64,000 bases of DNA, from the NCBI GenBank assembly GCA_006503475.1, contig RSEH01000021.1, positions 1-64,000 of the forward strand, given 5' to 3'. The position numbers and the translations under genes are program-made. Positions 1-64,000 of this stretch are shown here, piece after piece. The notes under the pieces were generated by a model. That model saw only the letters and a program-made list of their open reading frames with translations. It searched no databases and was not told the DNA's origin. Source of the DNA: Stentor roeselii. Its lineage: Eukaryota > Ciliophora > Heterotrichea > Heterotrichida > Stentoridae. Every line of letters begins with the position of its first letter. The first letter of the stretch is position 1.

Positions 1-89
1 CAAAAAACCTCAAAAAACCCCGGTCGAAAAAATTAGTTTATCTTCCATTTTCTTTTCTGAAATAAAAAGTATAGCAAATTCTATAATAA

Positions 90-998
90 ATTATTGGTAC
101 CTACTCTCAAGTATTCGAAAACAACATCTTCGCAATTCACAGTCACTCAAGCGGCGGATACCTCGACGGTCGCAACCCAGAGCATGTTGGTGGCCCGAAC
201 CTGTTTCTGACAGCTCGCGACCCATTCAATGACCATTACCTTCATTGGGAAATCATAAAACTGGAGAACAAAAACTACGCGATTCGAAGTGTATCAAGCG
301 GAGGGTACCTAGACGGAAGAAACCCCAGCGATTTGAACGGTCCAACAATCTACCCGACTAATCGTCCACCCGAACGCGACCACTACCTTCAATGGAAAAT
401 ACTTGACATGGGTGTGGACACCGTCGCTCTTGAAAGCGTGTCAAGTGGAGGTTTCATCGATGGAAGAAATCCTGAGCATGTTGGTGGACCCAATGTCTAC
501 TTGACTGCTCGACCTCCTCAGGGTGATAAATTCTTGCACTGGAGTTTGATTCCTATGGGTGGACGATACTCCATTCAAAGTGTCACTAGTGGAGGGTTTA
601 TTGATGGAAGAAACCCTGAGCATGTTGGAGGCCCTAATGTTTACTTGACCAACAGGAACCCTGTTGGAGACAACTATCTTCAGTGGTTCCTTATTCGACA
701 ACCCTCTGGTGTTTATGCGGTCAAAAGTATATCGAGTGGTGTATTTTTAGATGGAAGGAATCCTCAAGATGTCGGAGGACCGAACTTGTATCTGACTAAC
801 AGGAATCCTGCTGGAGATAAATACCTTCACTGGGTTGTTCTGAGAGTTGACGGACATTATGCTTTCAGAAATGTTTCTAGTGGTGGATTTTTGGACGGAA
901 GAAATCCTGAACATGTCGGAGGACCCAATATTTACTTGACTGATAGGAACCCTGTTGGCGACGGGTATCTGCAGTGGAGACTGGCTCATCAATATTAG
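90..998 (+). pseudogene. Six-repeat beta-trefoil-like protein, copy 1, full frame but no start codon
   Basis: The frame is open without interruption for 302 codons and matches the intact copy at 3575-4486 repeat for repeat, one residue shorter near the N-terminus. The position of the start ATG holds ATT, with an in-frame TAA directly before it at 87-89 and no ATG anywhere in bases 1-89. Six repeats of about 47 residues carry the core S-G-G-(Y/F)-(L/I)-D-G-R-N-P and end in (L/Q)-(H/Q)-W, as expected for two beta-trefoils of three repeats each. The next usable codon of ATG type is a TTG at 333, which would delete most of the first two repeats. It could be a recently silenced copy, or could be started from outside the window or at a non-ATG codon. 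The shared lesion with copy 2 suggests the start was lost before those two copies separated. Confidence 0.7.
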
Positions 999-1716
999 AT
1001 AAGACTAGTTAATTAGTTTAGAATCAGCAGAAACTTAGTTTTTTGGATAATTTTAATGATTCTAGAGTTTCTTAGAATTTTTATGAATACTTTGAAGATT
1101 TTTCTTTAATACTGATTGGTAGAAAGGGTATTAGGATTTATTTCATTGCAAGTTAGCCTTGATCAAGTTGAGATAGAGTGCTAAGCTGCCTGATTATATT
1201 TATCGAAAGAAAATTCTTTCTGATTTATTTCAACTATAAACATCATGAACCAAATACTAAGAATAGTCTAAATCCATATAATTTTATAAACATCCTTCAA
1301 TTAGAGCCAGCTGACTCCCTAAACTTTCTATTATTTATAATTCCGATTTCTTCAATCATTACGACTAAAAAATTCATATTTGGTATAACAAATTATTAAA
1401 AATCTAAAATTTCAATAAATAATGTCTCTTTTGTAGCCAAATAAGTAAAGTAAATTGATAGTTCTTCAAATTCGGCTTTTAAATACTCAAACAAGAGTAA
1501 AATCTTCAAATCCAAAAACTTCACCTTTCTAAAATTTTTTAAAACACTTAATATTCAATTTAATTTCAGTCGCCAAGATATTCAATCCGGTTTAGAAGCC
1601 TGATTCACCATCAACTATCAAAAACTTCAAAAAACCTCAAAAAACCCCGGTCGAAAAAATTAGTTTATCTTCCATTTTCTTTTCTGAAATCAAAAGTATA
1701 GCAAATTCTATAATAA
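999..1716. other. Spacer between copies 1 and 2
   Basis: No gene is supported. The first 130 bases resemble the 3' flank of copy 2. Bases about 1465-1620 resemble the upstream region of the intact copy (about 3340-3540). Bases 1628-1716 repeat bases 1-89 almost exactly at an offset of 1627 bp. The small frames here are AT-rich and have no plausible start context. Confidence 0.7.
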
Positions 1717-2623
1717 ATTATTGGTACCTACTCTCAAGTATTCGAAAACAACATCTTCGCAATTCACAGTCACTCAAGCGGCGGATACCTCGACGGGCGT
1801 AACCCTGAGCGTGTAAGGGCACTAACCTGTTCCTGATGGCTCGTGACCCATTCAATGACCATTTCCTTCACTGGGAAATCATAAAACTGGAGAACAAAAA
1901 CTACGCGATCCAAAGTATATCAAGCAGAGACTACCTTGACGGATGGGACAGTAGATTCTTGAATGATTCAACAATTCTCTTAACTGACCGTCCGCCCCAA
2001 AACGACCATACCTTCAATGGAAAATACTTGATATGGGTGTGGACACTGTCGCTATTGAAAGCGTGTCAAGTGGAGGTTTCATCGATGGAAGAAATCCTGA
2101 GCATGTTGGTGGACCCAATGTCTACTTGACTACTCGACCTCCTCAGGGTGATAAATTCTTGCACTGGAGTTTGATTCCTATGGGTGGACGATACTCCATT
2201 TAAAGTGTCTCAAGTGGAGGGTATATTGATGGAAGAAACCCTGAGCATGTTGGAGGCCCTAATGTTTACTTGACCAACAGGAACTTTGTTGGAGACAACT
2301 ATCTTCAGTGGTTCCTTATTCGACAACCCTCTGGTGCTTATGCGGTCAAAAGTATATCGAGTGGTGGTGGATTTTTAGATGGAAGAAATCCTGAACATGT
2401 TGGAGGACCAAACTTGTTTCTGACTAACAGGAATCCTGCTGGAGATAAATACCTTCACTGGATTGTTCTAAGAATTGACGGACATTATGCTTTCAAAAGT
2501 GTTTCTAGTGGTGAATTTGGACGGAAGAAACCCTGAACATGTTGGAGGACCCAATATTTACTTGACTAATAGGAACCCTGTTGGGATGGGTATTTGCAGT
2601 GGAGACTCGCTCATCAATATTAG
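1717..2623 (+). pseudogene. Six-repeat beta-trefoil-like protein, copy 2, multiply broken
   Basis: All six repeats can be followed, but the frame is destroyed. The start is ATT as in copy 1. There is a deletion and a TAA near 1815 in repeat 1, a 1-bp deletion near 2010 in repeat 2, and a CAA-to-TAA change near 2201 in repeat 3. An extra Gly codon is inserted near 2363, bases are lost near 2515 at the start of repeat 6, and another is lost near 2583. With this many independent lesions no full product is possible. It is flanked on the right by a broken fragment of the neighbouring CEP290-like gene, so the duplicated block included part of that gene. Confidence 0.92.
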
Positions 2624-2939
2624 AGTAGAAATACTTAATTAGTTTAGCATGAATGAAAACTTAGTGTTTTGGATAATTTTATTAATTTTTAGTTTCTTAG
2701 AATTTTATGAATACTTAGACAATTTATATAAAGTATTTTAATAGAAAGATTGTGATACATTCATTCCAAGTGAAACTTTATGAAATTACTATAAAATGCA
2801 AAGTTTACTCAATCGATACTTATAGATTGAGAAATTCCTGAGGAAATGTACGCGATCGAGTTACTTCTTGAATTATTTCACTGTATAATTTTATGTTAAT
2901 TTAACAAAAAATAATTAACTACTTAAAGATTATTAACTA

Positions 2940-3345
2940 AATCAAAATAAATCATAATTCAATCTAATCGATTTTCTAAATTAAATAAACAATCCTATAG
3001 TCCCAGAGAACTAATCCCTCTTCAAATTCTGCAAATAATTTTTAAGCCTAGAAAGTTCTTCATCTTTGGCCTTCATGATTTCCTCATATGGTCCATTTCT
3101 TCCTTAACCTATCATCAGAATGTGAAGACTATTCAATAATAAGTGGATAAGTGATTTTTTCCAACTCAGCCTTGTTATTATCCTTTTTTGATCGGCCGCC
3201 TTTTTGCCTTTAGAGTTTTAAGCACACCCTTCAAGTGCTGGGTTTCTTTGTCCCTCTGCTGAGGCAAAATTTAAAGTTCAGTGATTTTTAAATGGAGAGT
3301 CCTGTTGCGAGTGACAGCGACCTGAGCTTTTAATTCAAACATTCA
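2940..3345 (-). pseudogene. Broken copy of the CEP290-like gene 3' end
   Basis: Bases about 3001-3345 match about 4768-5112, the last roughly 115 codons of the large coiled-coil gene on the same strand, with many substitutions and indels. Non-coding flank from about 2940 also matches about 4690-4767. The alignment ends abruptly after the block that matches the G-T-G-A-C-A-G-C-G-A run near 5085. No upstream exon follows, so this is a truncated duplicate, not a gene. It shows that a unit of lectin-like gene plus neighbour tail was copied in tandem. Confidence 0.85.
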
Positions 3346-3574
3346 AAGCTCTTTCAATAAAAATTCAAGAGTAAAGTCTTACAATCTCAAATGCTTCACC
3401 TTCTAAAAATTCCCTAAAAACCCTGAAAAATTCAACCCAATCTAATTCTCCAGCCTATTAATCCACTCTACAATCCAACCCATTTTCAACGACTTAAACC
3501 CTAAAAATCCCACTTTCTAAAAAACTCTCAAATTCTATTTCCATCTGCAATAACCATAGAACAATCCATTAAAA
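3346..3574. promoter_or_regulatory. Upstream region of the intact beta-trefoil-like gene
   Basis: AT-rich upstream sequence, partly shared with the region before copy 2 (about 1465-1620). The start codon is preceded by a short A/T run (CCATTAAAA-ATG). No recognisable TATA box or other element stands out. Confidence 0.35.
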
Positions 3575-4486
3575 ATGATTGGTACCTACAACCCTCAAGT
3601 ATTCGAAGACAACATCTTCGCAATTCGAAGTCACTCAAGCGGTGGATACCTCGACGGTCGTAACCCAGAGCACGTAGGTGGGCCGAACTTATTCCTGACA
3701 GCTCGTGACCCATTCAATGACCATTACCTTCACTGGCAAATCATAAAACTGGAGAACCACAACTATGCGATCCGAAGTGTATCAAGCGGAGGGTACCTTG
3801 ACGGTCGAGACCACAGTCACTTGAACGGTCCAACAATTCACTTGACTGACCGTCGGCCTGAGCACGACCACTTCCTTCAATGGAAAATACTCGACCTGGG
3901 TCTTGACACCGTCGCTCTTGAGAGCGTATCAAGCGGAGGGTTCATCGATGGACGAAACCCTGAACATGTCAATGGACCGAATGTCTTTTTGACTGCTCGA
4001 CCTCCTCAAGGAGATAAGTACTTGCATTGGAGTCTTGTTCCCATGGGTGGACGATATGCTATTCAAAGTGTCACTAGTGGAGGGTATATTGATGGAAGAA
4101 ACCCTGAACATGTTGGAGGACCTCATGTTTACTTAACCAATAGAAACCCTCATGGAGATAATTATCTTCAGTGGTGGCTTATTAGGCAACCTTGTGGAGC
4201 TTATGCTGTCAAAAGTGTCTCGAGTCATGGGTTTTTAGATGGAAGGAACCCGGAACATGCTGGAGGACCGAACTTGCATCTTACTAATAGAAATCCTGCT
4301 GGAGATAAGTATCTCCATTGGCATGTTAAGAGAGTTGATGGACATTATGCTTTCGAAAGTGTCTCTAGTGGAGCGTATTTGGATGGAAGAAACCCTGAAC
4401 ATGTCGGAGGACCTAATATTTACTTGACTATCAGGAACCCTGTTGGAGATGGGTACCTGCAGTGGAGACTCACTCATCACTTTTAG
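3575..4486 (+). CDS. Six-repeat beta-trefoil-like (lectin-type) protein, intact copy
   Basis: The 303-residue protein consists almost wholly of six repeats of about 47 residues. Each has a core S-G-G-Y-L-D-G-R-N-P-E-H-V-G-G-P, then L-T-x-R-(N/D)-P-x-x-D-x-Y-L-(Q/H)-W, then an A-(I/V)-x-S-V strand. Repeats start near residues 22, 70, 118, 165, 212 and 258. The first 20 residues complete the truncated last repeat, so the chain closes as two three-fold beta-trefoils. Repeated Asp, Arg and Trp at fixed positions suggest six ligand sites, as in sugar- or actin-binding trefoils; the ligand is unknown. There is no signal peptide or membrane segment, so a cytosolic role is likely. It is the only one of three tandem copies with an ATG and a complete frame. 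The fold is my inference from repeat length and number. Confidence 0.8.
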   Translation: MIGTYNPQVFEDNIFAIRSHSSGGYLDGRNPEHVGGPNLFLTARDPFNDHYLHWQIIKLENHNYAIRSVSSGGYLDGRDHSHLNGPTIHLTDRRPEHDHFLQWKILDLGLDTVALESVSSGGFIDGRNPEHVNGPNVFLTARPPQGDKYLHWSLVPMGGRYAIQSVTSGGYIDGRNPEHVGGPHVYLTNRNPHGDNYLQWWLIRQPCGAYAVKSVSSHGFLDGRNPEHAGGPNLHLTNRNPAGDKYLHWHVKRVDGHYAFESVSSGAYLDGRNPEHVGGPNIYLTIRNPVGDGYLQWRLTHHF

Positions 4487-4765
4487 TGAAGAAGTAGTTA
4501 ATTAGTTTAGCATCAAAAGGAACTTATCTTCTTTGAAAATTTATTGATTTCTTTGAATTTACTTATAATTTATAGAATGTTAGTTTACCTATTTATATTA
4601 TAGTAATATTATCTTAAGAATACATGAAAAACCATATACTTTTAATTATTTAACTATTCAATTTTCCAAAATTTGATAAATCCTGAATATCTACTCTAAC
4701 CAATCAGCAAATCCAATTCAATCACCTAAAAATCATCTAAATTAAACAAAAAATCCTAACCCCTC

Positions 4766-7700
4766 CTAAGTCCCAGACAACAAATCCCTCTTCAAATTCT
4801 GCAAAGCATTTTTCAGTCTAGCAAGTTCCTCATCCTTCGCCTTCATCATTTTCCTCATATGATCCATTTCCTTCCTGAACTTATCATCAGAATGTTTCGA
4901 CCTTTCAATATTAAGTTCATAAGCAATTTTTTCCAATTCATTCCTAAGTTCCTTAATCCTTTTCTCATTCCCCGCTTTATTTCCTTCAGAGTTTTTAAGC
5001 AATCCTTTCAAGTTCTCAATTTCTTTATCCCTCTGTTGAAGTAAACTTTCAAGTTCCGGATTTTTTACATGAACAGTCCTGGTGCGAGTGACAGCGACAT
5101 CAGTTTTGAACTCTTTGACCCCATCTTGAAGTTTTGCTCTTTCATTGCCCCAAAGAAGTTTTTCTTTACTAAATTCTTGTTGCATGATGAGTATTTTTCT
5201 CTTAAGTTCCTCGATAAGTTCTTCTTTTCGTGAAAGTTCATTGTTTTTATTTTCAAGCATTTCGTTTATAGTCTTTATGTTCTTGCTTGCGATTTGAGCC
5301 AATTGAGAGTTTCGAGTGTCTTGGTCTGGAAGACGGAAATCTTGTGACTCGCGAACTGGAGCCTCTTGTCTTGATTCGGTTCGGATTTTTGTTAGTTGCT
5401 CGATTTGCTCGTTTTTTATTTGAAGAGTGTTTTCTGCTTGTCGTAATTGCTCTTGGAGAAGTTTTAAGTCTTCTTCTCGCTTTTTTAACTCGGCTGCTGG
5501 GAACTTTGGAATGTCTTGGTTTATCTGGAATTTTGGGTTTAGAAGCATTTTTTGTCTTTCGTCGTCTTTTTTACGCCAGATTTCTTCCTTTTTAGCCATC
5601 ATTGTCTCCATTTTTGCTACTTCTTGCTCTAAGGCTCGGATGTTGTCTTGGTCTTGAAGTCTTAGTCTTGAGAGGTATTCTTCTTTTTCTTTTGACTGGG
5701 CAGCTTCTCTCTTCGACTTAAGTTCAGCAAGTCTCAATCCACTCATCCTCTCCGCCATTTCCACAAGTTTATCCGACAACTCATCCGAACTTCCATTTTT
5801 AATCAATCCAAAAATTTCCTCCGCACTTTTTTTCATAATTTTCGCTTCCTCAACCTTTCCTTCAATTCTCATCAATTCACTTCTCAACTTCCTATTAAAA
5901 TCCTCTAATTCCGATTTCTTTTCTCCATATTCCCTAATCTGTGCCATAAGTTCATTAGCTCTTTCCATAGAAATATTATGATCCGCCATAAGTTTCAATT
6001 CTTTTACCCTAAATTCATAAGCAGCGATTTTTTCAGTCAAGACAGTTTGAAGATCATTAATAATTTTTTCATTGTCCATTACAAGACTTTCCAGTTTAAA
6101 ATTTTCATTCCTAAGTACTCTTGTTTCATTTTGAATACAGTCAAACTTTCTATTCGCCGAAGCTTCTGCCCACCTCGAAATCATTACCTGATGATAAAGT
6201 TTTCCTAATGTTGCCGCTTCTTGACTTTCAGCTTGAAGTTCACGAATCGCAATTTGAAAATTTTCAATCTCGTCCTTTCGTCGTTCAATCGTCAAGCGTA
6301 AGGCTCGAACATGATCAGAAGAGACTCCAACAAGAGCTTTATAAGTATTCATAGCGGCTCTGGCTTCTGCAAGTTCTTTTTGAAGTTTTTCATTATTTTG
6401 TTTAAGGTTTTCACCTTCTGCCTTCGATATGCAGTTTACAAGTTTGACTCGAATTTCAGCTTCTTCTTCTCGAACTAGTTGATATTTTCGTAAAAGTTCT
6501 AAGTTTTGAAGCTCGAGCATTGAAATTCGTTTTTCACTTTCTGAGAGGTTTGATTCTAATGATTTCATTCTGGACTGATAACGATCTGCCTTTAGTTGAG
6601 CTGCTTGTTCTCGAGCTTCTAATAAAGCTTGACGGTTTTTGTCTTTGCTGAAGGAAGTGGTGTCGATTCGGGAGGCTCGGTTTGCTTCTTCGATTATTGC
6701 TTGGGTTTCTGCTTCACGGTTTGAGGAACGGAATTGGGAGACGAATTCAACGTAGGATATGAAACCGTCACGGTCCGAGTTCATTGAATTCCAGAGTTCG
6801 TCGGTTTGGTCTTTGGTTAGACTTACACCCATTTCTCTGAACACATCAATAAATTCACTCTTACTAATCCTTCCATCATGATTTTTATCAAAAGATGCAA
6901 AAGCCTCACTAAGATCAAGTCCATAAGTCTTTACCGCATTATTAATCTTGTTAAACAATTCATCCTTCCAATTCAATTTAAACCCTTTAGTCTGATCCTT
7001 AATCTCCAATTCCCTTTCAAAAACCCTTCTAAACTCATTCATTTCAATAGCTCCATCCCGATTACTATCAATAAGTTTCATGATTTTCTGAATATCACTC
7101 GCAGACAACCCAAGTCCAAAGTTATTAAAAGAATCCATCAAATCCTGTCGATTAATAACTCCATCACTATCCCTATCAAAAATCTGAAAAACTTCATCAA
7201 GTGAATACCCAAGTTTCTTAATATTTTCATAAACCGAATTAAGAATCTGTTGCTCTTCACTGACACAATTCGCTCCATAAACCTGTAACTTCTTAATAAA
7301 CTCTTTATATTTAATCCCTCCGTCATTATCAGTATCAACAGATCGAATAACTGAGTCAAGTTCAGCTCCATTCAATTTAATTCCCATATTATTCAAAGCA
7401 GACCTGAACTCATCTCTACTGATCCTTCCATCCTTATTCTTATCAAACAATCCAAAAGCAGTCTCAGCACTAATAAGTCTTGCTTTGAGTAATTCAACGA
7501 TTTTCCTAAACACGGCCCTTTCAAGTTTAAAAAGCGGGTCCAAGTCTTCCAACCTGCGACTGACAAGGTCAAGTTCAGACTCGAGTTCAATTTTAAGGTC
7601 ATCTTGTTTTCTAAGTTTTTCACCAAGTTCATAATTTTCCCTGTCAGCATTTTCTAGTTTCGATATTCTTGAGTAAAGTTGAGCTTCTCTATAAACCCAC

Positions 7701-9451
7701 TCCGCTTGTTTTTCTCGTAATAAGTCAAGATGGAACTCGAGTTGTTCGTACTTGTCAATAGAAATCGAGTTTCTCAATTGTTTAAATAAGAACTTTAACT
7801 GATACGTGGCAGAAACTCGCCATTCTTTAAGTTTTCCCATCGTTCTTTGAACGATCACGTCTTTTTCAGCGTGTTCAGCTTCGAAGGAATGATAAGCTTG
7901 TCGTAAGTCTTTTTCTTCACTAAGAAGACACTCGTATTTTCGTGATAATCTTAAAAGGTTCACTTCAAGTAAAGCGATTCTTGTTGTTTGTTCAACAAGT
8001 TTTGACCTTTCTTGTGAAGAGTTACTTGATTGAATAGTTTTTGCCATGTCTTGATAAACAGCGACTTGTGCACGGGCTTCGCGAAGCTCTTGCAAGGCTT
8101 GTTCGTAGTTTTCTTCGAAGTGCTTTCGGTCTTCCTGCCATTTTAAAAGTTCTTTTGAGTAGTCTTTGTAAAGCTCTTGTTGAACTAGAAGAACTTCTCT
8201 TAGCTTGTTTCGGAACTCGTCTAGTTCCATGCTCGTCATTTTGTCTTCTTCGTCGCGACGAGTTATTAGTTCGAGAAGTTCGATTATTTGTAATTGCATC
8301 GCTGACATGTCACGCTTTGAGTCACCCGTCCAGATCTCGGGAATTGGAACTTTTGAACTGAAACGATAGGAAAAACCTTCTTTGAAGTCACCTTCAGAGT
8401 CTTGGATTGGAACTGGAGGTAAGGATAAAGCGTGTCTTTGGATTGTGTTTTTTTCTTCTGAGGTTGGAGCGGCTCCTGTGAAAAGCTTCATTAGGAGCTC
8501 TTTTAGTTCTCGGTTTTCTTTACGGATCTCTTCTAGGATCTCGTCGCTTACTCCAGCCTCCACTTTCCTTCCAAACGAATTCGCTTCAAGTATCTGAATC
8601 TGCGCTTTCAACCTTTCAACTTCCAGCATAAGTTCCTTAGTCTTATCACTGACAGGTATCTCAATTCTTCCCTCCCTTAAATTCAGCGCAAACTCATCAA
8701 CAAGTTTCATCTGTTCAGCAGTAAGTTGATGAAACCTGAGTCCTTTTTCCCCATACAAAGTGCTTAAATTTCTGATCTTATACCTGAGTTGAGTCCTTTC
8801 CTTTTCCAACTCTTCAACTTCCTCTTCAAGTCTAGTAATCCTTCCGCGATACTCCTCAATTTTCTGTTTCTCAACCAATCGAATTTCATTCAAATCAAAT
8901 CCATAATTCTCAGGAACTCCAGCCATTTCCCTCAAAACTCTATTTTCCGCTAAAATATCTTCCATCTGCTTACTAAGACTGGTCCAATGATGATTAGCGG
9001 TTTCCAATTCTTTTCTAAGAGCTTCATTCAAATTCCTATCCTTCTGAAAGTCTTTCATACTTTCAGTCATTCCTGAATGTTCCGCGATTTCCTTCAACTT
9101 ACTCGTCAAAAATGAGATCTCCGCATTTTTATCATCTAAAACTTTTCGATCAACAAGTAAACTTTCCCTTTCACGTTTTAAAGACTCATTACTTTGTGTA
9201 AGGTCATCCACAAGTTTTCGAAATCTTTCTTTTTCAGAGTCAATCGCAGTTTTCACTCGACTCATCACAGTCTGCTCCATGTTTTCCTTCGTGGCTTGAA
9301 ATTGCCGGTCAGCCTCCCTGACCCTGTCCTGCTGAAGTTCAAGGTCCAAGATTCTATCATCACGATCTTTAAGTTCCTGTTCAAGTTTAACAATTTGACG
9401 TCTTCTAAACTCAAGTTCTCTCGTAAGTTCAAACATTTCTCTTTGTGACAT
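4766..9451 (-). CDS. CEP290: CEP290-like coiled-coil protein with six central EF-hands
   Basis: A 1561-residue protein that is almost all coiled coil (about 1-650 and 905-1561), with six EF-hand loops between about residues 665 and 905: D-K-N-K-D-G, D-T-D-N-D-G, D-R-D-S-D-G, D-S-N-R-D-G, D-K-N-H-D-G and N-S-D-R-D-G. All but the last keep Asp at the first loop position. The arms resemble the ciliary transition-zone protein CEP290: a stretch with L-Y-K-(D/E)-Y before the EF block, A-T-L-G-K-L at about 1083, and a segment around R-L-A-E-L-K near 1250. CEP290 links ciliary membrane to microtubules at the transition zone. Human CEP290 is about 2480 residues and has no EF-hands, so this form is shorter with a calcium module. 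A generic EF-hand coiled-coil protein is the alternative. The stop is TAG; a broken copy of its 3' end lies at 3001-3345. Confidence 0.6.
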   Translation of the reverse strand: MSQREMFELTRELEFRRRQIVKLEQELKDRDDRILDLELQQDRVREADRQFQATKENMEQTVMSRVKTAIDSEKERFRKLVDDLTQSNESLKRERESLLVDRKVLDDKNAEISFLTSKLKEIAEHSGMTESMKDFQKDRNLNEALRKELETANHHWTSLSKQMEDILAENRVLREMAGVPENYGFDLNEIRLVEKQKIEEYRGRITRLEEEVEELEKERTQLRYKIRNLSTLYGEKGLRFHQLTAEQMKLVDEFALNLREGRIEIPVSDKTKELMLEVERLKAQIQILEANSFGRKVEAGVSDEILEEIRKENRELKELLMKLFTGAAPTSEEKNTIQRHALSLPPVPIQDSEGDFKEGFSYRFSSKVPIPEIWTGDSKRDMSAMQLQIIELLELITRRDEEDKMTSMELDEFRNKLREVLLVQQELYKDYSKELLKWQEDRKHFEENYEQALQELREARAQVAVYQDMAKTIQSSNSSQERSKLVEQTTRIALLEVNLLRLSRKYECLLSEEKDLRQAYHSFEAEHAEKDVIVQRTMGKLKEWRVSATYQLKFLFKQLRNSISIDKYEQLEFHLDLLREKQAEWVYREAQLYSRISKLENADRENYELGEKLRKQDDLKIELESELDLVSRRLEDLDPLFKLERAVFRKIVELLKARLISAETAFGLFDKNKDGRISRDEFRSALNNMGIKLNGAELDSVIRSVDTDNDGGIKYKEFIKKLQVYGANCVSEEQQILNSVYENIKKLGYSLDEVFQIFDRDSDGVINRQDLMDSFNNFGLGLSASDIQKIMKLIDSNRDGAIEMNEFRRVFERELEIKDQTKGFKLNWKDELFNKINNAVKTYGLDLSEAFASFDKNHDGRISKSEFIDVFREMGVSLTKDQTDELWNSMNSDRDGFISYVEFVSQFRSSNREAETQAIIEEANRASRIDTTSFSKDKNRQALLEAREQAAQLKADRYQSRMKSLESNLSESEKRISMLELQNLELLRKYQLVREEEAEIRVKLVNCISKAEGENLKQNNEKLQKELAEARAAMNTYKALVGVSSDHVRALRLTIERRKDEIENFQIAIRELQAESQEAATLGKLYHQVMISRWAEASANRKFDCIQNETRVLRNENFKLESLVMDNEKIINDLQTVLTEKIAAYEFRVKELKLMADHNISMERANELMAQIREYGEKKSELEDFNRKLRSELMRIEGKVEEAKIMKKSAEEIFGLIKNGSSDELSDKLVEMAERMSGLRLAELKSKREAAQSKEKEEYLSRLRLQDQDNIRALEQEVAKMETMMAKKEEIWRKKDDERQKMLLNPKFQINQDIPKFPAAELKKREEDLKLLQEQLRQAENTLQIKNEQIEQLTKIRTESRQEAPVRESQDFRLPDQDTRNSQLAQIASKNIKTINEMLENKNNELSRKEELIEELKRKILIMQQEFSKEKLLWGNERAKLQDGVKEFKTDVAVTRTRTVHVKNPELESLLQQRDKEIENLKGLLKNSEGNKAGNEKRIKELRNELEKIAYELNIERSKHSDDKFRKEMDHMRKMMKAKDEELARLKNALQNLKRDLLSGT

Positions 9452-9494
9452 TTATGAAGGAGTCTAACTAGTTAATAAGTATTTTACCAGCTTT

Positions 9495-9974
9495 CTAAGA
9501 AGAGAGATAACTTCGCAGGGAGGACGGGTTAAGACTTCGAAGCTGTTGCTCGAAGCCCATGTTCGGAGTTGCGCATGCTCTGCCTTGACGTACTTTAGCA
9601 AGGGAGGAGTCGAAGTCAAGGTTGTACTTTGCCATGAAGTAAGCTACGGCTATTGAGGAACTTCTGGAAATTCCTGCAGCGCAGTGAATTAAAACTTTTT
9701 TACCGGATCTTAACTCTTTGTCTATGAATTTTAAAGCTTCTGGAATGTATTGCTTGATGTTCGCACTTGGCATGTCGTCGATGTCGATCGTGTGATAGGT
9801 TATTCCTGAGTGACGACCGAAATGAGAACCGCTTGATAATGCACTTACTAGACTTGTGATTCCGTGTTGGTTTAGCAGGGATAAGTTACTTGAGGCGGAT
9901 AGACCTCCGAGGAACAGGTTGTCGTCGATCTGGTGCATTGGGACTAGATAAGACCTCATGAATGCGGAGTCCAT
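9495..9974 (-). CDS. Dual-specificity protein phosphatase
   Basis: A compact 159-residue DUSP catalytic domain without extensions. The signature H-C-A-A-G-I-S-R-S lies at residues 97-105, giving catalytic Cys98 and phosphate-binding Arg104. A D-I-D-D-M segment near 65-69 supplies the likely general acid. The N-terminal I-D-D-N-L-F-L-G-G motif and the A-Y-F-M helix after the P-loop fit the family. It removes phosphate from Tyr and Ser/Thr, commonly in MAP kinases; the substrate cannot be told from sequence. The start ATG follows an A/T run (CTAATAA-ATG). It is on the same strand as the CEP290-like gene, 43 bp before its start. No MAPK docking domain is visible, so it is closest to the small atypical DUSPs. 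Confidence 0.9.
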   Translation of the reverse strand: MDSAFMRSYLVPMHQIDDNLFLGGLSASSNLSLLNQHGITSLVSALSSGSHFGRHSGITYHTIDIDDMPSANIKQYIPEALKFIDKELRSGKKVLIHCAAGISRSSSIAVAYFMAKYNLDFDSSLAKVRQGRACATPNMGFEQQLRSLNPSSLRSYLSS

Positions 9975-10473
9975 TTATTAGATTATTGAAGGTTATTTGG
10001 AATTCCAGGGTGTTAGGGGTGAGAATATTCGGGAAGTATAAGGAGTGGATTTGGAGGGTTTGAGGGTTGGAATTGGCCATTGGATGAGATGTTTTGGGAT
10101 TTTAGGTGATGAATAAGGGATTTTGGGGTGAAGAGTTTATTATCAACTAATAAATAATATATATCAAAGTTACTTCATATAAATAACTACGAAGCATGTT
10201 ATTTAAGAATCCTGCTAATTTATGAGCTATTTTTCTAAACTTTAATCAGATTCTTTCGTAGGTATAATCAATTTCTCTAATTATTTATTATTGTAGCCAA
10301 AATTATGAATCGAAGGTAAAGATCTTTCTAAAATTCTCTAAAATCCCTAAAAATTCCCTTAAACCCACAATAAATCTAAAAACTAACCCAATTTCTCCCA
10401 AACCCCAAAATCCTTCTTTCATTCCCAATCACTTCCCAACACCTAATAAAGCATAATCCATTTATAATCTTTT
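9975..10473. other. Divergent intergenic region
   Basis: About 500 bases between the DUSP gene (minus) and the C2 gene (plus). It holds no supported gene. A GC-skewed run of G-rich to C-rich sequence (9980-10140 and 10320-10450) mirrors the two upstream regions. TTTATAATC lies 15 bases before the C2 start. Confidence 0.5.
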
Positions 10474-11187
10474 ATGGCCACAGGACATTCAGGACACTCA
10501 GCCCATTCAGCCCACTCCGGAAGTTTGGTAGTTCGTCCAATCTGCGCAAAACTAACCCGTGACACCGAGACCTTCGGTAAGATGGACCCATACTGCAAAG
10601 TGATCCTGGGAGGCCAGAACCAGCGTTCAAAAGTTGCAGACGGAGCAGGAAAGTTCCCAAATTGGTCAGATCAGTTTGTATTTAAGAGGACTCATGAAGA
10701 CACTTTGACTGTAGAGGTCTGGGACTACGACAGCGCATCTCAAGACGACCTGATTGGCTCAGCGACTGTCGCTATTAGTAGAGTCACTGGAAGTCATAAT
10801 TGGGAAGATTGGATACAGATCACTCATCATGGAAGACCTGCTGGAGAAGTCAGAGTCAGCTGCACTTGGACACCTGATGCTGGGCATGGAGATCAGCATG
10901 CGCATGGAGCAAACCCTGCTTATCCGGGATACCCTCAGCCTGGATACCCTCCTGCTGGATATCCCCCACAGGGAGGCTATCCCGCTTACCCTCCTGCTGG
11001 ATACCCTCCTGCTGGATACCCTCCTGCTGGATATCCCCCTGCTGGATATCCCCCTGCTGGATATCCTCCTGCCGGGTACCCTCCTCAACCAGGTTATCCC
11101 CCTGCTGGATATCCTCCTCAGCCAGGCTATCCTCCTGCGGGTTACCCACCTGCTGGATATCCTTACCCTGGGTATCCTCCCCAATAA
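10474..11187 (+). CDS. C2-domain protein with G-Y-P-P-A repeat tail
   Basis: A 237-residue protein. Residues about 16-130 form one C2 domain: an [10 protein letters not shown] first strand, D-P-Y-C-K-V-I-L, then [14 protein letters not shown]. The acidic residues of both calcium loops are present, so calcium-dependent membrane binding is likely. Residues about 150-237 are a tail of some 17 G-Y-P-P-A units. Tails of this kind occur on annexins and small C2 proteins and tend to self-associate. There is no transmembrane segment or signal peptide. A His/Ser-rich N-terminus (G-H-S-G-H-S-A-H-S) precedes the C2. The tail DNA is a degenerate 15-bp tandem repeat. Likely a calcium-responsive membrane-associated scaffold; the partner is unknown. 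Confidence 0.88.
10925..11187 (+). repeat. 15-bp coding tandem repeat
   Basis: Degenerate copies of GGATATCCTCCTGCT encode G-Y-P-P-A. Some units are extended by Gln-Pro or replaced by Y-P-Y-P-G. Reverse and alternate frames also stay open because of the repeat, which explains several overlapping spurious frames. Confidence 0.9.
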
Positions 11188-12110
11188 TAAGTCCTAGTTA
11201 TGCTAGTAGTTAATATCATTTCAGAATTCATAAAAATTTAAAGAAAATAAGCATTTTAGTAGTTTATTGAATTATATCAGTTGAAATCCATATAAATAAA
11301 TTATATGATACTTGAGTTCAATGATTAAAATATTTCATGATACTTAAGAATTATTTTGGTTGAGTTAAAAGACTCAGTTCAATATATGAATATTTTCTTC
11401 ACAGAGATGCATAATCACTTTACTAATCAACTCCAATATTCATAAATTTTGAATCATAAAGAATTCAATGCACTAGTAATTACCCCTGTTTACTGATAAA
11501 GTTAAATATATAAACTATTAGATAAATTCATTAAGATTAATATAAACTAAATATATTTCATCGAATAAAATAATATACTAATTGGATTCATATCTAGCAA
11601 AAAAAAGGTTTAGTAACTCAATCTCAAGTATTTCATATAATTTTCTTAAATAATCAAAGTGATTCTAAGTTCACTGCATTCAATTAATACTTTTGATTAT
11701 ATATATAAAACTTTCTCAAACTTTTTTAATTGAGATGATAACATTAACCATCATACCCTATACATAAAATCCATAGTTTAAAAGATACTTTACTAATGTC
11801 TATATTTACAACATATAATAGTATAATTCAAACTGTTCTTTATAATCCCCAAACTCCAATCATAATAAAATTTTCTGAAATGAAGAAACTTTTCCATCAT
11901 AAACCTCAAAAATTCTTTAAATTAAATAAAATCCACTTCCCCTTAAAATCCCTAAACCTTAAAACAACCAAATCCAAACAAACCAATAAACTAAGCCAAA
12001 ATTCATCAAAGTCATAAAAATTTTCTACTTTTTTGAAACATTCTCCCACATGAACTATCTAAAATCATTTAAATATTTCGACATCTTATCACCTTTCACC
12101 ACATATTAAA
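11188..12110. other. AT-rich intergenic region
   Basis: About 920 bases without a supported gene. A 73-codon frame at 11796-12017 is rich in Lys, Asn, Phe and Pro, has no homology I recognise, and sits in sequence of non-coding composition. No tRNA or clear ncRNA was seen. Confidence 0.6.
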
Positions 12111-12707
12111 ATGGAAGACGAACTTAATCAACAATCAGCCAAATCTTTCTTTCGAACCATGGGGAAATCAAACAGCTCCAACGCCCAAGTTCAAATACTT
12201 GAACGAGACGCGATAATCCGTTTATACGAGAAGACCAACGAGGAGAACCTTACCCGAATCGAGAAGCTTAAAGCCACAATAAAAGATCAAAAAGAAACCA
12301 TTCAGAGCCTTCAAAACCAGCTCAACGACAAAGAAGAAAAAATGTCTTCAGTCAACCTTCTATTAGAAAAGATAAAAACCTTAGAATCCGACAAACAATT
12401 CCTCAAACAAAGAATAAGTGTCTTGATATCCGCTAAAAGTTCTTCAAACACTCCAAAGTCCTTAACTCCCAGAACACAAACAACAAGCATAGCAGATGAC
12501 TCATCAGGAGTAGAGCATCCAAAACATAATTCAACTTTCACAAAGTTAAGTACTTCTGTTTCTAAAAGTCTTCTAAAAATGCAAGATCCTAGTCCTTCGA
12601 ATTTTTCATCAATGCAAGCTCCATTGTTGAAGCTTACTAGTACTAAAGTGCAGTCTTTAGTAAGGCCTCCAGTGAATTCGAGTTATTTGCCATCATATCA
12701 CCCGTGA
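12111..12707 (+). CDS. Short coiled-coil protein of unknown function
   Basis: A 198-residue protein. Residues about 27-110 form a continuous coiled coil (R-L-Y-E-K-T-N-E-E-N-L-T-R-I-E-K-L-K, then Q-N-Q-L-N-D-K-E-E-K). A Ser/Thr/Pro-rich disordered tail carries several S-P and T-P sites. No known domain is recognised; such proteins are common at ciliate cortex and basal bodies, but that is only an inference. It is one of two genes here that end in TGA, and an in-frame TAA follows three codons later. The next gene on the strand starts 54 bases downstream. Confidence 0.7.
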   Translation: MEDELNQQSAKSFFRTMGKSNSSNAQVQILERDAIIRLYEKTNEENLTRIEKLKATIKDQKETIQSLQNQLNDKEEKMSSVNLLLEKIKTLESDKQFLKQRISVLISAKSSSNTPKSLTPRTQTTSIADDSSGVEHPKHNSTFTKLSTSVSKSLLKMQDPSPSNFSSMQAPLLKLTSTKVQSLVRPPVNSSYLPSYHP

Positions 12708-12761
12708 GGTGCGTCTTAAGATTAACTAAGGATAACGTTATGGAGTGTCTTATAAAGAATA

Positions 12762-13211
12762 ATGGAACGTAGAGCTTACCATGACGTGATGCCAAAAACT
12801 CCTTATTATAGGACTGATGGATCTGGAAGGGATAGTTATATTGCTTATGATAATGGAGGCACCTTTCAACCCATGATGAAAATTCTTTCTCATAAAAAAC
12901 CTTGCTCGAGACCTAACAGTGCAGTTTCTAAGTCTTCTGCCAAATCGCTTCATTATAATTCGGATGGATCTGGAAGAGACTCGTATATCAGGGTCAGTGA
13001 TGGAGGACTGCATAATTCTGCGAAACCTTGCTACTTTTTGAAATCTTTTCAACAGAGCTTGAGAAATTATCACCCTATCAAATCTAGTAACGACATATTT
13101 ACGTGGACTCAGTCGAACTGGCAAACATCCAAAGAACGTTTATTCTCCCGAAACTCTCACCGTAAAGTGAAAGACTGTGTGAGTCGTTTGTTTAAAACTA
13201 AGTTCCCTTAA
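12762..13211 (+). CDS. Small basic protein with two D-G-S-G-R-D-S-Y-I motifs
   Basis: A 149-residue protein with two copies, at residues about 18-33 and 67-82, of Y-x-(T/S)-D-G-S-G-R-D-S-Y-I followed after a few residues by D-(N/G)-G-G. I recall this motif from uncharacterised proteins of flagellated and ciliated protists; a structural role on ciliary or cortical microtubules is plausible but not shown. It is basic and has no coiled coil, membrane segment or signal peptide. The start ATG lies in AATA-ATG. The gene ends in TAA only 4 bases before the ATG of the next gene on the same strand. Confidence 0.72.
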   Translation: MERRAYHDVMPKTPYYRTDGSGRDSYIAYDNGGTFQPMMKILSHKKPCSRPNSAVSKSSAKSLHYNSDGSGRDSYIRVSDGGLHNSAKPCYFLKSFQQSLRNYHPIKSSNDIFTWTQSNWQTSKERLFSRNSHRKVKDCVSRLFKTKFP

Positions 13212-13215
13212 TAAT

Positions 13216-13908
13216 ATGTCAGTCAAAAGTTTAGTCTCTTTTGGTGCCATGATTCTTGCAAGCACAGCAGGAGTCTTTATATGGCGCAAGCGAAAAAACC
13301 AAGGTTCCGACTTCCTTCAGCGTCAAATCCTAACACGAGAAAGCTACAAAGAAATCACTTCAACAATCCGTTTAAAATACTCCCAAAAATATTGGCCGCA
13401 AGTGAAAAAATTCCGAATAGAAAGACGAACTTATTCCCCATCCTCACAAATTTACCACAACATCGTCGTCAACTTTCAAAAAATCATCAAAAAATTAATC
13501 GACGAAAGCACGGCTGAGGTCTTAAAAGACTTTCGAGTCTCAAAAGAAATCTTTGAAGAATCTGTCAATTTTTATGATGAAGACCCTGAACTTAAGGAAT
13601 ACGGCGAAAACTTGATAAAAGCAATTCCTGAAGAAACGAATAAAAGTGTTCTTAGCCGTGCTTTGACTAACGAAATTTTAAGATATTTTTCGAATCGACT
13701 GAAAGAGAAGAATTCTGAATGTATTGAACTTGATGATTATTTGCTTAGTACGAGTGAAATTGAGGATGAGATCTTTAAGAGGTATAATGTGGAAATGGAA
13801 GAACTTACTTTTGCGGTTGAGGAGTATAAAGAATATCTGCATGAAATTGTTGATGATATGAAAAGAGAAACTTCGACTTTGATGGTCACTGGCGATGACT
13901 CGTTTTAA
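13216..13908 (+). CDS. Membrane-anchored helical protein of unknown function
   Basis: A 230-residue protein. Residues 6-22 are a hydrophobic segment followed by W-R-K-R-K, which fits an N-terminal membrane anchor with the rest in the cytosol. The remainder is predicted helical and rich in Glu and Lys, with no family I recognise. The start lies 4 bases after the preceding gene's stop (TAA-TAAT-ATG), so any promoter must lie inside the upstream gene, or the two share a transcript. The Met-Ser-Val-Lys start is the only ATG near the hydrophobic segment. Confidence 0.7.
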   Translation: MSVKSLVSFGAMILASTAGVFIWRKRKNQGSDFLQRQILTRESYKEITSTIRLKYSQKYWPQVKKFRIERRTYSPSSQIYHNIVVNFQKIIKKLIDESTAEVLKDFRVSKEIFEESVNFYDEDPELKEYGENLIKAIPEETNKSVLSRALTNEILRYFSNRLKEKNSECIELDDYLLSTSEIEDEIFKRYNVEMEELTFAVEEYKEYLHEIVDDMKRETSTLMVTGDDSF

Positions 13909-14188
13909 GGTTAGTATAAATAGTAGAATAAGACTCTGCTTCAGATGGTTATTGTAGTTTGATATGTTTTAGTGGTTTTAATGGTGATGAACAGGGTTAA
14001 GTTTCGATAGGTCTTTTTTGGAGTGGGTATTTTAAAGCATTTCAATCTCATAAAAGATTTTCTATTCAATCTCGATCCAAGCTCCAGTTACCTAAAGAGT
14101 CAGGCCAAGAGAAAGCTTTTGAAGGACATCGAATATTTCTAACCATGTATTCTTAAGAGCCCATTGGGGAAATACTAAGATACGGGAA

Positions 14189-14608
14189 TTAATAAGGTGA
14201 CCTTGATCTATGACGAGGGCTTCTTCTTCTAGGACTTCTTTCTCTATAATCATCTCTTCTATTATATCTTTGAGGACTACGTCTTCCATTCCCTCTGGAA
14301 GAATTCCCACCAGCTCGGCGTGGGCCTCTAGAGTCACGAGCTTTTTCAACTCTGATTTTCCTTCCATCAATTTCTGATTCATTCATTTTTTCAATGGCAC
14401 GTTCAGCATCTCGCTGATCTTCAAAAGTCACGAAGCCGAATCCGCGAGATTTTTTTGAGTTAGGATCTTTGATAATCTTAGTACTGACTATAGTCCCATA
14501 GGCCTTGAATTTGTTTTCGAGGTCAATTTCGTCTGTATTATAGCTTAAGTTGCTTACATATAGGTTTGTACCTTCAGATTTCCGATCTTGTCTCGGAGAG
14601 CTCGACAT
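14189..14608 (-). CDS. SR-type RNA-binding protein (RRM plus Arg/Ser tail)
   Basis: A 139-residue protein with one RRM at residues about 15-90. RNP2 is L-Y-V-S-N-L and RNP1 is R-G-F-G-F-V-T-F, both with the aromatic RNA-binding residues. The tail is Arg/Gly-rich, then Arg/Ser-Pro-rich (S-P-R-R-R-S-P-R-H-R-S-R-S-P-Y). This layout matches small SR and Tra2-like splicing factors, which act on nuclear pre-mRNA; in a genome with 15-nt introns such factors may help exon definition. The stop is TAA. A frame in another phase at 14092-14382 is a shadow. Confidence 0.88.
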   Translation of the reverse strand: MSSSPRQDRKSEGTNLYVSNLSYNTDEIDLENKFKAYGTIVSTKIIKDPNSKKSRGFGFVTFEDQRDAERAIEKMNESEIDGRKIRVEKARDSRGPRRAGGNSSRGNGRRSPQRYNRRDDYRERSPRRRSPRHRSRSPY

Positions 14609-14963
14609 ATTTTATTGGCTTAGGAACCATTTCGATGAAAAAGTCTTAAATTTTTATGAGATTCTTTAGGAAAGATTTTAGTCAGGTTGAATTTGGAAGA
14701 ATGACGGGAAAATACTTGGACTTTACAAAAGTTATCAGAAAATTTTTTTGGTTTATCAAGAATTCCCGGTTTCGAGGTTTCAGAGAAAATCTGAGATTTT
14801 CGTTAATTTTTTGAATAATCATACAACACCCAAGATTTTCCTTATTAGTTTTAGTAACTCAACAGAAAATCCTTAGATTTTGTTTATTTCAAGATTTTAA
14901 GTAGAGTTTCAAGAATTATATATGAATTTTATTTGTAAATTTTTGTCAAGGCTTAATAACTAA
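14609..14963. other. Intergenic region
   Basis: About 355 AT-rich bases between two minus-strand genes, with no frame or RNA gene I can support. It presumably holds the SR-gene promoter and the 3' end signals of nothing larger than a short UTR. Confidence 0.5.
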
Positions 14964-15776
14964 CTATAATTTAGGAAATACTGGTTTTGTTTTCTGTATC
15001 TGGGCAGCCATAGCGACTTGGGTGTCAGTAGAAAGAGTCGCCCAGGAATTCCAATAAGCTGCAAAGTTAAGAGCTTCGTCGACGGTATTGTCTCTGGTGA
15101 AGTTGAGATTTGTTTTACATCCAATTATAGCGACAGGGCTTTTTTCAGCAATTTCTTGTGCTAAGTTCAGAGCGGCTTTTAAAGTTTCATCATAAGTATC
15201 AAAAACCATCGAAAACATCCCATTTTTTCTCGCTTCTTTAGCCCCAGCATTTCTTCCTGTGTAAACCATTTCTCTTAACCAAGAGTTATTGCCGACCAAC
15301 TTTGGAAGTCTTTGTATGCTTCCAATGTCTGAGGCCATACCGTAGGCAATTTCTTTTATAGATACAACTGTCGACTTGCTGCAGTATCTGATGTCTGTTG
15401 CAGAAATCAAGTCAACACCTACACCTAGACAGTATCCACTGACTGCAGCGATGACTGGTTTTCTACAGAGATCTATGGAATTGATAGAATTTTGAAGTTT
15501 TTTAATTACTCGATATCGAGCAATCGCAGCTCTAGCTGAGTCTTCAGATTCCACTTTACCAATCTCATTAAAAGCAGAATAGTCCATTCCTGCAGTAAAA
15601 GCTTTCTCATTTCCTGTTAATACAATAGCTCTTATCTCTGTGTTAGAACTTAACTCCTCAAAGGCTTTTCGAAGTTCTTCATACATTTCTAGGTTAACTG
15701 CATTAAGTTTGCTTTCCCTGAATAATGTAATTTGAGCAACTGATGGGAAAGGGTAAGTTATTTTGATAGTTTCCAT
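14964..15776 (-). CDS. ECH1: Delta(3,5)-Delta(2,4)-dienoyl-CoA isomerase
   Basis: A 270-residue crotonase-fold protein. The active-site series is that of ECH1 rather than plain enoyl-CoA hydratase: G-V-D-L (Asp), then I-K-E-I (Glu), then A-S-D-I-G (Asp), about residues 130-160, within A-T-D-I-R-Y-C and I-Q-R-L-P-K. The oxyanion-hole A-G-M-D-Y near 62 is present. It isomerises dienoyl-CoA in oxidation of unsaturated fatty acids with odd-numbered double bonds. The C-terminus ends P-K-L, a weak variant of the peroxisomal PTS1 signal; no N-terminal mitochondrial presequence is seen. I chose the ATG at 15776 (M-E-T-I-K); the frame extends four codons upstream only to a TTG. Confidence 0.88.
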   Translation of the reverse strand: METIKITYPFPSVAQITLFRESKLNAVNLEMYEELRKAFEELSSNTEIRAIVLTGNEKAFTAGMDYSAFNEIGKVESEDSARAAIARYRVIKKLQNSINSIDLCRKPVIAAVSGYCLGVGVDLISATDIRYCSKSTVVSIKEIAYGMASDIGSIQRLPKLVGNNSWLREMVYTGRNAGAKEARKNGMFSMVFDTYDETLKAALNLAQEIAEKSPVAIIGCKTNLNFTRDNTVDEALNFAAYWNSWATLSTDTQVAMAAQIQKTKPVFPKL

Positions 15777-16346
15777 TTTTATCAACAATCTAATTTTGAA
15801 TGAATTTCGCTTGAATTTGAAAGAATTTGTTAGGTTTTTTCATGGATTTCAAGAGATTTTGTTAATTCCATGCATTGGTGTTAGAAGATAATTAGCTTAC
15901 CTGGCTTTTCTATTAAAATTTATTTTGAAGTTGGCACTTTCTAAAATTGGAAAGATTGGGGGTTGTAAGTTTTAAACATAGGATAAAACTGCTTATTTTA
16001 TAAAATTTTACAAAATTTAGTTAGTTACTTCATAATTTAGGCTGAAAAATGAATTAGCAAAGGTAATATTTTTTTGGATAATTTTAATATCTTCAATAAT
16101 GTGATATTGATGATGAGAATTTGAAGGATTTTAAAATTAGTTTGGCTTCAATTTACCTACTTTGACGAAATTAATTCTTAAATTTTAAGAATTTTTGTGT
16201 TTAAATGCAAATATCTTTAATTCTTAGAGGTTTCATTTTATGATTGCAAACAATTAACACTAAAAGTAAAATCTCTAGAATCTTGTCTTAAATAAAAAAA
16301 AACTAAAATAGTATTAAATTTGGGTTTCTAATCTATACTAACTTAT
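15777..16346. other. AT-rich intergenic region
   Basis: About 570 bases. I see no supported gene, repeat or RNA here. Confidence 0.55.
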
Positions 16347-17456
16347 TTATGAACTACTGTTTGGTATTGTCTGAAGTAAAATATTGATCAGATCTTGTGC
16401 ATATCCGATAAAATCATCATATTTCCTTGACATACTTTTGAAGTGTATTGTAAGATCGATTTGGAACAATCTAAGATTATCGAATTTGTCTTTAAGTACA
16501 TGTTCAAATTTTGAAGTCTTTTCTTTAATCTCTGTCTTAATCTCAGACACATCCTCTTTCAATTCTGTAATCTCTGTCTTAATTTCCCACATATCCTCTT
16601 TCAATTCTTTAATCTCAGCCTTAACCTCACACATATCTTCTTTCAATTCTGTAATCTCTGTCTTAATTTCCCACATATCCTCTTTCAATTCTTTAATCTC
16701 AGCCTTAACCTCACACATATCTTCTTTTAATTCTTTAATCTCTGTCTTAACTTCACACATATCCTCTTTCAATTCTTTAATCTCAGCCTTAACCTCACAC
16801 ATATCTTCTTTTAATTCTTTAATCTCTGCTTTTAATTCTTTAATCTCTGTCTTAACTTCACACATATCCGTTTTCAATTCTTTAATTTCCTCTTTGATTT
16901 CCTCTTTCAAAGAAAATAACTTTTTATCAATTCCTTGATTAATTTTATCTAATTGCTCACTAAACAATTTCTTGAAAAAATCTTCGTTCAGTTGATTTAC
17001 ATTCGATGCTTTTTCTTCTTTCTGAATTTTATTTAATATTGAGTAAATCTCTTCGATGGATTTAAAATGACTACTCAAGTTTTGATCTTGACTTCTTTTC
17101 GATTCTTCGAAGGTACTTTGCAATTTAACTAAACTTTTTTCAAGAATGTTCAATTTTTCGTGAAATTCACTTCGAATTGAAAAGTTTTCTTGTTTATACC
17201 TGTTCAATGTTTCTACCAAACTATCGACCTTGCTTTGAAGAACTTGGAATTCAATTTTTTCGTTCAGACAAGCTCTTGAGTTTAATTCAATACTTGACTC
17301 ATTTTCAATGACCTCTTCTAATCCTGCTTTCAACAATAACGATAGACCATCCATCTCTTCCTCTAGTATGTCTTTAGTCTGCTGCCTTGTTAAATCTTGA
17401 GGAGGTACTTCTTTCTTTTGTTTACGTTTCGTATCTTTAGATCGGGATGATTTCAT
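16347..17456 (-). CDS. Coiled-coil protein with 14-residue tandem repeats
   Basis: A 369-residue protein. The first 15 residues are basic, then a long coiled coil follows. Residues about 185-310 are a run of the 14-residue unit E-L-K-E-D-M-(C/W)-E-(V/I)-K-(A/T)-E-I-K, two heptads long. Units with Cys-Val and with Trp-Ile alternate in places, pointing to growth by copying of 28-residue pairs. Hydrophobic positions hold the heptad register throughout, so the product should be a long rod. No family is recognised and the function is unknown. The DNA is a 42-bp minisatellite that keeps the opposite strand open as well (16384-16938), which I treat as an artefact. Confidence 0.75.
   Translation of the reverse strand: MKSSRSKDTKRKQKKEVPPQDLTRQQTKDILEEEMDGLSLLLKAGLEEVIENESSIELNSRACLNEKIEFQVLQSKVDSLVETLNRYKQENFSIRSEFHEKLNILEKSLVKLQSTFEESKRSQDQNLSSHFKSIEEIYSILNKIQKEEKASNVNQLNEDFFKKLFSEQLDKINQGIDKKLFSLKEEIKEEIKELKTDMCEVKTEIKELKAEIKELKEDMCEVKAEIKELKEDMCEVKTEIKELKEDMCEVKAEIKELKEDMWEIKTEITELKEDMCEVKAEIKELKEDMWEIKTEITELKEDVSEIKTEIKEKTSKFEHVLKDKFDNLRLFQIDLTIHFKSMSRKYDDFIGYAQDLINILLQTIPNSSS
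16531..16890 (-). repeat. 42-bp coding tandem repeat with 84-bp higher-order unit
   Basis: Roughly eight to nine 42-bp units encode a 14-residue double heptad. Neighbouring pairs are almost identical over 84 bp, so unequal exchange or slippage by two units is likely. Confidence 0.85.
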
Positions 17457-17648
17457 TTATATTGAAGATGAGAAAATGATACTATATGATATGAGTTTAG
17501 ATAATTTCATTCCCTTTGATATCGAAGCAAGATCATTTATTGTTTTAGAAATAAACTGAGGAGATATGGGCTATGTACAGTTTTATATAATTAAAAACTC
17601 AATTGCGAGATTATAGGAATGCACAATAATAAAATTATTTTATATAGG

Positions 17649-17713
17649 TTTGGATCAGCTCTCTGTCTGTAATCTAATGGTTCAAACGACATGATTATAT
17701 ATAACAAATTTTT
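17649..17713. repeat. Left terminal inverted repeat
   Basis: Pairs with 18842-18906 in inverted orientation. The longest exact block is TAATCTAATGG, and the flanking matches are broken by substitutions and one small gap. Confidence 0.72.
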
Positions 17714-18383
17714 AAGGAATGGCTTTTGAATTTTTTGAGAGAAAATAAATATCATAAGAATTAAAGTTCGTAATAACTAGTGTTATATATGATAATTTTA
17801 TAAAATTTGATTATTTTCAAAGATTCTAATGAATTTTCACTGTAAAAATAATATTCCAACTATATATTTATCATTTTTTGGCTCATAACTTAAAATGTTA
17901 TATAAATACGCATAATTATTATGCAGAGGTTTTGAAATAAAGTATTATTAATACTTATAAAACTAAGATTAATTTCTCAAGTTAAAGTCGAAAAGAATCT
18001 AATCATTTTACCTTGGCTGTCTTCATATATTTAACTTAAATGTAAAGAATAGATTTATTTGAAATTAAGATTACTGATGAAAAATCCTTAGAATGGTGTC
18101 AGGATTTCGAGAACATAAACTTTGAACCAGTTTGCTTAAAGTGTGAAAGGAAATGGAATATAAATTTAAAAAGCTTGAATATCAATGCAAAAATACCAAA
18201 TACCTAGCTTGGATATCATTAACAGTAAAAACCTTGTTTGAAATGCGAAATTATCAATTCAAATACTGATTTTCTAATATTTGAATTGACAATCAAGAGT
18301 TTAAATTATAGCTTAAAAATACAATATGATTGCCTCAGCTTTAAGTTATTGGTTAATTTAGGGCATTAGCTACTGTATTTTAT

Positions 18384-18540
18384 CTTCAAGACACAAGCTT
18401 ATCTATTGGAGATGAAGGAAAAATTGTAGAGGTCGATGAATGTTGTATGGTTAAAAGGGAATATAGTAAAGAAAGAATTATTAAAGAGAATATTGGATTA
18501 TTGGAGGGATTGTAAAAGGAAATAATTCATTAAAATAGTT
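18384..18540 (+). pseudogene. Transposase remnant (IS1595/Merlin type)
   Basis: One frame reads D-T-S-L-S-I-G-D-E-G-K-I-V-E-V-D-E-C-C and on through K-R-E-Y. A frameshift near 18495 is needed to continue into W-I-I-G-G-I-V-K-G-N-N-S, then a TAG follows. The Asp of V-D-E is the expected first residue of the catalytic triad. Later catalytic parts cannot be placed with confidence. Confidence 0.65.
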
Positions 18541-18841
18541 TTATTATTCTCCTTGTTTCTTCTTGTTATTGATTCAACGTTTAATTTCGTTTAACGTAGC
18601 CTCTATTGTATTTTATGCACCTGATTCACAAGATTATCATTTTTTTTTCAAGTAACTTTATAAAAAATATAGTATTTTGATAATCAGATATTTATTTCTG
18701 CATGCTTTTTAAATTAAAAGTCCAAAGCAATCTTGTTAAAGTAGTAGGATATCTGCAAGAATGAGCATGAATCAACTTACTTCGAATCTCTTTATTCAGT
18801 CAAAATTATAAGAAGGCTTTTTCATCAAAGAAAAGATCTTC

Positions 18842-18906
18842 AAAATTTGAATATATAATTAGGTCATTTGGACCATTAGATTATAGATATGCATGGGTCA
18901 TCCAAA
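18842..18906. repeat. Right terminal inverted repeat
   Basis: Reverse complement of the left end at 17649-17713, with about four-fifths of positions matching by eye. Confidence 0.72.
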
Positions 18907-19288
18907 AAATTGAAAAAATGATTTTCTTGATGGTGCACCTATAATTTTTCAATTAAATTATATTTTGATATTAAAATTATAGAAATTCTAAACCTCCTCC
19001 GTTATTTCCAAAATATTCAAATGATCTAATGTTAAGAATTGATGAAGAATGAGTATGTACAAATTGACTCAACAATGATGAAGATACGAATCTTTTATAC
19101 TGTAAAGCCTTCTAAATCTTTAATAATAAAATCCCTTCCTATAAATTCTCATTCTTTTATTAGATTCAACAACCCAACATAAAAAAATCTCAAATTCAAC
19201 AAATTTTTCCATTCTCCGATCCAATCCATCCTGAAATCCTTCAAATCCTCAAAAAAAACTTCTCCCACTTCCCCAATAAACTAAAAAA
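18907..19288. other. Intergenic region before CEP41
   Basis: About 380 AT-rich bases with no gene I can support. The last 100 bases are C/A-rich, as upstream of several genes here. Confidence 0.5.
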
Positions 19289-20026
19289 ATGGAAAGAAAA
19301 ACCGGATTTCCCACAAAGAAATCAAACGTAATTCCCATTCAGCCACTCGACAAGAAAGTTCCAAAAAACCCGAAATACGAAGACATCGGTCCAGTAGTAA
19401 AAACCGGCAAAACAATAAAGCAAGTAGAAGTGCTAAGCAACCAAAGCGTGGCAAAGCGAAAAGGCGAGATTTTTCATCGCATCAAAGGCAGCACCCTAGC
19501 GAAGCTGCTTCAAGAAGTCGGTCCATCAGAGTCAATCTACCAGATGAGCAAGCCGGAAGACTTAAAAGAAGAAGACAACAAAAGTGTCTTCAGCATTGCG
19601 CATAGTGTTGCCGCAAGCGAAATCTCAGTAATCACTGTCAACACTGAAGCTCTGGGCCTTAGTGAAAACTCGGAATTCGTCTTGCTTGACCTGAGAGAAG
19701 AGAATGAGTTCGAACAGTTCCATATCAAAGAAGCCATCTCTTTCCCGGCTCCGAATATCACAAGGGATAGAATACTTCCTCAAGTCTTCAGACTAAAAAA
19801 TCAACAGGATAAGTTCATTATCGTCTATGCTTTTGATGAACGCCCTGGAGTTGAAGCAGCTAGAAAATTCGCTGAAAAAGGATTTGAAAATGTTTTTCTA
19901 CTTAGTGGAGGAATTGAAGAGTTCTGCAAAAATTTTCCAAATCTTGTTGAGGGAAACCCTCCGGTTTTGGAAAATGAGAAGATGAAAAAAACTTCTGGCT
20001 TTAGAAAGTCTGGAAGTTTGAAGTAG
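19289..20026 (+). CDS. CEP41: CEP41-like centrosomal/ciliary rhodanese protein
   Basis: A 245-residue protein. The N-terminal K-K-V-P-K-N-P-K-Y-E-D-I, then a T-G-K-T segment, then K-R-K-G-E-I-F-H-R-I-K-G-S-T-L-A-K-L-L, follow the conserved start of CEP41. Residues about 125-215 form a rhodanese-like domain (L-L-D-L-R-E-E-N-E-F, H-I-K-E-A, L-L-S-G-G-I-E-E-F). The active-site loop has no catalytic Cys (A-F-D-E-R), as in CEP41, so it is non-enzymatic. CEP41 sits at centrioles and cilia and helps bring tubulin glutamylase into the cilium. It is shorter than human CEP41 (373 residues) because the C-terminal tail is missing. Confidence 0.85.
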   Translation: MERKTGFPTKKSNVIPIQPLDKKVPKNPKYEDIGPVVKTGKTIKQVEVLSNQSVAKRKGEIFHRIKGSTLAKLLQEVGPSESIYQMSKPEDLKEEDNKSVFSIAHSVAASEISVITVNTEALGLSENSEFVLLDLREENEFEQFHIKEAISFPAPNITRDRILPQVFRLKNQQDKFIIVYAFDERPGVEAARKFAEKGFENVFLLSGGIEEFCKNFPNLVEGNPPVLENEKMKKTSGFRKSGSLK

Positions 20027-20348
20027 ATAAGTTAGAGGTTTGGAGATTTTGAGAGATTAAAGAAGGTTTTTGTTTAGGTTTAGGAGTTATGGATTTTTTG
20101 TGAGATTTAAGGTTAGAGATTGTTTTTGTTTAGTTAAAAAGGTTTTATAATAATTCTAGAATTATAAGTTTTCTTAATAAAAATAACACCTTTCAACCTT
20201 GGATATTTTATTTATTCTACACGAAATTTAACCTTTCCACGTCTCTTTATTTTATTATTACTATCTGCTCTTCGATTTTAAATCGAGTAACACAAAATTG
20301 ATATTGTCCAGTGATTTGCTAATTTCCAATAACAAACAATAATTCACC
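20027..20348. other. Intergenic region
   Basis: About 320 bases between two plus-strand genes. A T/G-rich 3' flank is followed by an AT-rich upstream region of the aquaporin gene; no gene or RNA is seen. Confidence 0.5.
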
Positions 20349-21071
20349 ATGCTCGCAAATATAGAGAAATCTAGCACGATTCTTTTCATTCAAAAGCTTA
20401 TTGCAGAGGCCTGCGGTACATTCGCATTAGTATTTTCAGTAGGTGTAACTCAAGGCGACCCAACATCAGTAGCTCCAGCCTTATGGGCAGCGATGCTCGG
20501 AACAGGTTATATATCAGGTGGTCAGTTCAACCCAGCAGTTTCCATTGCCGTAATAGTAAACGCGTTTCTATCAAAATCCGAAGACCTTCTAAAGACAGTC
20601 CTAACAATGCTCTGCTTTATCACAGTGCAGATGATAACGTCTTTATTCGCAGCAGACATGGCATATCACGTGGTAAACTCAAATGACTGGAGAGTTGCTT
20701 ACTTTGACTTGGCAGACGGTTATAAAGAGTCAGAAGGTTTTTTAGCAGAAGCCTTTTTTACAGCGATTTTGACTGGCGTTGCAATAATTGGAGGAAAACT
20801 TACAAAGTCAAGCATCTTGCATGGAGGACTCGTCGCAACTACTGTCTCTGCCGGCGACTTCGCTGTAGGGCAGTACACTGGAGGCTGCTTTAATCCTGCA
20901 GTTGGATTTGGAATTAATGTCATTCATAAAATCGTGAAAGGTGGAGGATATCATAAAGTTTGGCTTTACATCGTCGCTCCTGGAGTTGGAGGGATTATTG
21001 GAGGGACTTTTGCTACCTTTTTCATCAAATTCGGAGTAGAACAGCAAGTTCTTAAAAAGGTTCAGTATTAA
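20349..21071 (+). CDS. Aquaporin (MIP family channel)
   Basis: A 240-residue membrane protein with six hydrophobic segments and two half-helices, each with the channel motif: Q-F-N-P-A-V-S near residue 58 and C-F-N-P-A-V-G near 180. The A-E-A-C-G-T start of helix 1 and A-E-A-F-F-T of helix 4 also fit. The selectivity-filter Arg that normally follows the second N-P-A is replaced (N-P-A-V-G), so water/solute selectivity may be unusual. In a freshwater ciliate it may serve the plasma membrane or contractile vacuole; that is inference. Confidence 0.9.
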   Translation: MLANIEKSSTILFIQKLIAEACGTFALVFSVGVTQGDPTSVAPALWAAMLGTGYISGGQFNPAVSIAVIVNAFLSKSEDLLKTVLTMLCFITVQMITSLFAADMAYHVVNSNDWRVAYFDLADGYKESEGFLAEAFFTAILTGVAIIGGKLTKSSILHGGLVATTVSAGDFAVGQYTGGCFNPAVGFGINVIHKIVKGGGYHKVWLYIVAPGVGGIIGGTFATFFIKFGVEQQVLKKVQY

Positions 21072-21134
21072 TAGGTTAGGTTTTGGGATGAAGTGGAATG
21101 GAGAAAGGATTTTAAGGGTTTAAGGATTTGGTTA

Positions 21135-22379
21135 CTAGTTAAAGACCTTTACTACCATTCCTGAACGTGGCTTAGGCTCGAACCAGGTCGACTTTGGAGG
21201 CATTATCTGCTCGTGATCGGCGATGCTCATCACCTCGTCGACTTGCACTGGGTATAGGGCGATTGCTGCTACGCAGTCTTTTTTGCATCTTTCTTCGAGT
21301 TCTACTAAACCTCGGATACCTCCTACGAAGTCGATTCTTTCACTTGTGGTCAGGTCTTCGATTCCTAGGATTGGTGCAAGGCACCATTTGGTGAGAAGGT
21401 ATGAGTCAAGGTTACTAACAGGGTCATCACCAGTAATCCTTTCCGGTTTAAGTCTAAGTCCATTCCACTTTCCATCAACAAACAAAGAAAACTGATGTTT
21501 TTCTTTAGGTCTAGGGTCCTCAATATCAAAAACCTCAAAATGTTCCTTAAGCCTATCAACAAACTCTTGAGAGTTGAGTCCATTAAGATCCTTAATGACC
21601 CTATTATAGTCCATGATCCTGAGTTGATTATCAGGAAAGTGAATAGCCAAGAAGAAATTACAGTCATCATCCTCTTCAATAATCTTCCCATCAGCTTCCG
21701 CTCTAGCCTTCCTGATTTTTCCAACATTATAAGCTGAAGCAGCTCGATGATGTCCATCAGCGATATAAGTGCAAGGAATATCTGAGAAAGCATTTATAAG
21801 TTCATTACTTTCCTCAACAGAGCATTTCCACAAAGTATGTCTGACCATGTCATCAGTGACGACATCAATGAAAGAACCCTTCGAAGTGACGATCTGAGTG
21901 ATGGCATCAACTCGGTCACAATTTCGATAAGTTAAAAAGACGGGGCCAACATTAGCACCTTGGATGTCAGTGAGTTTGGTGCGGTCTTCTTCTTTCTTCT
22001 TTCTTGTCAATTCGTGCTTTTTTATTAGCTTCGACTCGTAGTCTGATACTGATGCTGCGGCCATTACGCCGTATTGGGTCCGGGCGTTCATGGTTATTGC
22101 GTAGATGTAGGTTATTGGGTCTGTCTCTTGAACTAACCAACCTGATGATATAAATGACTGCAGGTTCGAACGGCCTGTCTCATAGACTATGTCCGAGTAA
22201 AGATCCGTCTCCACTGGAAGGTCTATCTCTGGCTTGTTGCAGTGAAGGAATGAGTATGGGTTTCCCTCTGCCATCAATCGTGCCTCGTGACTGTCTAATA
22301 CGTCATATGGAGGAGCGATCAGCTTTTGAGCTATTGACTGAAGAGCTACAAATCCTCGAAATGCCTTTAGTTTCACCAT
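21135..22379 (-). CDS. DUF1015 family protein (ParB/Srx-like fold)
   Basis: A 414-residue protein matching the DUF1015 family, found mostly in bacteria and archaea. It starts with A-F-R-G and A-P-P-Y-D-V-L near residue 25, and carries A-D-G-H-H-R-A-A-S-A-Y at about 205-215. The D-G-H-H-R motif is typical of ParB/sulfiredoxin-like folds, some of which are serine kinases. There is no signal peptide or membrane segment. The function in eukaryotes is unknown. Codon use and flanking spacing look like the neighbours, so any transfer from bacteria is old. It is convergent with the aquaporin gene, 63 bp apart. Confidence 0.85.
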   Translation of the reverse strand: MVKLKAFRGFVALQSIAQKLIAPPYDVLDSHEARLMAEGNPYSFLHCNKPEIDLPVETDLYSDIVYETGRSNLQSFISSGWLVQETDPITYIYAITMNARTQYGVMAAASVSDYESKLIKKHELTRKKKEEDRTKLTDIQGANVGPVFLTYRNCDRVDAITQIVTSKGSFIDVVTDDMVRHTLWKCSVEESNELINAFSDIPCTYIADGHHRAASAYNVGKIRKARAEADGKIIEEDDDCNFFLAIHFPDNQLRIMDYNRVIKDLNGLNSQEFVDRLKEHFEVFDIEDPRPKEKHQFSLFVDGKWNGLRLKPERITGDDPVSNLDSYLLTKWCLAPILGIEDLTTSERIDFVGGIRGLVELEERCKKDCVAAIALYPVQVDEVMSIADHEQIMPPKSTWFEPKPRSGMVVKVFN

Positions 22380-22575
22380 TGATTTTGTTATGGTTTTTAT
22401 TATGCATTTGTGTGGATTTGGGGGTATTGACTTTTGGTTTGAGTTCAGGCAACATTCAACCTTAGACTAACCCTAAAAAAATAACCATCCCCTATTCCCA
22501 ATCCACTCCAAACCTAAAACCCCAAATCTAATAAAACCCTCAATCCACACATCATCATATAAAAAATATCTATAA

Positions 22576-23595
22576 ATGAACATCGACTTCTACTCTCTAG
22601 ATCTTATAAAATTCTCCGGCATCTACAAATTCAACCACAACGAGCACAGTCTAATCGCTCTTTACTTTTCCGCTCACTGGTGCCCTCCATCACGTATATT
22701 CACTCCCAAGTTGATTTCCCTCTACAACCTAATAAATACAGTCAATTCAAAATTCGAGGTGATTTCCATAAGTTTCGACCGAGACCAGACAATATGGGAC
22801 AGTTACTTCGAAGAGATTCCCTGGCCAGCAGTTCCTTTTAACAACGAAAATCAACGTCTACACCTTTTAAATCATTTTAAAGTTGAGAACTCATTCAAAC
22901 TACTGATTTTCACAAATAAAGGCAAACTTCTAACTTGCCAAGGAGTGGAAGACCTGAAGTCAAAAGGTTTCGAAGCTTTTGACTATTGGATGATGAGCAG
23001 TGACTCGATGTCCAGGCTCAAGTCGCCGCCCTTCTGCCCTGCGGATCACCTGATGGTTTACGTGAACTCTTCAAAGCAAGAGACCTGCAAAAACTGCTCG
23101 AATCAAATCGTGATCGGCTGGGAATGCCCAGAATGTCAACATCTAATCTGTGAGACTTGTCAAGAATGGCTTTGCAATTCAAGTCCTGAAGACTCCGAAG
23201 GCAAATGTTTAAATTTCCATACTTTAAGATTGTCCACAGGTCTCAACGAGTTTTACTTGAAAAGGTTTTTATATGACAAGTACAACTGTCGCACTTGTAA
23301 TGAACTTCAAAGTGGAGAAGGACTTCATTGTCGACCTTGTCTTTTTGATATTTGCCTGAAATGCTTTAAATGCATTGGAAAATGGAAAACTTTTAAAAAG
23401 TCGAAGTGCGCCTCGGGTCATGAACTGATTTGGAAAAATGATCTTTGCATGATTTTACAGAAGAAGTTTAAGTTCTGTCAGTTTAGATGTGAGGACTGCG
23501 GAGAAAGCTTTTTGGGAGGCGGGGCCTTTGCGTGTATGGACTGCGAGTTTTACCGATGTGTTAAATGTTTTTCGTTGTTTAACAAGGAAAGTTAG
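22576..23595 (+). CDS. Nucleoredoxin-like protein with Cys-rich zinc-binding tail
   Basis: A 339-residue protein. Residues about 25-140 form a tryparedoxin/nucleoredoxin-type thioredoxin fold: L-Y-F-S-A-H-W-C-P-P-S, then F-E-V-I-S-I-S-F-D-R-D. The usual W-C-P-P-C has become W-C-P-P-S, so the resolving Cys is lost and only one-Cys chemistry is possible. Residues about 160-339 hold repeated C-x-x-C pairs (for example C-K-N-C, C-P-E-C, C-E-T-C, C-R-T-C, C-E-D-C), resembling C1/ZZ-type zinc fingers. The domain order is like plant nucleoredoxins with a DC1-type end. It is convergent with the eIF4G gene, 10 bp apart. Confidence 0.82.
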   Translation: MNIDFYSLDLIKFSGIYKFNHNEHSLIALYFSAHWCPPSRIFTPKLISLYNLINTVNSKFEVISISFDRDQTIWDSYFEEIPWPAVPFNNENQRLHLLNHFKVENSFKLLIFTNKGKLLTCQGVEDLKSKGFEAFDYWMMSSDSMSRLKSPPFCPADHLMVYVNSSKQETCKNCSNQIVIGWECPECQHLICETCQEWLCNSSPEDSEGKCLNFHTLRLSTGLNEFYLKRFLYDKYNCRTCNELQSGEGLHCRPCLFDICLKCFKCIGKWKTFKKSKCASGHELIWKNDLCMILQKKFKFCQFRCEDCGESFLGGGAFACMDCEFYRCVKCFSLFNKES

Positions 23596-23605
23596 GAATG
23601 TGAAT

Positions 23606-25753
23606 CTAGTTATTATATCCATGTCTTCGCTTTATTTCTTCCTGTTCCATCAAGTGGTCTGCATGAATTTCTTCTACCTTTTTAAGACCTTCTTTTGGAA
23701 GGTTTTTCCATCCGGAATCGCGGAACTCTTTCAGGTCCATGATTTTAAAACGGTTTTTTGAACTGATTTCTTTGGAACTGATTTGAGTTAGTCTGTCGTA
23801 GACTTTGTTTGTCTCTTGTAGAAGTTTTGAACGCTCGAAACTTGTACCTCCTGTTTGGAGGAGAAGGCATGCGCCTTCTAAACGGTCTTGATTGTTTTCA
23901 GACTCGAAGAGGTCGATTAGACCGGTCACACATTCCAGGACGATTTTAGCTGTAATCAAATTGACATTAAACAACTCTCCAATAAACCTAACATTCCCCA
24001 AAGTCTTATCCTTCAACTTTTTAAGTCGATCAATTCTCTGTTCCTCAGTAAGACTAGCAGGAATTTCTTCCTGATGATTTTTATTGAAAGTTTCTTCACA
24101 CATATAAAGCAATTCATACTTGAAGTAATTTCTAGTCTCAGGTAGTTTGGCAGGGTCAATATCAGGGTATCTATACCCTTCCAGTCCCGATTTAAGCGTT
24201 TTGCAAATATCAGAGTACATCTGTGTGTACTTTTTTTCAGACCAGGCCTTTTCAAATATTCCAGAAACTACAAGTTTTAAACAATCATGAGATTTTTTAC
24301 AAGTTTCTAAAATATTCTGAGTCAACTTCGCAAGATTATTCGGGGAAAGTTTGTTTAAAGTGCTTTTTATTTCTTTTTTTAGCTTTTCTTGCTCGACGAC
24401 TGTTGCAGTGAATTTCCGGGTGTAAGCTTTGGCTTTTTCACTGATTTTCTGTTCTTCTAATGTTTTTGCCTTGCGCCAGATGAGCTTTTGGGTCACTTCT
24501 CGAGTGATTTTTTTGTCGTCTTGGTTTTTTCCTCCTCTTTTCGGAGCTCGGGTCTCTTCAACGACTCGATTGCAAAACTTGCTGATTGAATCAGGGACTA
24601 ACAGGAAGTTTGGGTCTTTTTGGAAGTCGAGTTTGAAGGTTTTGATGGTTTCTAAGTCGTAAATCCGCCTTTTTGGACCTGTTAAGCGTTCTGGGGACTT
24701 AGGAGAGAAAAGAGCGGGGGTGACTGGAGTTGAGTCGAGGTCTGGGGTTGGGAATGTTTCTGGTTTTTCTGTTTCTGGTTTTTCTTCTGGATTTTGAGGG
24801 TTTTTCAGAGTTTTTTCTTCTTCTAGGGTTTTTTTCTGGTCGTCTTCTTTTAGCTCTTGGATGCTTTTTTCCATTCCAGAGAGAATCTCTTCTAACTTTA
24901 CTTGTTTTCCAAGATTTTCATCGATTTTTCCAAGACTTTCATCGATTTTTCCAATATTTTCATCAATGTTTCCAATACTTTCATCAATTTTCCCAATATT
25001 TTCATCTATATTTCCAAGTTTTTCCTCTATTTTTCCAAGTTTTTCCTCGATTTTTCCAAGATTTTCATCAATTTTTCCATTTTCTTGCTTGATTTTCTCT
25101 TCTGGTACTTCCTTTTCCTGAACCAAATCACGACAATTATCCTCTGAATTTTTTCCAGTAGTATCCAAACTTAAACTTTCCGTTTTAATCTCAAAAGGCT
25201 GTATATTCTGTACTCCAGTAGAAAAATTCATTTCAAAACTTGGAGTTTCCGCATTAAAAGTGAAGTCCTTAGCTGAAGCAGTTAAATTGGAGACAATCGG
25301 TGAATTAGACGAGATCAGACCATTATTGATGAGAGGTACAATTGAAGCAGCAGGTAAAGGACTTTGAATGCCTTGGGTATGTGAGGCGTTGTGGTAAGTT
25401 GGAAGAGGACCATAAGGATTCGTGTGTCCGTGATTCGGGTACCCGAACTGATATTGGCTTGAGTAATGAGAGTAACTTTGTTGGTAACCATAAGGCTTTT
25501 TAGAAGGACCTCTAGAAGGCTGGAAGGAAGGGTATCCTGGTGATGGCGCAGAGTTCATTGACTTACTGAAATCTGGAACGAAATCATTTGCCTGGGCACT
25601 TAGGACTTTCATTTGAGATGCTGGTGGCTTGTTTGGTACTGCAAATGGGTTGAATTCTTGCGCGTGGAGATTCAGAGTCGACTTTAAATCTGGCTCTCCT
25701 TCATCTGGAGGGGCAGATTGTATTCTGCCGATTGACTTTCCATGAGAACTCAT
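23606..25753 (-). CDS. eIF4G: Translation initiation factor eIF4G-like (MIF4G) with PAM2 motifs
   Basis: A 715-residue protein. Residues about 25-38 read L-N-L-H-A-Q-E-F-N-P-F, a near-perfect PAM2 motif for poly(A)-binding protein, with a second PAM2-like site at 50-60 (L-S-A-Q-A-N-D-F-V-P) and a weaker one near 160. A repeat region follows at about 225-285 with units such as K-I-D-E-N-L-G. Y-D-L-E-T-I-K-T-F near 365 fits the spacing of eIF4E-binding motifs. An MIF4G HEAT domain for eIF4A/RNA binding occupies about 460-680. It would bridge cap, poly(A) and helicase. Most eIF4Gs bind PABP by other motifs. The stop is TAG; the start lies in TTATAAT-ATG. Confidence 0.85.
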   Translation of the reverse strand: MSSHGKSIGRIQSAPPDEGEPDLKSTLNLHAQEFNPFAVPNKPPASQMKVLSAQANDFVPDFSKSMNSAPSPGYPSFQPSRGPSKKPYGYQQSYSHYSSQYQFGYPNHGHTNPYGPLPTYHNASHTQGIQSPLPAASIVPLINNGLISSNSPIVSNLTASAKDFTFNAETPSFEMNFSTGVQNIQPFEIKTESLSLDTTGKNSEDNCRDLVQEKEVPEEKIKQENGKIDENLGKIEEKLGKIEEKLGNIDENIGKIDESIGNIDENIGKIDESLGKIDENLGKQVKLEEILSGMEKSIQELKEDDQKKTLEEEKTLKNPQNPEEKPETEKPETFPTPDLDSTPVTPALFSPKSPERLTGPKRRIYDLETIKTFKLDFQKDPNFLLVPDSISKFCNRVVEETRAPKRGGKNQDDKKITREVTQKLIWRKAKTLEEQKISEKAKAYTRKFTATVVEQEKLKKEIKSTLNKLSPNNLAKLTQNILETCKKSHDCLKLVVSGIFEKAWSEKKYTQMYSDICKTLKSGLEGYRYPDIDPAKLPETRNYFKYELLYMCEETFNKNHQEEIPASLTEEQRIDRLKKLKDKTLGNVRFIGELFNVNLITAKIVLECVTGLIDLFESENNQDRLEGACLLLQTGGTSFERSKLLQETNKVYDRLTQISSKEISSKNRFKIMDLKEFRDSGWKNLPKEGLKKVEEIHADHLMEQEEIKRRHGYNN
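24895..25085 (-). repeat. 21-bp coding tandem repeat in eIF4G
   Basis: About nine degenerate 21-bp units encode a seven-residue motif of the form (K/N)-I-(D/E)-E-(N/S/K)-(L/I)-G. Alternate frames on the other strand also remain open across the run. Confidence 0.85.
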
Positions 25754-26040
25754 ATTATAAAAACCTCTCTAGTGATTAATTATCCCGGCAATAAGTTAAG
25801 TGAGGAAAAGGGATAAATTGAGGTTTGAATTAAGAGAAGATTTATTACTTTGGTTATATTGGGAGAGTTGAAAGGTTTAGTTTTTGTGAAGAGGAATATT
25901 GAAGTTATGATGATTTAACTTAAGTTTTTTAATATTCACTTATTACTTACCAAACTTTAAATATTCCAGATTCACTTATTCACCCCTTCAAAATTTTTCA
26001 TAAAACTTAAAAAAAAAAAACTTAAAATTCCTAATAAATC

Positions 26041-26997
26041 ATGTCGAACTACCTTCAAAACAAATACCGAATTTCAAAAAGACTAGGAAAAGGTTCATTC
26101 GGTGAAGTCTACCAAGGCACCGACCTATTAACCCAAGAGCAAGTAGCAATAAAGATCGAGCCAAGTACTTCATCTCATCCTCAACTTCAATACGAATCGC
26201 GCGTTCTTCGTATCTTAGAAGGAACAAGAGGTATTCCAAAGCTTCACTTCTCAGGAAAAGACCAGCACAACATCTTCATGGTCATCGACTTACTAGGTCC
26301 AAGTCTCGAAGACCTTCTCAACTTATCAAACCGTCGAATGTCATTAAAAAGTGTTTTGATGCTAGCCAGTCAGCTGGTTTCAATCATAGAAAGCGTGCAC
26401 AACAAAAATTACATTCATCGGGACATTAAACCTCAAAACTTCCTCATGGGACTCGCACCTGAAGCTTCTACTGTCTTCGTTGTCGACTTTGGACTCGCGA
26501 AAAGGTTTAGAGATGGACTCACTGGACAACATATTTCTTTGAAAGAAGGTAAAAAACTCACGGGAACTGCGAGGTTTGTATCGATTTTTACTCATCTTGG
26601 AATTGAACAGTCGAGAAGAGATGATTTAGAAGGACTTGGGTATCTTTTTGTTTATCTTTTAACTGGGAAATTACCTTGGCAAGATGTTGAAGCTGAAAAT
26701 AAAGAAGAAAAGTATTTGAAAATTTTGAGGATTAAACAAGATACTTCTGTGGATAATCTTTGTTGGGGATTACCTCAGGAATTTGCGGAATTTTTAAGGT
26801 ATTCTAGAGGACTTTCGTTTGAGGAATGCCCGGATTATTTTATGGTTAGGGAGAAATTTTGTGAGTTGTTTAGGAAAGAAGAGTTTTTGAATGACTGGGT
26901 TTATGACTGGACACGAGTCGCGTTTAGGAAAGACTCTTTAAATCTAGAGGACTATGCTAGTCCTAGGAAGATTGAGCAGGAAGAAGTGAAAGCTTAA
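26041..26997 (+). CDS. Casein kinase 1 family protein kinase
   Basis: A 318-residue Ser/Thr kinase that is almost all catalytic domain (about 9-285). G-K-G-S-F-G-E-V forms the P-loop, V-A-I-K-I-E holds the catalytic Lys, H-R-D-I-K-P-Q-N is the catalytic loop and D-F-G-L-A-K the metal site. CK1 signatures are present: K-K-L-T-G-T-A-R-F and S-R-R-D-D-L-E-G-L-G-Y with L-P-W-Q. Family members act in cilia, trafficking and clock control. The segment after R-F (V-S-I-F-T-H-L-G-I-E-Q) has F-T where A-S/N-T is usual. The short C-terminus lacks a regulatory tail. Confidence 0.93.
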   Translation: MSNYLQNKYRISKRLGKGSFGEVYQGTDLLTQEQVAIKIEPSTSSHPQLQYESRVLRILEGTRGIPKLHFSGKDQHNIFMVIDLLGPSLEDLLNLSNRRMSLKSVLMLASQLVSIIESVHNKNYIHRDIKPQNFLMGLAPEASTVFVVDFGLAKRFRDGLTGQHISLKEGKKLTGTARFVSIFTHLGIEQSRRDDLEGLGYLFVYLLTGKLPWQDVEAENKEEKYLKILRIKQDTSVDNLCWGLPQEFAEFLRYSRGLSFEECPDYFMVREKFCELFRKEEFLNDWVYDWTRVAFRKDSLNLEDYASPRKIEQEEVKA

Positions 26998-27395
26998 ATT
27001 TTCGAGTAGATTAATTATTGTTCTTAGATTGTTAAACTTTGTTCAAGTTGGATTTTAGCATGAATGAATAATTTCAATATGGATTTAAGTTGTAATATAT
27101 ATTGGCTACTTGAAAAAAATTGATTCTAATTTCATTTATGCATAAATAATCCTTGGATTGCCTATGGCACCTTATCTAAATATATAAGTAAATTCTTCTT
27201 CAATCTATGAACTTTTCACAAAAAATGCAAAATTTTTAATCCTTAACGATCAGAAAAAATCCAAAGTAAACACAAAAAATGCTCCAATATCCCACCCCCA
27301 TCTCCTCTCCTCCCATTAAAGCCTAACCTAAAACCTAACCAAAATCCAATTCAAAAAATCCCTATCTTAAATATCCACCTTGATTTTACAATTAA
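26998..27395. other. Intergenic region
   Basis: About 400 AT-rich bases between two plus-strand kinase genes; no gene or RNA is supported. Confidence 0.5.
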
Positions 27396-28889
27396 ATGGG
27401 TTGCTGTAAACTTAAAACTTCCAAATCCGCTTCATCCTCAAAAAGTCCTAAAGCGACAGAAGTATTAGAAACAGATCCTCATCAGCGAGTGCATCACAAG
27501 TCTCCTCTGTCCAACCTGGTCTCAACGACCTCAGGCAGCCTGCTTCAAGACTACGAAGTAGTCCGAGTGATTGGCGAAGGCGGTTACGGTCAAGTGAGGG
27601 AAGTGATCGAAAAGTCAACAGGCTGTAGACGTGCAGCGAAAAGTGTTCAAATAAAATTTTTAAAGAAAACAGAAATCGACAACATCTTCGAAGAGGTAAA
27701 AATTTTGAAATCTTTGGATCATCCAGGGATTATCAAAATCTTTCAGGTTTATAGAGAAGCGAATAGCGTTCATATTATTACTGAACTTTGCACCGGCGGC
27801 GAGTTGTTTGATAAGATCACGAAACATAAGAGACTGTCTGAAAATATTGTTGCGAAGTATATGTTTGATATTGTTTCGACTGTTAAGTATATCAATGAGG
27901 CTGGTGTCATTCACCGTGACCTGAAACCTGACAACATCCTATTCGAAGACCAAAGCAATTCCGCTCGTTTAAAAATCATCGACTTCGGTACAGCAATGGA
28001 GTACGAAAAAGGTCATTTTTACAACATGATAATCGGTACCCCTTACTACATGGCTCCAGAAGTGATAACTGGAGGATACAACCAGAGTTGTGACGTTTGG
28101 AGTATCGGAGTGATAATGTACATCATGCTTTCCGGAACTCCCCCATTCACCGGGAGCTCAAATCAAGAGATTTATGAAAAAATCGTCGAAGAAACGCCAA
28201 AATTCGATTCTCCAGTCTGGTCTTCAGTCTCCAACTGTGCAAAAGTCCTCATAAAAAAATCTCTAACAAAAGACCCCAAAAAGCGAATCAGCATAAACGA
28301 CTTCTTTTATGACCCTTGGCTGAGAACTCGCAATGATAACCTCGTACCTGAAAAGCACTTATCATTCAAATCAATGGAAAACCTTTCAAAGTTTCGTCAA
28401 ATCAGCAAGTTACAAGCTTGCACTTTTGTCTTTATCTGTCAGTCTTTTATGACTGCCTGTGAAATGAAGCATGTGAGGAAGTTATTTGAAAGTTTCGATA
28501 AAAATGGCGATGGAAAGCTAAGTTTAGAGGAAATTCGTGAAGGGATTAAAGATTACAGTGGAAGTTTTCAGTTGGATCCTGAGGAAATCATGAAAGAATG
28601 CGATTTGGATAAAAATGGCTTCGTGGATTATTCGGAATTTTTAGCTGCTGTTAGCATGAAAAGCTTGCAGGTTAATAAACAGAAGCTTAAAGCGGCTTTT
28701 GATGCTATTGACAGTGATGGTAATGGAAAGATTACTAGAAGTGAATTGAGACAAGCACTTGTTGGCATGTCGAATGAAAAAAACGTGAATGATATCATTG
28801 CACAGATTGATAGGAATGGTGATGGTGAAATAGATTTAGAGGAATTCACTGATGCTGTTTTAGGAGGTGGCGTTAGCAATAGGGTTTAG
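27396..28889 (+). CDS. Calcium-dependent protein kinase (CDPK)
   Basis: A 497-residue protein with the classic CDPK order. The N-terminal M-G-C-C is a site for myristoylation and palmitoylation, so it is membrane-tethered. The kinase domain is at about 55-310 (G-E-G-G-Y-G-Q-V, A-A-K-S-V, H-R-D-L-K-P-D-N, D-F-G-T-A, G-T-P-Y-Y-M-A-P-E). A junction helix follows, then four EF-hands at about 360-490 with loops D-K-N-G-D-G, D-L-D-K-N-G, D-S-D-G-N-G and D-R-N-G-D-G, all with canonical acidic ends. Calcium binding should release the inhibitory junction. The stop is TAG. Confidence 0.95.
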   Translation: MGCCKLKTSKSASSSKSPKATEVLETDPHQRVHHKSPLSNLVSTTSGSLLQDYEVVRVIGEGGYGQVREVIEKSTGCRRAAKSVQIKFLKKTEIDNIFEEVKILKSLDHPGIIKIFQVYREANSVHIITELCTGGELFDKITKHKRLSENIVAKYMFDIVSTVKYINEAGVIHRDLKPDNILFEDQSNSARLKIIDFGTAMEYEKGHFYNMIIGTPYYMAPEVITGGYNQSCDVWSIGVIMYIMLSGTPPFTGSSNQEIYEKIVEETPKFDSPVWSSVSNCAKVLIKKSLTKDPKKRISINDFFYDPWLRTRNDNLVPEKHLSFKSMENLSKFRQISKLQACTFVFICQSFMTACEMKHVRKLFESFDKNGDGKLSLEEIREGIKDYSGSFQLDPEEIMKECDLDKNGFVDYSEFLAAVSMKSLQVNKQKLKAAFDAIDSDGNGKITRSELRQALVGMSNEKNVNDIIAQIDRNGDGEIDLEEFTDAVLGGGVSNRV

Positions 28890-28951
28890 TGGTAGTAATG
28901 TTGAGATTAATGATAAAGGTATTTGGTTATTAATTATAAGGGTCTATTCTA

Positions 28952-30211
28952 ATGATCCTCTTTACTTTCATGCGGAAAATAAGTGGGGTTCGATCATTTA
29001 GATATCACCCAAAAATCGAATCTCTTATTCAATCTTCATTAGATCCACCAAGTGTCTTCAAAGAAATGACAAATATCATCGACGAAGAAAGTGAAAAAGA
29101 AAACTTCAAATTCGTAAGAGAAGGACTTGAATATATTTCAGTTGCTTACAATACCAACTATCAACAACTAGACCCAGACCTTTTTTTCTACTTCAAAAAA
29201 TACGGGACTTTTTTTGAAAACTTACAAAAACCTGAGCCTTCTTCTTTTTGTTTCAAGTCAGCCTTGAAGCTGATAAAAGAAAGTCAAGACTTAGAAGCGA
29301 AAATTGAAATCGCGGCTTTACTTTCGAATCAGTTGATTTTTATGAAAAATTACAGAGAAAGTGAAAAAATATTAGAAAATTTTGTAAGTTCTTCAGAAAG
29401 AATTCCGATAAGGTATCCAAAAGCTTTATTTTTTTCGGTATTGGGGAAAACTAAGACTGCTTTGAATAAACGAGAAGAAGCTTTGAATTTTTTTGATATT
29501 TCTTGTCAGGTTTTAAATGAAATTGAACAGGATTCTGAAAATCAACGTCTTATGCTGACGACTCTTTGTCATACTTGCACATTACATGTTTCTGGACCGA
29601 AGCACCTGGAATATTTCAATAAAACTTTTGAGGTTTTTGAGAAGGCTCAAAGGAATGAAAAATTGTTACCTGTGCATATGAGTGAATTTGTTGATTTTTT
29701 CAGTTTTAATGCTACTTTTTTGAGAAATAAAGAGGTTTTTTATGAATTTATTGAGAAATTTGAATTGCATATACACGACTACTCAGAAAACATAATTCTT
29801 CGTTATTACGATAAAATTATCGATCATTCCGAAAAAGCAAAACTCAGATTCAACACAATCCTCTATGAAAAATACCTGAAATTTATTGAAAAAAGATTTA
29901 AAAATGATTCAAACCTCGTTGATAGAGCAAATTTCATGATCGCTTGTAAAATGATTGAATCAGAAGAATTTGAAAAATGTGTCGTATTCGCTGAAAAGTG
30001 TTTGGAAATCAGAAGACAAAACCGTAATATTGAAGAGGTAGTCCTAGTTAAAAACATGATAATTGATAGTCTTATCGAGTGTAAACAATTCTTCAAGGCA
30101 AAAAAACACTTAAACGATATAGAAATTATGATACCCCGAGTTAAAGATACAAGGCTTATAGATCAGCACAATTTGAACAAAGCAAGATTTAGGAAGCTTC
30201 AAAGTTTTTAA
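28952..30211 (+). CDS. Helical TPR-like protein of unknown function
   Basis: A 419-residue all-helical protein with a pattern of paired amphipathic helices, such as the F-K-S-A-L-K-L-I-K-E-S and R-E-S-E-K-I-L-E-N-F segments, resembling tetratricopeptide repeats. I cannot name a family. It has no signal peptide or membrane helix. The ATG at 28952 is the first in frame; a second at 28970 (M-R-K-I-S-G) is equally possible and would remove the hydrophobic M-I-L-F-T-F. It lies 62 bp after the CDPK stop on the same strand. Confidence 0.7.
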   Translation: MILFTFMRKISGVRSFRYHPKIESLIQSSLDPPSVFKEMTNIIDEESEKENFKFVREGLEYISVAYNTNYQQLDPDLFFYFKKYGTFFENLQKPEPSSFCFKSALKLIKESQDLEAKIEIAALLSNQLIFMKNYRESEKILENFVSSSERIPIRYPKALFFSVLGKTKTALNKREEALNFFDISCQVLNEIEQDSENQRLMLTTLCHTCTLHVSGPKHLEYFNKTFEVFEKAQRNEKLLPVHMSEFVDFFSFNATFLRNKEVFYEFIEKFELHIHDYSENIILRYYDKIIDHSEKAKLRFNTILYEKYLKFIEKRFKNDSNLVDRANFMIACKMIESEEFEKCVVFAEKCLEIRRQNRNIEEVVLVKNMIIDSLIECKQFFKAKKHLNDIEIMIPRVKDTRLIDQHNLNKARFRKLQSF

Positions 30212-30451
30212 ATAACTTAAAAGTTCTTTAGTTGATTAACAATTTCCAAATATTCGATTAATTTCCTTAAAATTAAAACATCTCCTCTAAAATAACAGAA
30301 ATCCTAAATAAACTATTTTAAACCCATCCCTTTATACAACCTCCAAAAAATCCTCTAAAGCTGAAATTGCTCAATAAAAGCCTATTTTTCTAACTTTAAA
30401 TTCCAAATTCTCAACAAAGGTGTATCATCCAAATGATATAATTTGAATCAA

Positions 30452-32644
30452 ATGGCTTCTAAACTTGCAGAGTCAGATTCTCATCTATTCAGACAGTCTC
30501 GATCATCTATGTACTCAATGATTGGAAACGGAAAATACGAGCACACCTATGTGCCTTTAAACCCGAATACCCTTTTATTTCTTGAAAAACAAACAGAAGT
30601 CGATTACTCAAAAGAACTCTTCATCGGGTCATCAGAGTTTCGATTTTCTTCAGAATTCCGAATAGTCCTTACCTACTTTTACATAGCTTTAAGTCTAATC
30701 CTCGGAATTTTGATTTCATTTACAATTGCTCAATATTCTATTGGAAATTACTCAAAAATTGAGTTTTCTATTCACATTTCCTGTTTATTTTCAATTTTTT
30801 TCAGCCTGTATTTAATTTTGTACTTAATTTGGAAGGTTAGAAGTTTTTTATTGTCAAGTAAGACGATTTTCACATTATTTGCAGTTTCGTTTAACACTTA
30901 CTTGATACTCTGTGACAGTAGAATTCTTGATTATTTCTTATCTGTTGAAAGTTCAGTTCTCAAGTCAGTTCCTTACAGTCTTACATTTACTTTGCTGACA
31001 CTTTTATATAGAAACATATTATTAGATGATTTTTTCCATTACTTGATAATTTCAGTTCACGGTTGCATTTTGTTTCTCTCAATAAATTTGGCATTTTCCC
31101 CTTTTTCACTCGAGTCAAAACTCTACGAAATTTTTTTAATAATAATAATCATCAGCTACAACCTAATCGAAACAAACATTTACAGTTACCGAAGTCGTTT
31201 GGTCTTCTGGAGGACTTACATCGAAGAAAAAGCAGTAAAGCAAGACTCTAAAGACAACAGCGATGTTTCAAATGACTTCGAGACAGAAGCCGAGCATCTT
31301 ATTTCAACATGTGAAAAAATCAAAAACGACATAAAATACGCGATTAAAGCAATTATCTTTAAAGATATTAAACTTCGACTAAAAAACACTCTTCACTCAA
31401 TTCAGAAAATCAAGAGAATCATCGGACATAGCAAGATGTCCATCACTGTAAAGTTAGAAAATCAGGTAAAAGACCAGCAAGACAGAGAGTTCATTCAACA
31501 GAACTATCAAGATGTTTCTATTTCGAGTCATGGGGACTTTCACAGGTCTTCTACTATTGTTAACTTTATGGAACATAAGAATTTTGGATTGTTTCATGAT
31601 TATGGAATGCAAGAACTTTCAAGTGTTTTGGAAGGTATTGGAAAGAATTGGAGTTTTGATATTTGGTTTGTTAAGGAAACTACTGGAAGAAGTATTTCAA
31701 TTGTTGGGAGTTATTTGATTAGAAAACTTGGACTTGTTAAACGATTTAAGATTAGTGATGATTCACTTGAAAAGTACCTGAATGCGATGGAGTATTCGTA
31801 TAAGGACTGCCCTTATCATAATGCTTGTCATGCTGGTGATGTTTTACATACTTTGATGTACTTTTATATTAACTCTGATATACAAAAATACTTAAATCCT
31901 ATTGAAACTCTTGCTTCTATTTTAGCTGCTCTTGGACATGATGTTTCACATCCTGGAGTTACTTCTAGGTACCTGATCACCACGCGTGACCCTCTAGCAA
32001 TTCAATTCAACGATTCAAGCGTTTTAGAAAACATGCACTGTGCCACAATCTTCCAACTAATGAACAAGGCAGGTTTCAACATATTCGAAAACCTGGACAA
32101 TGAAGACTGGACATGTTCAAGAAGAATAATCCTAGAGATGGTTCTTGCAACAGACATGGCAAAACACTTCGAAATTTTAGGAAAATTTCGAGCTCGAGCA
32201 AGCATCCTGGGTGACCTGGGCTACGACAAGTTCGAAGACAAGCTTTTGATTTTTTCGGCTGGAATCAAAGCTGCTGACATTGGGCACAGTGCGAAGTACA
32301 ATGATCTTCATCAAAAGTGGAGTAAATTAGTTTTAGAAGAGTTTTTCCGTCAAGGTGATCTGGAAAAATCGAAGAATATTCCTGTTTCTATGTACTGTGA
32401 TCGCACTAATACAAGTGTTGGCAAGTCACAGGCTGGGTTTTTGAAAAATATCTGCTTGCCGCTTTATGAAGTTTGGGTCAAGTTCTTGGATTGTCAAAGT
32501 GTTGAGAAGGTTTTGAAGGAACTTAGAAATAATATTGAGTTTTGGGATGCTACTCAGAAAAGTCGTAGGTCTACTCAACCTATTGAAAGAGGATCTATTG
32601 ATCATTTGGATGCTGGGGAGTCTTTACCTGGATCTCATAATTAA
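30452..32644 (+). CDS. Membrane-bound cyclic nucleotide phosphodiesterase
   Basis: A 730-residue protein. About six hydrophobic segments lie between residues 70 and 255. After a cytosolic linker, a class I PDE domain spans about 430-695: Y-H-N-A-C-H-A-G-D-V, G-H-D-V-S-H-P-G-V, K-A-A-D-I-G-H and S-Q-A-G-F, which provide the two-metal site and the glutamine contact to the purine ring. It hydrolyses cAMP and/or cGMP; the sequence does not settle which. PDEs with N-terminal membrane segments are common in ciliates and apicomplexans. The start is the ATG at 30452; the frame extends three codons up to a TTG only. Confidence 0.9.
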   Translation: MASKLAESDSHLFRQSRSSMYSMIGNGKYEHTYVPLNPNTLLFLEKQTEVDYSKELFIGSSEFRFSSEFRIVLTYFYIALSLILGILISFTIAQYSIGNYSKIEFSIHISCLFSIFFSLYLILYLIWKVRSFLLSSKTIFTLFAVSFNTYLILCDSRILDYFLSVESSVLKSVPYSLTFTLLTLLYRNILLDDFFHYLIISVHGCILFLSINLAFSPFSLESKLYEIFLIIIIISYNLIETNIYSYRSRLVFWRTYIEEKAVKQDSKDNSDVSNDFETEAEHLISTCEKIKNDIKYAIKAIIFKDIKLRLKNTLHSIQKIKRIIGHSKMSITVKLENQVKDQQDREFIQQNYQDVSISSHGDFHRSSTIVNFMEHKNFGLFHDYGMQELSSVLEGIGKNWSFDIWFVKETTGRSISIVGSYLIRKLGLVKRFKISDDSLEKYLNAMEYSYKDCPYHNACHAGDVLHTLMYFYINSDIQKYLNPIETLASILAALGHDVSHPGVTSRYLITTRDPLAIQFNDSSVLENMHCATIFQLMNKAGFNIFENLDNEDWTCSRRIILEMVLATDMAKHFEILGKFRARASILGDLGYDKFEDKLLIFSAGIKAADIGHSAKYNDLHQKWSKLVLEEFFRQGDLEKSKNIPVSMYCDRTNTSVGKSQAGFLKNICLPLYEVWVKFLDCQSVEKVLKELRNNIEFWDATQKSRRSTQPIERGSIDHLDAGESLPGSHN

Positions 32645-32977
32645 ATAATTTTGGGATCAATGAAGTGGAGTTTTTGATGGGAAGAGAATGAAATATTTTG
32701 ATATTTAATCAGATTCTATTCTTATTTCTTATAATTAATATTCAACTTTAACTCTAATATCGAAATTCAAAAATCATTATCCCCACCTGTTCAAACTTAG
32801 TCATGCTAAACCTTCTGATAAACAACTTCTCAAATGGTATAACCATAAGCAATGATTAATCCATTGAATTAAAACTCAAATCAAAGCTAATCTCAGTATT
32901 TCCTGATGAAATTCAAGACAAAAAGTTCTTAAGTCCTAGAAGCAGTGTTAAAACTATGGACCATATTTATTGGCAGT
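32645..32977. other. Intergenic region before uL6 gene
   Basis: About 330 AT-rich bases. No separate gene. The frame of the ribosomal protein extends upstream to a GTG at 32945 but without similarity to the family. Confidence 0.5.
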
Positions 32978-33547
32978 ATGAGACAACTTCTAAAGACTGA
33001 CAAGGTTAAAGTCCCTGAAGGAATTACCATCACTGCCCATTCACGAACAGTCACAGTGACAGGTCCCCGAGGCAAGCTTTCGAAATCCTTCAAGCACGTC
33101 CCTGTGGACATCCAGGTTTTGGAAGACGGAAAAAGCGTGAAAGTTGACAGCTGGTTTACGAACAAAAAGCAAGCTGCCTGCGTGAAGAGCGTTCTTTCAG
33201 TGATCGAGAACCTGTTCACTGGGGTGATCAAAGGATACGAGTACCACATGAGACTGGTTTACGCTCATTTTCCGATCAATGTCAACATCCCCGCAGACAA
33301 GTCCTCCATTGAGATCAGAAACTTCATCGGGGAAAGAAGAGTCAGAAAGATCAAAATGCTTGTCGGAGTTACTATTGAAAAAAGTGATGCCATGAAAGAT
33401 GAACTTATTCTTAAAGGAAACGATCTTGAACTTGTTTCACTTAGTGCTGCTCTTATTCAACAGTCTTGCGCCGCCAAGAAGAAGGATGTCAGGAAGTTCT
33501 TGGATGGAATTTATGTTAGTGAAAGAACTAATATAGTTAAAGAGTAG
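32978..33547 (+). CDS. RPL9: 60S ribosomal protein L9 (uL6)
   Basis: A 189-residue protein, close to the 192 residues of the animal form. Two uL6 lobes are seen: V-P-E-G-I-T-I-T and V-T-G-P-R-G-K-L-S-K at the N-terminus, and E-I-R-N-F-I-G-E-R-R-V-R-K-I in the second half, followed by a short helical end. It binds 28S rRNA near the sarcin-ricin loop. The codons are more GC-rich and regular than in neighbouring genes, as expected for high expression. I chose the ATG at 32978 (M-R-Q-L-L) because family members begin here. The stop is TAG, 23 bp from a convergent gene. Confidence 0.95.
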   Translation: MRQLLKTDKVKVPEGITITAHSRTVTVTGPRGKLSKSFKHVPVDIQVLEDGKSVKVDSWFTNKKQAACVKSVLSVIENLFTGVIKGYEYHMRLVYAHFPINVNIPADKSSIEIRNFIGERRVRKIKMLVGVTIEKSDAMKDELILKGNDLELVSLSAALIQQSCAAKKKDVRKFLDGIYVSERTNIVKE

Positions 33548-33570
33548 AATTTCAGAGAAGTTTAGGATAT

Positions 33571-35205
33571 TCAGGGTTTAGGGTGTTTTAGTTGTTGAGG
33601 TTTTTCGAGGATTTCGGTATTTTCTTGGTTTTTTTTTAGGATTTCTTGGTCTTCTTGTTGTTTGTTTACAATTTCATGGTCTTCTTGTTGTTTGTTTACA
33701 ATTTCTTGGTCTTCTTGTTGTTTGTTTACAATTTCTTGGTCTTCTTGTTGTTTATTGAGGATTTCTTGGTCTTCTTGTTGTTTATTGAGGATTTCTTGGT
33801 CTTCTTGTTGTTTATTGAAAATTTCTTGATCTTCTTGTTTTTTATTGAGAATTTCAGATTCATTGATTTTTTCTTGGCTTGAATCGAGAAATGATTGCGT
33901 TGATGCATCTTCTAATGGTCTTAACGTGTATTCTTCTAGTTTACTCTTAGCCATTAGATAAGAGTTGTAGCATAACTCGTAATTTGTTGATAGAGCCGTG
34001 TAATTATTATAAAGTTGATGATATATTTGTGATTCATGATAGCATTTGTTTTCAAGGTAATTAATTTTCTCTTGTTGGTTAATTTTTTCCATTTCTAGTT
34101 GTTTTCTTTCATCTTCATAGTTCTTTATAGTGTTTTCCAAGTGCTTTATATAAAATTCTTGTGGTTTAGAGTTGGAATTCGTTTCATCTTGAGATGGCTT
34201 ATAATTGGTCTTGGCTTCAATAGCTTGAAGTTTACCTAAAAGATGCTTTATTATATGCTTTAAGTGCGCGATTTCTTGTTTTTCGGTGTCAGGATTATTT
34301 TTTAAATTGACTTCTATTTCGATATGAATAATTTCACTCTCTTCTGATACATTTTGAAGTGCCAATAAATCATCATCTTCATTTAGTTTTGAAGACTTTT
34401 GAGGAGGTTCGATGTACTTGATTAAAGAAATATCTCGTTTTGTATCTTTAAACAGATTTCCTTCATCTTGTTCAATTTTTAGTGAAGTCTGTAAATTAGG
34501 ATTGCCAAGATTTGCAGTTACATCAACTTCTTTTATTCCTTCGATTAAAGGTTCACTGGTAGGTATAAAGATATCTTGTTTTGCTGGATTTTCGTTATCA
34601 ATAAGAGATTTACTTGATCCAGTTTCAATAATTTCTTTACAATCTATATTTTTCATATCCTCTTTTAAACTATTCGAATCAAAGTGAGTAATCACTTCTT
34701 TAAACTCATCCGCATCTTTCGTTTGATTTTTTGGGGATTCACTGCTAGGAGTAAAATCTTTTAAGTCATTTTCATTTTTATTCTCATCTCTATAAATATT
34801 ACTTGAGTCACTCTCTAATTCTTTTGGACTTTCTGTGGTTTTCTCATTAACTGGAAGTGATTCGCTTAATTTAGATTTAGAAATATCGTTTTCATCGTCA
34901 ATATAAGTGTTTTTTTCATATTCTTTAAAACTTTGTATGATTTGAGTAGATTTTAAGTTTTCTGACAGTTTTTCATTTTTTATCTCAAACAGTTTAGATT
35001 CAGCAAGTTCAATTTTTACAGAATCATTTTTTGTTTCTTGAGTCAAAAATTCTTTTTCACTACTCAAGACTTTTTGATCAAGTTCTTGCAGACTTTCATT
35101 CTGACTTAGAATATCACCTGGGCCTTCCAAGTGTTTTTGTGAAAATACTTTTGATTCTTGAGGAAGGGGATCTATTTCTGGGTCATCTACTTTAGGTTGA
35201 TTCAT
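33571..35205 (-). CDS. Acidic low-complexity coiled-coil protein with 10-residue repeats
   Basis: A 544-residue protein rich in Glu, Ser, Lys, Asn and Asp. The first 340 residues look disordered. A coiled coil lies at about 345-450. The C-terminal end has about eight repeats of E-I-(L/V/F)-N-K-Q-Q-E-D-Q. No family is recognised. The start is the ATG at 35205 (M-N-Q-P-K), in ATATAATC-ATG; the frame runs on to a TTG at 35349 with hydrophobic, non-coding-like residues. It is one of two genes ending in TGA, with an in-frame TAA two codons beyond. Confidence 0.7.
   Translation of the reverse strand: MNQPKVDDPEIDPLPQESKVFSQKHLEGPGDILSQNESLQELDQKVLSSEKEFLTQETKNDSVKIELAESKLFEIKNEKLSENLKSTQIIQSFKEYEKNTYIDDENDISKSKLSESLPVNEKTTESPKELESDSSNIYRDENKNENDLKDFTPSSESPKNQTKDADEFKEVITHFDSNSLKEDMKNIDCKEIIETGSSKSLIDNENPAKQDIFIPTSEPLIEGIKEVDVTANLGNPNLQTSLKIEQDEGNLFKDTKRDISLIKYIEPPQKSSKLNEDDDLLALQNVSEESEIIHIEIEVNLKNNPDTEKQEIAHLKHIIKHLLGKLQAIEAKTNYKPSQDETNSNSKPQEFYIKHLENTIKNYEDERKQLEMEKINQQEKINYLENKCYHESQIYHQLYNNYTALSTNYELCYNSYLMAKSKLEEYTLRPLEDASTQSFLDSSQEKINESEILNKKQEDQEIFNKQQEDQEILNKQQEDQEILNKQQEDQEIVNKQQEDQEIVNKQQEDHEIVNKQQEDQEILKKNQENTEILEKPQQLKHPKP
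33640..33860 (-). repeat. 30-bp coding tandem repeat
   Basis: Seven to eight 30-bp units encode the decapeptide N-K-Q-Q-E-D-Q-E-I-(L/V). Divergence is highest at both ends, typical of array growth from the middle. Confidence 0.85.
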
Positions 35206-35551
35206 GATTATATAATATCTATAATTTAAAGTAAAAAAACTATGAAAAATTGTTATCAAAACTTTAAAGAATATTGAAATAACATTATTTTTATATAAAA
35301 TATTTACAACTCGAACAGAAATAAGAACATAAACCTTTTGTATCTTCAAATTCTAATTTAATCTACAAAGAAATTATTTATATCAAATTTTATGACGAAT
35401 TACATCAAATCAACCTTAATAAAGATTTTTTTCAAAAGATAACAATTTAATAGTTAATCCAACCAACTCCAAGCATACAAAAGTACTCCAAACCAACAAA
35501 ACATTACCCTATCCTTAAAATTCAAAAAACTCCGAATTGAACAAACAAAAT
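35206..35551. other. AT-rich intergenic region
   Basis: About 345 bases between two minus-strand genes; nothing else supported. Confidence 0.5.
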
Positions 35552-36127
35552 CTAATCAATTTCATTTTTTTCGCTTATATTATCTAATCTTTTATCAGGA
35601 CTTCTCAAGCTTGATTCCCCAAAAATTTCATCTCGAAGCCTATTCAAAAGTTTTCTTGAAACAGAATGAACTTGATTTAAGCTTCTTTTCAACCTGATAA
35701 CTCCATCATTTCCATTATTAAACTTCCCAGAAGACTTATTCCTGAAAATTTTGATTCTAATTTTTTTATCCTTTTCAACATAAACACTTTCCATTCTTTC
35801 TAAACTTTCCAGTCTCTGAAATCTGCTGAAACGAAAATTTTTTAATTCTTTTGTAGTTCTTTTTTTAAATGCGAAACTTTTCTTGAAAGTTGGAAGTTCT
35901 TTTTGCAATTCATCTAATTTTCTTTTGATCTGAGAGACGTCTAAATTTTGAAACCGTTCGCGATTTACTTTCATTCGGTTGTCTTTTAATTCGAAGTATT
36001 TTGATGGGGAGGAGCTTCTAACAGCTGAAAAGTCTCTGGTGCTGAAAAAGCTTTGGCTTGTTTTTAGACCTTTGGTGCTTGGAGATTGGGAGTATTTAAA
36101 AGTGAATAGGTCTTGTGGAGAGTTCAT
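35552..36127 (-). CDS. Small basic protein of unknown function
   Basis: A 191-residue, Lys/Arg/Ser-rich protein with pI clearly basic, including F-A-F-K-K-R-T-T-K-E-L-K and R-F-S-R-F-Q-R-L. A short amphipathic helix with Leu spacing is at about 65-80. No domain is recognised. It starts in AATAATAT-ATG and is divergent from the SLC35F6-like gene with 72 bp between start codons. Confidence 0.65.
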   Translation of the reverse strand: MNSPQDLFTFKYSQSPSTKGLKTSQSFFSTRDFSAVRSSSPSKYFELKDNRMKVNRERFQNLDVSQIKRKLDELQKELPTFKKSFAFKKRTTKELKNFRFSRFQRLESLERMESVYVEKDKKIRIKIFRNKSSGKFNNGNDGVIRLKRSLNQVHSVSRKLLNRLRDEIFGESSLRSPDKRLDNISEKNEID

Positions 36128-36199
36128 ATATTATTATCCAAATTGTTAGATTCTCTCTGAGGAACTTAATTTTACTAGAAAACTAAATTCTAAACTATA

Positions 36200-37393
36200 A
36201 TGGTAGAAAGTAAAATCGTTCTTTACTTATTTATGTCAGGAATGCTATTTTTCGGTACTGCAAACACAATATCAGGAAAGGCGATAGACCTAACCAATTC
36301 TCAAGGTAAGCCTTTCAACCACCCTTACTTCCAAACAGCAGTCTCATTTTTAGGTGAGTTATTCTGTTTACTTTACTACTTCATCTACAAAAAAACTCTA
36401 AAGAATGACATGAAAACAGAACCATTAAATAATAAAACCCAATCCAAGACCTGTCTTGACAAAATGGGCTTTTTTGTGTTCATGATTCCTTCATTCTTTG
36501 ATTTTTTCGCATCAAGTCTCATGTTGCTTGGACTCACCTTGACTGCTCCTTCAGTTTATCAGATGATGAGAGGGTTTATCATGGTCGTCGTCGCTTTATA
36601 CTCAGTTATCTTCTTGAAAATAAAAATTTTTCCTCATCAGATACTTGGAGTCGCTCTTGCTTTTATTGGAATCGCCTTGGTTGGACTTGCTAGCGTTTTA
36701 TTTGGAGCTAGTTCAGCGAAAAGTCCAGTACTTGGAGCGATTATTATCATCGCTGCGCAGTTTTTTGCTGGGGGGATGTTTGTGTCGGAACAATTGTTTT
36801 TAGAAAATCTTGTTATTCACCCTTTACAAGCTGTAGGAATTGAAGGACTTACTGGTTTCGGTTACTTTTTAATTATCTTACCAATATTCAACATGATCCC
36901 TTGCTCCAATCCTGACCTCTGTAGTGACGGGTATATTGAAAATTCAGTCACAGCATTTGAACAAATCGGAGCAAGTTGGCAACTTTCCTTATTATTCGTT
37001 GGATTTATGCTAAGCATAAGTTTATTTAACTTTACAGGAGTGACTACAACGAAAAAGGCTGGAGCACTTGCAAGGTCAACAATAGACACAAGCAGAACTG
37101 TTCTAATCTGGATTTTCAGCATTTTTGTCGGTTGGGAGATTTTTCTTTGGCTTCAGCTGATCGGTTTCTTCTTTTTGGTCCTAGGTACTCTTGTTTATAA
37201 TGAAATTTTGAAGATTCCTTGGGTTGGACTCACTGAAAGTATTGAAAGGAAGAAAATTTACATGAAAAATAGAGATGAACAAAAACATCAGGTTAAGCAA
37301 GATGAATTTATTGGATTTTCTCCTGGAGGGGTTTATGATCAGACACATTTCAAACATAAGTTGAGGGAAGGGGATGATATGGAGTTTAGGTAA
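36200..37393 (+). CDS. SLC35F6-like drug/metabolite-type transporter
   Basis: A 397-residue protein with about ten transmembrane segments (residues 5-335) and a hydrophilic C-terminal tail. The start G-M-L-F-F-G-T-A-N-T-I-S-G-K-A and H-P-Y-F-Q-T-A-V-S-F-L-G-E resemble human SLC35F6, as do the A-P-S-V-Y-Q-M-M-R-G segment and the R-T-V-L-I-W segment near the C-terminal end. SLC35F6 is reported at lysosome and mitochondria; the cargo is unknown. The start lies in AACTATA-ATG. No signal peptide beyond the first membrane helix. Confidence 0.85.
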   Translation: MVESKIVLYLFMSGMLFFGTANTISGKAIDLTNSQGKPFNHPYFQTAVSFLGELFCLLYYFIYKKTLKNDMKTEPLNNKTQSKTCLDKMGFFVFMIPSFFDFFASSLMLLGLTLTAPSVYQMMRGFIMVVVALYSVIFLKIKIFPHQILGVALAFIGIALVGLASVLFGASSAKSPVLGAIIIIAAQFFAGGMFVSEQLFLENLVIHPLQAVGIEGLTGFGYFLIILPIFNMIPCSNPDLCSDGYIENSVTAFEQIGASWQLSLLFVGFMLSISLFNFTGVTTTKKAGALARSTIDTSRTVLIWIFSIFVGWEIFLWLQLIGFFFLVLGTLVYNEILKIPWVGLTESIERKKIYMKNRDEQKHQVKQDEFIGFSPGGVYDQTHFKHKLREGDDMEFR

Positions 37394-37672
37394 GGAGCTC
37401 TTTTTAATTTAATGATTGAAATGTTTAGGAATAGTTGGAACTTGGTTGAATATCAATTCTCGAAATTTTCTGTAATATCTAACATTTAAGAGAATCAACC
37501 TTTTACCATCCAATTCCTTCTCTAAAACAATCATCCTAAAACTAAAACCCTCAAAAATACAACTCCTATAACCAAACCACTTAAAACCCCTAAAACCCTT
37601 CCAAAAATCCTAAAAACTTCCAGTTCTAAAGACTTCCACCTCCTCATAAACCTAAAGAAAAGTAGTTAATCA

Positions 37673-38059
37673 TTAATTATGGGAAAGTTCGCCCTTGACT
37701 GGCGAGAAAGCGAATTTCATCTGGATCTTTGTACTCTGCGAGTTAATCAACTGATGCTGGCATTCAATGTAAAGTTTGTAAGACTTAGAGCAGACCCGCG
37801 TGATATAATTTGAGAGACCATCAAAAGCTGAGTCTAGAACGAAGACCTTAGCAGCAGGGGCAGGAAAGAACTGTTTTAAAAGACTCTTTTCGAACTTTTG
37901 AGCATGAGACCTGATTTGCCTGATGCTTCTAGTTGGAATAGCTTGGGATAACTTTTGCCAGTCTTTTCCGTGCCATTGATACGCCAAACTGAATAAATTC
38001 TTTTCCTCATTTGTCCATCTGCCTGTGTTTTGAGTTCTTGATTGATATTCTTCATTCAT
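37673..38059 (-). CDS. Single-repeat Myb (SHAQKF type) DNA-binding protein
   Basis: A 128-residue protein. One Myb/SANT repeat lies at about residues 13-58 with R-W-T-N-E-E, a W-H-G-K-D-W second Trp, and the defining end R-S-H-A-Q-K-F. Plants, Dictyostelium and other protists use this class as sequence-specific transcription factors. The rest (about 60-128) has no known domain. It is short compared with most family members, so it may act as a partner subunit. Confidence 0.88.
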   Translation of the reverse strand: MNEEYQSRTQNTGRWTNEEKNLFSLAYQWHGKDWQKLSQAIPTRSIRQIRSHAQKFEKSLLKQFFPAPAAKVFVLDSAFDGLSNYITRVCSKSYKLYIECQHQLINSQSTKIQMKFAFSPVKGELSHN

Positions 38060-39209
38060 TTTATAAGGGCTGGGCTTCTTTTTCGAAAATTTATATATTA
38101 TATTTATAGGGATAATGGTGTGTGTAGTTTTTTTAAATAAGGAATCCCGCTTAAAATGGAGACTTTTGCAAGTAAATAAGTTTAGCTGGAAGTTTGATTG
38201 ATGAGACTGATTCGAGGTTAGAAAGAATAGTTTATTTTTATCTTCTAAGAAAAAGAGCTGCTATCAGCTTTGATTAAAGGTAATCTAAAATAGACAATCC
38301 AATTGAATTCTAGTTTAACAGAGCACACAACTTTAACCTTTTCACTAGATCGATATGTTCTTAATATTTCTGAAGAATAAGTATCAAGTGAGAGATATTA
38401 GATTGATGTTCATAATTTCAAAAATATTGAGGATTCTAGTATTACAGGTAAGAAATTAAAATAAAGATCTGTCAAAAAATCTCATTTGCTTCTCTATAAA
38501 TCAAGAAATTTCATAAATAGTTCTCAGTATATGGTCTAGTTTGAAAACCAATCGCCACCTTCAATTACTACTGAAATTTTCTAATAAATTGACTTAGATT
38601 TGATGAAATTTTATTTCTAAAGTCTCAAAATATATAATAATTTTTCAATAACTAAGTCAAATTTGCCCTTTACAATTGCTTGGCTGGTTAAGATTTATCC
38701 ATATAACTAAAAGCAGATATTATGCAGCACAACTTTAATCTTCAAAAATCTTCCTATGTTATTTTTTTTCTTTATCGAAATAAGTGCATCTAAGGTTTGT
38801 GATTTGTTGAAATCTTTCTTCTTCTGCTATTCTTTTAATAATAAAACTTAATTTAAATAAGTGATTTAAGAGCGTTATACAAGAAATAATTTTTTTATTC
38901 AAGAGCTCTAAATTTGGTCTTCTTGTTTTTAGAGCTTATAGATTAATATAGAGAGGTTTTATAAATGAATTTTAATATACTTCCGACTAATTAATTTGAA
39001 TCAGCATTAGATTCATATATTCATAAGATTATGCCGATGATTTCTTAACTAAAATTCAGTTTCATAACCTCTAAATCATTAAGCATTTATCCTACCTCTA
39101 TTATTTAAATTAACAGCAGTAGATATCATATTTCATCACTAATCAAATATTCATTCTTTCAGTAGTAAATAAACTAATATAGTTGATAGATAATAAACTA
39201 AATCTAAAC
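38060..39209. other. Long AT-rich intergenic region
   Basis: About 1150 bases, among the longest gene-free stretches here. I looked for frames, tRNA arms, snoRNA boxes and inverted repeats and found nothing I can support. Confidence 0.55.
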
Positions 39210-40451
39210 TTAATTTAAAGCGCTTAAAGGAATCAACGAGGTGAATGAAAAGATAGAAAGAACCAAGTTCACCGAATAAAACTCATTAATTTTTCTATTT
39301 AAGAACAAACAAAACAAAAATCCTCCAGTTCTTCCTAAAAAATTGCAAAACCCAAACATTTTCCCTCTGAATTCAGCAGGTACTCTCGAAGCAAAGTAAA
39401 AATAAATAAAGTATATTTCAAGACAAATAGCAAACTTTAAAACAGCGATGCTAATGATCATGAAAAATGTATTTCCATTGAAAAAGTAAGTAGAAATCAT
39501 TAAAAGCCTGCTGAAAACTATGCAAACCGTGATAAAATCATTAGAATCATATTTAAACCCAATTCCAATCACAACGACCATAGCAAAAATTTCAACTATT
39601 CCAGTAAAACTAGCATCCAAGTACTGATCCCCAATCACCCTAGCCCCAAAAAAATTAAATTCACAGTAAACCATCACCGAATTCGCCAAAATCACAACAA
39701 ATCCTCCAAATTCTTTTAAATTTCTATTAAAAAAGCTACAAAAGCTTCCAAAATCCTTTTTCTGATTAACATCCCAGATATCATCTAAAGATTCTTGATT
39801 TTTGTACCTCTCTTTTCCTAAATCGCTATTTTTTCCTGGTAAAAGAGTATTTTTCTTTGAACTGTTAAGAATTTTCACTCCTGAAATGCAAAAAATCATA
39901 CAAAATACCAGAAAAGCACGCCAATCAACCTGAAAATAAAAAAAAAGAGGTCCAACCACAATCCCTGCACTACTTGCCAAAAAAAACAATGCAGTATAAG
40001 CAATTCGTTGAGAATCTCCAGAGATCTCAAAAATATGCAAAAATCCTGTGAATATAAGTGACTCAAAAGCAAACCCTGAGAAAAGACAAGTATAAACCAA
40101 AATATTAGTTGAAAAGGCAATCGCTGAGTAAAACAAACAAAAAAACTTCAATAAAAGTTGATATTGAATCATCGAATGTCTGCCAAACTGGTCAGACAGT
40201 ACCCCAAACAACAAACAACCTAAAGGTAATCCAACAAGAGCTAAGACCTTAAACATCATTGTCCTATTACCAAACTCGTCAATCATCTCAAAGTGATTCG
40301 AGAAATTCGAGATATTTCCATCATCATTAAACAAAAACCTCAAAGAAAACATAAAGCAAGACGCTCCAAAAGCTCCAAGACATGCCCCAAAAGAAGCCAT
40401 TTTCGAAATTTGATTCCCATAAAAATCGCCCATGTCTTCATTAAATCCCAT
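39210..40451 (-). CDS. Major facilitator superfamily transporter
   Basis: A 413-residue membrane protein with about 11-12 hydrophobic segments. The loop between helices 2 and 3 has G-V-L-S-D-Q-F-G-R, close to the MFS signature G-x-x-x-D-(R/K)-x-G-R-R. A polar loop at 198-240 separates the two halves. The topology with a large first extracellular loop (N-D-D-G-N-I to F-G-N-R) is like organic cation/anion carriers; the substrate is unknown. Its start codon is only 28 bp from that of the next, divergent MFS gene, which is not an obvious close paralogue. Confidence 0.82.
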   Translation of the reverse strand: MGFNEDMGDFYGNQISKMASFGACLGAFGASCFMFSLRFLFNDDGNISNFSNHFEMIDEFGNRTMMFKVLALVGLPLGCLLFGVLSDQFGRHSMIQYQLLLKFFCLFYSAIAFSTNILVYTCLFSGFAFESLIFTGFLHIFEISGDSQRIAYTALFFLASSAGIVVGPLFFYFQVDWRAFLVFCMIFCISGVKILNSSKKNTLLPGKNSDLGKERYKNQESLDDIWDVNQKKDFGSFCSFFNRNLKEFGGFVVILANSVMVYCEFNFFGARVIGDQYLDASFTGIVEIFAMVVVIGIGFKYDSNDFITVCIVFSRLLMISTYFFNGNTFFMIISIAVLKFAICLEIYFIYFYFASRVPAEFRGKMFGFCNFLGRTGGFLFCLFLNRKINEFYSVNLVLSIFSFTSLIPLSALN

Positions 40452-40479
40452 AAATTATTTCTTACTGAAAAGAATTATA
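40452..40479. promoter_or_regulatory. 28-bp bidirectional intergenic region
   Basis: This is all that separates the two divergent MFS start codons. It contains AAATTATTT toward the minus gene and GAATTATA toward the plus gene, both A/T runs directly before the ATG. Either transcription starts within a few bases of each ATG or the transcripts overlap at their 5' ends. Confidence 0.5.
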
Positions 40480-41832
40480 ATGGAACTTAAAACAATATCA
40501 AAAGATGGAAAACTTTTAGAAGAAATCATTTCTTCTCCAGAGCCTGAAACAACTATTTCAAAAATGAGAAAAATCCAGATTTTTCTATCTTTTATGTTAA
40601 TGAACATCTTCGTTAACTACGACACAGGGGTGGTGCCAGCGTCGTTATCGAAGATCCAAAAAGAACTTGACACAAACTTCCAAGAGACTGCAGCGATTGG
40701 TTCATTTGTTTACATCGGTATCTGTGTTGGTTCTCTGTTTGTATCAGGACTGTTCCACAAGTACTCAGCGAAGAAAGTACTGCTGACATCGATGACAGTG
40801 AATTGTTTGAGTTGTCTGATGTTTGCAGTAAGTGAAAATTTGATATTTATTTATATTTCTCGACTTTTGATGGGATTTTCTCAGTCTTTCACTGTGATCT
40901 ATGCGCCTGTGTGGATTAATGAGTACTCCCCGAAGTCTCAGTCAACGACTTGGATTGGCTTGTTGCAAGTCGCGGTTCCTGTTGGTATTGGAATCGGGTA
41001 TTTGGTGGCAAGTGTCTTTATTTCAACTGGCACTGGATGGCGCTTGGCTATTGTCATTCAAAGTCTTTTGGAACTTCCACTTATATTGTCGATGACCACA
41101 CTTGATCCGAGTAGTCTTGATGTACTTAATCGACCTCATCATCATGAAGACCTACCTGGAGGACCATCGGTACTGGCTGGACATTTAAAGATGATTGCGG
41201 GAAATTGGACGTTTATTTTCCTTAATCTTGGAATGAGCAGCATGATTTTTGTTGCGAGTGGAATACAGTATTGGATTAGCCTTTATATGACTGAGGTACT
41301 TCACGCATCGCATACGACAGTAACTCTCGGTTTCGTCCTGATCTCCACAACTGCTCCAGTAGCCGGTGTGCTTGTCGGAGGGGCACTTTCTGACCTCACG
41401 GGAGGTTATAAAGGTCCAAATATCGACACCGCTATGAAGCAGTCTCTTGGCTTTTCCTTCGGAGCTTTTATTGCTGCTGGTTTTGCTGGCTTTATCCAAA
41501 GTGTTCCTATTGTGATTGCTTTGCTCTGGGCTTTGATCTTTTTAGGAGCGAGCATCATGCCGACTGGCATCGGCATCACTGTTGACTCTCTTCCTAAAGA
41601 ATTGCAAAACTCAGGAAGCGCTTTGACTCAATTCATGTTTAATTTCGGAGGGTTCTTCTTATCACCGCTTGCTAGTGCTATTTTTATGGACTCTATTGAT
41701 GATCGTGAACTTGCTTTGACTTGGGGATTCAGGTTTACTCTCACTTTTAGCATTGGGGCTATTAGCTTTGTTATTGCGGCTTTTATTAGTGTTCAGAAAC
41801 AGGCTAAGCAATTAAGAGACGGTTTAAGATAA
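40480..41832 (+). CDS. Major facilitator superfamily transporter
   Basis: A 450-residue, 12-helix carrier. Helix 1 begins after an N-terminal tail of about 45 residues; N-Y-D-T-G-V-V-P-A-S lies just after it. The R-L-L-M-G-F-S-Q-S segment and the loop E-Y-S-P-K-S-Q-S-T-T-W resemble the spinster-like and sugar-type branches of MFS; G-G-A-L-S-D-L-T-G-G lies in the equivalent second-half loop. The substrate is unknown. The ATG at 40480 is preferred; an in-frame ATG at 40432 would start inside the opposite gene. Stop TAA, 10 bp before the next gene. Confidence 0.85.
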   Translation: MELKTISKDGKLLEEIISSPEPETTISKMRKIQIFLSFMLMNIFVNYDTGVVPASLSKIQKELDTNFQETAAIGSFVYIGICVGSLFVSGLFHKYSAKKVLLTSMTVNCLSCLMFAVSENLIFIYISRLLMGFSQSFTVIYAPVWINEYSPKSQSTTWIGLLQVAVPVGIGIGYLVASVFISTGTGWRLAIVIQSLLELPLILSMTTLDPSSLDVLNRPHHHEDLPGGPSVLAGHLKMIAGNWTFIFLNLGMSSMIFVASGIQYWISLYMTEVLHASHTTVTLGFVLISTTAPVAGVLVGGALSDLTGGYKGPNIDTAMKQSLGFSFGAFIAAGFAGFIQSVPIVIALLWALIFLGASIMPTGIGITVDSLPKELQNSGSALTQFMFNFGGFFLSPLASAIFMDSIDDRELALTWGFRFTLTFSIGAISFVIAAFISVQKQAKQLRDGLR

Positions 41833-41842
41833 TAATTTAGTA

Positions 41843-42517
41843 ATGAAAGGATTGGGTAAAAAGGAATTTCAAATTTGTCTTGATTTTAAACTCTTTGATC
41901 CAGAACTGAAAGTTAAAAAGAAAAAGAAAGTTATCAAAAATCATTTATTAATAGAAGAAAGAAAACCTTTGATACTTCGAGATGTTCTTAAAGAACAAGG
42001 GCATCTAATAAGTAAAGAGAGAAAAAACTCAGAAAATTTCGAATTGAAAACTCTTGAAAAGTTGAAAAGTGAACAAGTTTTAGATGATCTGATCAAAGGA
42101 ATTAAGGAAAAATGCGAAGAACTTCATAGAATGAAAATTCGTTATCTAAATGAAATAAAAGAAACCTGTAATATTGAACTAACTTCAGAAGAAATCCAAT
42201 CAATTTTAAAATCATTCCCTGAAAAAAATCTATCTTCAGAATCCCTTTCCCAGTACTTCAAAACTCTATCCGAAAAATACAAATCTAAGCTACTAAAAAC
42301 TCTCCAAACTCACGACATAGACCACCAAGAAAGACTCACCCGTTTAAAATCAAGTTACAAATTAAAAATCATCAAATCCAAGCAATTACTAAAAACCCTT
42401 TCAACCCTTCATTCCCACATCCAAACCCAAGACCCCTCAAAATCCCTTTCCAATCTAACCTCAACCATAATAAGCGAAAACCTGAACATAAGATCACAAT
42501 TAAATACCCTACTTTAA
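41843..42517 (+). CDS. Lys/Glu-rich coiled-coil protein of unknown function
   Basis: A 224-residue basic protein with coiled-coil segments at about 60-105 and 140-190. An early K-V-K-K-K-K-K-V-I-K cluster could be a nuclear or microtubule-binding site. No family is recognised. It begins 10 bp after the MFS stop (TAA-TAATTTAGTA-ATG) and its TAA overlaps the TAA of the opposite MDR-MORN gene in the palindrome TTAA at 42514-42517. Confidence 0.65.
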   Translation: MKGLGKKEFQICLDFKLFDPELKVKKKKKVIKNHLLIEERKPLILRDVLKEQGHLISKERKNSENFELKTLEKLKSEQVLDDLIKGIKEKCEELHRMKIRYLNEIKETCNIELTSEEIQSILKSFPEKNLSSESLSQYFKTLSEKYKSKLLKTLQTHDIDHQERLTRLKSSYKLKIIKSKQLLKTLSTLHSHIQTQDPSKSLSNLTSTIISENLNIRSQLNTLL

Positions 42518-44148
42518 TTCTTTTCCTTCTGTTCAGTAAACTTACTTCCATTCATAGTTCCAACCACGACTCTTCCATCACTCATCCTCATTTCTCCATT
42601 TCCGACCCCTTTACTAAAATTCCCTTTAAAACTCCTTCCATCTTCAAAGTTCATTTCACCAGGTCCATGTGCAAGTCCCTCCTGAAACATTCCCACAAAT
42701 TTAATCCCAGCAAAAGAAATTTCCCCTTTTCCATGTCTTTCATTTTTCAAAAACTCTCCATTATAAACCTCTCCACTCGGTAAAACTTCAGATCCTTCTC
42801 CATTCAACTCTCCATAAAAAAAGTTCCCAGTCTGTTGAAAGCCGTTGAAATGTTTTAAACTTCCAAAGCCATGAAACTGATTCTTTTCAAAAAGTCCTTC
42901 ATAATAAAATAAACAACTGACAAGTCTTCCATTTCCATTTTTAAAGCCTTGTTCGAAGTTTCCGATGTAATAAGTGTTTTCTTCAAGAAGTATTCCAAGG
43001 CCTGTGGGTTTTTCATTTTCTAACTCGCCTTTGTAGATCCCTTCGTTGAGGACCTTGAGAGGGTACTCGATGCCTGACCATTCAAGAGGAGGCAAAGAGT
43101 TGATGCGTTCTTTGAGAGTTGGAGGAATGTATTGAGACATTATGTCTTCTTTTGACGTTTTCGTGTTTAGGTCGCATGCGAAGTGAAGAAGGTTCTCTCC
43201 TAGTTGTTGGTAGTTGTCAAGTGCGTCTTGGAATTGATTTATTGGGTAAACGTTTGTCAGGGTGCTGGTGAATACGAAGTTTATCTTTTGGATTCGGTTG
43301 AAGTACTTTGCTCGCTTTAGAATTGATAAATCGTCGAACCATTGCTTGAATCTTAAACCTTTTATTGACTTGCCTTTGAAGATTAAACCTTCGGGAGATA
43401 TACCTTCTACTGGAGTTGTACCTCCGGACATTAGAAATAACTCGCCGTTGTCTTCGAGGTTGTTTAGCATCTCGCCTGCTACTCTTCCTGACCAGAAATC
43501 GAAAGCGCAGGTTGGTTTAAAATCTTGACAGGCTTTTTTAAGGTCTTCGCGGAAGGTCTCGCTATCGAGGGTTAGGACCAGGTCAGGAACCACAACAGAG
43601 ATGCGTTCAGCTTCAGCTTTAGTCTTCACAATACTAATAAGTTTAATCTCTGAAAAATGGCACCAATGAATGAAAACAATTCCAAGGTCACTAGCGGCAT
43701 TCGAGTGAATAATAGATTTATGCTTTGCCTTTTTGATCCTTTCATTCATCATCAAAACCGTCAAAGGGTTGATGAGCAAGGTGGACCCCCGCAGAAAATC
43801 GATGTTTTCTTGAAGAACCATGAAGTACTTCTCATCACAGACCACGTATTCGGCCCAGGAGCCTGGAAGAGACTCGTCAAGTTGCATGAAGCTCACCTTT
43901 TTTCCTTTGTGCTTCCTTGAAAATAAGGATTTTGAGTCTTGGACTATTATTCCTGAACCCTCGATTCCGAGAATTGTAGGGAATGAAGGCCTTTTAAAGA
44001 GCTGGTCTTTGTCTTGAGAGGTTATTGAAGTCACGTGAACTTTTATTAGGACCTGGTTTGGCTCTGGAATTGGAATTTCAGTACTTGCTAGAGTTATTTG
44101 ACTCCCGTCAGGTTTGAGAATCAAGGCTTTCATTAGCTTATCCATCAT
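42514..44148 (-). CDS. Fusion of MDR (MECR-like) oxidoreductase and MORN repeats
   Basis: A 544-residue protein. Residues about 5-330 form a zinc-free medium-chain dehydrogenase/reductase: P-E-P-N-Q-V-L-I-K-V, then G-I-E-G-S-G-I-I, then L-I-F-K-G-K-S-I-K-G-L as in the mitochondrial enoyl reductase branch. The nucleotide loop is weak: I-I-H-S-N-A-A-S-D-L-G lacks the usual run of glycines, so activity is uncertain. Residues about 365-530 are seven to eight MORN repeats (Y-x-G-x-(F/L)-x-x-G-x-x-x-G-x-G). MORN arrays bind lipids or organise membranes and axonemes. I do not know this fusion from other groups. Both parts are in one uninterrupted frame with no intron signature at the junction (about residue 335-365). 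It starts 6 bp after the ZMYND12-like gene stop. Confidence 0.82.
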   Translation of the reverse strand: MMDKLMKALILKPDGSQITLASTEIPIPEPNQVLIKVHVTSITSQDKDQLFKRPSFPTILGIEGSGIIVQDSKSLFSRKHKGKKVSFMQLDESLPGSWAEYVVCDEKYFMVLQENIDFLRGSTLLINPLTVLMMNERIKKAKHKSIIHSNAASDLGIVFIHWCHFSEIKLISIVKTKAEAERISVVVPDLVLTLDSETFREDLKKACQDFKPTCAFDFWSGRVAGEMLNNLEDNGELFLMSGGTTPVEGISPEGLIFKGKSIKGLRFKQWFDDLSILKRAKYFNRIQKINFVFTSTLTNVYPINQFQDALDNYQQLGENLLHFACDLNTKTSKEDIMSQYIPPTLKERINSLPPLEWSGIEYPLKVLNEGIYKGELENEKPTGLGILLEENTYYIGNFEQGFKNGNGRLVSCLFYYEGLFEKNQFHGFGSLKHFNGFQQTGNFFYGELNGEGSEVLPSGEVYNGEFLKNERHGKGEISFAGIKFVGMFQEGLAHGPGEMNFEDGRSFKGNFSKGVGNGEMRMSDGRVVVGTMNGSKFTEQKEKN

Positions 44149-44154
44149 TATAAT

Positions 44155-45027
44155 CTAATCAAACTCATCATCAAAATCATTCATATTGTTCTTGCTTCCC
44201 TGATTCCTCTGTTGTTTTTCCATATCAATAATAAACTCATACAACCTATCAAGTGTGGCCCTCAAATCTACAGCAAGGTCACTATTTTCATCATACTCCT
44301 GATTAACATAAACCAAAACCTCATTCAACTCATTAGTAGCCTGTTCAACTTCAACCTTCTTAATATTCTGCAAGTCCTTCTGCTCCGGGTTATCCAGAAA
44401 CTTTTTCCAAATAAGGTTCATCTGATTATAAAAGCTGAGAACTTCCGATTTATGCCCAGTGCCCTTAAAAATATTCCCCATCAAATAATAACTTCCACTA
44501 AGCGAGTAATGTTCCGGTCCTTTATCAACACTTTCCAAGTAAATATTTTTCGTCAAACTTGATTTCGCTTCTTGAAAATCCTGAATTTCGGTGAAAAGCG
44601 AGCCCCAACTCCTTAAAAGTCTTGACTTGTACTTCGAAAGCAAGTCTTCAGTCTCAGGGTTGCTTCCTTTATCGCCTTCACTTGACTTGTGCTTTTCCAA
44701 AGTCCAATCAGCTGAGGCGAGAAACTCTTGGGCCCTGGAAAACTTCTTCAGCTTCAGGTTGCCATCAGCGAGTTCGAAGTAAAGAGGCATCAACTCGATG
44801 GAGTCCTCTCCAAAAATGTTTCGAGATTCGATAAAACAACGAAATGCGGTCTCGACTGCTTTCTAAGTGGAAAGTACTTCAGGCTTGTTTTGGTTTATTA
44901 GACTACGTGAGTCTAAAGAAGTTTTTTCGATCTTGTCGCGTTGTCCTGCTTCTCGGATTATCTGTTGCTTGTTTCGTTCTGCTTCGGAAGCGACTAGGGT
45001 GTCTTGGTGTAACTGTCTTGTTGCCAT
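44155..45027 (-). CDS. ZMYND12: ZMYND12-like TPR ciliary protein (one 15-nt intron)
   Basis: Two exons, 45027-44878 and 44862-44155, joined by removing the 15-nt intron at 44863-44877; the product is 285 residues. Without splicing the frame ends in the TAG that closes the intron, although the frame itself continues because 15 is a multiple of three. The helical repeats match ZMYND12: I-E-L-M-P-L-Y-F-E-L-A-D, then S-R-A-Q-E-F-L, A-D-W-T-L, then L-T-K-N-I-Y-L and S-G-S-Y-Y-L-M-G-N-I-F. ZMYND12 works with TTC29 in axonemal dynein assembly or docking. The MYND zinc finger of the animal protein is absent; here about 45 charged residues stand at the N-terminus instead. Confidence 0.82.
44863..44877 (-). 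other. 15-nt spliceosomal intron
   Basis: Reads GTACTTTCCACTTAG on the minus strand. It has the GTA start, an A at position 10 and the CTTAG end shared with other introns here. Removal joins N-K-P-E to K-A-V-E-T-A-F in the ZMYND12-like gene. Confidence 0.88.
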
Positions 45028-45801
45028 TTTAGAAGGTTTATTTACAGGAAGCGGGATTGGGACTTTAGGTGTTTTTTTGAAGGATGATTAGGATAGTGGG
45101 AAAGGGTGGAAAGGGTTAGATGTTTTGGAATTTTGATTAGTGGGTGGCTAGGTTTATTGAAGGATTTTTAAAATAGATTAGGTTTAATATTTGTTTTCAC
45201 TGAAGATATGGCCAGTTAAATATTCCAAAAATTTACTAGCTGCTCGGTCAGTAGAGATGTCGATATCTTTGACCTCGCCAAGATGGAAGGGGCGTGATTG
45301 ACTCGAAGAATATAAGAAGTCTGGAGGTTTATAGGTTAGTGCAGGTATTTAAAAATTAAGGGATTGATTTAGAATGGCTTTGGCTTGGGTACTAGAAATT
45401 TTGATTTATTGGATTTTTTGGTAGAAAGTGCTGAAAAATTTTTATGTGAGATGATTAGATCTAGTTTTTATGGGTGTTTAAAGATTGTTTTCTAGAAAAA
45501 GGAATTATGCTGGGTATTTTTCCAGCATATGAAAAAATAATGGAAATTAGTATAATTAGTATGCTTTTTATATAGGGAACATTAAACATCAAATATTTAA
45601 TTAATTACAAGATTGTTTTTCAGAAAGGATAATAAACTCTTCTTTTTATGTTCAAAGAATGAAAAAAAGGCTTCAAAGAGTACTTTAAAATTCACATGCT
45701 AAAATAATCAAGAAAAACTTCATCTTCATTACCGATAAGCGCTTATTTCTAAACCCACCCACAAACAAATAATTTCATAAAAGTATTCAAATTTAATATT
45801 A
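45028..45801. other. Divergent intergenic region
   Basis: About 770 AT-rich bases between the ZMYND12-like and SAP-domain genes. No gene, repeat or RNA is supported. Confidence 0.55.
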
Positions 45802-46419
45802 ATGGTCAGCACCAGGTCAAGAAGAGCCAAGGCACCACCCAAGCCATCATCAAAAAATCACAAAGTCTCCAAAAAGTCTTTAAAATCACTTCCAAGCCCA
45901 TCACCCAAGACAGTCTCAAAACCCCCATCAAATCCAAAGTCCTCCTCAAAGCCATCCTCAAAGTCCCAAAAGTCATCAAAGCCGTTATCCCCAAAAGTAA
46001 AACCTTCAATATCACGAGTAAAGCAATCATCAAAATCTAAGCCAGTGTCAAAGTCTCTTCCATCCAAACCGCCTTCAGGTGGATCATCAAAATATCCTCA
46101 TTACTCTTCATCGCAACTTGCTGACTTCAAGAGGCACCAAGAAGACTTGGACAGCAACAAGTTGCCAGAACTGAAAGACATGTGCCGTAAAAATTCCATG
46201 AAAGTCTCAGGAACCAAACCAGAACTCGTTGAGCGCATCGCAGACGCCATGGTACTTGGGGTGATCCCCAAGTGTCCTCATTGCGGCGGAGGAAGACCCA
46301 AACTGGACCCGAAGACCATGACTTATCATTGCGCTGGGTATAGAGATGATGTCGACTTCGTCAACTGCCATAAAACTATTCCTTATTCAGAACTTAAACG
46401 AGAACCGTGGCAAGATTAG
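45802..46419 (+). CDS. SAP-domain protein with PADR1-like zinc site and H1-like N-terminus
   Basis: A 205-residue protein. Residues 1-100 are almost all Lys, Ser and Pro, like the tail of histone H1. A SAP DNA-binding motif follows at about 120-152 (L-P-E-L-K-D-M-C-R-K-N then G-T-K-P-E-L-V-E-R-I). Residues about 155-200 hold C-P-H-C-G-G-G-R-P-K-L, then Y-H-C-A-G, then a last Cys, the zinc-site spacing of the PADR1 domain of PARP1. A small chromatin or DNA-break protein is likely; there is no ADP-ribosyltransferase domain. One base separates its stop from that of the opposite gene. Confidence 0.8.
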   Translation: MVSTRSRRAKAPPKPSSKNHKVSKKSLKSLPSPSPKTVSKPPSNPKSSSKPSSKSQKSSKPLSPKVKPSISRVKQSSKSKPVSKSLPSKPPSGGSSKYPHYSSSQLADFKRHQEDLDSNKLPELKDMCRKNSMKVSGTKPELVERIADAMVLGVIPKCPHCGGGRPKLDPKTMTYHCAGYRDDVDFVNCHKTIPYSELKREPWQD

Positions 46420-46420
46420 A

Positions 46421-47155
46421 CTAATTAAGCAACTTCAGGACTGAGAATGGACCTTGCAGGTCTCTAAAAAAGTCATAAGGATGGCGATTAATCGAGTCTC
46501 TCGCCTTCACATCAGATTTCAAATAACTATCATCAGAGTCCAAAATAACACTTTGTCCATTTTTCACTTCACATGCCTGAAAGACCGGCGGCATTTTATT
46601 CTCAATAGTAACATCCAGCGGGTTCAACGAGCTAGCATCCGAGTCTTTAGTCGTGAACTTAGCCCGATGCCTAGGTGAAGGCATTGCGCTTCTCCAAAGA
46701 GAAGCAGCGTCTCCAGTGGACTCAGTTATAACTTTTCCACCTCCAAGCCTTGCCTTAATTCCAAGTATTTGAAGTTTAGTCGTGCTTTCCTCTTCAGCGA
46801 TTTCTTCATTTGAAACTGACAAAGAACAGGTTTTGACTGGCTGAGGACGAATGTCGATATAAAGAGTTTCTGAGGGAAAAATTTCAAGATCTCTTAAGCT
46901 AAGAGAAAAACTGATGATTTCTTGATTCGCTTTCGTGATTATCAACTCTTCTGATGCAAGTTCTGGATGGTTGATGATGATGTGATTCAGATAAGAATTT
47001 AAGGATTTTGAAGGGTGGAAGTCAAGTTTATATGAAAAATTTAATGACTTCGATTTGAATTTTAAACATTTCGATACTTGATGGGTTTGTGATGAAGGCA
47101 TCGTTGTTTGAGGGTTTTCAGGAGATTTTTTAGGAGCTGAACAACAATTTCCCAT
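46421..47155 (-). CDS. N-myristoylated protein of unknown function
   Basis: A 244-residue protein that begins M-G-N-C-C-S, a strong site for myristoylation of Gly2 and palmitoylation of Cys4 and Cys5, so it should sit on membranes. Residues about 30-110 may form a small beta-rich fold (K-L-D-F-H-P-S-K-S-L then E-L-I-I-T-K-A), perhaps ubiquitin-like, but I would not name it. The rest is Ser-rich. It is convergent with the SAP gene (1 bp) and divergent from the next gene (39 bp between starts). Confidence 0.7.
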   Translation of the reverse strand: MGNCCSAPKKSPENPQTTMPSSQTHQVSKCLKFKSKSLNFSYKLDFHPSKSLNSYLNHIIINHPELASEELIITKANQEIISFSLSLRDLEIFPSETLYIDIRPQPVKTCSLSVSNEEIAEEESTTKLQILGIKARLGGGKVITESTGDAASLWRSAMPSPRHRAKFTTKDSDASSLNPLDVTIENKMPPVFQACEVKNGQSVILDSDDSYLKSDVKARDSINRHPYDFFRDLQGPFSVLKLLN

Positions 47156-47194
47156 TTTTTATTAGAACAGATTTAGGTGTTAGGTTTAGAAAGA

Positions 47195-47977
47195 ATGGAA
47201 GAAACTGTTGTTTTTTGTATTAATTGTGATAAACTGTTGAGTCTTTCACAGATTTCTCAGCATTCGAATGAATGTTATAGACCTGATTTGGAGGATCAGG
47301 GGACTTTCGAAAGGATCAACATGAATTTGAGGAATTTTCGCAAGACTTTAACGGATTTCCTCAAGAAAAATCAAGGATTGAATAAAGAAAATAGACATGT
47401 TATTAAATCTTGCATTACTAAATGTAAAGAAGTAGAAAATTCTGAGGTTGAACTTGAGTCTCTATCTTTAATTGCCTCTAAACTAGAAAATTACCTGGAA
47501 AATTTCGATGATATTCTTATTACAGTCATTGTGCAGAGGTTTAAAGTTCTCGTCGAGGACAAAGCTTTTAAAATTATTGAAAAAATCAAAGAGTCTGCTG
47601 TTCAAATAGAAGATGAACCCACCTTGAATCATCAGAAACTTCTTAAAAAGTTCTCTGGGGACTTTTTGAAGTCTAAGAAAATTCATATTGACCCTGAGGA
47701 TAATGAAATCAGCTTCACGGTCTATACAAAAGATATTGAAAAGTCTTTCAAAAATTTAAATTCTGAAAATTTTGCTTTTGAGGATGATGAAGATGAAATG
47801 GTTGATAGGATGTATGAACATTTCAAAAATCTTTGCATGATTTGTAGACTTGGGTTTAATTATCGTCATCCTTCACAAAAGTGCTCATTGGTTCAATTGT
47901 ATAAAAAAAGTATTGGGTTTGGTATTAGCCCTGAAAATTGGGAAAATTTCATAGTCAGTGAATTTCAAAACTTTTAG
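47195..47977 (+). CDS. Protein with N- and C-terminal Cys/His clusters, unknown function
   Basis: A 260-residue protein. The N-terminal C-I-N-C-D with Q-H-S-N-E-C about 17 residues on fits a C2HC-type zinc finger. The middle is helical with coiled-coil tendency. Near 225, L-C-M-I-C-R and later C-S-L-V-Q could be a second, incomplete metal site (H-P-S-Q-K-C). I chose the ATG at 47195 (M-E-E-T-V); the frame extends six codons to a GTG. The family is unknown. Confidence 0.65.
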   Translation: MEETVVFCINCDKLLSLSQISQHSNECYRPDLEDQGTFERINMNLRNFRKTLTDFLKKNQGLNKENRHVIKSCITKCKEVENSEVELESLSLIASKLENYLENFDDILITVIVQRFKVLVEDKAFKIIEKIKESAVQIEDEPTLNHQKLLKKFSGDFLKSKKIHIDPEDNEISFTVYTKDIEKSFKNLNSENFAFEDDEDEMVDRMYEHFKNLCMICRLGFNYRHPSQKCSLVQLYKKSIGFGISPENWENFIVSEFQNF

Positions 47978-48109
47978 ATTTAGTAGGTTTGAATTAGAAA
48001 GTTTGAGATTAAGTTTAGAGTCTTTTGATTTAATAGTTGCCTCTTAAACACTAAAGTAAACCCATAAGCCAATTCCATGAAATATCTTCTAATCTTTTTA
48101 TCTTAATAA

Positions 48110-48619
48110 ATGATCGAAGACGATACAGTTTCCAAAGATGACAAACTGGAACAAAGACTCTCCGAGCTCAAAAAAACCTACAACAAAAAAGGAAAAGATT
48201 CATGGATCCAGTACTTATCTATTGTGAAGGGAAACCTTGGCATGGAAACTGTATCTCTTGAAGATGACTTCAACCGAGAGGTCAAGTTTTACGCTGTTGC
48301 CCTTGAAAATGCTAAAGAAATGATTGAAAAACTCACAAAAAAAGGAATTCCTGTCTGGAGGCCGAATGATTTCAAGGCTGAGACTTTCAAAACTGACTTT
48401 CATATGCAAAAAGTTCAGAAACATCTGCAAGAAATTCAGCAAAAAATTGAAAGTGTTGAGAAACGAAAAGATGCGAAAAATAAAAAAAAGTTTAGTAATG
48501 AAGCACATAAAAGACATGTCAAAGCTAAACAATCGAGATTGAGAGAAAATAAAGCGAAAAAAGTTAAGAAAGGAAAGGATAAGTCGGCGAGATATATGAG
48601 GAACAAGAAAAGAAATTAA
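48110..48619 (+). CDS. EBP2-like ribosome-biogenesis protein
   Basis: A 169-residue, strongly basic protein. Residues about 45-125 match the EBP2 domain: E-D-D-F-N-R-E-V-K-F-Y, then A-L-E-N-A, then R-P-N-D-F-K-A-E then H-M-Q-K-V. The C-terminus is a run of Lys-rich nucleolar-type sequence (K-A-K-K-V-K-K-G-K-D-K). EBP2 helps process 27S pre-rRNA and assemble the 60S subunit in the nucleolus. It is shorter than the yeast or animal protein (about 300-430 residues) because the acidic N-terminus and the tail are reduced. Confidence 0.78.
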   Translation: MIEDDTVSKDDKLEQRLSELKKTYNKKGKDSWIQYLSIVKGNLGMETVSLEDDFNREVKFYAVALENAKEMIEKLTKKGIPVWRPNDFKAETFKTDFHMQKVQKHLQEIQQKIESVEKRKDAKNKKKFSNEAHKRHVKAKQSRLRENKAKKVKKGKDKSARYMRNKKRN

Positions 48620-49458
48620 TTTGATTAAGGATAAGAGTAGTTTAGGATTGATTTTATGAGAGTGATTGTAATTATAGTTTGGATTTTATTTAGGAATATT
48701 TACAAGATTTAGATAATGGATTAACTTGTGAATGCTTTATTGTTATTACTTGTAGCGACAAATCATAATCTTTAAAAATTCAAGGAATAATTCTAGATTA
48801 TAATGTTTATAATTTTTATTAATCAATGGAACTAATTTAATTGAACTTGCTTTGAGTTTTTGTGTACCTGAATTAAATATTTGGAGAAACTGAAAGGATC
48901 ATAACGTAATATGCAGAATTCCAATGAGGATGACAACAATAGCCCATTTTATATCGGTTGAATAAGAAATTCATGATTTGTTTCAAGTGAGGATATATAT
49001 TTTAAATACCCAAATCTAAATATTTCCTATCAATCCATATCGAGTTCGTAAAGATTGAAACATAAAAAACCATAGCAGAGGTTAAACATTTACAATCATT
49101 TTCGATGGATGAGTTCTCGGTGATAAAATCGGCCATCATAAGTTTCTCCATCAGAAACCCGAATTCACATAATAGTGGTAAAGCTCTACAATAAACAACG
49201 TGACTAGTTACATCATTCTGATATACTCAAACAAAAGAAGACACCCTATCCAAATAAATCCCTCTGTCATTAATTATCCAGTCATCTGACTAATTATCGA
49301 GACTCCTCTACAACACCAAAAAAATTCAATAAAAGAGTGACTTCAAAACTATTTCCCAAAGACCTGAAAAAACTCATAATCTAAATTTATTCAACTCAAT
49401 CCTAAAAAAAACCTAAAAAACTTAACAAAAATCCAACTCAAACCATAAAAACAATAAA
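48620..49458. other. AT-rich convergent intergenic region
   Basis: About 840 bases between two convergent genes; unusually long for this window. I see no frame, repeat or RNA gene in it. Confidence 0.55.
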
Positions 49459-50031
49459 CTATACCTTATTTCCACATATTTCACAAATTTTCACTTTATA
49501 CCTGTTAATCCATTCAGGGCACCAACACAAGTTACTAAAAACCCTATCAACTCCTTTAACAATCCAGTTCTCAACTGATCCTTCCTCTGAAATTCCTTGA
49601 AAAGTCCTCACATTTTTCTTGCAAGTCATACAAAAGTCTTTATCTTGCAAAGGTTGATTATTTTCCTTGCAAACCAAATCAAACTCGCTTATTCTTCTTG
49701 ATTGACTAGTCTGCATTCGAGTGCTGTTCATTTCTTCGCTTTCATGAAAAACTGAAGGTTTTTTTTCGTGATAAGAAGACTTTGAGTTCTTTCGTAAATG
49801 AGAAAAAAGGACTGAAGGACTTAGAAGGTCAAGGTTTTGAGAACTTACTCTTTGATGCTTCGGCTCTGATGTGAAAGAAACTTCTGGCAAAATGTCTTTG
49901 ATTGAAAATCCTTTGTTTGATATGTGGGAGATGCTGGAACTACTCTTGTCCATATCGTTTTCTGGAATACTTGAAAATGAGTTGTTATTTGAGTGCTGCT
50001 TCCAAAAGTGAAGTGGTGAATACGAAGACAT
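49459..50031 (-). CDS. Ser-rich protein with LITAF-like Cys-rich end
   Basis: A 190-residue protein. The first 130 residues are Ser-rich and likely disordered. The last 60 have F-C-M-T-C-K-K-N-V-R-T, a hydrophobic stretch, then C-W-C-P-E-W and C-E-I-C-G-N-K. The paired C-x-x-C around a hydrophobic insert resembles the LITAF domain, a zinc-bound monotopic membrane anchor of endosomal proteins. The insert is less hydrophobic than usual, so this is a weak call. The start is the first ATG after a short AT-rich leader. Confidence 0.5.
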   Translation of the reverse strand: MSSYSPLHFWKQHSNNNSFSSIPENDMDKSSSSISHISNKGFSIKDILPEVSFTSEPKHQRVSSQNLDLLSPSVLFSHLRKNSKSSYHEKKPSVFHESEEMNSTRMQTSQSRRISEFDLVCKENNQPLQDKDFCMTCKKNVRTFQGISEEGSVENWIVKGVDRVFSNLCWCPEWINRYKVKICEICGNKV

Positions 50032-50263
50032 TCCGTTAATTTTATTTAAATATGAACGGATTGGATATCAGGGGATTTTTGGAATTTAGGAGATGAAGGG
50101 TTTGAAGAAGGTTGATTAGGTTTGTAATAGATGGTGAAACTCTTGAAAATTTGGAGGGTTGAGGGAGGATTTTAACTTTTGTTTATAATCATAGAAATAA
50201 TGAGCTTTGGAAGCTGAAGATACAATTAATTTAAAGACCAAATCTAATAAATTTTTCTACTTA

Positions 50264-50617
50264 CTAACACCCCATAACATCCTGGTCACTGTAAATCATG
50301 TACAAAAACCCATCCTCATCTTTTTTTTGTTCATAAATCGCTTGCATAGATGCATCTCCAGTGACCAATTCCCTTCCATTGACAAAGATAAACAAAGCAG
50401 TATCCCTCCGCATCTTGACTTTTTTCCTGATGCACCCTAAGAACTGCTGCACAGTATAATCAGAAGGACACAAAAACTTGCTCTTAGGAATATCTTCCAA
50501 CTGGCTATTTTTCGATTTTTCTAAAATGATCGGAATCCTTCCAGGCCACTTTGAGACGATCTTTGCGACTTCTTCTCTTCTTTTGTCGATCGGAGTCTCT
50601 TCCTTGAACTTAAACAT
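50264..50617 (-). CDS. ATG8: ATG8/GABARAP autophagy modifier
   Basis: A 117-residue ubiquitin-like protein. It starts M-F-K-F-K-E-E and has the two N-terminal helices, then K-F-L-C-P, F-L-G-C-I-R-K-K, L-F-I-F-V-N and L-Y-M-I-Y-S-D at the expected places. It ends M-G-C, so Atg4 needs to remove only Cys117 to expose Gly116 for lipid conjugation. The Asp/Tyr surface for LIR binding is retained. I chose the ATG at 50617 because the family starts here; the frame continues nine codons to a TTG. Divergent from the SAPS gene with 64 bp between starts. Confidence 0.95.
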   Translation of the reverse strand: MFKFKEETPIDKRREEVAKIVSKWPGRIPIILEKSKNSQLEDIPKSKFLCPSDYTVQQFLGCIRKKVKMRRDTALFIFVNGRELVTGDASMQAIYEQKKDEDGFLYMIYSDQDVMGC

Positions 50618-50681
50618 AATAAATGGCCAAAAGCAATTAAACAAAGAAGGTTAATCCAACTATAAACATTTCTTCGTAATA

Positions 50682-52058
50682 ATGGAAGAACTCGCCGGTT
50701 TTTCATTGTCTCCAGTTCTTCCTGGGATCTCTTCGGATTGTCGCGAAAAATTCAGGACTTTGCTTAGAAATTCTGATGATTTGAATGATTTTCTTGCTTT
50801 TGATGATGTTGTTGAACTTGCTGCTGAGGATCAGGATTTGGTCAGGGAATAGTAAAAAGTAAATAGTCTTGTGCCTAGGAATGTTAGAAGTGTTCTTAGG
50901 GTTTTACTTGAAATGCCTCAGGATAATGACTCTTTTGATAGGACTTTTAAGTTTCCTTTTGTGATTTCAAGACTTTTAACCAGTAGGTTTGATGGGTTGT
51001 TAGATGAAATTAATGGTGAACTGGAATGGCTTAAACAGATTTTAGGGTTTTTGGAACAGCCGTCTCCTTTGAATAATGTGTTGAGTAATTATTTTGCTGA
51101 TCTTTGTGAGAATTTACTGGGAAGGGATAAAGCTTTGATGAAATTGATGTCCCAAACAGGATTCGAATCACTTTTTAATCATCTATCAAACAGGAACTTG
51201 ACTGGCCTTATTTCAAATATCATGATCAAAGCCAGTAAGTCAAAGAAATTAGAAATGATAGTCAGCCAAATCATTAAAAAACTTGCCTACGGTATAAACG
51301 AGGTTCAGACATGCTACAATTCCAGCGAAATCATCTGTTCTGGAATTTCAGAAGACCTAATATACAACCTCTTCAAAGATTTTTTCGAAATTTTATTTGA
51401 AAATTGGGAAAATCAATGCCAAGAAGTAAAAAAATGCAAGTTAAAAGTAATAAAAGCTTTTTTAGAAAAAGAAAAAGACCTGAAAATCATCGATGAAGAC
51501 TCATGGGGATCTTCTTCAACAATTATATTGATTCTAAAGTATTCAGAAGTGTTAAAGTCAAGTCTTGACACTTCAAAAAACGACGAAATTTTAACTTCTA
51601 GCTCTAAATCAATTCCTCGAATAGGAGAAACCTGTTTAATCGCTTTAGACATCTGCGCTCTTCTGGCAGACATGAGACAACCATCAATAAATTCCTTAAT
51701 AAACGAGAAGAAAATTATCGAAAACGCTTTGATTTTATTTAAAAGACATCAACTAAGTTCAATGTTTCATACTTGCTTCACAAACTTCATCCTAACCTAT
51801 TTAAATTCAGACTTATCACAAGAAACTGCTTTATTTTTATATCATTTTCTTAGTCAAAACTTAGGAATCGTTGAAAATAATGATATTTGTCGAGGGTTCT
51901 TCGCAAACTGCTTGAAAACTGCTGCGATTCTTTTGAAACAAAGCGAAAATAACTTGCTTATTCAAGAAGTTCTTCATAGTCAGCCTGGGTGGACAACGCT
52001 TCAAACTTTGATCATGTCGAAAATGATGATTAACTCAAGTTTAATAGATTTCTTTTAA
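50682..52058 (+). CDS. SAPS-domain regulatory subunit of protein phosphatase 6 (one 15-nt intron)
   Basis: Exons 50682-50851 and 50867-52058 give 453 residues. Splicing at 50852-50866 rebuilds a Tyr codon across the junction (R-E-Y-L-V-P-R-N-V). The body is an all-helical ARM-like repeat protein; F-K-F-P-F-V-I-S-R-L-L-T and F-L-E-Q-P-S-P-L-N follow the SAPS domain of SIT4-associated and PP6R proteins. These hold the PP6 (Sit4) catalytic subunit and choose its substrates. It is shorter than animal PP6Rs (about 850 residues), lacking the acidic tail. If the intron is kept, the frame stops at once at TAG. Confidence 0.82.
50852..50866 (+). other. 15-nt spliceosomal intron
   Basis: Reads GTAAAAAGTAAATAG. 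It has the GTA start, A at position 10 and TAG end. Removing it joins the SAPS gene's N-terminal exon to the conserved domain in frame. Confidence 0.9.
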
Positions 52059-52084
52059 TTCAATATTAATTACTTTAGCCATTC

Positions 52085-53821
52085 ATGTAACTAAAACTTA
52101 GGAACGCATTCAACTCCAAGGAGGGAAAAGGGATTAAACCTATTTCAAAGTCTAAAGAACCGAGAATTCCTAAAAGTCGACCGGCTGAAGGGTTTGACTT
52201 CAAAAGTACCCAACATTTGAAAGCAGTCAAAACTTTACCGCAGCTTATTGATACTAAAGCGATATCCAAGCTTCTGCCAAAAAAGATCCCCACTGAAAAA
52301 GAAAGACTTTACGAAGAAAACCTAAGCCTAAAGCAAATGCACAACGCAATCCTCGAAGAAAACATGAAACTTCGAACGAAAGTTCAGCAACTCAAGAAAA
52401 GATCAGAAGGTTTATCAGGTGAAAGTCCTTCAAACAAAAACATGAATTTCGTCGACAGGCTGAAAAGTTCAATAAAAGAAATGAAATCTGATCTTCAATC
52501 AAAAAACAAGGAAATCACTGAATTGAAGAAGCACATTCGATTCACTAAAATAAATGAACTAGAAACTGAGCTCGAGTTTCAAATGAATGAATGTGAAAAG
52601 TTGAGATCAGCTTTAAATGAAATTTCAGTAAAAAAACTTGACAGTCTAGAATCTAATCATTTTAAAGGAGTCCCTAATGAAAAAGAAAACTTTAAGAAAG
52701 AAATAAAAGAACTTAAGGAAAAATTAACAAGTTCTGATCAAAACTTTAAAAAAATTCAGGAATCGAATGAAAAATTGAATAAAGAAAAAGAAAATGCTTG
52801 TCAATTAGTGAAAGAACTGGAAAATAGGATTAAGGAGCTTGAAAGTTTAGAAAATCAACAAAAGGGTCTTAATGGAGGTTTAGGTGGCCAGGTGGAAAAT
52901 GTTTTCAATCAATTTTTAGAGTTTTTTAAGAAAAATTCGATTTCTGTTGAACAGTGGGTGAAAAGTCTTACAAACCAAGACGAACTCACCAGAGATATCT
53001 TAAAAATGGCCATTGAACAGGACTCTATTGATATCAAAGATCAAGATTTTGAAGAATTCTTTAAATCTCATTCAAAAACTTTCATCAAATCAGCTGATTT
53101 CATTAAAATTCTCGGTTCTAGAATGAAAAATGATTACAATATCGATGACATTTTCGAAGTACTTAAAGGAAGAGCAGGAATTTTCAACAAAACTTTAAAA
53201 AAACTAGAAGAAAAAATCACAAAAATCTCTAAAAATGATAAAGTTGACAAGGAAACTCTTGAAAATTTCCTAAAAAAAAAACTTTTTAGTCTTGAAAGTG
53301 AGTCAGAAGAGCAAGTTTTAATCAATCATCTACTCGGAAGTGAGCAAGTTGTTCAAAAGTCCTTAATACTCCAAAAGTTCTTTAAAAACTTTAAAGATTT
53401 CGAAAGTTTCACGCTTGAAGAGTTCCAAAACTACCTAGACCGTCTTTCAAGCTACTTATCAAGTAACTTCGAGACATGCATATCTTCAATCCAAGAGCAC
53501 AGTCAATTTAAAAGCAGAGTCTCACTTTCCTTCCTTTTCCAAGAACTATCCTCATCAGGTCTGACAAGTTCAACAAAAGAAAAATCCTGTCTAAGGTCTT
53601 TCCTGATTTTTCACTCAAAATCTCCAAATCAAATCGACTACCTGAAAATGATTCAAATACTTTCAAAAAAAACTTACGACAAGTCAATTTTCAGTCATTT
53701 TGAAAAACCTCTGAAAAAAGAAGTCCTAAAAGCTTCAACCTTAAAATCCTCAGGGTCTTCAGAAAAAATAATCCCTTTGCGATCAGAGACAATGAAACAA
53801 GGACGAAAGGTAGAAACTTAA
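52085..53821 (+). CDS. Long coiled-coil protein; start codon split by a 15-nt intron
   Basis: The frame is open upstream of any usable ATG back to G at 52102. Directly before it lies a 15-nt intron (52087-52101), and before that AT at 52085-52086. Splicing makes AT+G = ATG, then A-A-C (Asn), giving M-N-A-F-N-S-K-E-G and a 573-residue product in frame. Unspliced RNA would read ATG-TAA, start then stop. The protein is basic at the N-terminus, then coiled coil at about 75-260, then a helical region (about 260-560) without known domain. It lies 26 bp after the SAPS stop on the same strand. Confidence 0.78.
52087..52101 (+). other. 15-nt intron inside the start codon
   Basis: Reads GTAACTAAAACTTAG, with the same GTA, A10 and CTTAG as the introns of the Tctex1 and ZMYND12-like genes. 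The exon boundary falls between the second and third bases of ATG. Confidence 0.82.
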
Positions 53822-53846
53822 ACTTTCATTAAAGATTACATAATCA

Positions 53847-54452
53847 TTAAAAACAGCATTTTTTATCATTTTTTTCAGTTTTTCCTAAAGTAAAAGCATT
53901 AACCGGCAGTCCAATCTCAGAATGCTCTTGTCTATCCAAGCACATTCGAGTAGCCTCTCTGAAAACCTCATCAATTCTGATATCATTCTTCGCGGATACT
54001 TCACAAAACAATGTTTTATGTCGATTTGCCCAGTCACTAGCAGTTGCACTGTCGATTTTCCGACAATCATCCAAGTCACATTTATTTCCAACAAGAATCA
54101 CAGGAAAAAAACTATCTTCTGTTGACCTTCTTAGAATAAACTCATTTTTCCAATAATCTAGATGTTCAAAAGACTCTTCATCAGTGATATCATAAACAAG
54201 AAGACAAAAATCAGCCCCTCTAAAAAAAGAGTTACTAAGAGATTGAAACCTTTCTTGACCTGCAGTGTCCCAAAGCTGCAAACAAATGTACTTCCCGTCA
54301 ACGATAAACTCTTTGAATAAGAAATCAGCTCCGACTGTTGCTTTGTAAATAAATGAAAATTCTTGTATCACGAATCGATTTAAAATCGATGTCTTTCCAA
54401 CACCTGGGTCTCCCAAGACGATTACTTTTAATTGAGTTCGAGTACAAGACAT
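53847..54452 (-). CDS. Rab-family small GTPase
   Basis: A 201-residue GTPase. G-D-P-G-V-G-K-T-S (residues about 14-22) is the P-loop, T-V-G-A-D-F holds the switch I Thr, W-D-T-A-G-Q-E is switch II, N-K-C-D is G4 and S-A-K is G5. The C-terminus K-K-C-C-F carries two cysteines for geranylgeranylation. The effector region (I-Y-K-A-T-V-G-A-D-F) is closest to Rab7-like members, so late endosome or vacuole traffic is likely. Divergent from the Tctex1 gene with 32 bp between start codons. Confidence 0.92.
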   Translation of the reverse strand: MSCTRTQLKVIVLGDPGVGKTSILNRFVIQEFSFIYKATVGADFLFKEFIVDGKYICLQLWDTAGQERFQSLSNSFFRGADFCLLVYDITDEESFEHLDYWKNEFILRRSTEDSFFPVILVGNKCDLDDCRKIDSATASDWANRHKTLFCEVSAKNDIRIDEVFREATRMCLDRQEHSEIGLPVNAFTLGKTEKNDKKCCF

Positions 54453-54484
54453 GAAAATAATTATATCTACAGTAGTAATAATAT

Positions 54485-54817
54485 ATGGAAGTCAGCTTTC
54501 ATAGTTTTGTAAGAAATACTTAGAAAGAAGAAGCTTGCAAAGATATCGGGAAAATCGTTGAAAAAGTCATGAAAGACTCGATGTACCAACAAGAAAAAAC
54601 TACTGAATGGATCAATAAAATCTGTGATATGAGTTTAAATGCTTTGAAAAAAATCAGTCCGAACTTTAAGTACATGGTCAACTGCATCATTGCGGAAAAG
54701 TCTCAGATTGACGTTCAAAACTCTTGCTTTTATTCACCTTTCGATGCGAATTGTTTGATATCCTGGGAGAACCAGAACTTGAGTGTTATTGTTAACTTAT
54801 TCGCAGTCGCTTTATAG
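54485..54817 (+). CDS. Tctex1-type dynein light chain (one 15-nt intron)
   Basis: Exon 1 (54485-54508) codes for only eight residues, M-E-V-S-F-H-S-F; exon 2 is 54524-54817. The product is 105 residues. V-E-K-V-M, then F-K-Y-M-V-N-C-I-I, then S-C-F-Y-S then W-E-N-Q-N-L-S-V-I-V follow DYNLT/Tctex1 chains, which dimerise on dynein intermediate chains of cytoplasmic or axonemal dynein. Without splicing, translation ends at TAG after 13 codons. Convergent with the next gene, 8 bp between stops. Confidence 0.9.
54509..54523 (+). other. 15-nt spliceosomal intron
   Basis: Reads GTAAGAAATACTTAG. GTA start, A at position 10, CTTAG end. Retention gives an in-frame TAG. Confidence 0.9.
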
Positions 54818-54825
54818 ATTATTTA

Positions 54826-55659
54826 TTAAGTCTTTTCTTGGATTAAGTCTAGCAAAATCTCTGTCATTGCTTGATGATCTTCTTCCATTTCTTTCAACTT
54901 TAAGGGAAATTCTGGGTCTTCTGATGAATAATGATGGATGCTTCTTGATAGGATTACTTGCACTGGACTTTCGTGAATTGATAAGCTGAACTTTTGGTAA
55001 GTGAAATATTTTGAGACTTGGCTTAGGACTTCTACTTTTTCAGTTAAAAAATTGAATTCACTTGAGTTGAAGGATATCTTTACAGAGGTTTTTAAAAATT
55101 TACTCATTAGAAGGTCTAAAATGAATAGATTTGTTGAGTAGATTTCTTTGAAAACTTGAAAAATTGTTGATTTTTCTGGAAGATATACTGGAATTGATGG
55201 GAAAATTCCGTTTTCGAGTTGGGATAGGTCGAATATTAACTGGTTTAGAAGATTTTTTAGGGTTGATGATGATGAGGATTTTATGTAGCATTGAAGGCTT
55301 TCCCAGGTCATATCGCATCTTTTTAGAAGTTGGGATTGGAAAAGTGAAAGGGAATTTTTTAAGGATTTACTTGATGATTTTTTTAAAGAATTTTTTGTTT
55401 TTGATCTTTTTGAAGAACCAGATTGTTGTAATATGATTGATTTTAAACTAAAGCGGAATTCTTTTAAGATTTCTGAAAGTTTTAGTTCAAATATTGAAGC
55501 TGAGTAAAGAGAGTAGGACTCTAGAGAAAAATTCTTCAAGAATATCAGAAAAGTCATTTGTTTCATGGTAAATTTTTGTGGGAAATAATTGGACTGATTT
55601 GCAATGTGTAAAACTATCTGATAGGTAAAAATCTGATTGTTTGAAAAAAGGTAGCTCAT
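54826..55659 (-). CDS. Ser/Leu-rich helical protein of unknown function
   Basis: A 277-residue protein, rich in Ser, Leu, Phe and Lys. Several amphipathic helices are visible (S-I-F-E-L-K-L-S-E-I-L-K; L-K-N-L-L-N-Q-L-I-F-D-L-S-Q-L) and a Ser/Lys cluster at about 80-105. No known domain. The C-terminal end is acidic (K-E-M-E-E-D-H). The first ATG is used; a Met at 32 would also fit. Confidence 0.62.
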   Translation of the reverse strand: MSYLFSNNQIFTYQIVLHIANQSNYFPQKFTMKQMTFLIFLKNFSLESYSLYSASIFELKLSEILKEFRFSLKSIILQQSGSSKRSKTKNSLKKSSSKSLKNSLSLFQSQLLKRCDMTWESLQCYIKSSSSSTLKNLLNQLIFDLSQLENGIFPSIPVYLPEKSTIFQVFKEIYSTNLFILDLLMSKFLKTSVKISFNSSEFNFLTEKVEVLSQVSKYFTYQKFSLSIHESPVQVILSRSIHHYSSEDPEFPLKLKEMEEDHQAMTEILLDLIQEKT

Positions 55660-55761
55660 TTTCTATTAAATAATCGATTCACATGTTATAACTGAGTTTT
55701 TGTAATTAATACTTGATATTTAATTCAGTGTAGGAATTATTTCATTTTGATCAGTATAATT

Positions 55762-56271
55762 ATGGAGTCAACTTATTTACTTTCTCTAGATTTCAAATCT
55801 CATAAAATCAGAGCATTCTTCCTAGAGAAGCATAAAGAATTTACTAGTTTGATTCCAAAGTATTTCAAAGTGATTGTTAAAGTTCAAACCGAAAAGCTGA
55901 ACCGAGATGGCTACTCTGTCGATTTTTGTATTGTGAAAAATGCAATCAGACGTGTTTCAGAACAAGTTGAAGGAAAGGTTATCATTAATAACTTTTTACA
56001 TCGTGTTCGAATTTCAGAATCAGAAGGCTTGGTGCAAGTTTCTTCAGAATTTAATGAGGATTTCGTAATCAGTTCTGAATTTATTAAAGTTCTGAATGGT
56101 TCAGATATTGAAAAAGAGTTCGCGAATTACCTGATATTGCTCACATTAACTGAAATCAAAACTTTTAATGATATTGAAGATATCTCTGCAATTCAGATTT
56201 CAGTTATTAACTTGATTGACGGTAAGCAAGTCACTTGTTTATACGAATCCTTAACTTCAAGTACTAATTAA
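55762..56271 (+). CDS. Protein with weak similarity to 6-pyruvoyl-tetrahydropterin synthase fold
   Basis: A 169-residue protein. The run Y-F-K-V-I-V-K-V, then R-D-G-Y-S-V-D-F-C-I-V-K-N-A-I, then V-E-G-K-V-I-I-N, has the order of a T-fold QueD/PTPS domain (strand, turn with D-G-x-x-V-D-F, helix, strand). The zinc-binding histidines are missing, so any such domain would not be catalytic. The match is weak. The start is the ATG at 55762 (M-E-S-T-Y) in AGTATAATT-ATG; the frame continues five codons to a TTG. Confidence 0.6.
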   Translation: MESTYLLSLDFKSHKIRAFFLEKHKEFTSLIPKYFKVIVKVQTEKLNRDGYSVDFCIVKNAIRRVSEQVEGKVIINNFLHRVRISESEGLVQVSSEFNEDFVISSEFIKVLNGSDIEKEFANYLILLTLTEIKTFNDIEDISAIQISVINLIDGKQVTCLYESLTSSTN

Positions 56272-56291
56272 TAACTAATGCATGGTGAAAA

Positions 56292-57146
56292 TTAAGGTTC
56301 TTGAAAAAAATAAGGATGATTCAGCGCTTCTTCAGCAGTGATTCTCTTCGAAGGTTCAAGACAGAGCATTTTCTTCAAAAGATCAATTCCAAACCAATTA
56401 ACTCCAAAGACCACATTTTCAAGTTCAGTCCCTTGCCAGGAAGGAAAACTATTCCTAAACAACGGCAATTTCATCATATATTCATTCTTTCTAGTTCCAA
56501 AAACTTGAAAAATCTTAAAAATCTGATCAATTTCCGAATCTCCAGCAAACAACGGCCTGTTCATCGCCATTTCAGCAAAAATGCACCCAATCGACCAGAT
56601 ATCAACAGAGAATCCATAAGCACTGTCACCAAGTAACACCTCAGGAGCCCGATACCAAAGAGTAACAACTTCATTTGTCAAGTTCCTCAAGTCAAGTTTA
56701 ACAATCCTTGACAAGCCAAAATCAGCAACATAAGCAAATTCTTCATCAACTAAAATATTATTCGGCTTCAAGTCGCGATGAATGATTCTCTGAAAATGAC
56801 TGAAGTGAATAGCTTTTAAAATGCAACGAAGATATTTTTGGGTCTTGAACTTGTCGACCTGATTCTCGTCCAGTGATTTTTTTAAGTCATTCTGCATGAA
56901 AGGAAAGACTAAAAAAATCTCAGAGTCGAGAAGAATCAAGTCGATTAAAGGGACAATTGAAGGATGTTTTAGTATTTTTAAAGAAACGATTTCTCGAAGG
57001 GCTGTAAGAGGAATTCCTAGTTCTTTATCTTCGAGTTTCATCTTTTTTATAGCAACTGTATTGTTCGTCATCTGGTCAAGTGCCTTGTAGACCTTTCCAT
57101 AAGTCCCTTCTCCGACCTTTCCTAGAATAAAGTACCGAGTCTGCAT
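56292..57146 (-). CDS. Cyclin-dependent kinase
   Basis: A 284-residue kinase with no extension. G-E-G-T-Y-G-K-V has the Thr and Tyr that Wee1-type kinases modify. The cyclin-binding helix reads G-I-P-L-T-A-L-R-E-I instead of P-S-T-A-I-R-E. H-R-D-L-K-P-N-N and D-F-G-L-S-R are intact, and the T-loop Thr is present (L-T-N-E-V-V-T-L-W-Y-R-A-P-E). The cyclin partner cannot be told. It may act in cell cycle or, like several ciliate CDKs, in cilium regulation. Divergent from the next gene with 43 bp between starts. Confidence 0.93.
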   Translation of the reverse strand: MQTRYFILGKVGEGTYGKVYKALDQMTNNTVAIKKMKLEDKELGIPLTALREIVSLKILKHPSIVPLIDLILLDSEIFLVFPFMQNDLKKSLDENQVDKFKTQKYLRCILKAIHFSHFQRIIHRDLKPNNILVDEEFAYVADFGLSRIVKLDLRNLTNEVVTLWYRAPEVLLGDSAYGFSVDIWSIGCIFAEMAMNRPLFAGDSEIDQIFKIFQVFGTRKNEYMMKLPLFRNSFPSWQGTELENVVFGVNWFGIDLLKKMLCLEPSKRITAEEALNHPYFFQEP

Positions 57147-57189
57147 CTTCTAACGCCTTATATAAAGTAATCTTTGCCATTTATAATAA

Positions 57190-57492
57190 ATGCAGTCAGT
57201 TCTTGGGTCTTTCGACAATGAAAAGTACAAAAAAATGCTGGGAAAGCTGAAAGACGAGCAACGTATCATTCAATTGGAAGAGCTCATTGATAGCGAAAGA
57301 ATGAAAAGAAAAGAACTCGAACAAGAGGCGAAGCTGATCATGACACAGATCCAAACAACCCGCAATAAAAGAATCACTTGTGAGAAGTTCAGAGGAACCT
57401 CACTGCCAAAGTACTACCCTGATGACAGTCCTTTTAAAGAAAGAGCGATTATCAGGAATACTTTGATGTCAACTGCCTTTAAAGAATACTAA
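57190..57492 (+). CDS. Small coiled-coil protein of unknown function
   Basis: A 100-residue protein with a coiled coil at about 8-60 (K-L-K-D-E-Q-R-I-I-Q-L-E-E-L-I) and a C-terminal stretch, F-R-G-T-S-L-P-K-Y-Y-P-D-D-S, of non-helical type. No family recognised. Clean ATG in TTATAATAA-ATG and clear coding composition support it. The next gene starts 22 bp after its stop. Confidence 0.68.
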   Translation: MQSVLGSFDNEKYKKMLGKLKDEQRIIQLEELIDSERMKRKELEQEAKLIMTQIQTTRNKRITCEKFRGTSLPKYYPDDSPFKERAIIRNTLMSTAFKEY

Positions 57493-57514
57493 TTTAATTG
57501 TTGAACTTAGTGAA

Positions 57515-58030
57515 ATGGAAACCCTTGAAAGTCTTAAGACTCAAAATAGCATTTTAAAGGACTTGCTTATTGACACTGAAAATGAACTTGAAAATGTGAG
57601 AAAACTTTCAAAAGCGGAATTGATGAAAAGTCAGAATTTAATCAAATCGGTTGCACCTTGTCTTTTAGGAATGTTTTCTGAGACTAGTCATGAAAAATTT
57701 ACACAGTTTTCTACAGGACTTGATTTTAATTCTAGCATTTTAGTTGCGGATCAACTTGAAAAATTGCTTCAGAGAGTTTCGAGGGATGGTGCTTTGATTC
57801 AGAAGGGAAATGAGGAAATTCAGATGGATATTCAAAGGGCTGTTAAAAGAAGTGAAGAACTTACTTGTGAAGTAAAAAAACAAAGAGAAGTTATAAAGGA
57901 ATTGAAGAATAAGAAGGATTGCATTTTTAGGAGGTTGGAGAGGATTAGATATAAAAGTTTGATTTTTGAGGCGAGTTTAGGGAATGATCCAGAGCCGTCT
58001 GTGCTGAAAATATTAAGACTAGATTATTAA
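57515..58030 (+). CDS. Coiled-coil protein of unknown function
   Basis: A 171-residue protein with two coiled-coil segments (about 1-45 and 95-145) around a hydrophobic middle (S-V-A-P-C-L-L-G-M-F). I see no known domain. I looked for a 15-nt intron joining it to the preceding small gene and found none that keeps GTA, A10 and TAG. Convergent with the next gene, 11 bp between stops. Confidence 0.65.
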   Translation: METLESLKTQNSILKDLLIDTENELENVRKLSKAELMKSQNLIKSVAPCLLGMFSETSHEKFTQFSTGLDFNSSILVADQLEKLLQRVSRDGALIQKGNEEIQMDIQRAVKRSEELTCEVKKQREVIKELKNKKDCIFRRLERIRYKSLIFEASLGNDPEPSVLKILRLDY

Positions 58031-58041
58031 TGTCTTCAGAT

Positions 58042-58896
58042 TTAAAGAATTTTCGATCTGGACTTAAGCAATTCTTTATTTTTAAATTCTTTCGCCACTA
58101 TTTTAACCAACTCATTGAACTTTCGTACTTCCGACCTGATAAACTCATCAGACGCTAGTATCGGGTATTCTTCCCAACACAATATAAAAAGTGAATAATC
58201 CTCAGTAACTTCCGATAAAATCTCCTCTTCCTTCTCAACCTCAGCATAAGTTGACCTGCTAATAAAAACCCTTAAAGGCCTAGCATTCCTTTTTTCAACA
58301 GTGATTTTTCCTTTCAACCCATAAGAAACTTCTCCAATATTATCCGGTTCGTACTTCTTATCCAAAAACGCATGAATATTTTTTCTATCCACTTTTTTTA
58401 CCAAATTCAATTCAAAACAATCACATCCTGCAAGTTTCGAATTCCTTTTAGTTAAAAACTGTGAGTTTTTAATCCAAAAGGTTTTGATGTTATTCCAGAA
58501 GTCTTTACATTTGACAGTAAAACTTTTAATCACTTTTTCTCTTCTCTCTTGATTTAAGACTCTTTTGCAGTTGGCTTCAAAATTGGAAATTAAAGTTTCT
58601 GTATCAATTAAATCTTCGAATTCCCAAGAGTCGTTTAATCGGAATCTTGCTTGTAAATGAGGAAATTCGACTGTTTTTCCTGAATCGTAGTCTATGCATC
58701 GGATGTCTTCTAAGGTGAACTCTTTGTTTACCCAGGTTAGGAGACTTTCAGTTATTCTTGAACCTGGGAGTTTGGTTTTTTCTTGGTTTTTTCCTTGGTC
58801 GATAAACATCGAGTAGGTCATGCTTTTTATTTGAACGTTTCCTACTGCTCCCCAGTCAAATTTTCCGGTTGATGCAATACCTGCACCTGCTCCCAT
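58042..58896 (-). CDS. N-myristoylated protein of unknown function
   Basis: A 284-residue protein starting M-G-A-G-A-G-I-A-S, a fit for Gly2 myristoylation. The remainder mixes strands and helices, with a Trp-rich segment (W-N-N-I-K-T-F-W-I-K) near 135. V-F-I-S-R-S-T-Y-A-E and L-F-I-L-C-W-E-E-Y-P lie toward the C-terminus. No family recognised. The sequence has no membrane helix, so lipid would be the anchor. Confidence 0.68.
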   Translation of the reverse strand: MGAGAGIASTGKFDWGAVGNVQIKSMTYSMFIDQGKNQEKTKLPGSRITESLLTWVNKEFTLEDIRCIDYDSGKTVEFPHLQARFRLNDSWEFEDLIDTETLISNFEANCKRVLNQERREKVIKSFTVKCKDFWNNIKTFWIKNSQFLTKRNSKLAGCDCFELNLVKKVDRKNIHAFLDKKYEPDNIGEVSYGLKGKITVEKRNARPLRVFISRSTYAEVEKEEEILSEVTEDYSLFILCWEEYPILASDEFIRSEVRKFNELVKIVAKEFKNKELLKSRSKIL

Positions 58897-59352
58897 TTTA
58901 GAGTTATTTAAAAATCTCCATTGGGAACTTTGTGGTAAGAGGGATAAGAAATTGATTAAGTGCTAGAAAAGGATTTCTATAAAATACCTGATAATTTTAA
59001 CACCCTAAAACCAATATTTCCAAATAATTATCAAAATTACCAATAATTCTCTTTCATCAAATTCTAAACTTGGTAAATTCATCCAATACTAATAAAAATT
59101 ACCTGATTTATTTTAACACCCTAAAAACCAATATTCCAAAATAATCATCAAAATTTCCAATAATTCTCTTTCATCAAATTCTAAAATTGGTAAATTGATC
59201 CAATACTAACATTTATAATTCTCAACTAAAACCCGATATCTCTAAACCCAAGAACTCAAAATTTTCAATCCTTTAAAACAATCCTTCCCTAAAATTTCTA
59301 AACCTTCTAAAAAACTCCTTCAACCAACCTCTCATCAAAGCCATGGATATAA
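58897..59352. promoter_or_regulatory. Upstream region of the V-ATPase gene
   Basis: About 455 AT-rich bases between divergent genes. It includes the 115-bp direct repeat described separately. An out-of-frame ATG at 59343 (CCATGG) precedes the main ATG by 10 bases and would open a 21-codon overlapping frame if transcripts reach that far. Confidence 0.5.
58986..59214. repeat. Two direct copies of a 115-bp sequence
   Basis: Copies at 58986-59100 and 59101-59214 share ACCTGAT, TTTTAACACCCTAAAA, CCAATAATTCTCTTTCATC and GGTAAATT, with scattered changes. It is non-coding and lies in the V-ATPase upstream region. Confidence 0.9.
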
Positions 59353-61728
59353 ATGGGTTTCTTAAGGTCAGAAGAAATGGGTTACTACAGCATCGTAATT
59401 CCGAGTGACCAAGTCTGGGAAGTTCTCAACCAGCTGGGAAAGCTCTCCGCAGTTCAATTCGTCGACCAAAACACAGACCTTGCAGTATTCAACCGTCGGT
59501 ACGCTTCCTACATCCGAAGATGCGAAGAAGCCGAGCGTCGTCTTCGTTTCCTTGCACAAGAGCAAGAAAGATTCAAAGTTCACATCACAGAAGCGAAAGA
59601 TTCATTGACAATCATTGATTTAATCGACCGAGACCTTCTGAGCAACAAGATTCCAGCAGGGACTCACTTTGAGAACTTAGAAAATGAATTGGAAAATTTG
59701 GAAAATTCTTTAATTCTTCAGCTGAAGAACTATGAACAGCTTAGCACAGGCATGGATTATCTCAATGAAAAAAAAACAGTCCTGGCCAAGGCGCGAGATG
59801 CTTTCGGAGCAGAAGGAGAAGGCATCGGAGGTAGTTTTTTCTCAAAAATCGCAGGAATCATAGAAAACGAAGACATAAACCGTTTCAAAAGAATGGTTTT
59901 CCGCATAACTCGCGGAAATGCCCTGAGTTTCTTCTACGAGATCGAAAACCAAGAGGACAAAAAAAAACATAATAAAAAGTCTGTTTTTTTCATAATGTAT
60001 CAAGGAGATCAAAGTGGAAACATCAGCACTCGACTCGGAAGGATCTGCGATACAATCGGTATCAGAAGATACGCAATTCCTCCAGATCCTCAAGCCCTAG
60101 ACCAGGAATGGCGAAGAAACGAAGAAGAAATCGCAGGAAATGCTGAAATTTTAGAGAAAACAAAACAAGCAGTAGTCAGTTTATTACGAAAACTCGCAAC
60201 TCCAAGAGCTGAAAGTGTTTGTTCACTGATTGAAGAATACCGATTATTCATCATCAAGGAAAAATCCATTTATTACAACTTAAACATGTTCACACTTAAA
60301 GGCGACATGTTCTTCGGCAACTGCTGGTGCCCTAAAAGCGACGAGCCCAGGATTTTAAGAGCTTTAAGTGCCGGGTACTTAAAAGAAGTGCAAGGCGGGT
60401 TCCCTTCAAACCAGACCCCTCCTACTTATTTCCGGTTAAATGACTTCACCGCTCCATTTCAGAGCATTGTTGACACTTACGGTATTCCAAATTACCAAGA
60501 AGCAAATCCAGCTTTTTTCTCTGCAGTCACTTTTCCCTTCTTATTCGGAGTCATGTTTGGAGATGTCGGGCATGGACTGGTCTTGACAATGTTCGCTACT
60601 TATCTTTGTTGGGCAAAGGACTCTATTCTCAGCTCTGGAGGATTATTTAAAGCTGCTGTACCCGTCAGGTACTTACTCCTCATGATGGGACTTTGTGCTA
60701 CTTACTCAGGGTTTATTTATAATGACTTCCTTGGAATCCCTTTCAACTTCTTCGGCAGCGGGTGGAGTGAACAGAAGTTCGAGTATAATCAAAGACAACT
60801 TGAAAGGACCTACCCCTTCGGACTTGACCCGATTTGGTACAGGTCTAAAAATGAACTGATTTTTTTCAACTCTTTTAAAATGAAAATTTCTGTCATTTTT
60901 GGAGTCATTCAGATGATTGCTGGAAATTTCTTTAAAGGAGCGAATGCGATTCACTTTAGAAGTAAAACAGATTTTTTCTTTGAGTTTATTCCTCAGCTGG
61001 TTTTTATGTCGTGTATTTTTGGGTATATGATTTTAATGATTTTGATTAAGTGGTGCACGTCGTGGGATTATAACTTTAATGATAATGCACCGAATTTGAT
61101 TACTGTTTTGATGAACATGTTTTTGAAACTAGGAAAATTAGATGATGACGGCAGGGCACTTTGGGGAGATGGGAAAGAGCAGGAAAAGGTTCAATTGACT
61201 TTACTGTTAATTGGTTTACTCGCTGTTCCTGTCATGCTCTTCCCGAAGCCGGTGATTTTGTATTACTCGAGTAAAAAGCAGGCACATCATAAGAAATCTG
61301 AAGATTATGAAGAGTTTGACAAGGAACATCACGGGCATGACGATCACGGATTTGGAGAAATTTTCATTCATCAGATGATTGAAACTATTGAGTATGTGCT
61401 TGGAGCTGTGAGTAACACGGCCAGTTATCTCAGGCTTTGGGCGTTGAGTCTTGCTCATGCTCAGCTGGCAAGTGTTTTCTTTGAAAAGACGCTTGTTACT
61501 ACTATTGAAAGTGGAAACCCGATACTTGTTGTTGTTGGATTCTTTATGTTTGCTAATGTTACTGTTGGAGTACTTATGTGCATGGACTCACTTGAATGCT
61601 TCTTGCATGCTCTTAGGCTTCATTGGGTGGAATTTATGAATAAGTTTTACAAGGGCAATGGAATTAGGTTCGCACCTTTTTCTTTTGATGAAGTTATTAA
61701 AAGTGCTGAAGCTAAAAAACATTCTTAG
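59353..61728 (+). CDS. V-type H+-ATPase subunit a
   Basis: A 791-residue subunit a (Vph1/ATP6V0A). The N-terminal half is the cytosolic arm, starting M-G-F-L-R-S-E-E-M with L-G-K-L-S-A-V-Q-F. The C-terminal half has about eight membrane segments from residue 390. Y-L-R-L-W-A-L-S-L-A-H near 695 contains the essential Arg of the proton half-channel. It forms the stator and proton path of the V0 part and sets the organelle where the pump works (contractile vacuole, lysosome, food vacuole or alveoli in ciliates). Some loop residues are His/Asp-rich (H-G-H-D-D-H-G). Stop TAG. Confidence 0.95.
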   Translation: MGFLRSEEMGYYSIVIPSDQVWEVLNQLGKLSAVQFVDQNTDLAVFNRRYASYIRRCEEAERRLRFLAQEQERFKVHITEAKDSLTIIDLIDRDLLSNKIPAGTHFENLENELENLENSLILQLKNYEQLSTGMDYLNEKKTVLAKARDAFGAEGEGIGGSFFSKIAGIIENEDINRFKRMVFRITRGNALSFFYEIENQEDKKKHNKKSVFFIMYQGDQSGNISTRLGRICDTIGIRRYAIPPDPQALDQEWRRNEEEIAGNAEILEKTKQAVVSLLRKLATPRAESVCSLIEEYRLFIIKEKSIYYNLNMFTLKGDMFFGNCWCPKSDEPRILRALSAGYLKEVQGGFPSNQTPPTYFRLNDFTAPFQSIVDTYGIPNYQEANPAFFSAVTFPFLFGVMFGDVGHGLVLTMFATYLCWAKDSILSSGGLFKAAVPVRYLLLMMGLCATYSGFIYNDFLGIPFNFFGSGWSEQKFEYNQRQLERTYPFGLDPIWYRSKNELIFFNSFKMKISVIFGVIQMIAGNFFKGANAIHFRSKTDFFFEFIPQLVFMSCIFGYMILMILIKWCTSWDYNFNDNAPNLITVLMNMFLKLGKLDDDGRALWGDGKEQEKVQLTLLLIGLLAVPVMLFPKPVILYYSSKKQAHHKKSEDYEEFDKEHHGHDDHGFGEIFIHQMIETIEYVLGAVSNTASYLRLWALSLAHAQLASVFFEKTLVTTIESGNPILVVVGFFMFANVTVGVLMCMDSLECFLHALRLHWVEFMNKFYKGNGIRFAPFSFDEVIKSAEAKKHS

Positions 61729-62007
61729 TTAGTTAAGGTTAGATTAGGGACTTGGAAGAGAAAGGGTTTGGGATTATGTTGGAAGATTCTTTGAAAATTT
61801 AGAAAATAGTTAAAATATTCAGTTTTTATTGATGAAATGATTGGGGTTACTTTATTCGTACTTGATCTATCACTTGTAAAGAGAATGATATATTATCCTT
61901 TAAAGTTTAAAGATAATATTCACATAAAATTAATTTCAGACAAAATTCAACTCTAAAATATTTCATCAATTTCTACATCAGCCATGAATTTTAAGATAAT
62001 ATAACTA

Positions 62008-63558
62008 TTATTGGTATTGTGCTACTATTTCGATACATTCCCAAGGAGAAGAGTCCTTGTCAATGTAAAGGTAGTACTTTTTCTCACATTCTTCAATCAT
62101 GGGTGCAAACCTAAGCTGAATTTTTTCCTTAACAGCTTTCCTAATAACAAGTTCTTCATCTTTAACCGACATAAGTTCAGGATGCGAAGACTTAATAAAG
62201 AAAGTAGCATCATCAGAGCTGTTATTTTCATAAGTGATCTTTTTCCTGTTTTCTTCTCCCAAAGGCAAACTCACTGGAAAACTTTTATCGACTTTGCGAA
62301 CAGGGTGATTTTCTTCTTGATCCTCAAAGTCCTGATCATAATCCGCTTGTCCAGAGCTGCTCGACGATGACTTATCCGAAGACTGACTAGAGTTTTCATA
62401 GTCGTCTCCATAGTCCTGGTCAGATTGACTCTCATGTTTTTTCAACTTTGGTTCATTTTCCATTTTCTTATCCGAAGACTCTTTGGAGCTCTGATATTTT
62501 TCATAGTCTTCAGATCTGTACTCATCTTGCTCACTCGAAGACCCTTCAAAATCTTTTTTCTCATCATTTCTTTTCAAATGTCCAAGAAGGTCGATTTTTT
62601 CAATCTCAGGGTTGCTTTCATAGCTTTCCGAAGATGATCCACTAGATTTTTTTCCCTTTGAACTCGATTTACTAGAGTCACTAGAATACTTCTCAACTTT
62701 CACTACTTGTCTAACAGGATTTTGTATTTCTTTTAAAGAATTTTGACTTTCTTTTCCCTGTTTTTGAATATCTTTAATAGACTGTTGAGGTTCTTTATCT
62801 ATCATTTGAATTTCTTTCACTGGATTTGAAGGTGGTCTGACCGGATTTTGGACTTCTGGAGTTTTTTCTTTAATTTTTGCAGGAGGTGAGAATTCTGCTT
62901 GTCCGAAGCTATCCAAATGTCTTGGAGGTGTTTTCGCCCTTGCCTGGTACTGATAATAATCGTAAGGCGGCACCGGCTGCTCCGAGTCCGAGTTCTTCCT
63001 CCGAGAAGACGATGAAGACTCATCTTTAAACAGTTCTTCGAACTGCTTTCGTGGTTTCGGCTGGTCAACAGGTGTCCTAGTCTCAGTTTCCGCTAATTTT
63101 TTTTTCATAGTTTTTTTCTTCCCTTTTTTAATCCTTTTCTTCTTCCCTGGAAAGGCAGACTTGATTCTTTTTCCTTTTTTTTTCTTGAGGCCTTCAGATG
63201 GAGGATTTTCTTGAATTTCTTTGATTTTTTCAGCTAGTTTCATAGCTTGTGGCCATTTCATTGATTCGATCTTGGAAAATATCCGCACTCCGCGGAAGTA
63301 GACCTCAAATGAGCCGATTCTTGGAAAGTGGAATTTTCCTGGCTTGCTGATGGTCGGGTCAGTGATGAACTGGTCGGAAAAGCCTTCTGGGACAAGGTTT
63401 TCGACTACAGTTACATTGTAGCAGGTTCTTGAGATACTTGCTTGGCAACGGCTGAAGTATTCTTTGTATTTTTCTTCATCGTGATTCGTGCACCATGTGT
63501 GGCTTCGGCAGTTTACGCAATGTTCTATGTAGACTTTTTCGGTATCTGCTCTTAGCAT
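62008..63558 (-). CDS. Protein with SelW/Rdx-like N-terminus and NPHP4-like C-terminal domain
   Basis: A 516-residue protein in three parts. Residues about 9-115 resemble the Rdx/SelW thioredoxin-like fold: I-E-H-C-V-N-C then R-I-G-S-F-E-V-Y-F-R-G-V and I-F-S-K. The usual C-x-x-C/U is C-V-N-C. The middle (about 115-420) is disordered with Lys-rich and Ser/Asp-rich stretches. Residues about 425-516 look like the last Ig/MSP-type domain of nephrocystin-4: I-T-Y-E-N, then S-S-H-P-E-L-M-S-V, then R-F-A-P-M, then Y-L-Y-I-D. NPHP4 is a transition-zone scaffold, so a ciliary role is possible. The combination is not one I know. The gene starts in ATTATAATT-ATG. Confidence 0.65.
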   Translation of the reverse strand: MLRADTEKVYIEHCVNCRSHTWCTNHDEEKYKEYFSRCQASISRTCYNVTVVENLVPEGFSDQFITDPTISKPGKFHFPRIGSFEVYFRGVRIFSKIESMKWPQAMKLAEKIKEIQENPPSEGLKKKKGKRIKSAFPGKKKRIKKGKKKTMKKKLAETETRTPVDQPKPRKQFEELFKDESSSSSRRKNSDSEQPVPPYDYYQYQARAKTPPRHLDSFGQAEFSPPAKIKEKTPEVQNPVRPPSNPVKEIQMIDKEPQQSIKDIQKQGKESQNSLKEIQNPVRQVVKVEKYSSDSSKSSSKGKKSSGSSSESYESNPEIEKIDLLGHLKRNDEKKDFEGSSSEQDEYRSEDYEKYQSSKESSDKKMENEPKLKKHESQSDQDYGDDYENSSQSSDKSSSSSSGQADYDQDFEDQEENHPVRKVDKSFPVSLPLGEENRKKITYENNSSDDATFFIKSSHPELMSVKDEELVIRKAVKEKIQLRFAPMIEECEKKYYLYIDKDSSPWECIEIVAQYQ

Positions 63559-63710
63559 AATTATAATGGATTGTTTTGGATAGGATCATTGACATGGATT
63601 TGATTACTGAGGTTGATTAGAGAGGGTAGAAGGTTTGGAATGAATTTTAGAATTTTTTTTAGTGATTTGGGATTATTTTAGAATTTTTAGGTTTTTTTGG
63701 TTGGAGGATT

Positions 63711-64000
63711 TTAATTAAATATCAGGGTTTCAGTGTGTTCTAGGATTTTTCTTTGTCCATTGCAATTTTCTTGGAGAATTTTCTTTTTACCGATTATCTC
63801 AGAAGCGTCTTCAAATTCTTTTTCCTTGTTCATCCTAAAATGTTCCTGAGCTTCTATAATTTTATTCGCTTTTAGAGATTCTAAAAATGAGGATCTTTTC
63901 GCTTCTTTTTCTCTTCTCAGCCTTTCTTTTTTCTCATCCATTTCTTTTCTGGCCTTTAAACTTTTTTCTTTATCCATTTCAATCCTTTCAGCGAGTCTTT
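63711..64000 (-). CDS. Charged coiled-coil protein, 5' end beyond the window
   Basis: The frame runs from the stop at 63711 to the right edge with no break. A Met at 63977 is preceded by more open codons (R-L-A-E-R-I-E), so the true start probably lies outside. What is visible is Lys/Glu/Arg-rich helix typical of a coiled coil (K-K-E-R-L-R-R-E-K-E-A-K-R). No family can be named. Intergenic space to the previous gene start is about 150 bp. Confidence 0.65.
   Translation of the reverse strand, partial: RLAERIEMDKEKSLKARKEMDEKKERLRREKEAKRSSFLESLKANKIIEAQEHFRMNKEKEFEDASEIIGKKKILQENCNGQRKILEHTETLIFN

Follow-up and report, generated by a model that had tools for sequence, protein, structure and literature searches.

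How can a long open frame be translated when it has no start codon at its beginning? The question is raised by a locus in the window, by which we mean the whole stretch of 64,000 nt that was analysed (bases 1–64000 of contig C137); the genome searched comprises 44.4 Mb in 522 contigs. On the + strand, the frame 52091–53821 is open through its length, and its first ordinary in-frame ATG is found only at 52337–52339, codon 83 of the stop-to-stop frame. Immediately upstream, the letters AT (52085–52086) are followed by a 15-nt element, GTAACTAAAACTTAG (52087–52101), and a G (52102). Splicing out this element would join AT to G and produce a 573-codon frame, in which the AT is the coding part of exon 1, and exon 2 (52102–53821) supplies the G of the start codon, 572 codons and a TAA stop. 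In the unspliced RNA, the ATG at 52085–52087 is followed directly and in frame by TAA (52088–52090). An initial annotation had described this anatomy, and its coordinates and letters, including the A at position 10 of the intron (52096), the 573 residues and the AUG-UAA reading of the unspliced form, were all recovered from the sequence.

The element has the make-up of a heterotrich-type intron, with a length of 15 nt, GTA…AG borders and an A at position 10; it lies in phase 2, its length is divisible by three, and it holds an in-frame stop, the TAA at 52088–52090. No in-frame ATG occurs upstream, and an in-frame TAG at 52076–52078 excludes an in-frame start within exon 1, leaving the splice-made ATG as the single in-frame start before 52337. 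Start contexts in this window are loose (the -3 base at 24 ORF starts is T in 12, A in 9 and C in 3), so the TTC ahead of this ATG was not counted against it. One could dispense with splicing altogether, by assuming that translation begins at 52337, the first ordinary in-frame ATG and residue 80 of the spliced product, or that the locus is a decaying copy or contains a sequence error. Among the 25 window frames of at least 300 codons, some of which are not genes, the first ATG falls within the first 8 codons in 15 and even later than in the window gene in 3, which leaves some room for such a start. However, 52337 lies inside the conserved core of the protein and a start there would cost it the conserved KERLYEEN motif, the 572 codons form an intact frame, and the 15-nt element agrees in place and signals with an intron of the gene's family (see below), making an unspliced gene barely credible.

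A tandem ORF on the same strand (50913–52058 from its first ATG, +) is separated from the split ATG by a spacer of 26 nt (52059–52084), which contains the in-frame TAG; elsewhere in the window, tandem ORFs of 200 codons or more are separated by as little as 10, 61 and 62 nt. If transcription begins past the upstream stop, the 5′ leader would measure about 26 nt or less, giving a very short exon 1. Fusion of the upstream ORF and the window gene into one intron-joined gene was rejected, as no 15- or 16-nt GTA…AG segment joining them was seen, and so was a further intron with its 3′ end at the TAG of 52076–52078, where the 15- and 16-mers lack a GT start. Just 5′ of the upstream ORF there is a further 15-nt intron candidate, GTAAAAAGTAAATAG (50852–50866), and a Ras-family GTPase gene (53847–54491, -) is convergent with the window gene. 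Scans of the window for Rfam families and tRNAs gave nothing. The introns point to a heterotrich ciliate as the source of the DNA. In this genome TGA seems to act as a stop codon, with matched kinase tryptophan codons being TGG in 14 of 14 cases, yet long frames hold 33 TGA against 195 TGG.

A match to the intron pattern is by itself weak evidence, because an ATG followed directly by a stop also precedes 3 of the 202 window frames of at least 100 codons. The initial annotation had likened the element to three other introns, unnamed; candidates in the window with GTA, A at position 10 and TAG begin at 50852 (+), 54509 (+) and 44877 (-). A window-wide scan for frames bridged by 15-nt introns gave 6, compared with 3, 2, 6 and 1 in controls, with no clear excess.

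Conservation among paralogues, rather than pattern matches, is what decides in favour of the intron, which is well supported. Searched with the whole protein, the same genome gave 29 matches at E ≤1, the protein itself counted. The core block conserved across the family (52250–52639, +; …KERLYEENLSLKQ…), which begins 5′ of the first ordinary ATG, gave 26 matches at E ≤0.001, again with itself included. Starts were read for 24 of these 26 (C233 and C481 were left out), and a 15-nt intron was found at the homologous place in 8 of the 24 members, the window gene among them, and not in the other 16. In the seven paralogues the intron sits downstream of an ordinary ATG, and in six of them it splits a Met codon, typically as MS[FY]PxM^KLD. 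The exon junctions read MSFPHM^KLDQK (L003), MSFPQM^KLDQK (L005), MSFPQM^KLDPR (L007), MSYPSM^MLDPR (L009), MISLPKM^KTDKK (L039), MSYPSM^KLETK (L048, at G000:C371:115700-117200) and MSAET^KFNSH (L049), next to M^NAFNS in the window gene. Although an A at position 10 was no criterion in reading these introns, it is present in 8/8; the 3′ ends are TAG in 4 and CAG in 4, and 7/8 begin with GTAA and carry an in-frame TAA. In L048, the intron-like 15-mer GTACAAACTATTCAG starts with GTAC and is stop-free, such that its retention would leave the frame open and add five residues; it is possible that L048 represents an intermediate between intron and exon.

Together with the sequence itself, the introns at the same place in seven paralogues support the proposal of a 15-nt intron within the start codon of the window gene. 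Its leader bears a weak likeness, as judged by eye, to the MS[FY]PxM exon. The protein reads to us as coiled-coil-like; a Pfam search returned no family above the cut-off, and a PDB search gave 6 weak matches, the best at E 0.02. One family member, L008 (C16), has an EF-hand above the Pfam cut-off (PF13405), and the window protein shows none.

We suggest, with a probability of roughly 0.75, that GTAACTAAAACTTAG is a genuine heterotrich-type spliceosomal intron whose splicing makes the only usable start of the gene, that it is spliced constitutively with a built-in fail-safe, and that the arrangement derives from an internal Met codon. In the ancestral gene, the intron would have interrupted a Met codon within the coding sequence, at around the sixth position, as in MS[FY]PxM^KLD. 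In the lineage of the window gene the upstream ATG would then have been lost, a historical step that we infer from the paralogues, and since the gene has no upstream ATG, the split Met codon would serve as its start. Removal of the 15 nt would join AU to G into a start codon. On an unspliced RNA, ribosomes would start at AU plus the intron's own G, meet UAA at once and make no protein, and such retained RNA would presumably be lost to nonsense-mediated decay (NMD).

The dependence of output on splicing had led the initial annotation to propose a possible on/off switch, in which controlled splicing would leave an AUG-UAA RNA that silences the gene under some conditions. The idea gains something from the Arabidopsis NIP5;1 mRNA, where the available text of PMC11915504 describes boron-dependent ribosome stalling and decay at the hexamer AUGUAA, and from the recurrence of the same architecture in 13 SNF1/AMPK-like kinases described below. 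It does not fare well against the family data, however: the intron is common to seven paralogues in which it lies behind an ordinary ATG, and any phase-2 intron with GTAA as its first letters will automatically place a TAA behind the split codon. This TAA is equally present in paralogues with the internal intron, and no special purpose is needed to account for it. Nothing in the sequences analysed pointed to regulated retention. Repeats were looked for around the intron and none were found. A promoter and terminator scan gave 1 promoter-like site versus 0.7 expected, although it covers bacterial signals only and says little. We consider regulated splicing of this kind improbable and favour constitutive splicing with a fail-safe. 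The fail-safe argument is itself weakened by the report, in the available part of PMC5014332, that the ultra-short introns of Tetrahymena, Oxytricha and Stylonychia with lengths divisible by three are depleted in stops.

Further information on the history of the intron comes from family members in which the same segment is coding. Of the 16 members without the intron, two (L002 and L006) read the segment as codons, L004 does so doubtfully, and in 13, L041 among them, no counterpart was recognised by eye. L002 (C365), the nearest full-length paralogue at 33% identity, has a start codon that matches the split one of the window gene, its alignment to the window protein begins at the residue immediately after the intron, and the 15 nt serve as coding sequence in it (ATG CAA GAC TTA AAT AGA), with the 5′ splice signal lost. 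Its 15-mer retains TAG and the A at position 10, and the second base alone sets it apart from a canonical intron of 15 nt; hypothetical splicing would give ATA, not ATG. It is identical to the intron of L005 at 12 of 15 positions, and a match as good to any of the 8 family introns was reached by a fraction of 0.0001 of 20000 coding 15-mers. In L006 (C356), the flanks MSYP and KLDQK are kept, with precisely five codons added between them (MSYPLE-GNLYK-KLDQK); the 15-mer itself, with 9/15 matches (reached by 0.044 of null 15-mers), contains no GT, and it was accepted as coding mainly on the grounds of both kept flanks, the exact number of extra codons and the absence of GT. L004 was not counted as a coding version, since a fraction of 0.143 of null 15-mers equals its 8/15 matches, and L041 was dropped because its segment is misaligned in spacing, despite a coding label on the tree.

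In a tree of 24 family cores, rooted at the midpoint only, L006 groups with L009 (88/65), and the window gene with L002 and L004 (91/87). Stars mark 3 of the 21 inner branches, and the labels for intron and coding states are unclustered, with 500/500 shuffles as low; the intron is found on either side of the deepest split as drawn. The ancestral state is uncertain, given that the intron is absent from 16 of 24 members and that the tree is weak, but we hold with moderate confidence that the intron is old and that the coding forms arose by later conversions. The opposite course, intronization, would take a coding start such as the ATG CAA of L002 as the older state, a single change to ATG TAA creating the stop and the 5′ splice site at once. 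That L002 stands one base short of a canonical intron, with its TAG and A10 in place and a likeness to the L005 intron that so few coding 15-mers equal, speaks for such a history. That the deepest split as drawn has the intron in both of its branches speaks against it, as does the position of the clear coding copies beside intron-bearing relatives, and one old intron with later conversions calls for fewer coincidences, even if branch support is moderate and the root a midpoint one. We regard intronization as unlikely.

Is a start made by splicing peculiar to this family? Genome-wide, the TAG form of the pattern, ATGTANNNNNNANNTAGG, occurs 126 times versus 45 for a reversed control, and the CAG form 78 times versus 8, while a form splitting the codon as A^TG showed no excess across the genome (55 versus 57 in the control). 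When spliced frames that reach 60 codons or more and have no upstream ATG in frame were counted as split starts, 3 were seen among 100 of the 126 TAG-form matches examined, namely the window gene, C19 and C208. Among the 78 CAG-form matches (73 in one scan and 5 read as kinases), there were 7 split starts, all in kinases. The spliced frame continues for at least 60 codons in 30 of the 73 scanned: split kinase starts account for 2 of these and members of the window gene's family with an upstream ATG for another 2 (L003 and L005), and 25 are open upstream as far as, or almost as far as, the limit of the short segment and were taken as internal introns. These counts (3/100 and 7/78) do not establish a genome-wide excess of start-splitting introns. 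Another CAG-form match, L206 (C429:140315-140785), has a 73-codon frame and no upstream ATG, and is possibly a further AT^G start. In two very similar neighbours, L076 and L077 (C179), an in-frame phase-2 15-nt intron candidate splits an internal ATG codon.

C19 and C208, which have AT^G starts and no in-frame ATG upstream (the two besides the window gene among the other 99 TAG-form matches), both encode a protein kinase domain (PF00069, E 1.1e-81 and 1.9e-79). In the PDB, C19 is matched best by AMPK and MARK kinases, and it is in this sense that we call them SNF1/AMPK-like. Searching the genome with the N-terminus of C19 gave 53 matches, of which starts were read for 32, and also reached two kinases of the TAG form outside the 100 examined (C503b and C417). 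Of the 24 closest paralogues, 13 have a 15-nt AT^G intron (L121, which is C19, L124, L128, L129, L131, L132, L134, L135, L136, L139, L141, L142 and L143) and read ATG-TAA when unspliced, although the script required ATGTAA and an AG followed by G, so these features are true by definition. An A at position 10 (13/13) was not required by the script, nor was it required that no ATG stand in frame between the upstream in-frame stop and the split codon (0/13 have one); the introns end in CAG in 7, TAG in 4 and AAG in 2. None of 8 kinases read from the other 29 matches has an AT^G start. Two kinases, L122 and L129, contain a second 15-nt intron candidate within a conserved kinase stretch (LYE^IIE), which would offer an internal check that introns of this size occur in this genome.

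The architecture is not unique to the window gene, and the 13 of 24 kinases may make the case more strongly than the window gene itself does. On the kinase tree (86 columns, 3 of 29 inner branches starred), the start label needs 8 changes, which suggests repeated loss or gain of the start introns, though the starred branches force 1 change only and 46/500 shuffles are as low. A joint splicing gate, in which the AT^G introns of the window gene and the 13 kinases would be modulated together and signalling genes switched at the first codon, can be imagined, but we consider it distinctly improbable. From the two families taken together, start-by-splicing looks both real and recurrent in this genome, in the window gene apparently because it lacks an upstream start, and likewise in over half of the close kinases. 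If splicing is confirmed, this would be a clean case of a protein whose start strictly requires splicing, and in an organism whose introns rank among the smallest known. An exon 1 of possibly under about 30 nt would also be a hard test of the spliceosome, acting on a 15-nt intron beside the cap.

How does this compare with known systems? Heterotrich ciliates such as Stentor coeruleus and Blepharisma stoltei have tiny spliceosomal introns. With those described in the available text of PMC9505925, the window intron shares its 15-nt size, the A at position 10 and its place near the 5′ end of the gene, towards which those introns are biased. In Stentor, 15-nt introns (8005, or 90.90% of all) are reported there to have a branch-point A at position 10. 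Heterotrich introns are predominantly of 15 and 16 bp (PMC9942806; PMC11441545, as far as available), with about 95% being 15 nt (PMC11441545), so nearly all would have lengths divisible by three. Unlike these, the window intron lies inside the start codon, and the phrase “start codon” has 0 occurrences in the available portion of PMC9505925.

In-frame stops in short ciliate introns of lengths divisible by three have been read as an NMD safeguard in Paramecium and other ciliates (PMC5014332, available part), a study covering five genera, none of them heterotrich. As in such NMD-monitored introns, retention of the window intron would lead to an early end through its in-frame stop; the difference is that here the stop comes immediately after the start codon and no peptide would be made. 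The AUGUAA in the unspliced RNA is identical to the NIP5;1 hexamer, which resides in a 5′ UTR (PMC11915504, in part), whereas in the window gene it would go with splicing. The use of the same 15 nt as an intron or as five codons resembles intronization and de-intronization (exonization) in Paramecium (PMC9612004) and fission yeast (PMC3629103); the conversion here is suggested by the paralogues of one genome, and, according to the available part of PMC3629103, most putative cases there were disproved by transcripts. The appearance of these 15 nt in either state across paralogues makes intron-exon conversion testable within a single family.

Genes whose start codon is interrupted by an intron are of a known kind, and annotation formats allow for a splice-interrupted start codon. 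The literature searched, which covers few subscription papers, yielded no recognised report of split start codons in other eukaryotes, nor of one in heterotrichs or one conserved in a gene family. Compared with known split starts, those seen here are set apart by the 15-nt size of the intron, by the AUG-UAA that arises automatically in the unspliced RNA, and by their recurrence within gene families.
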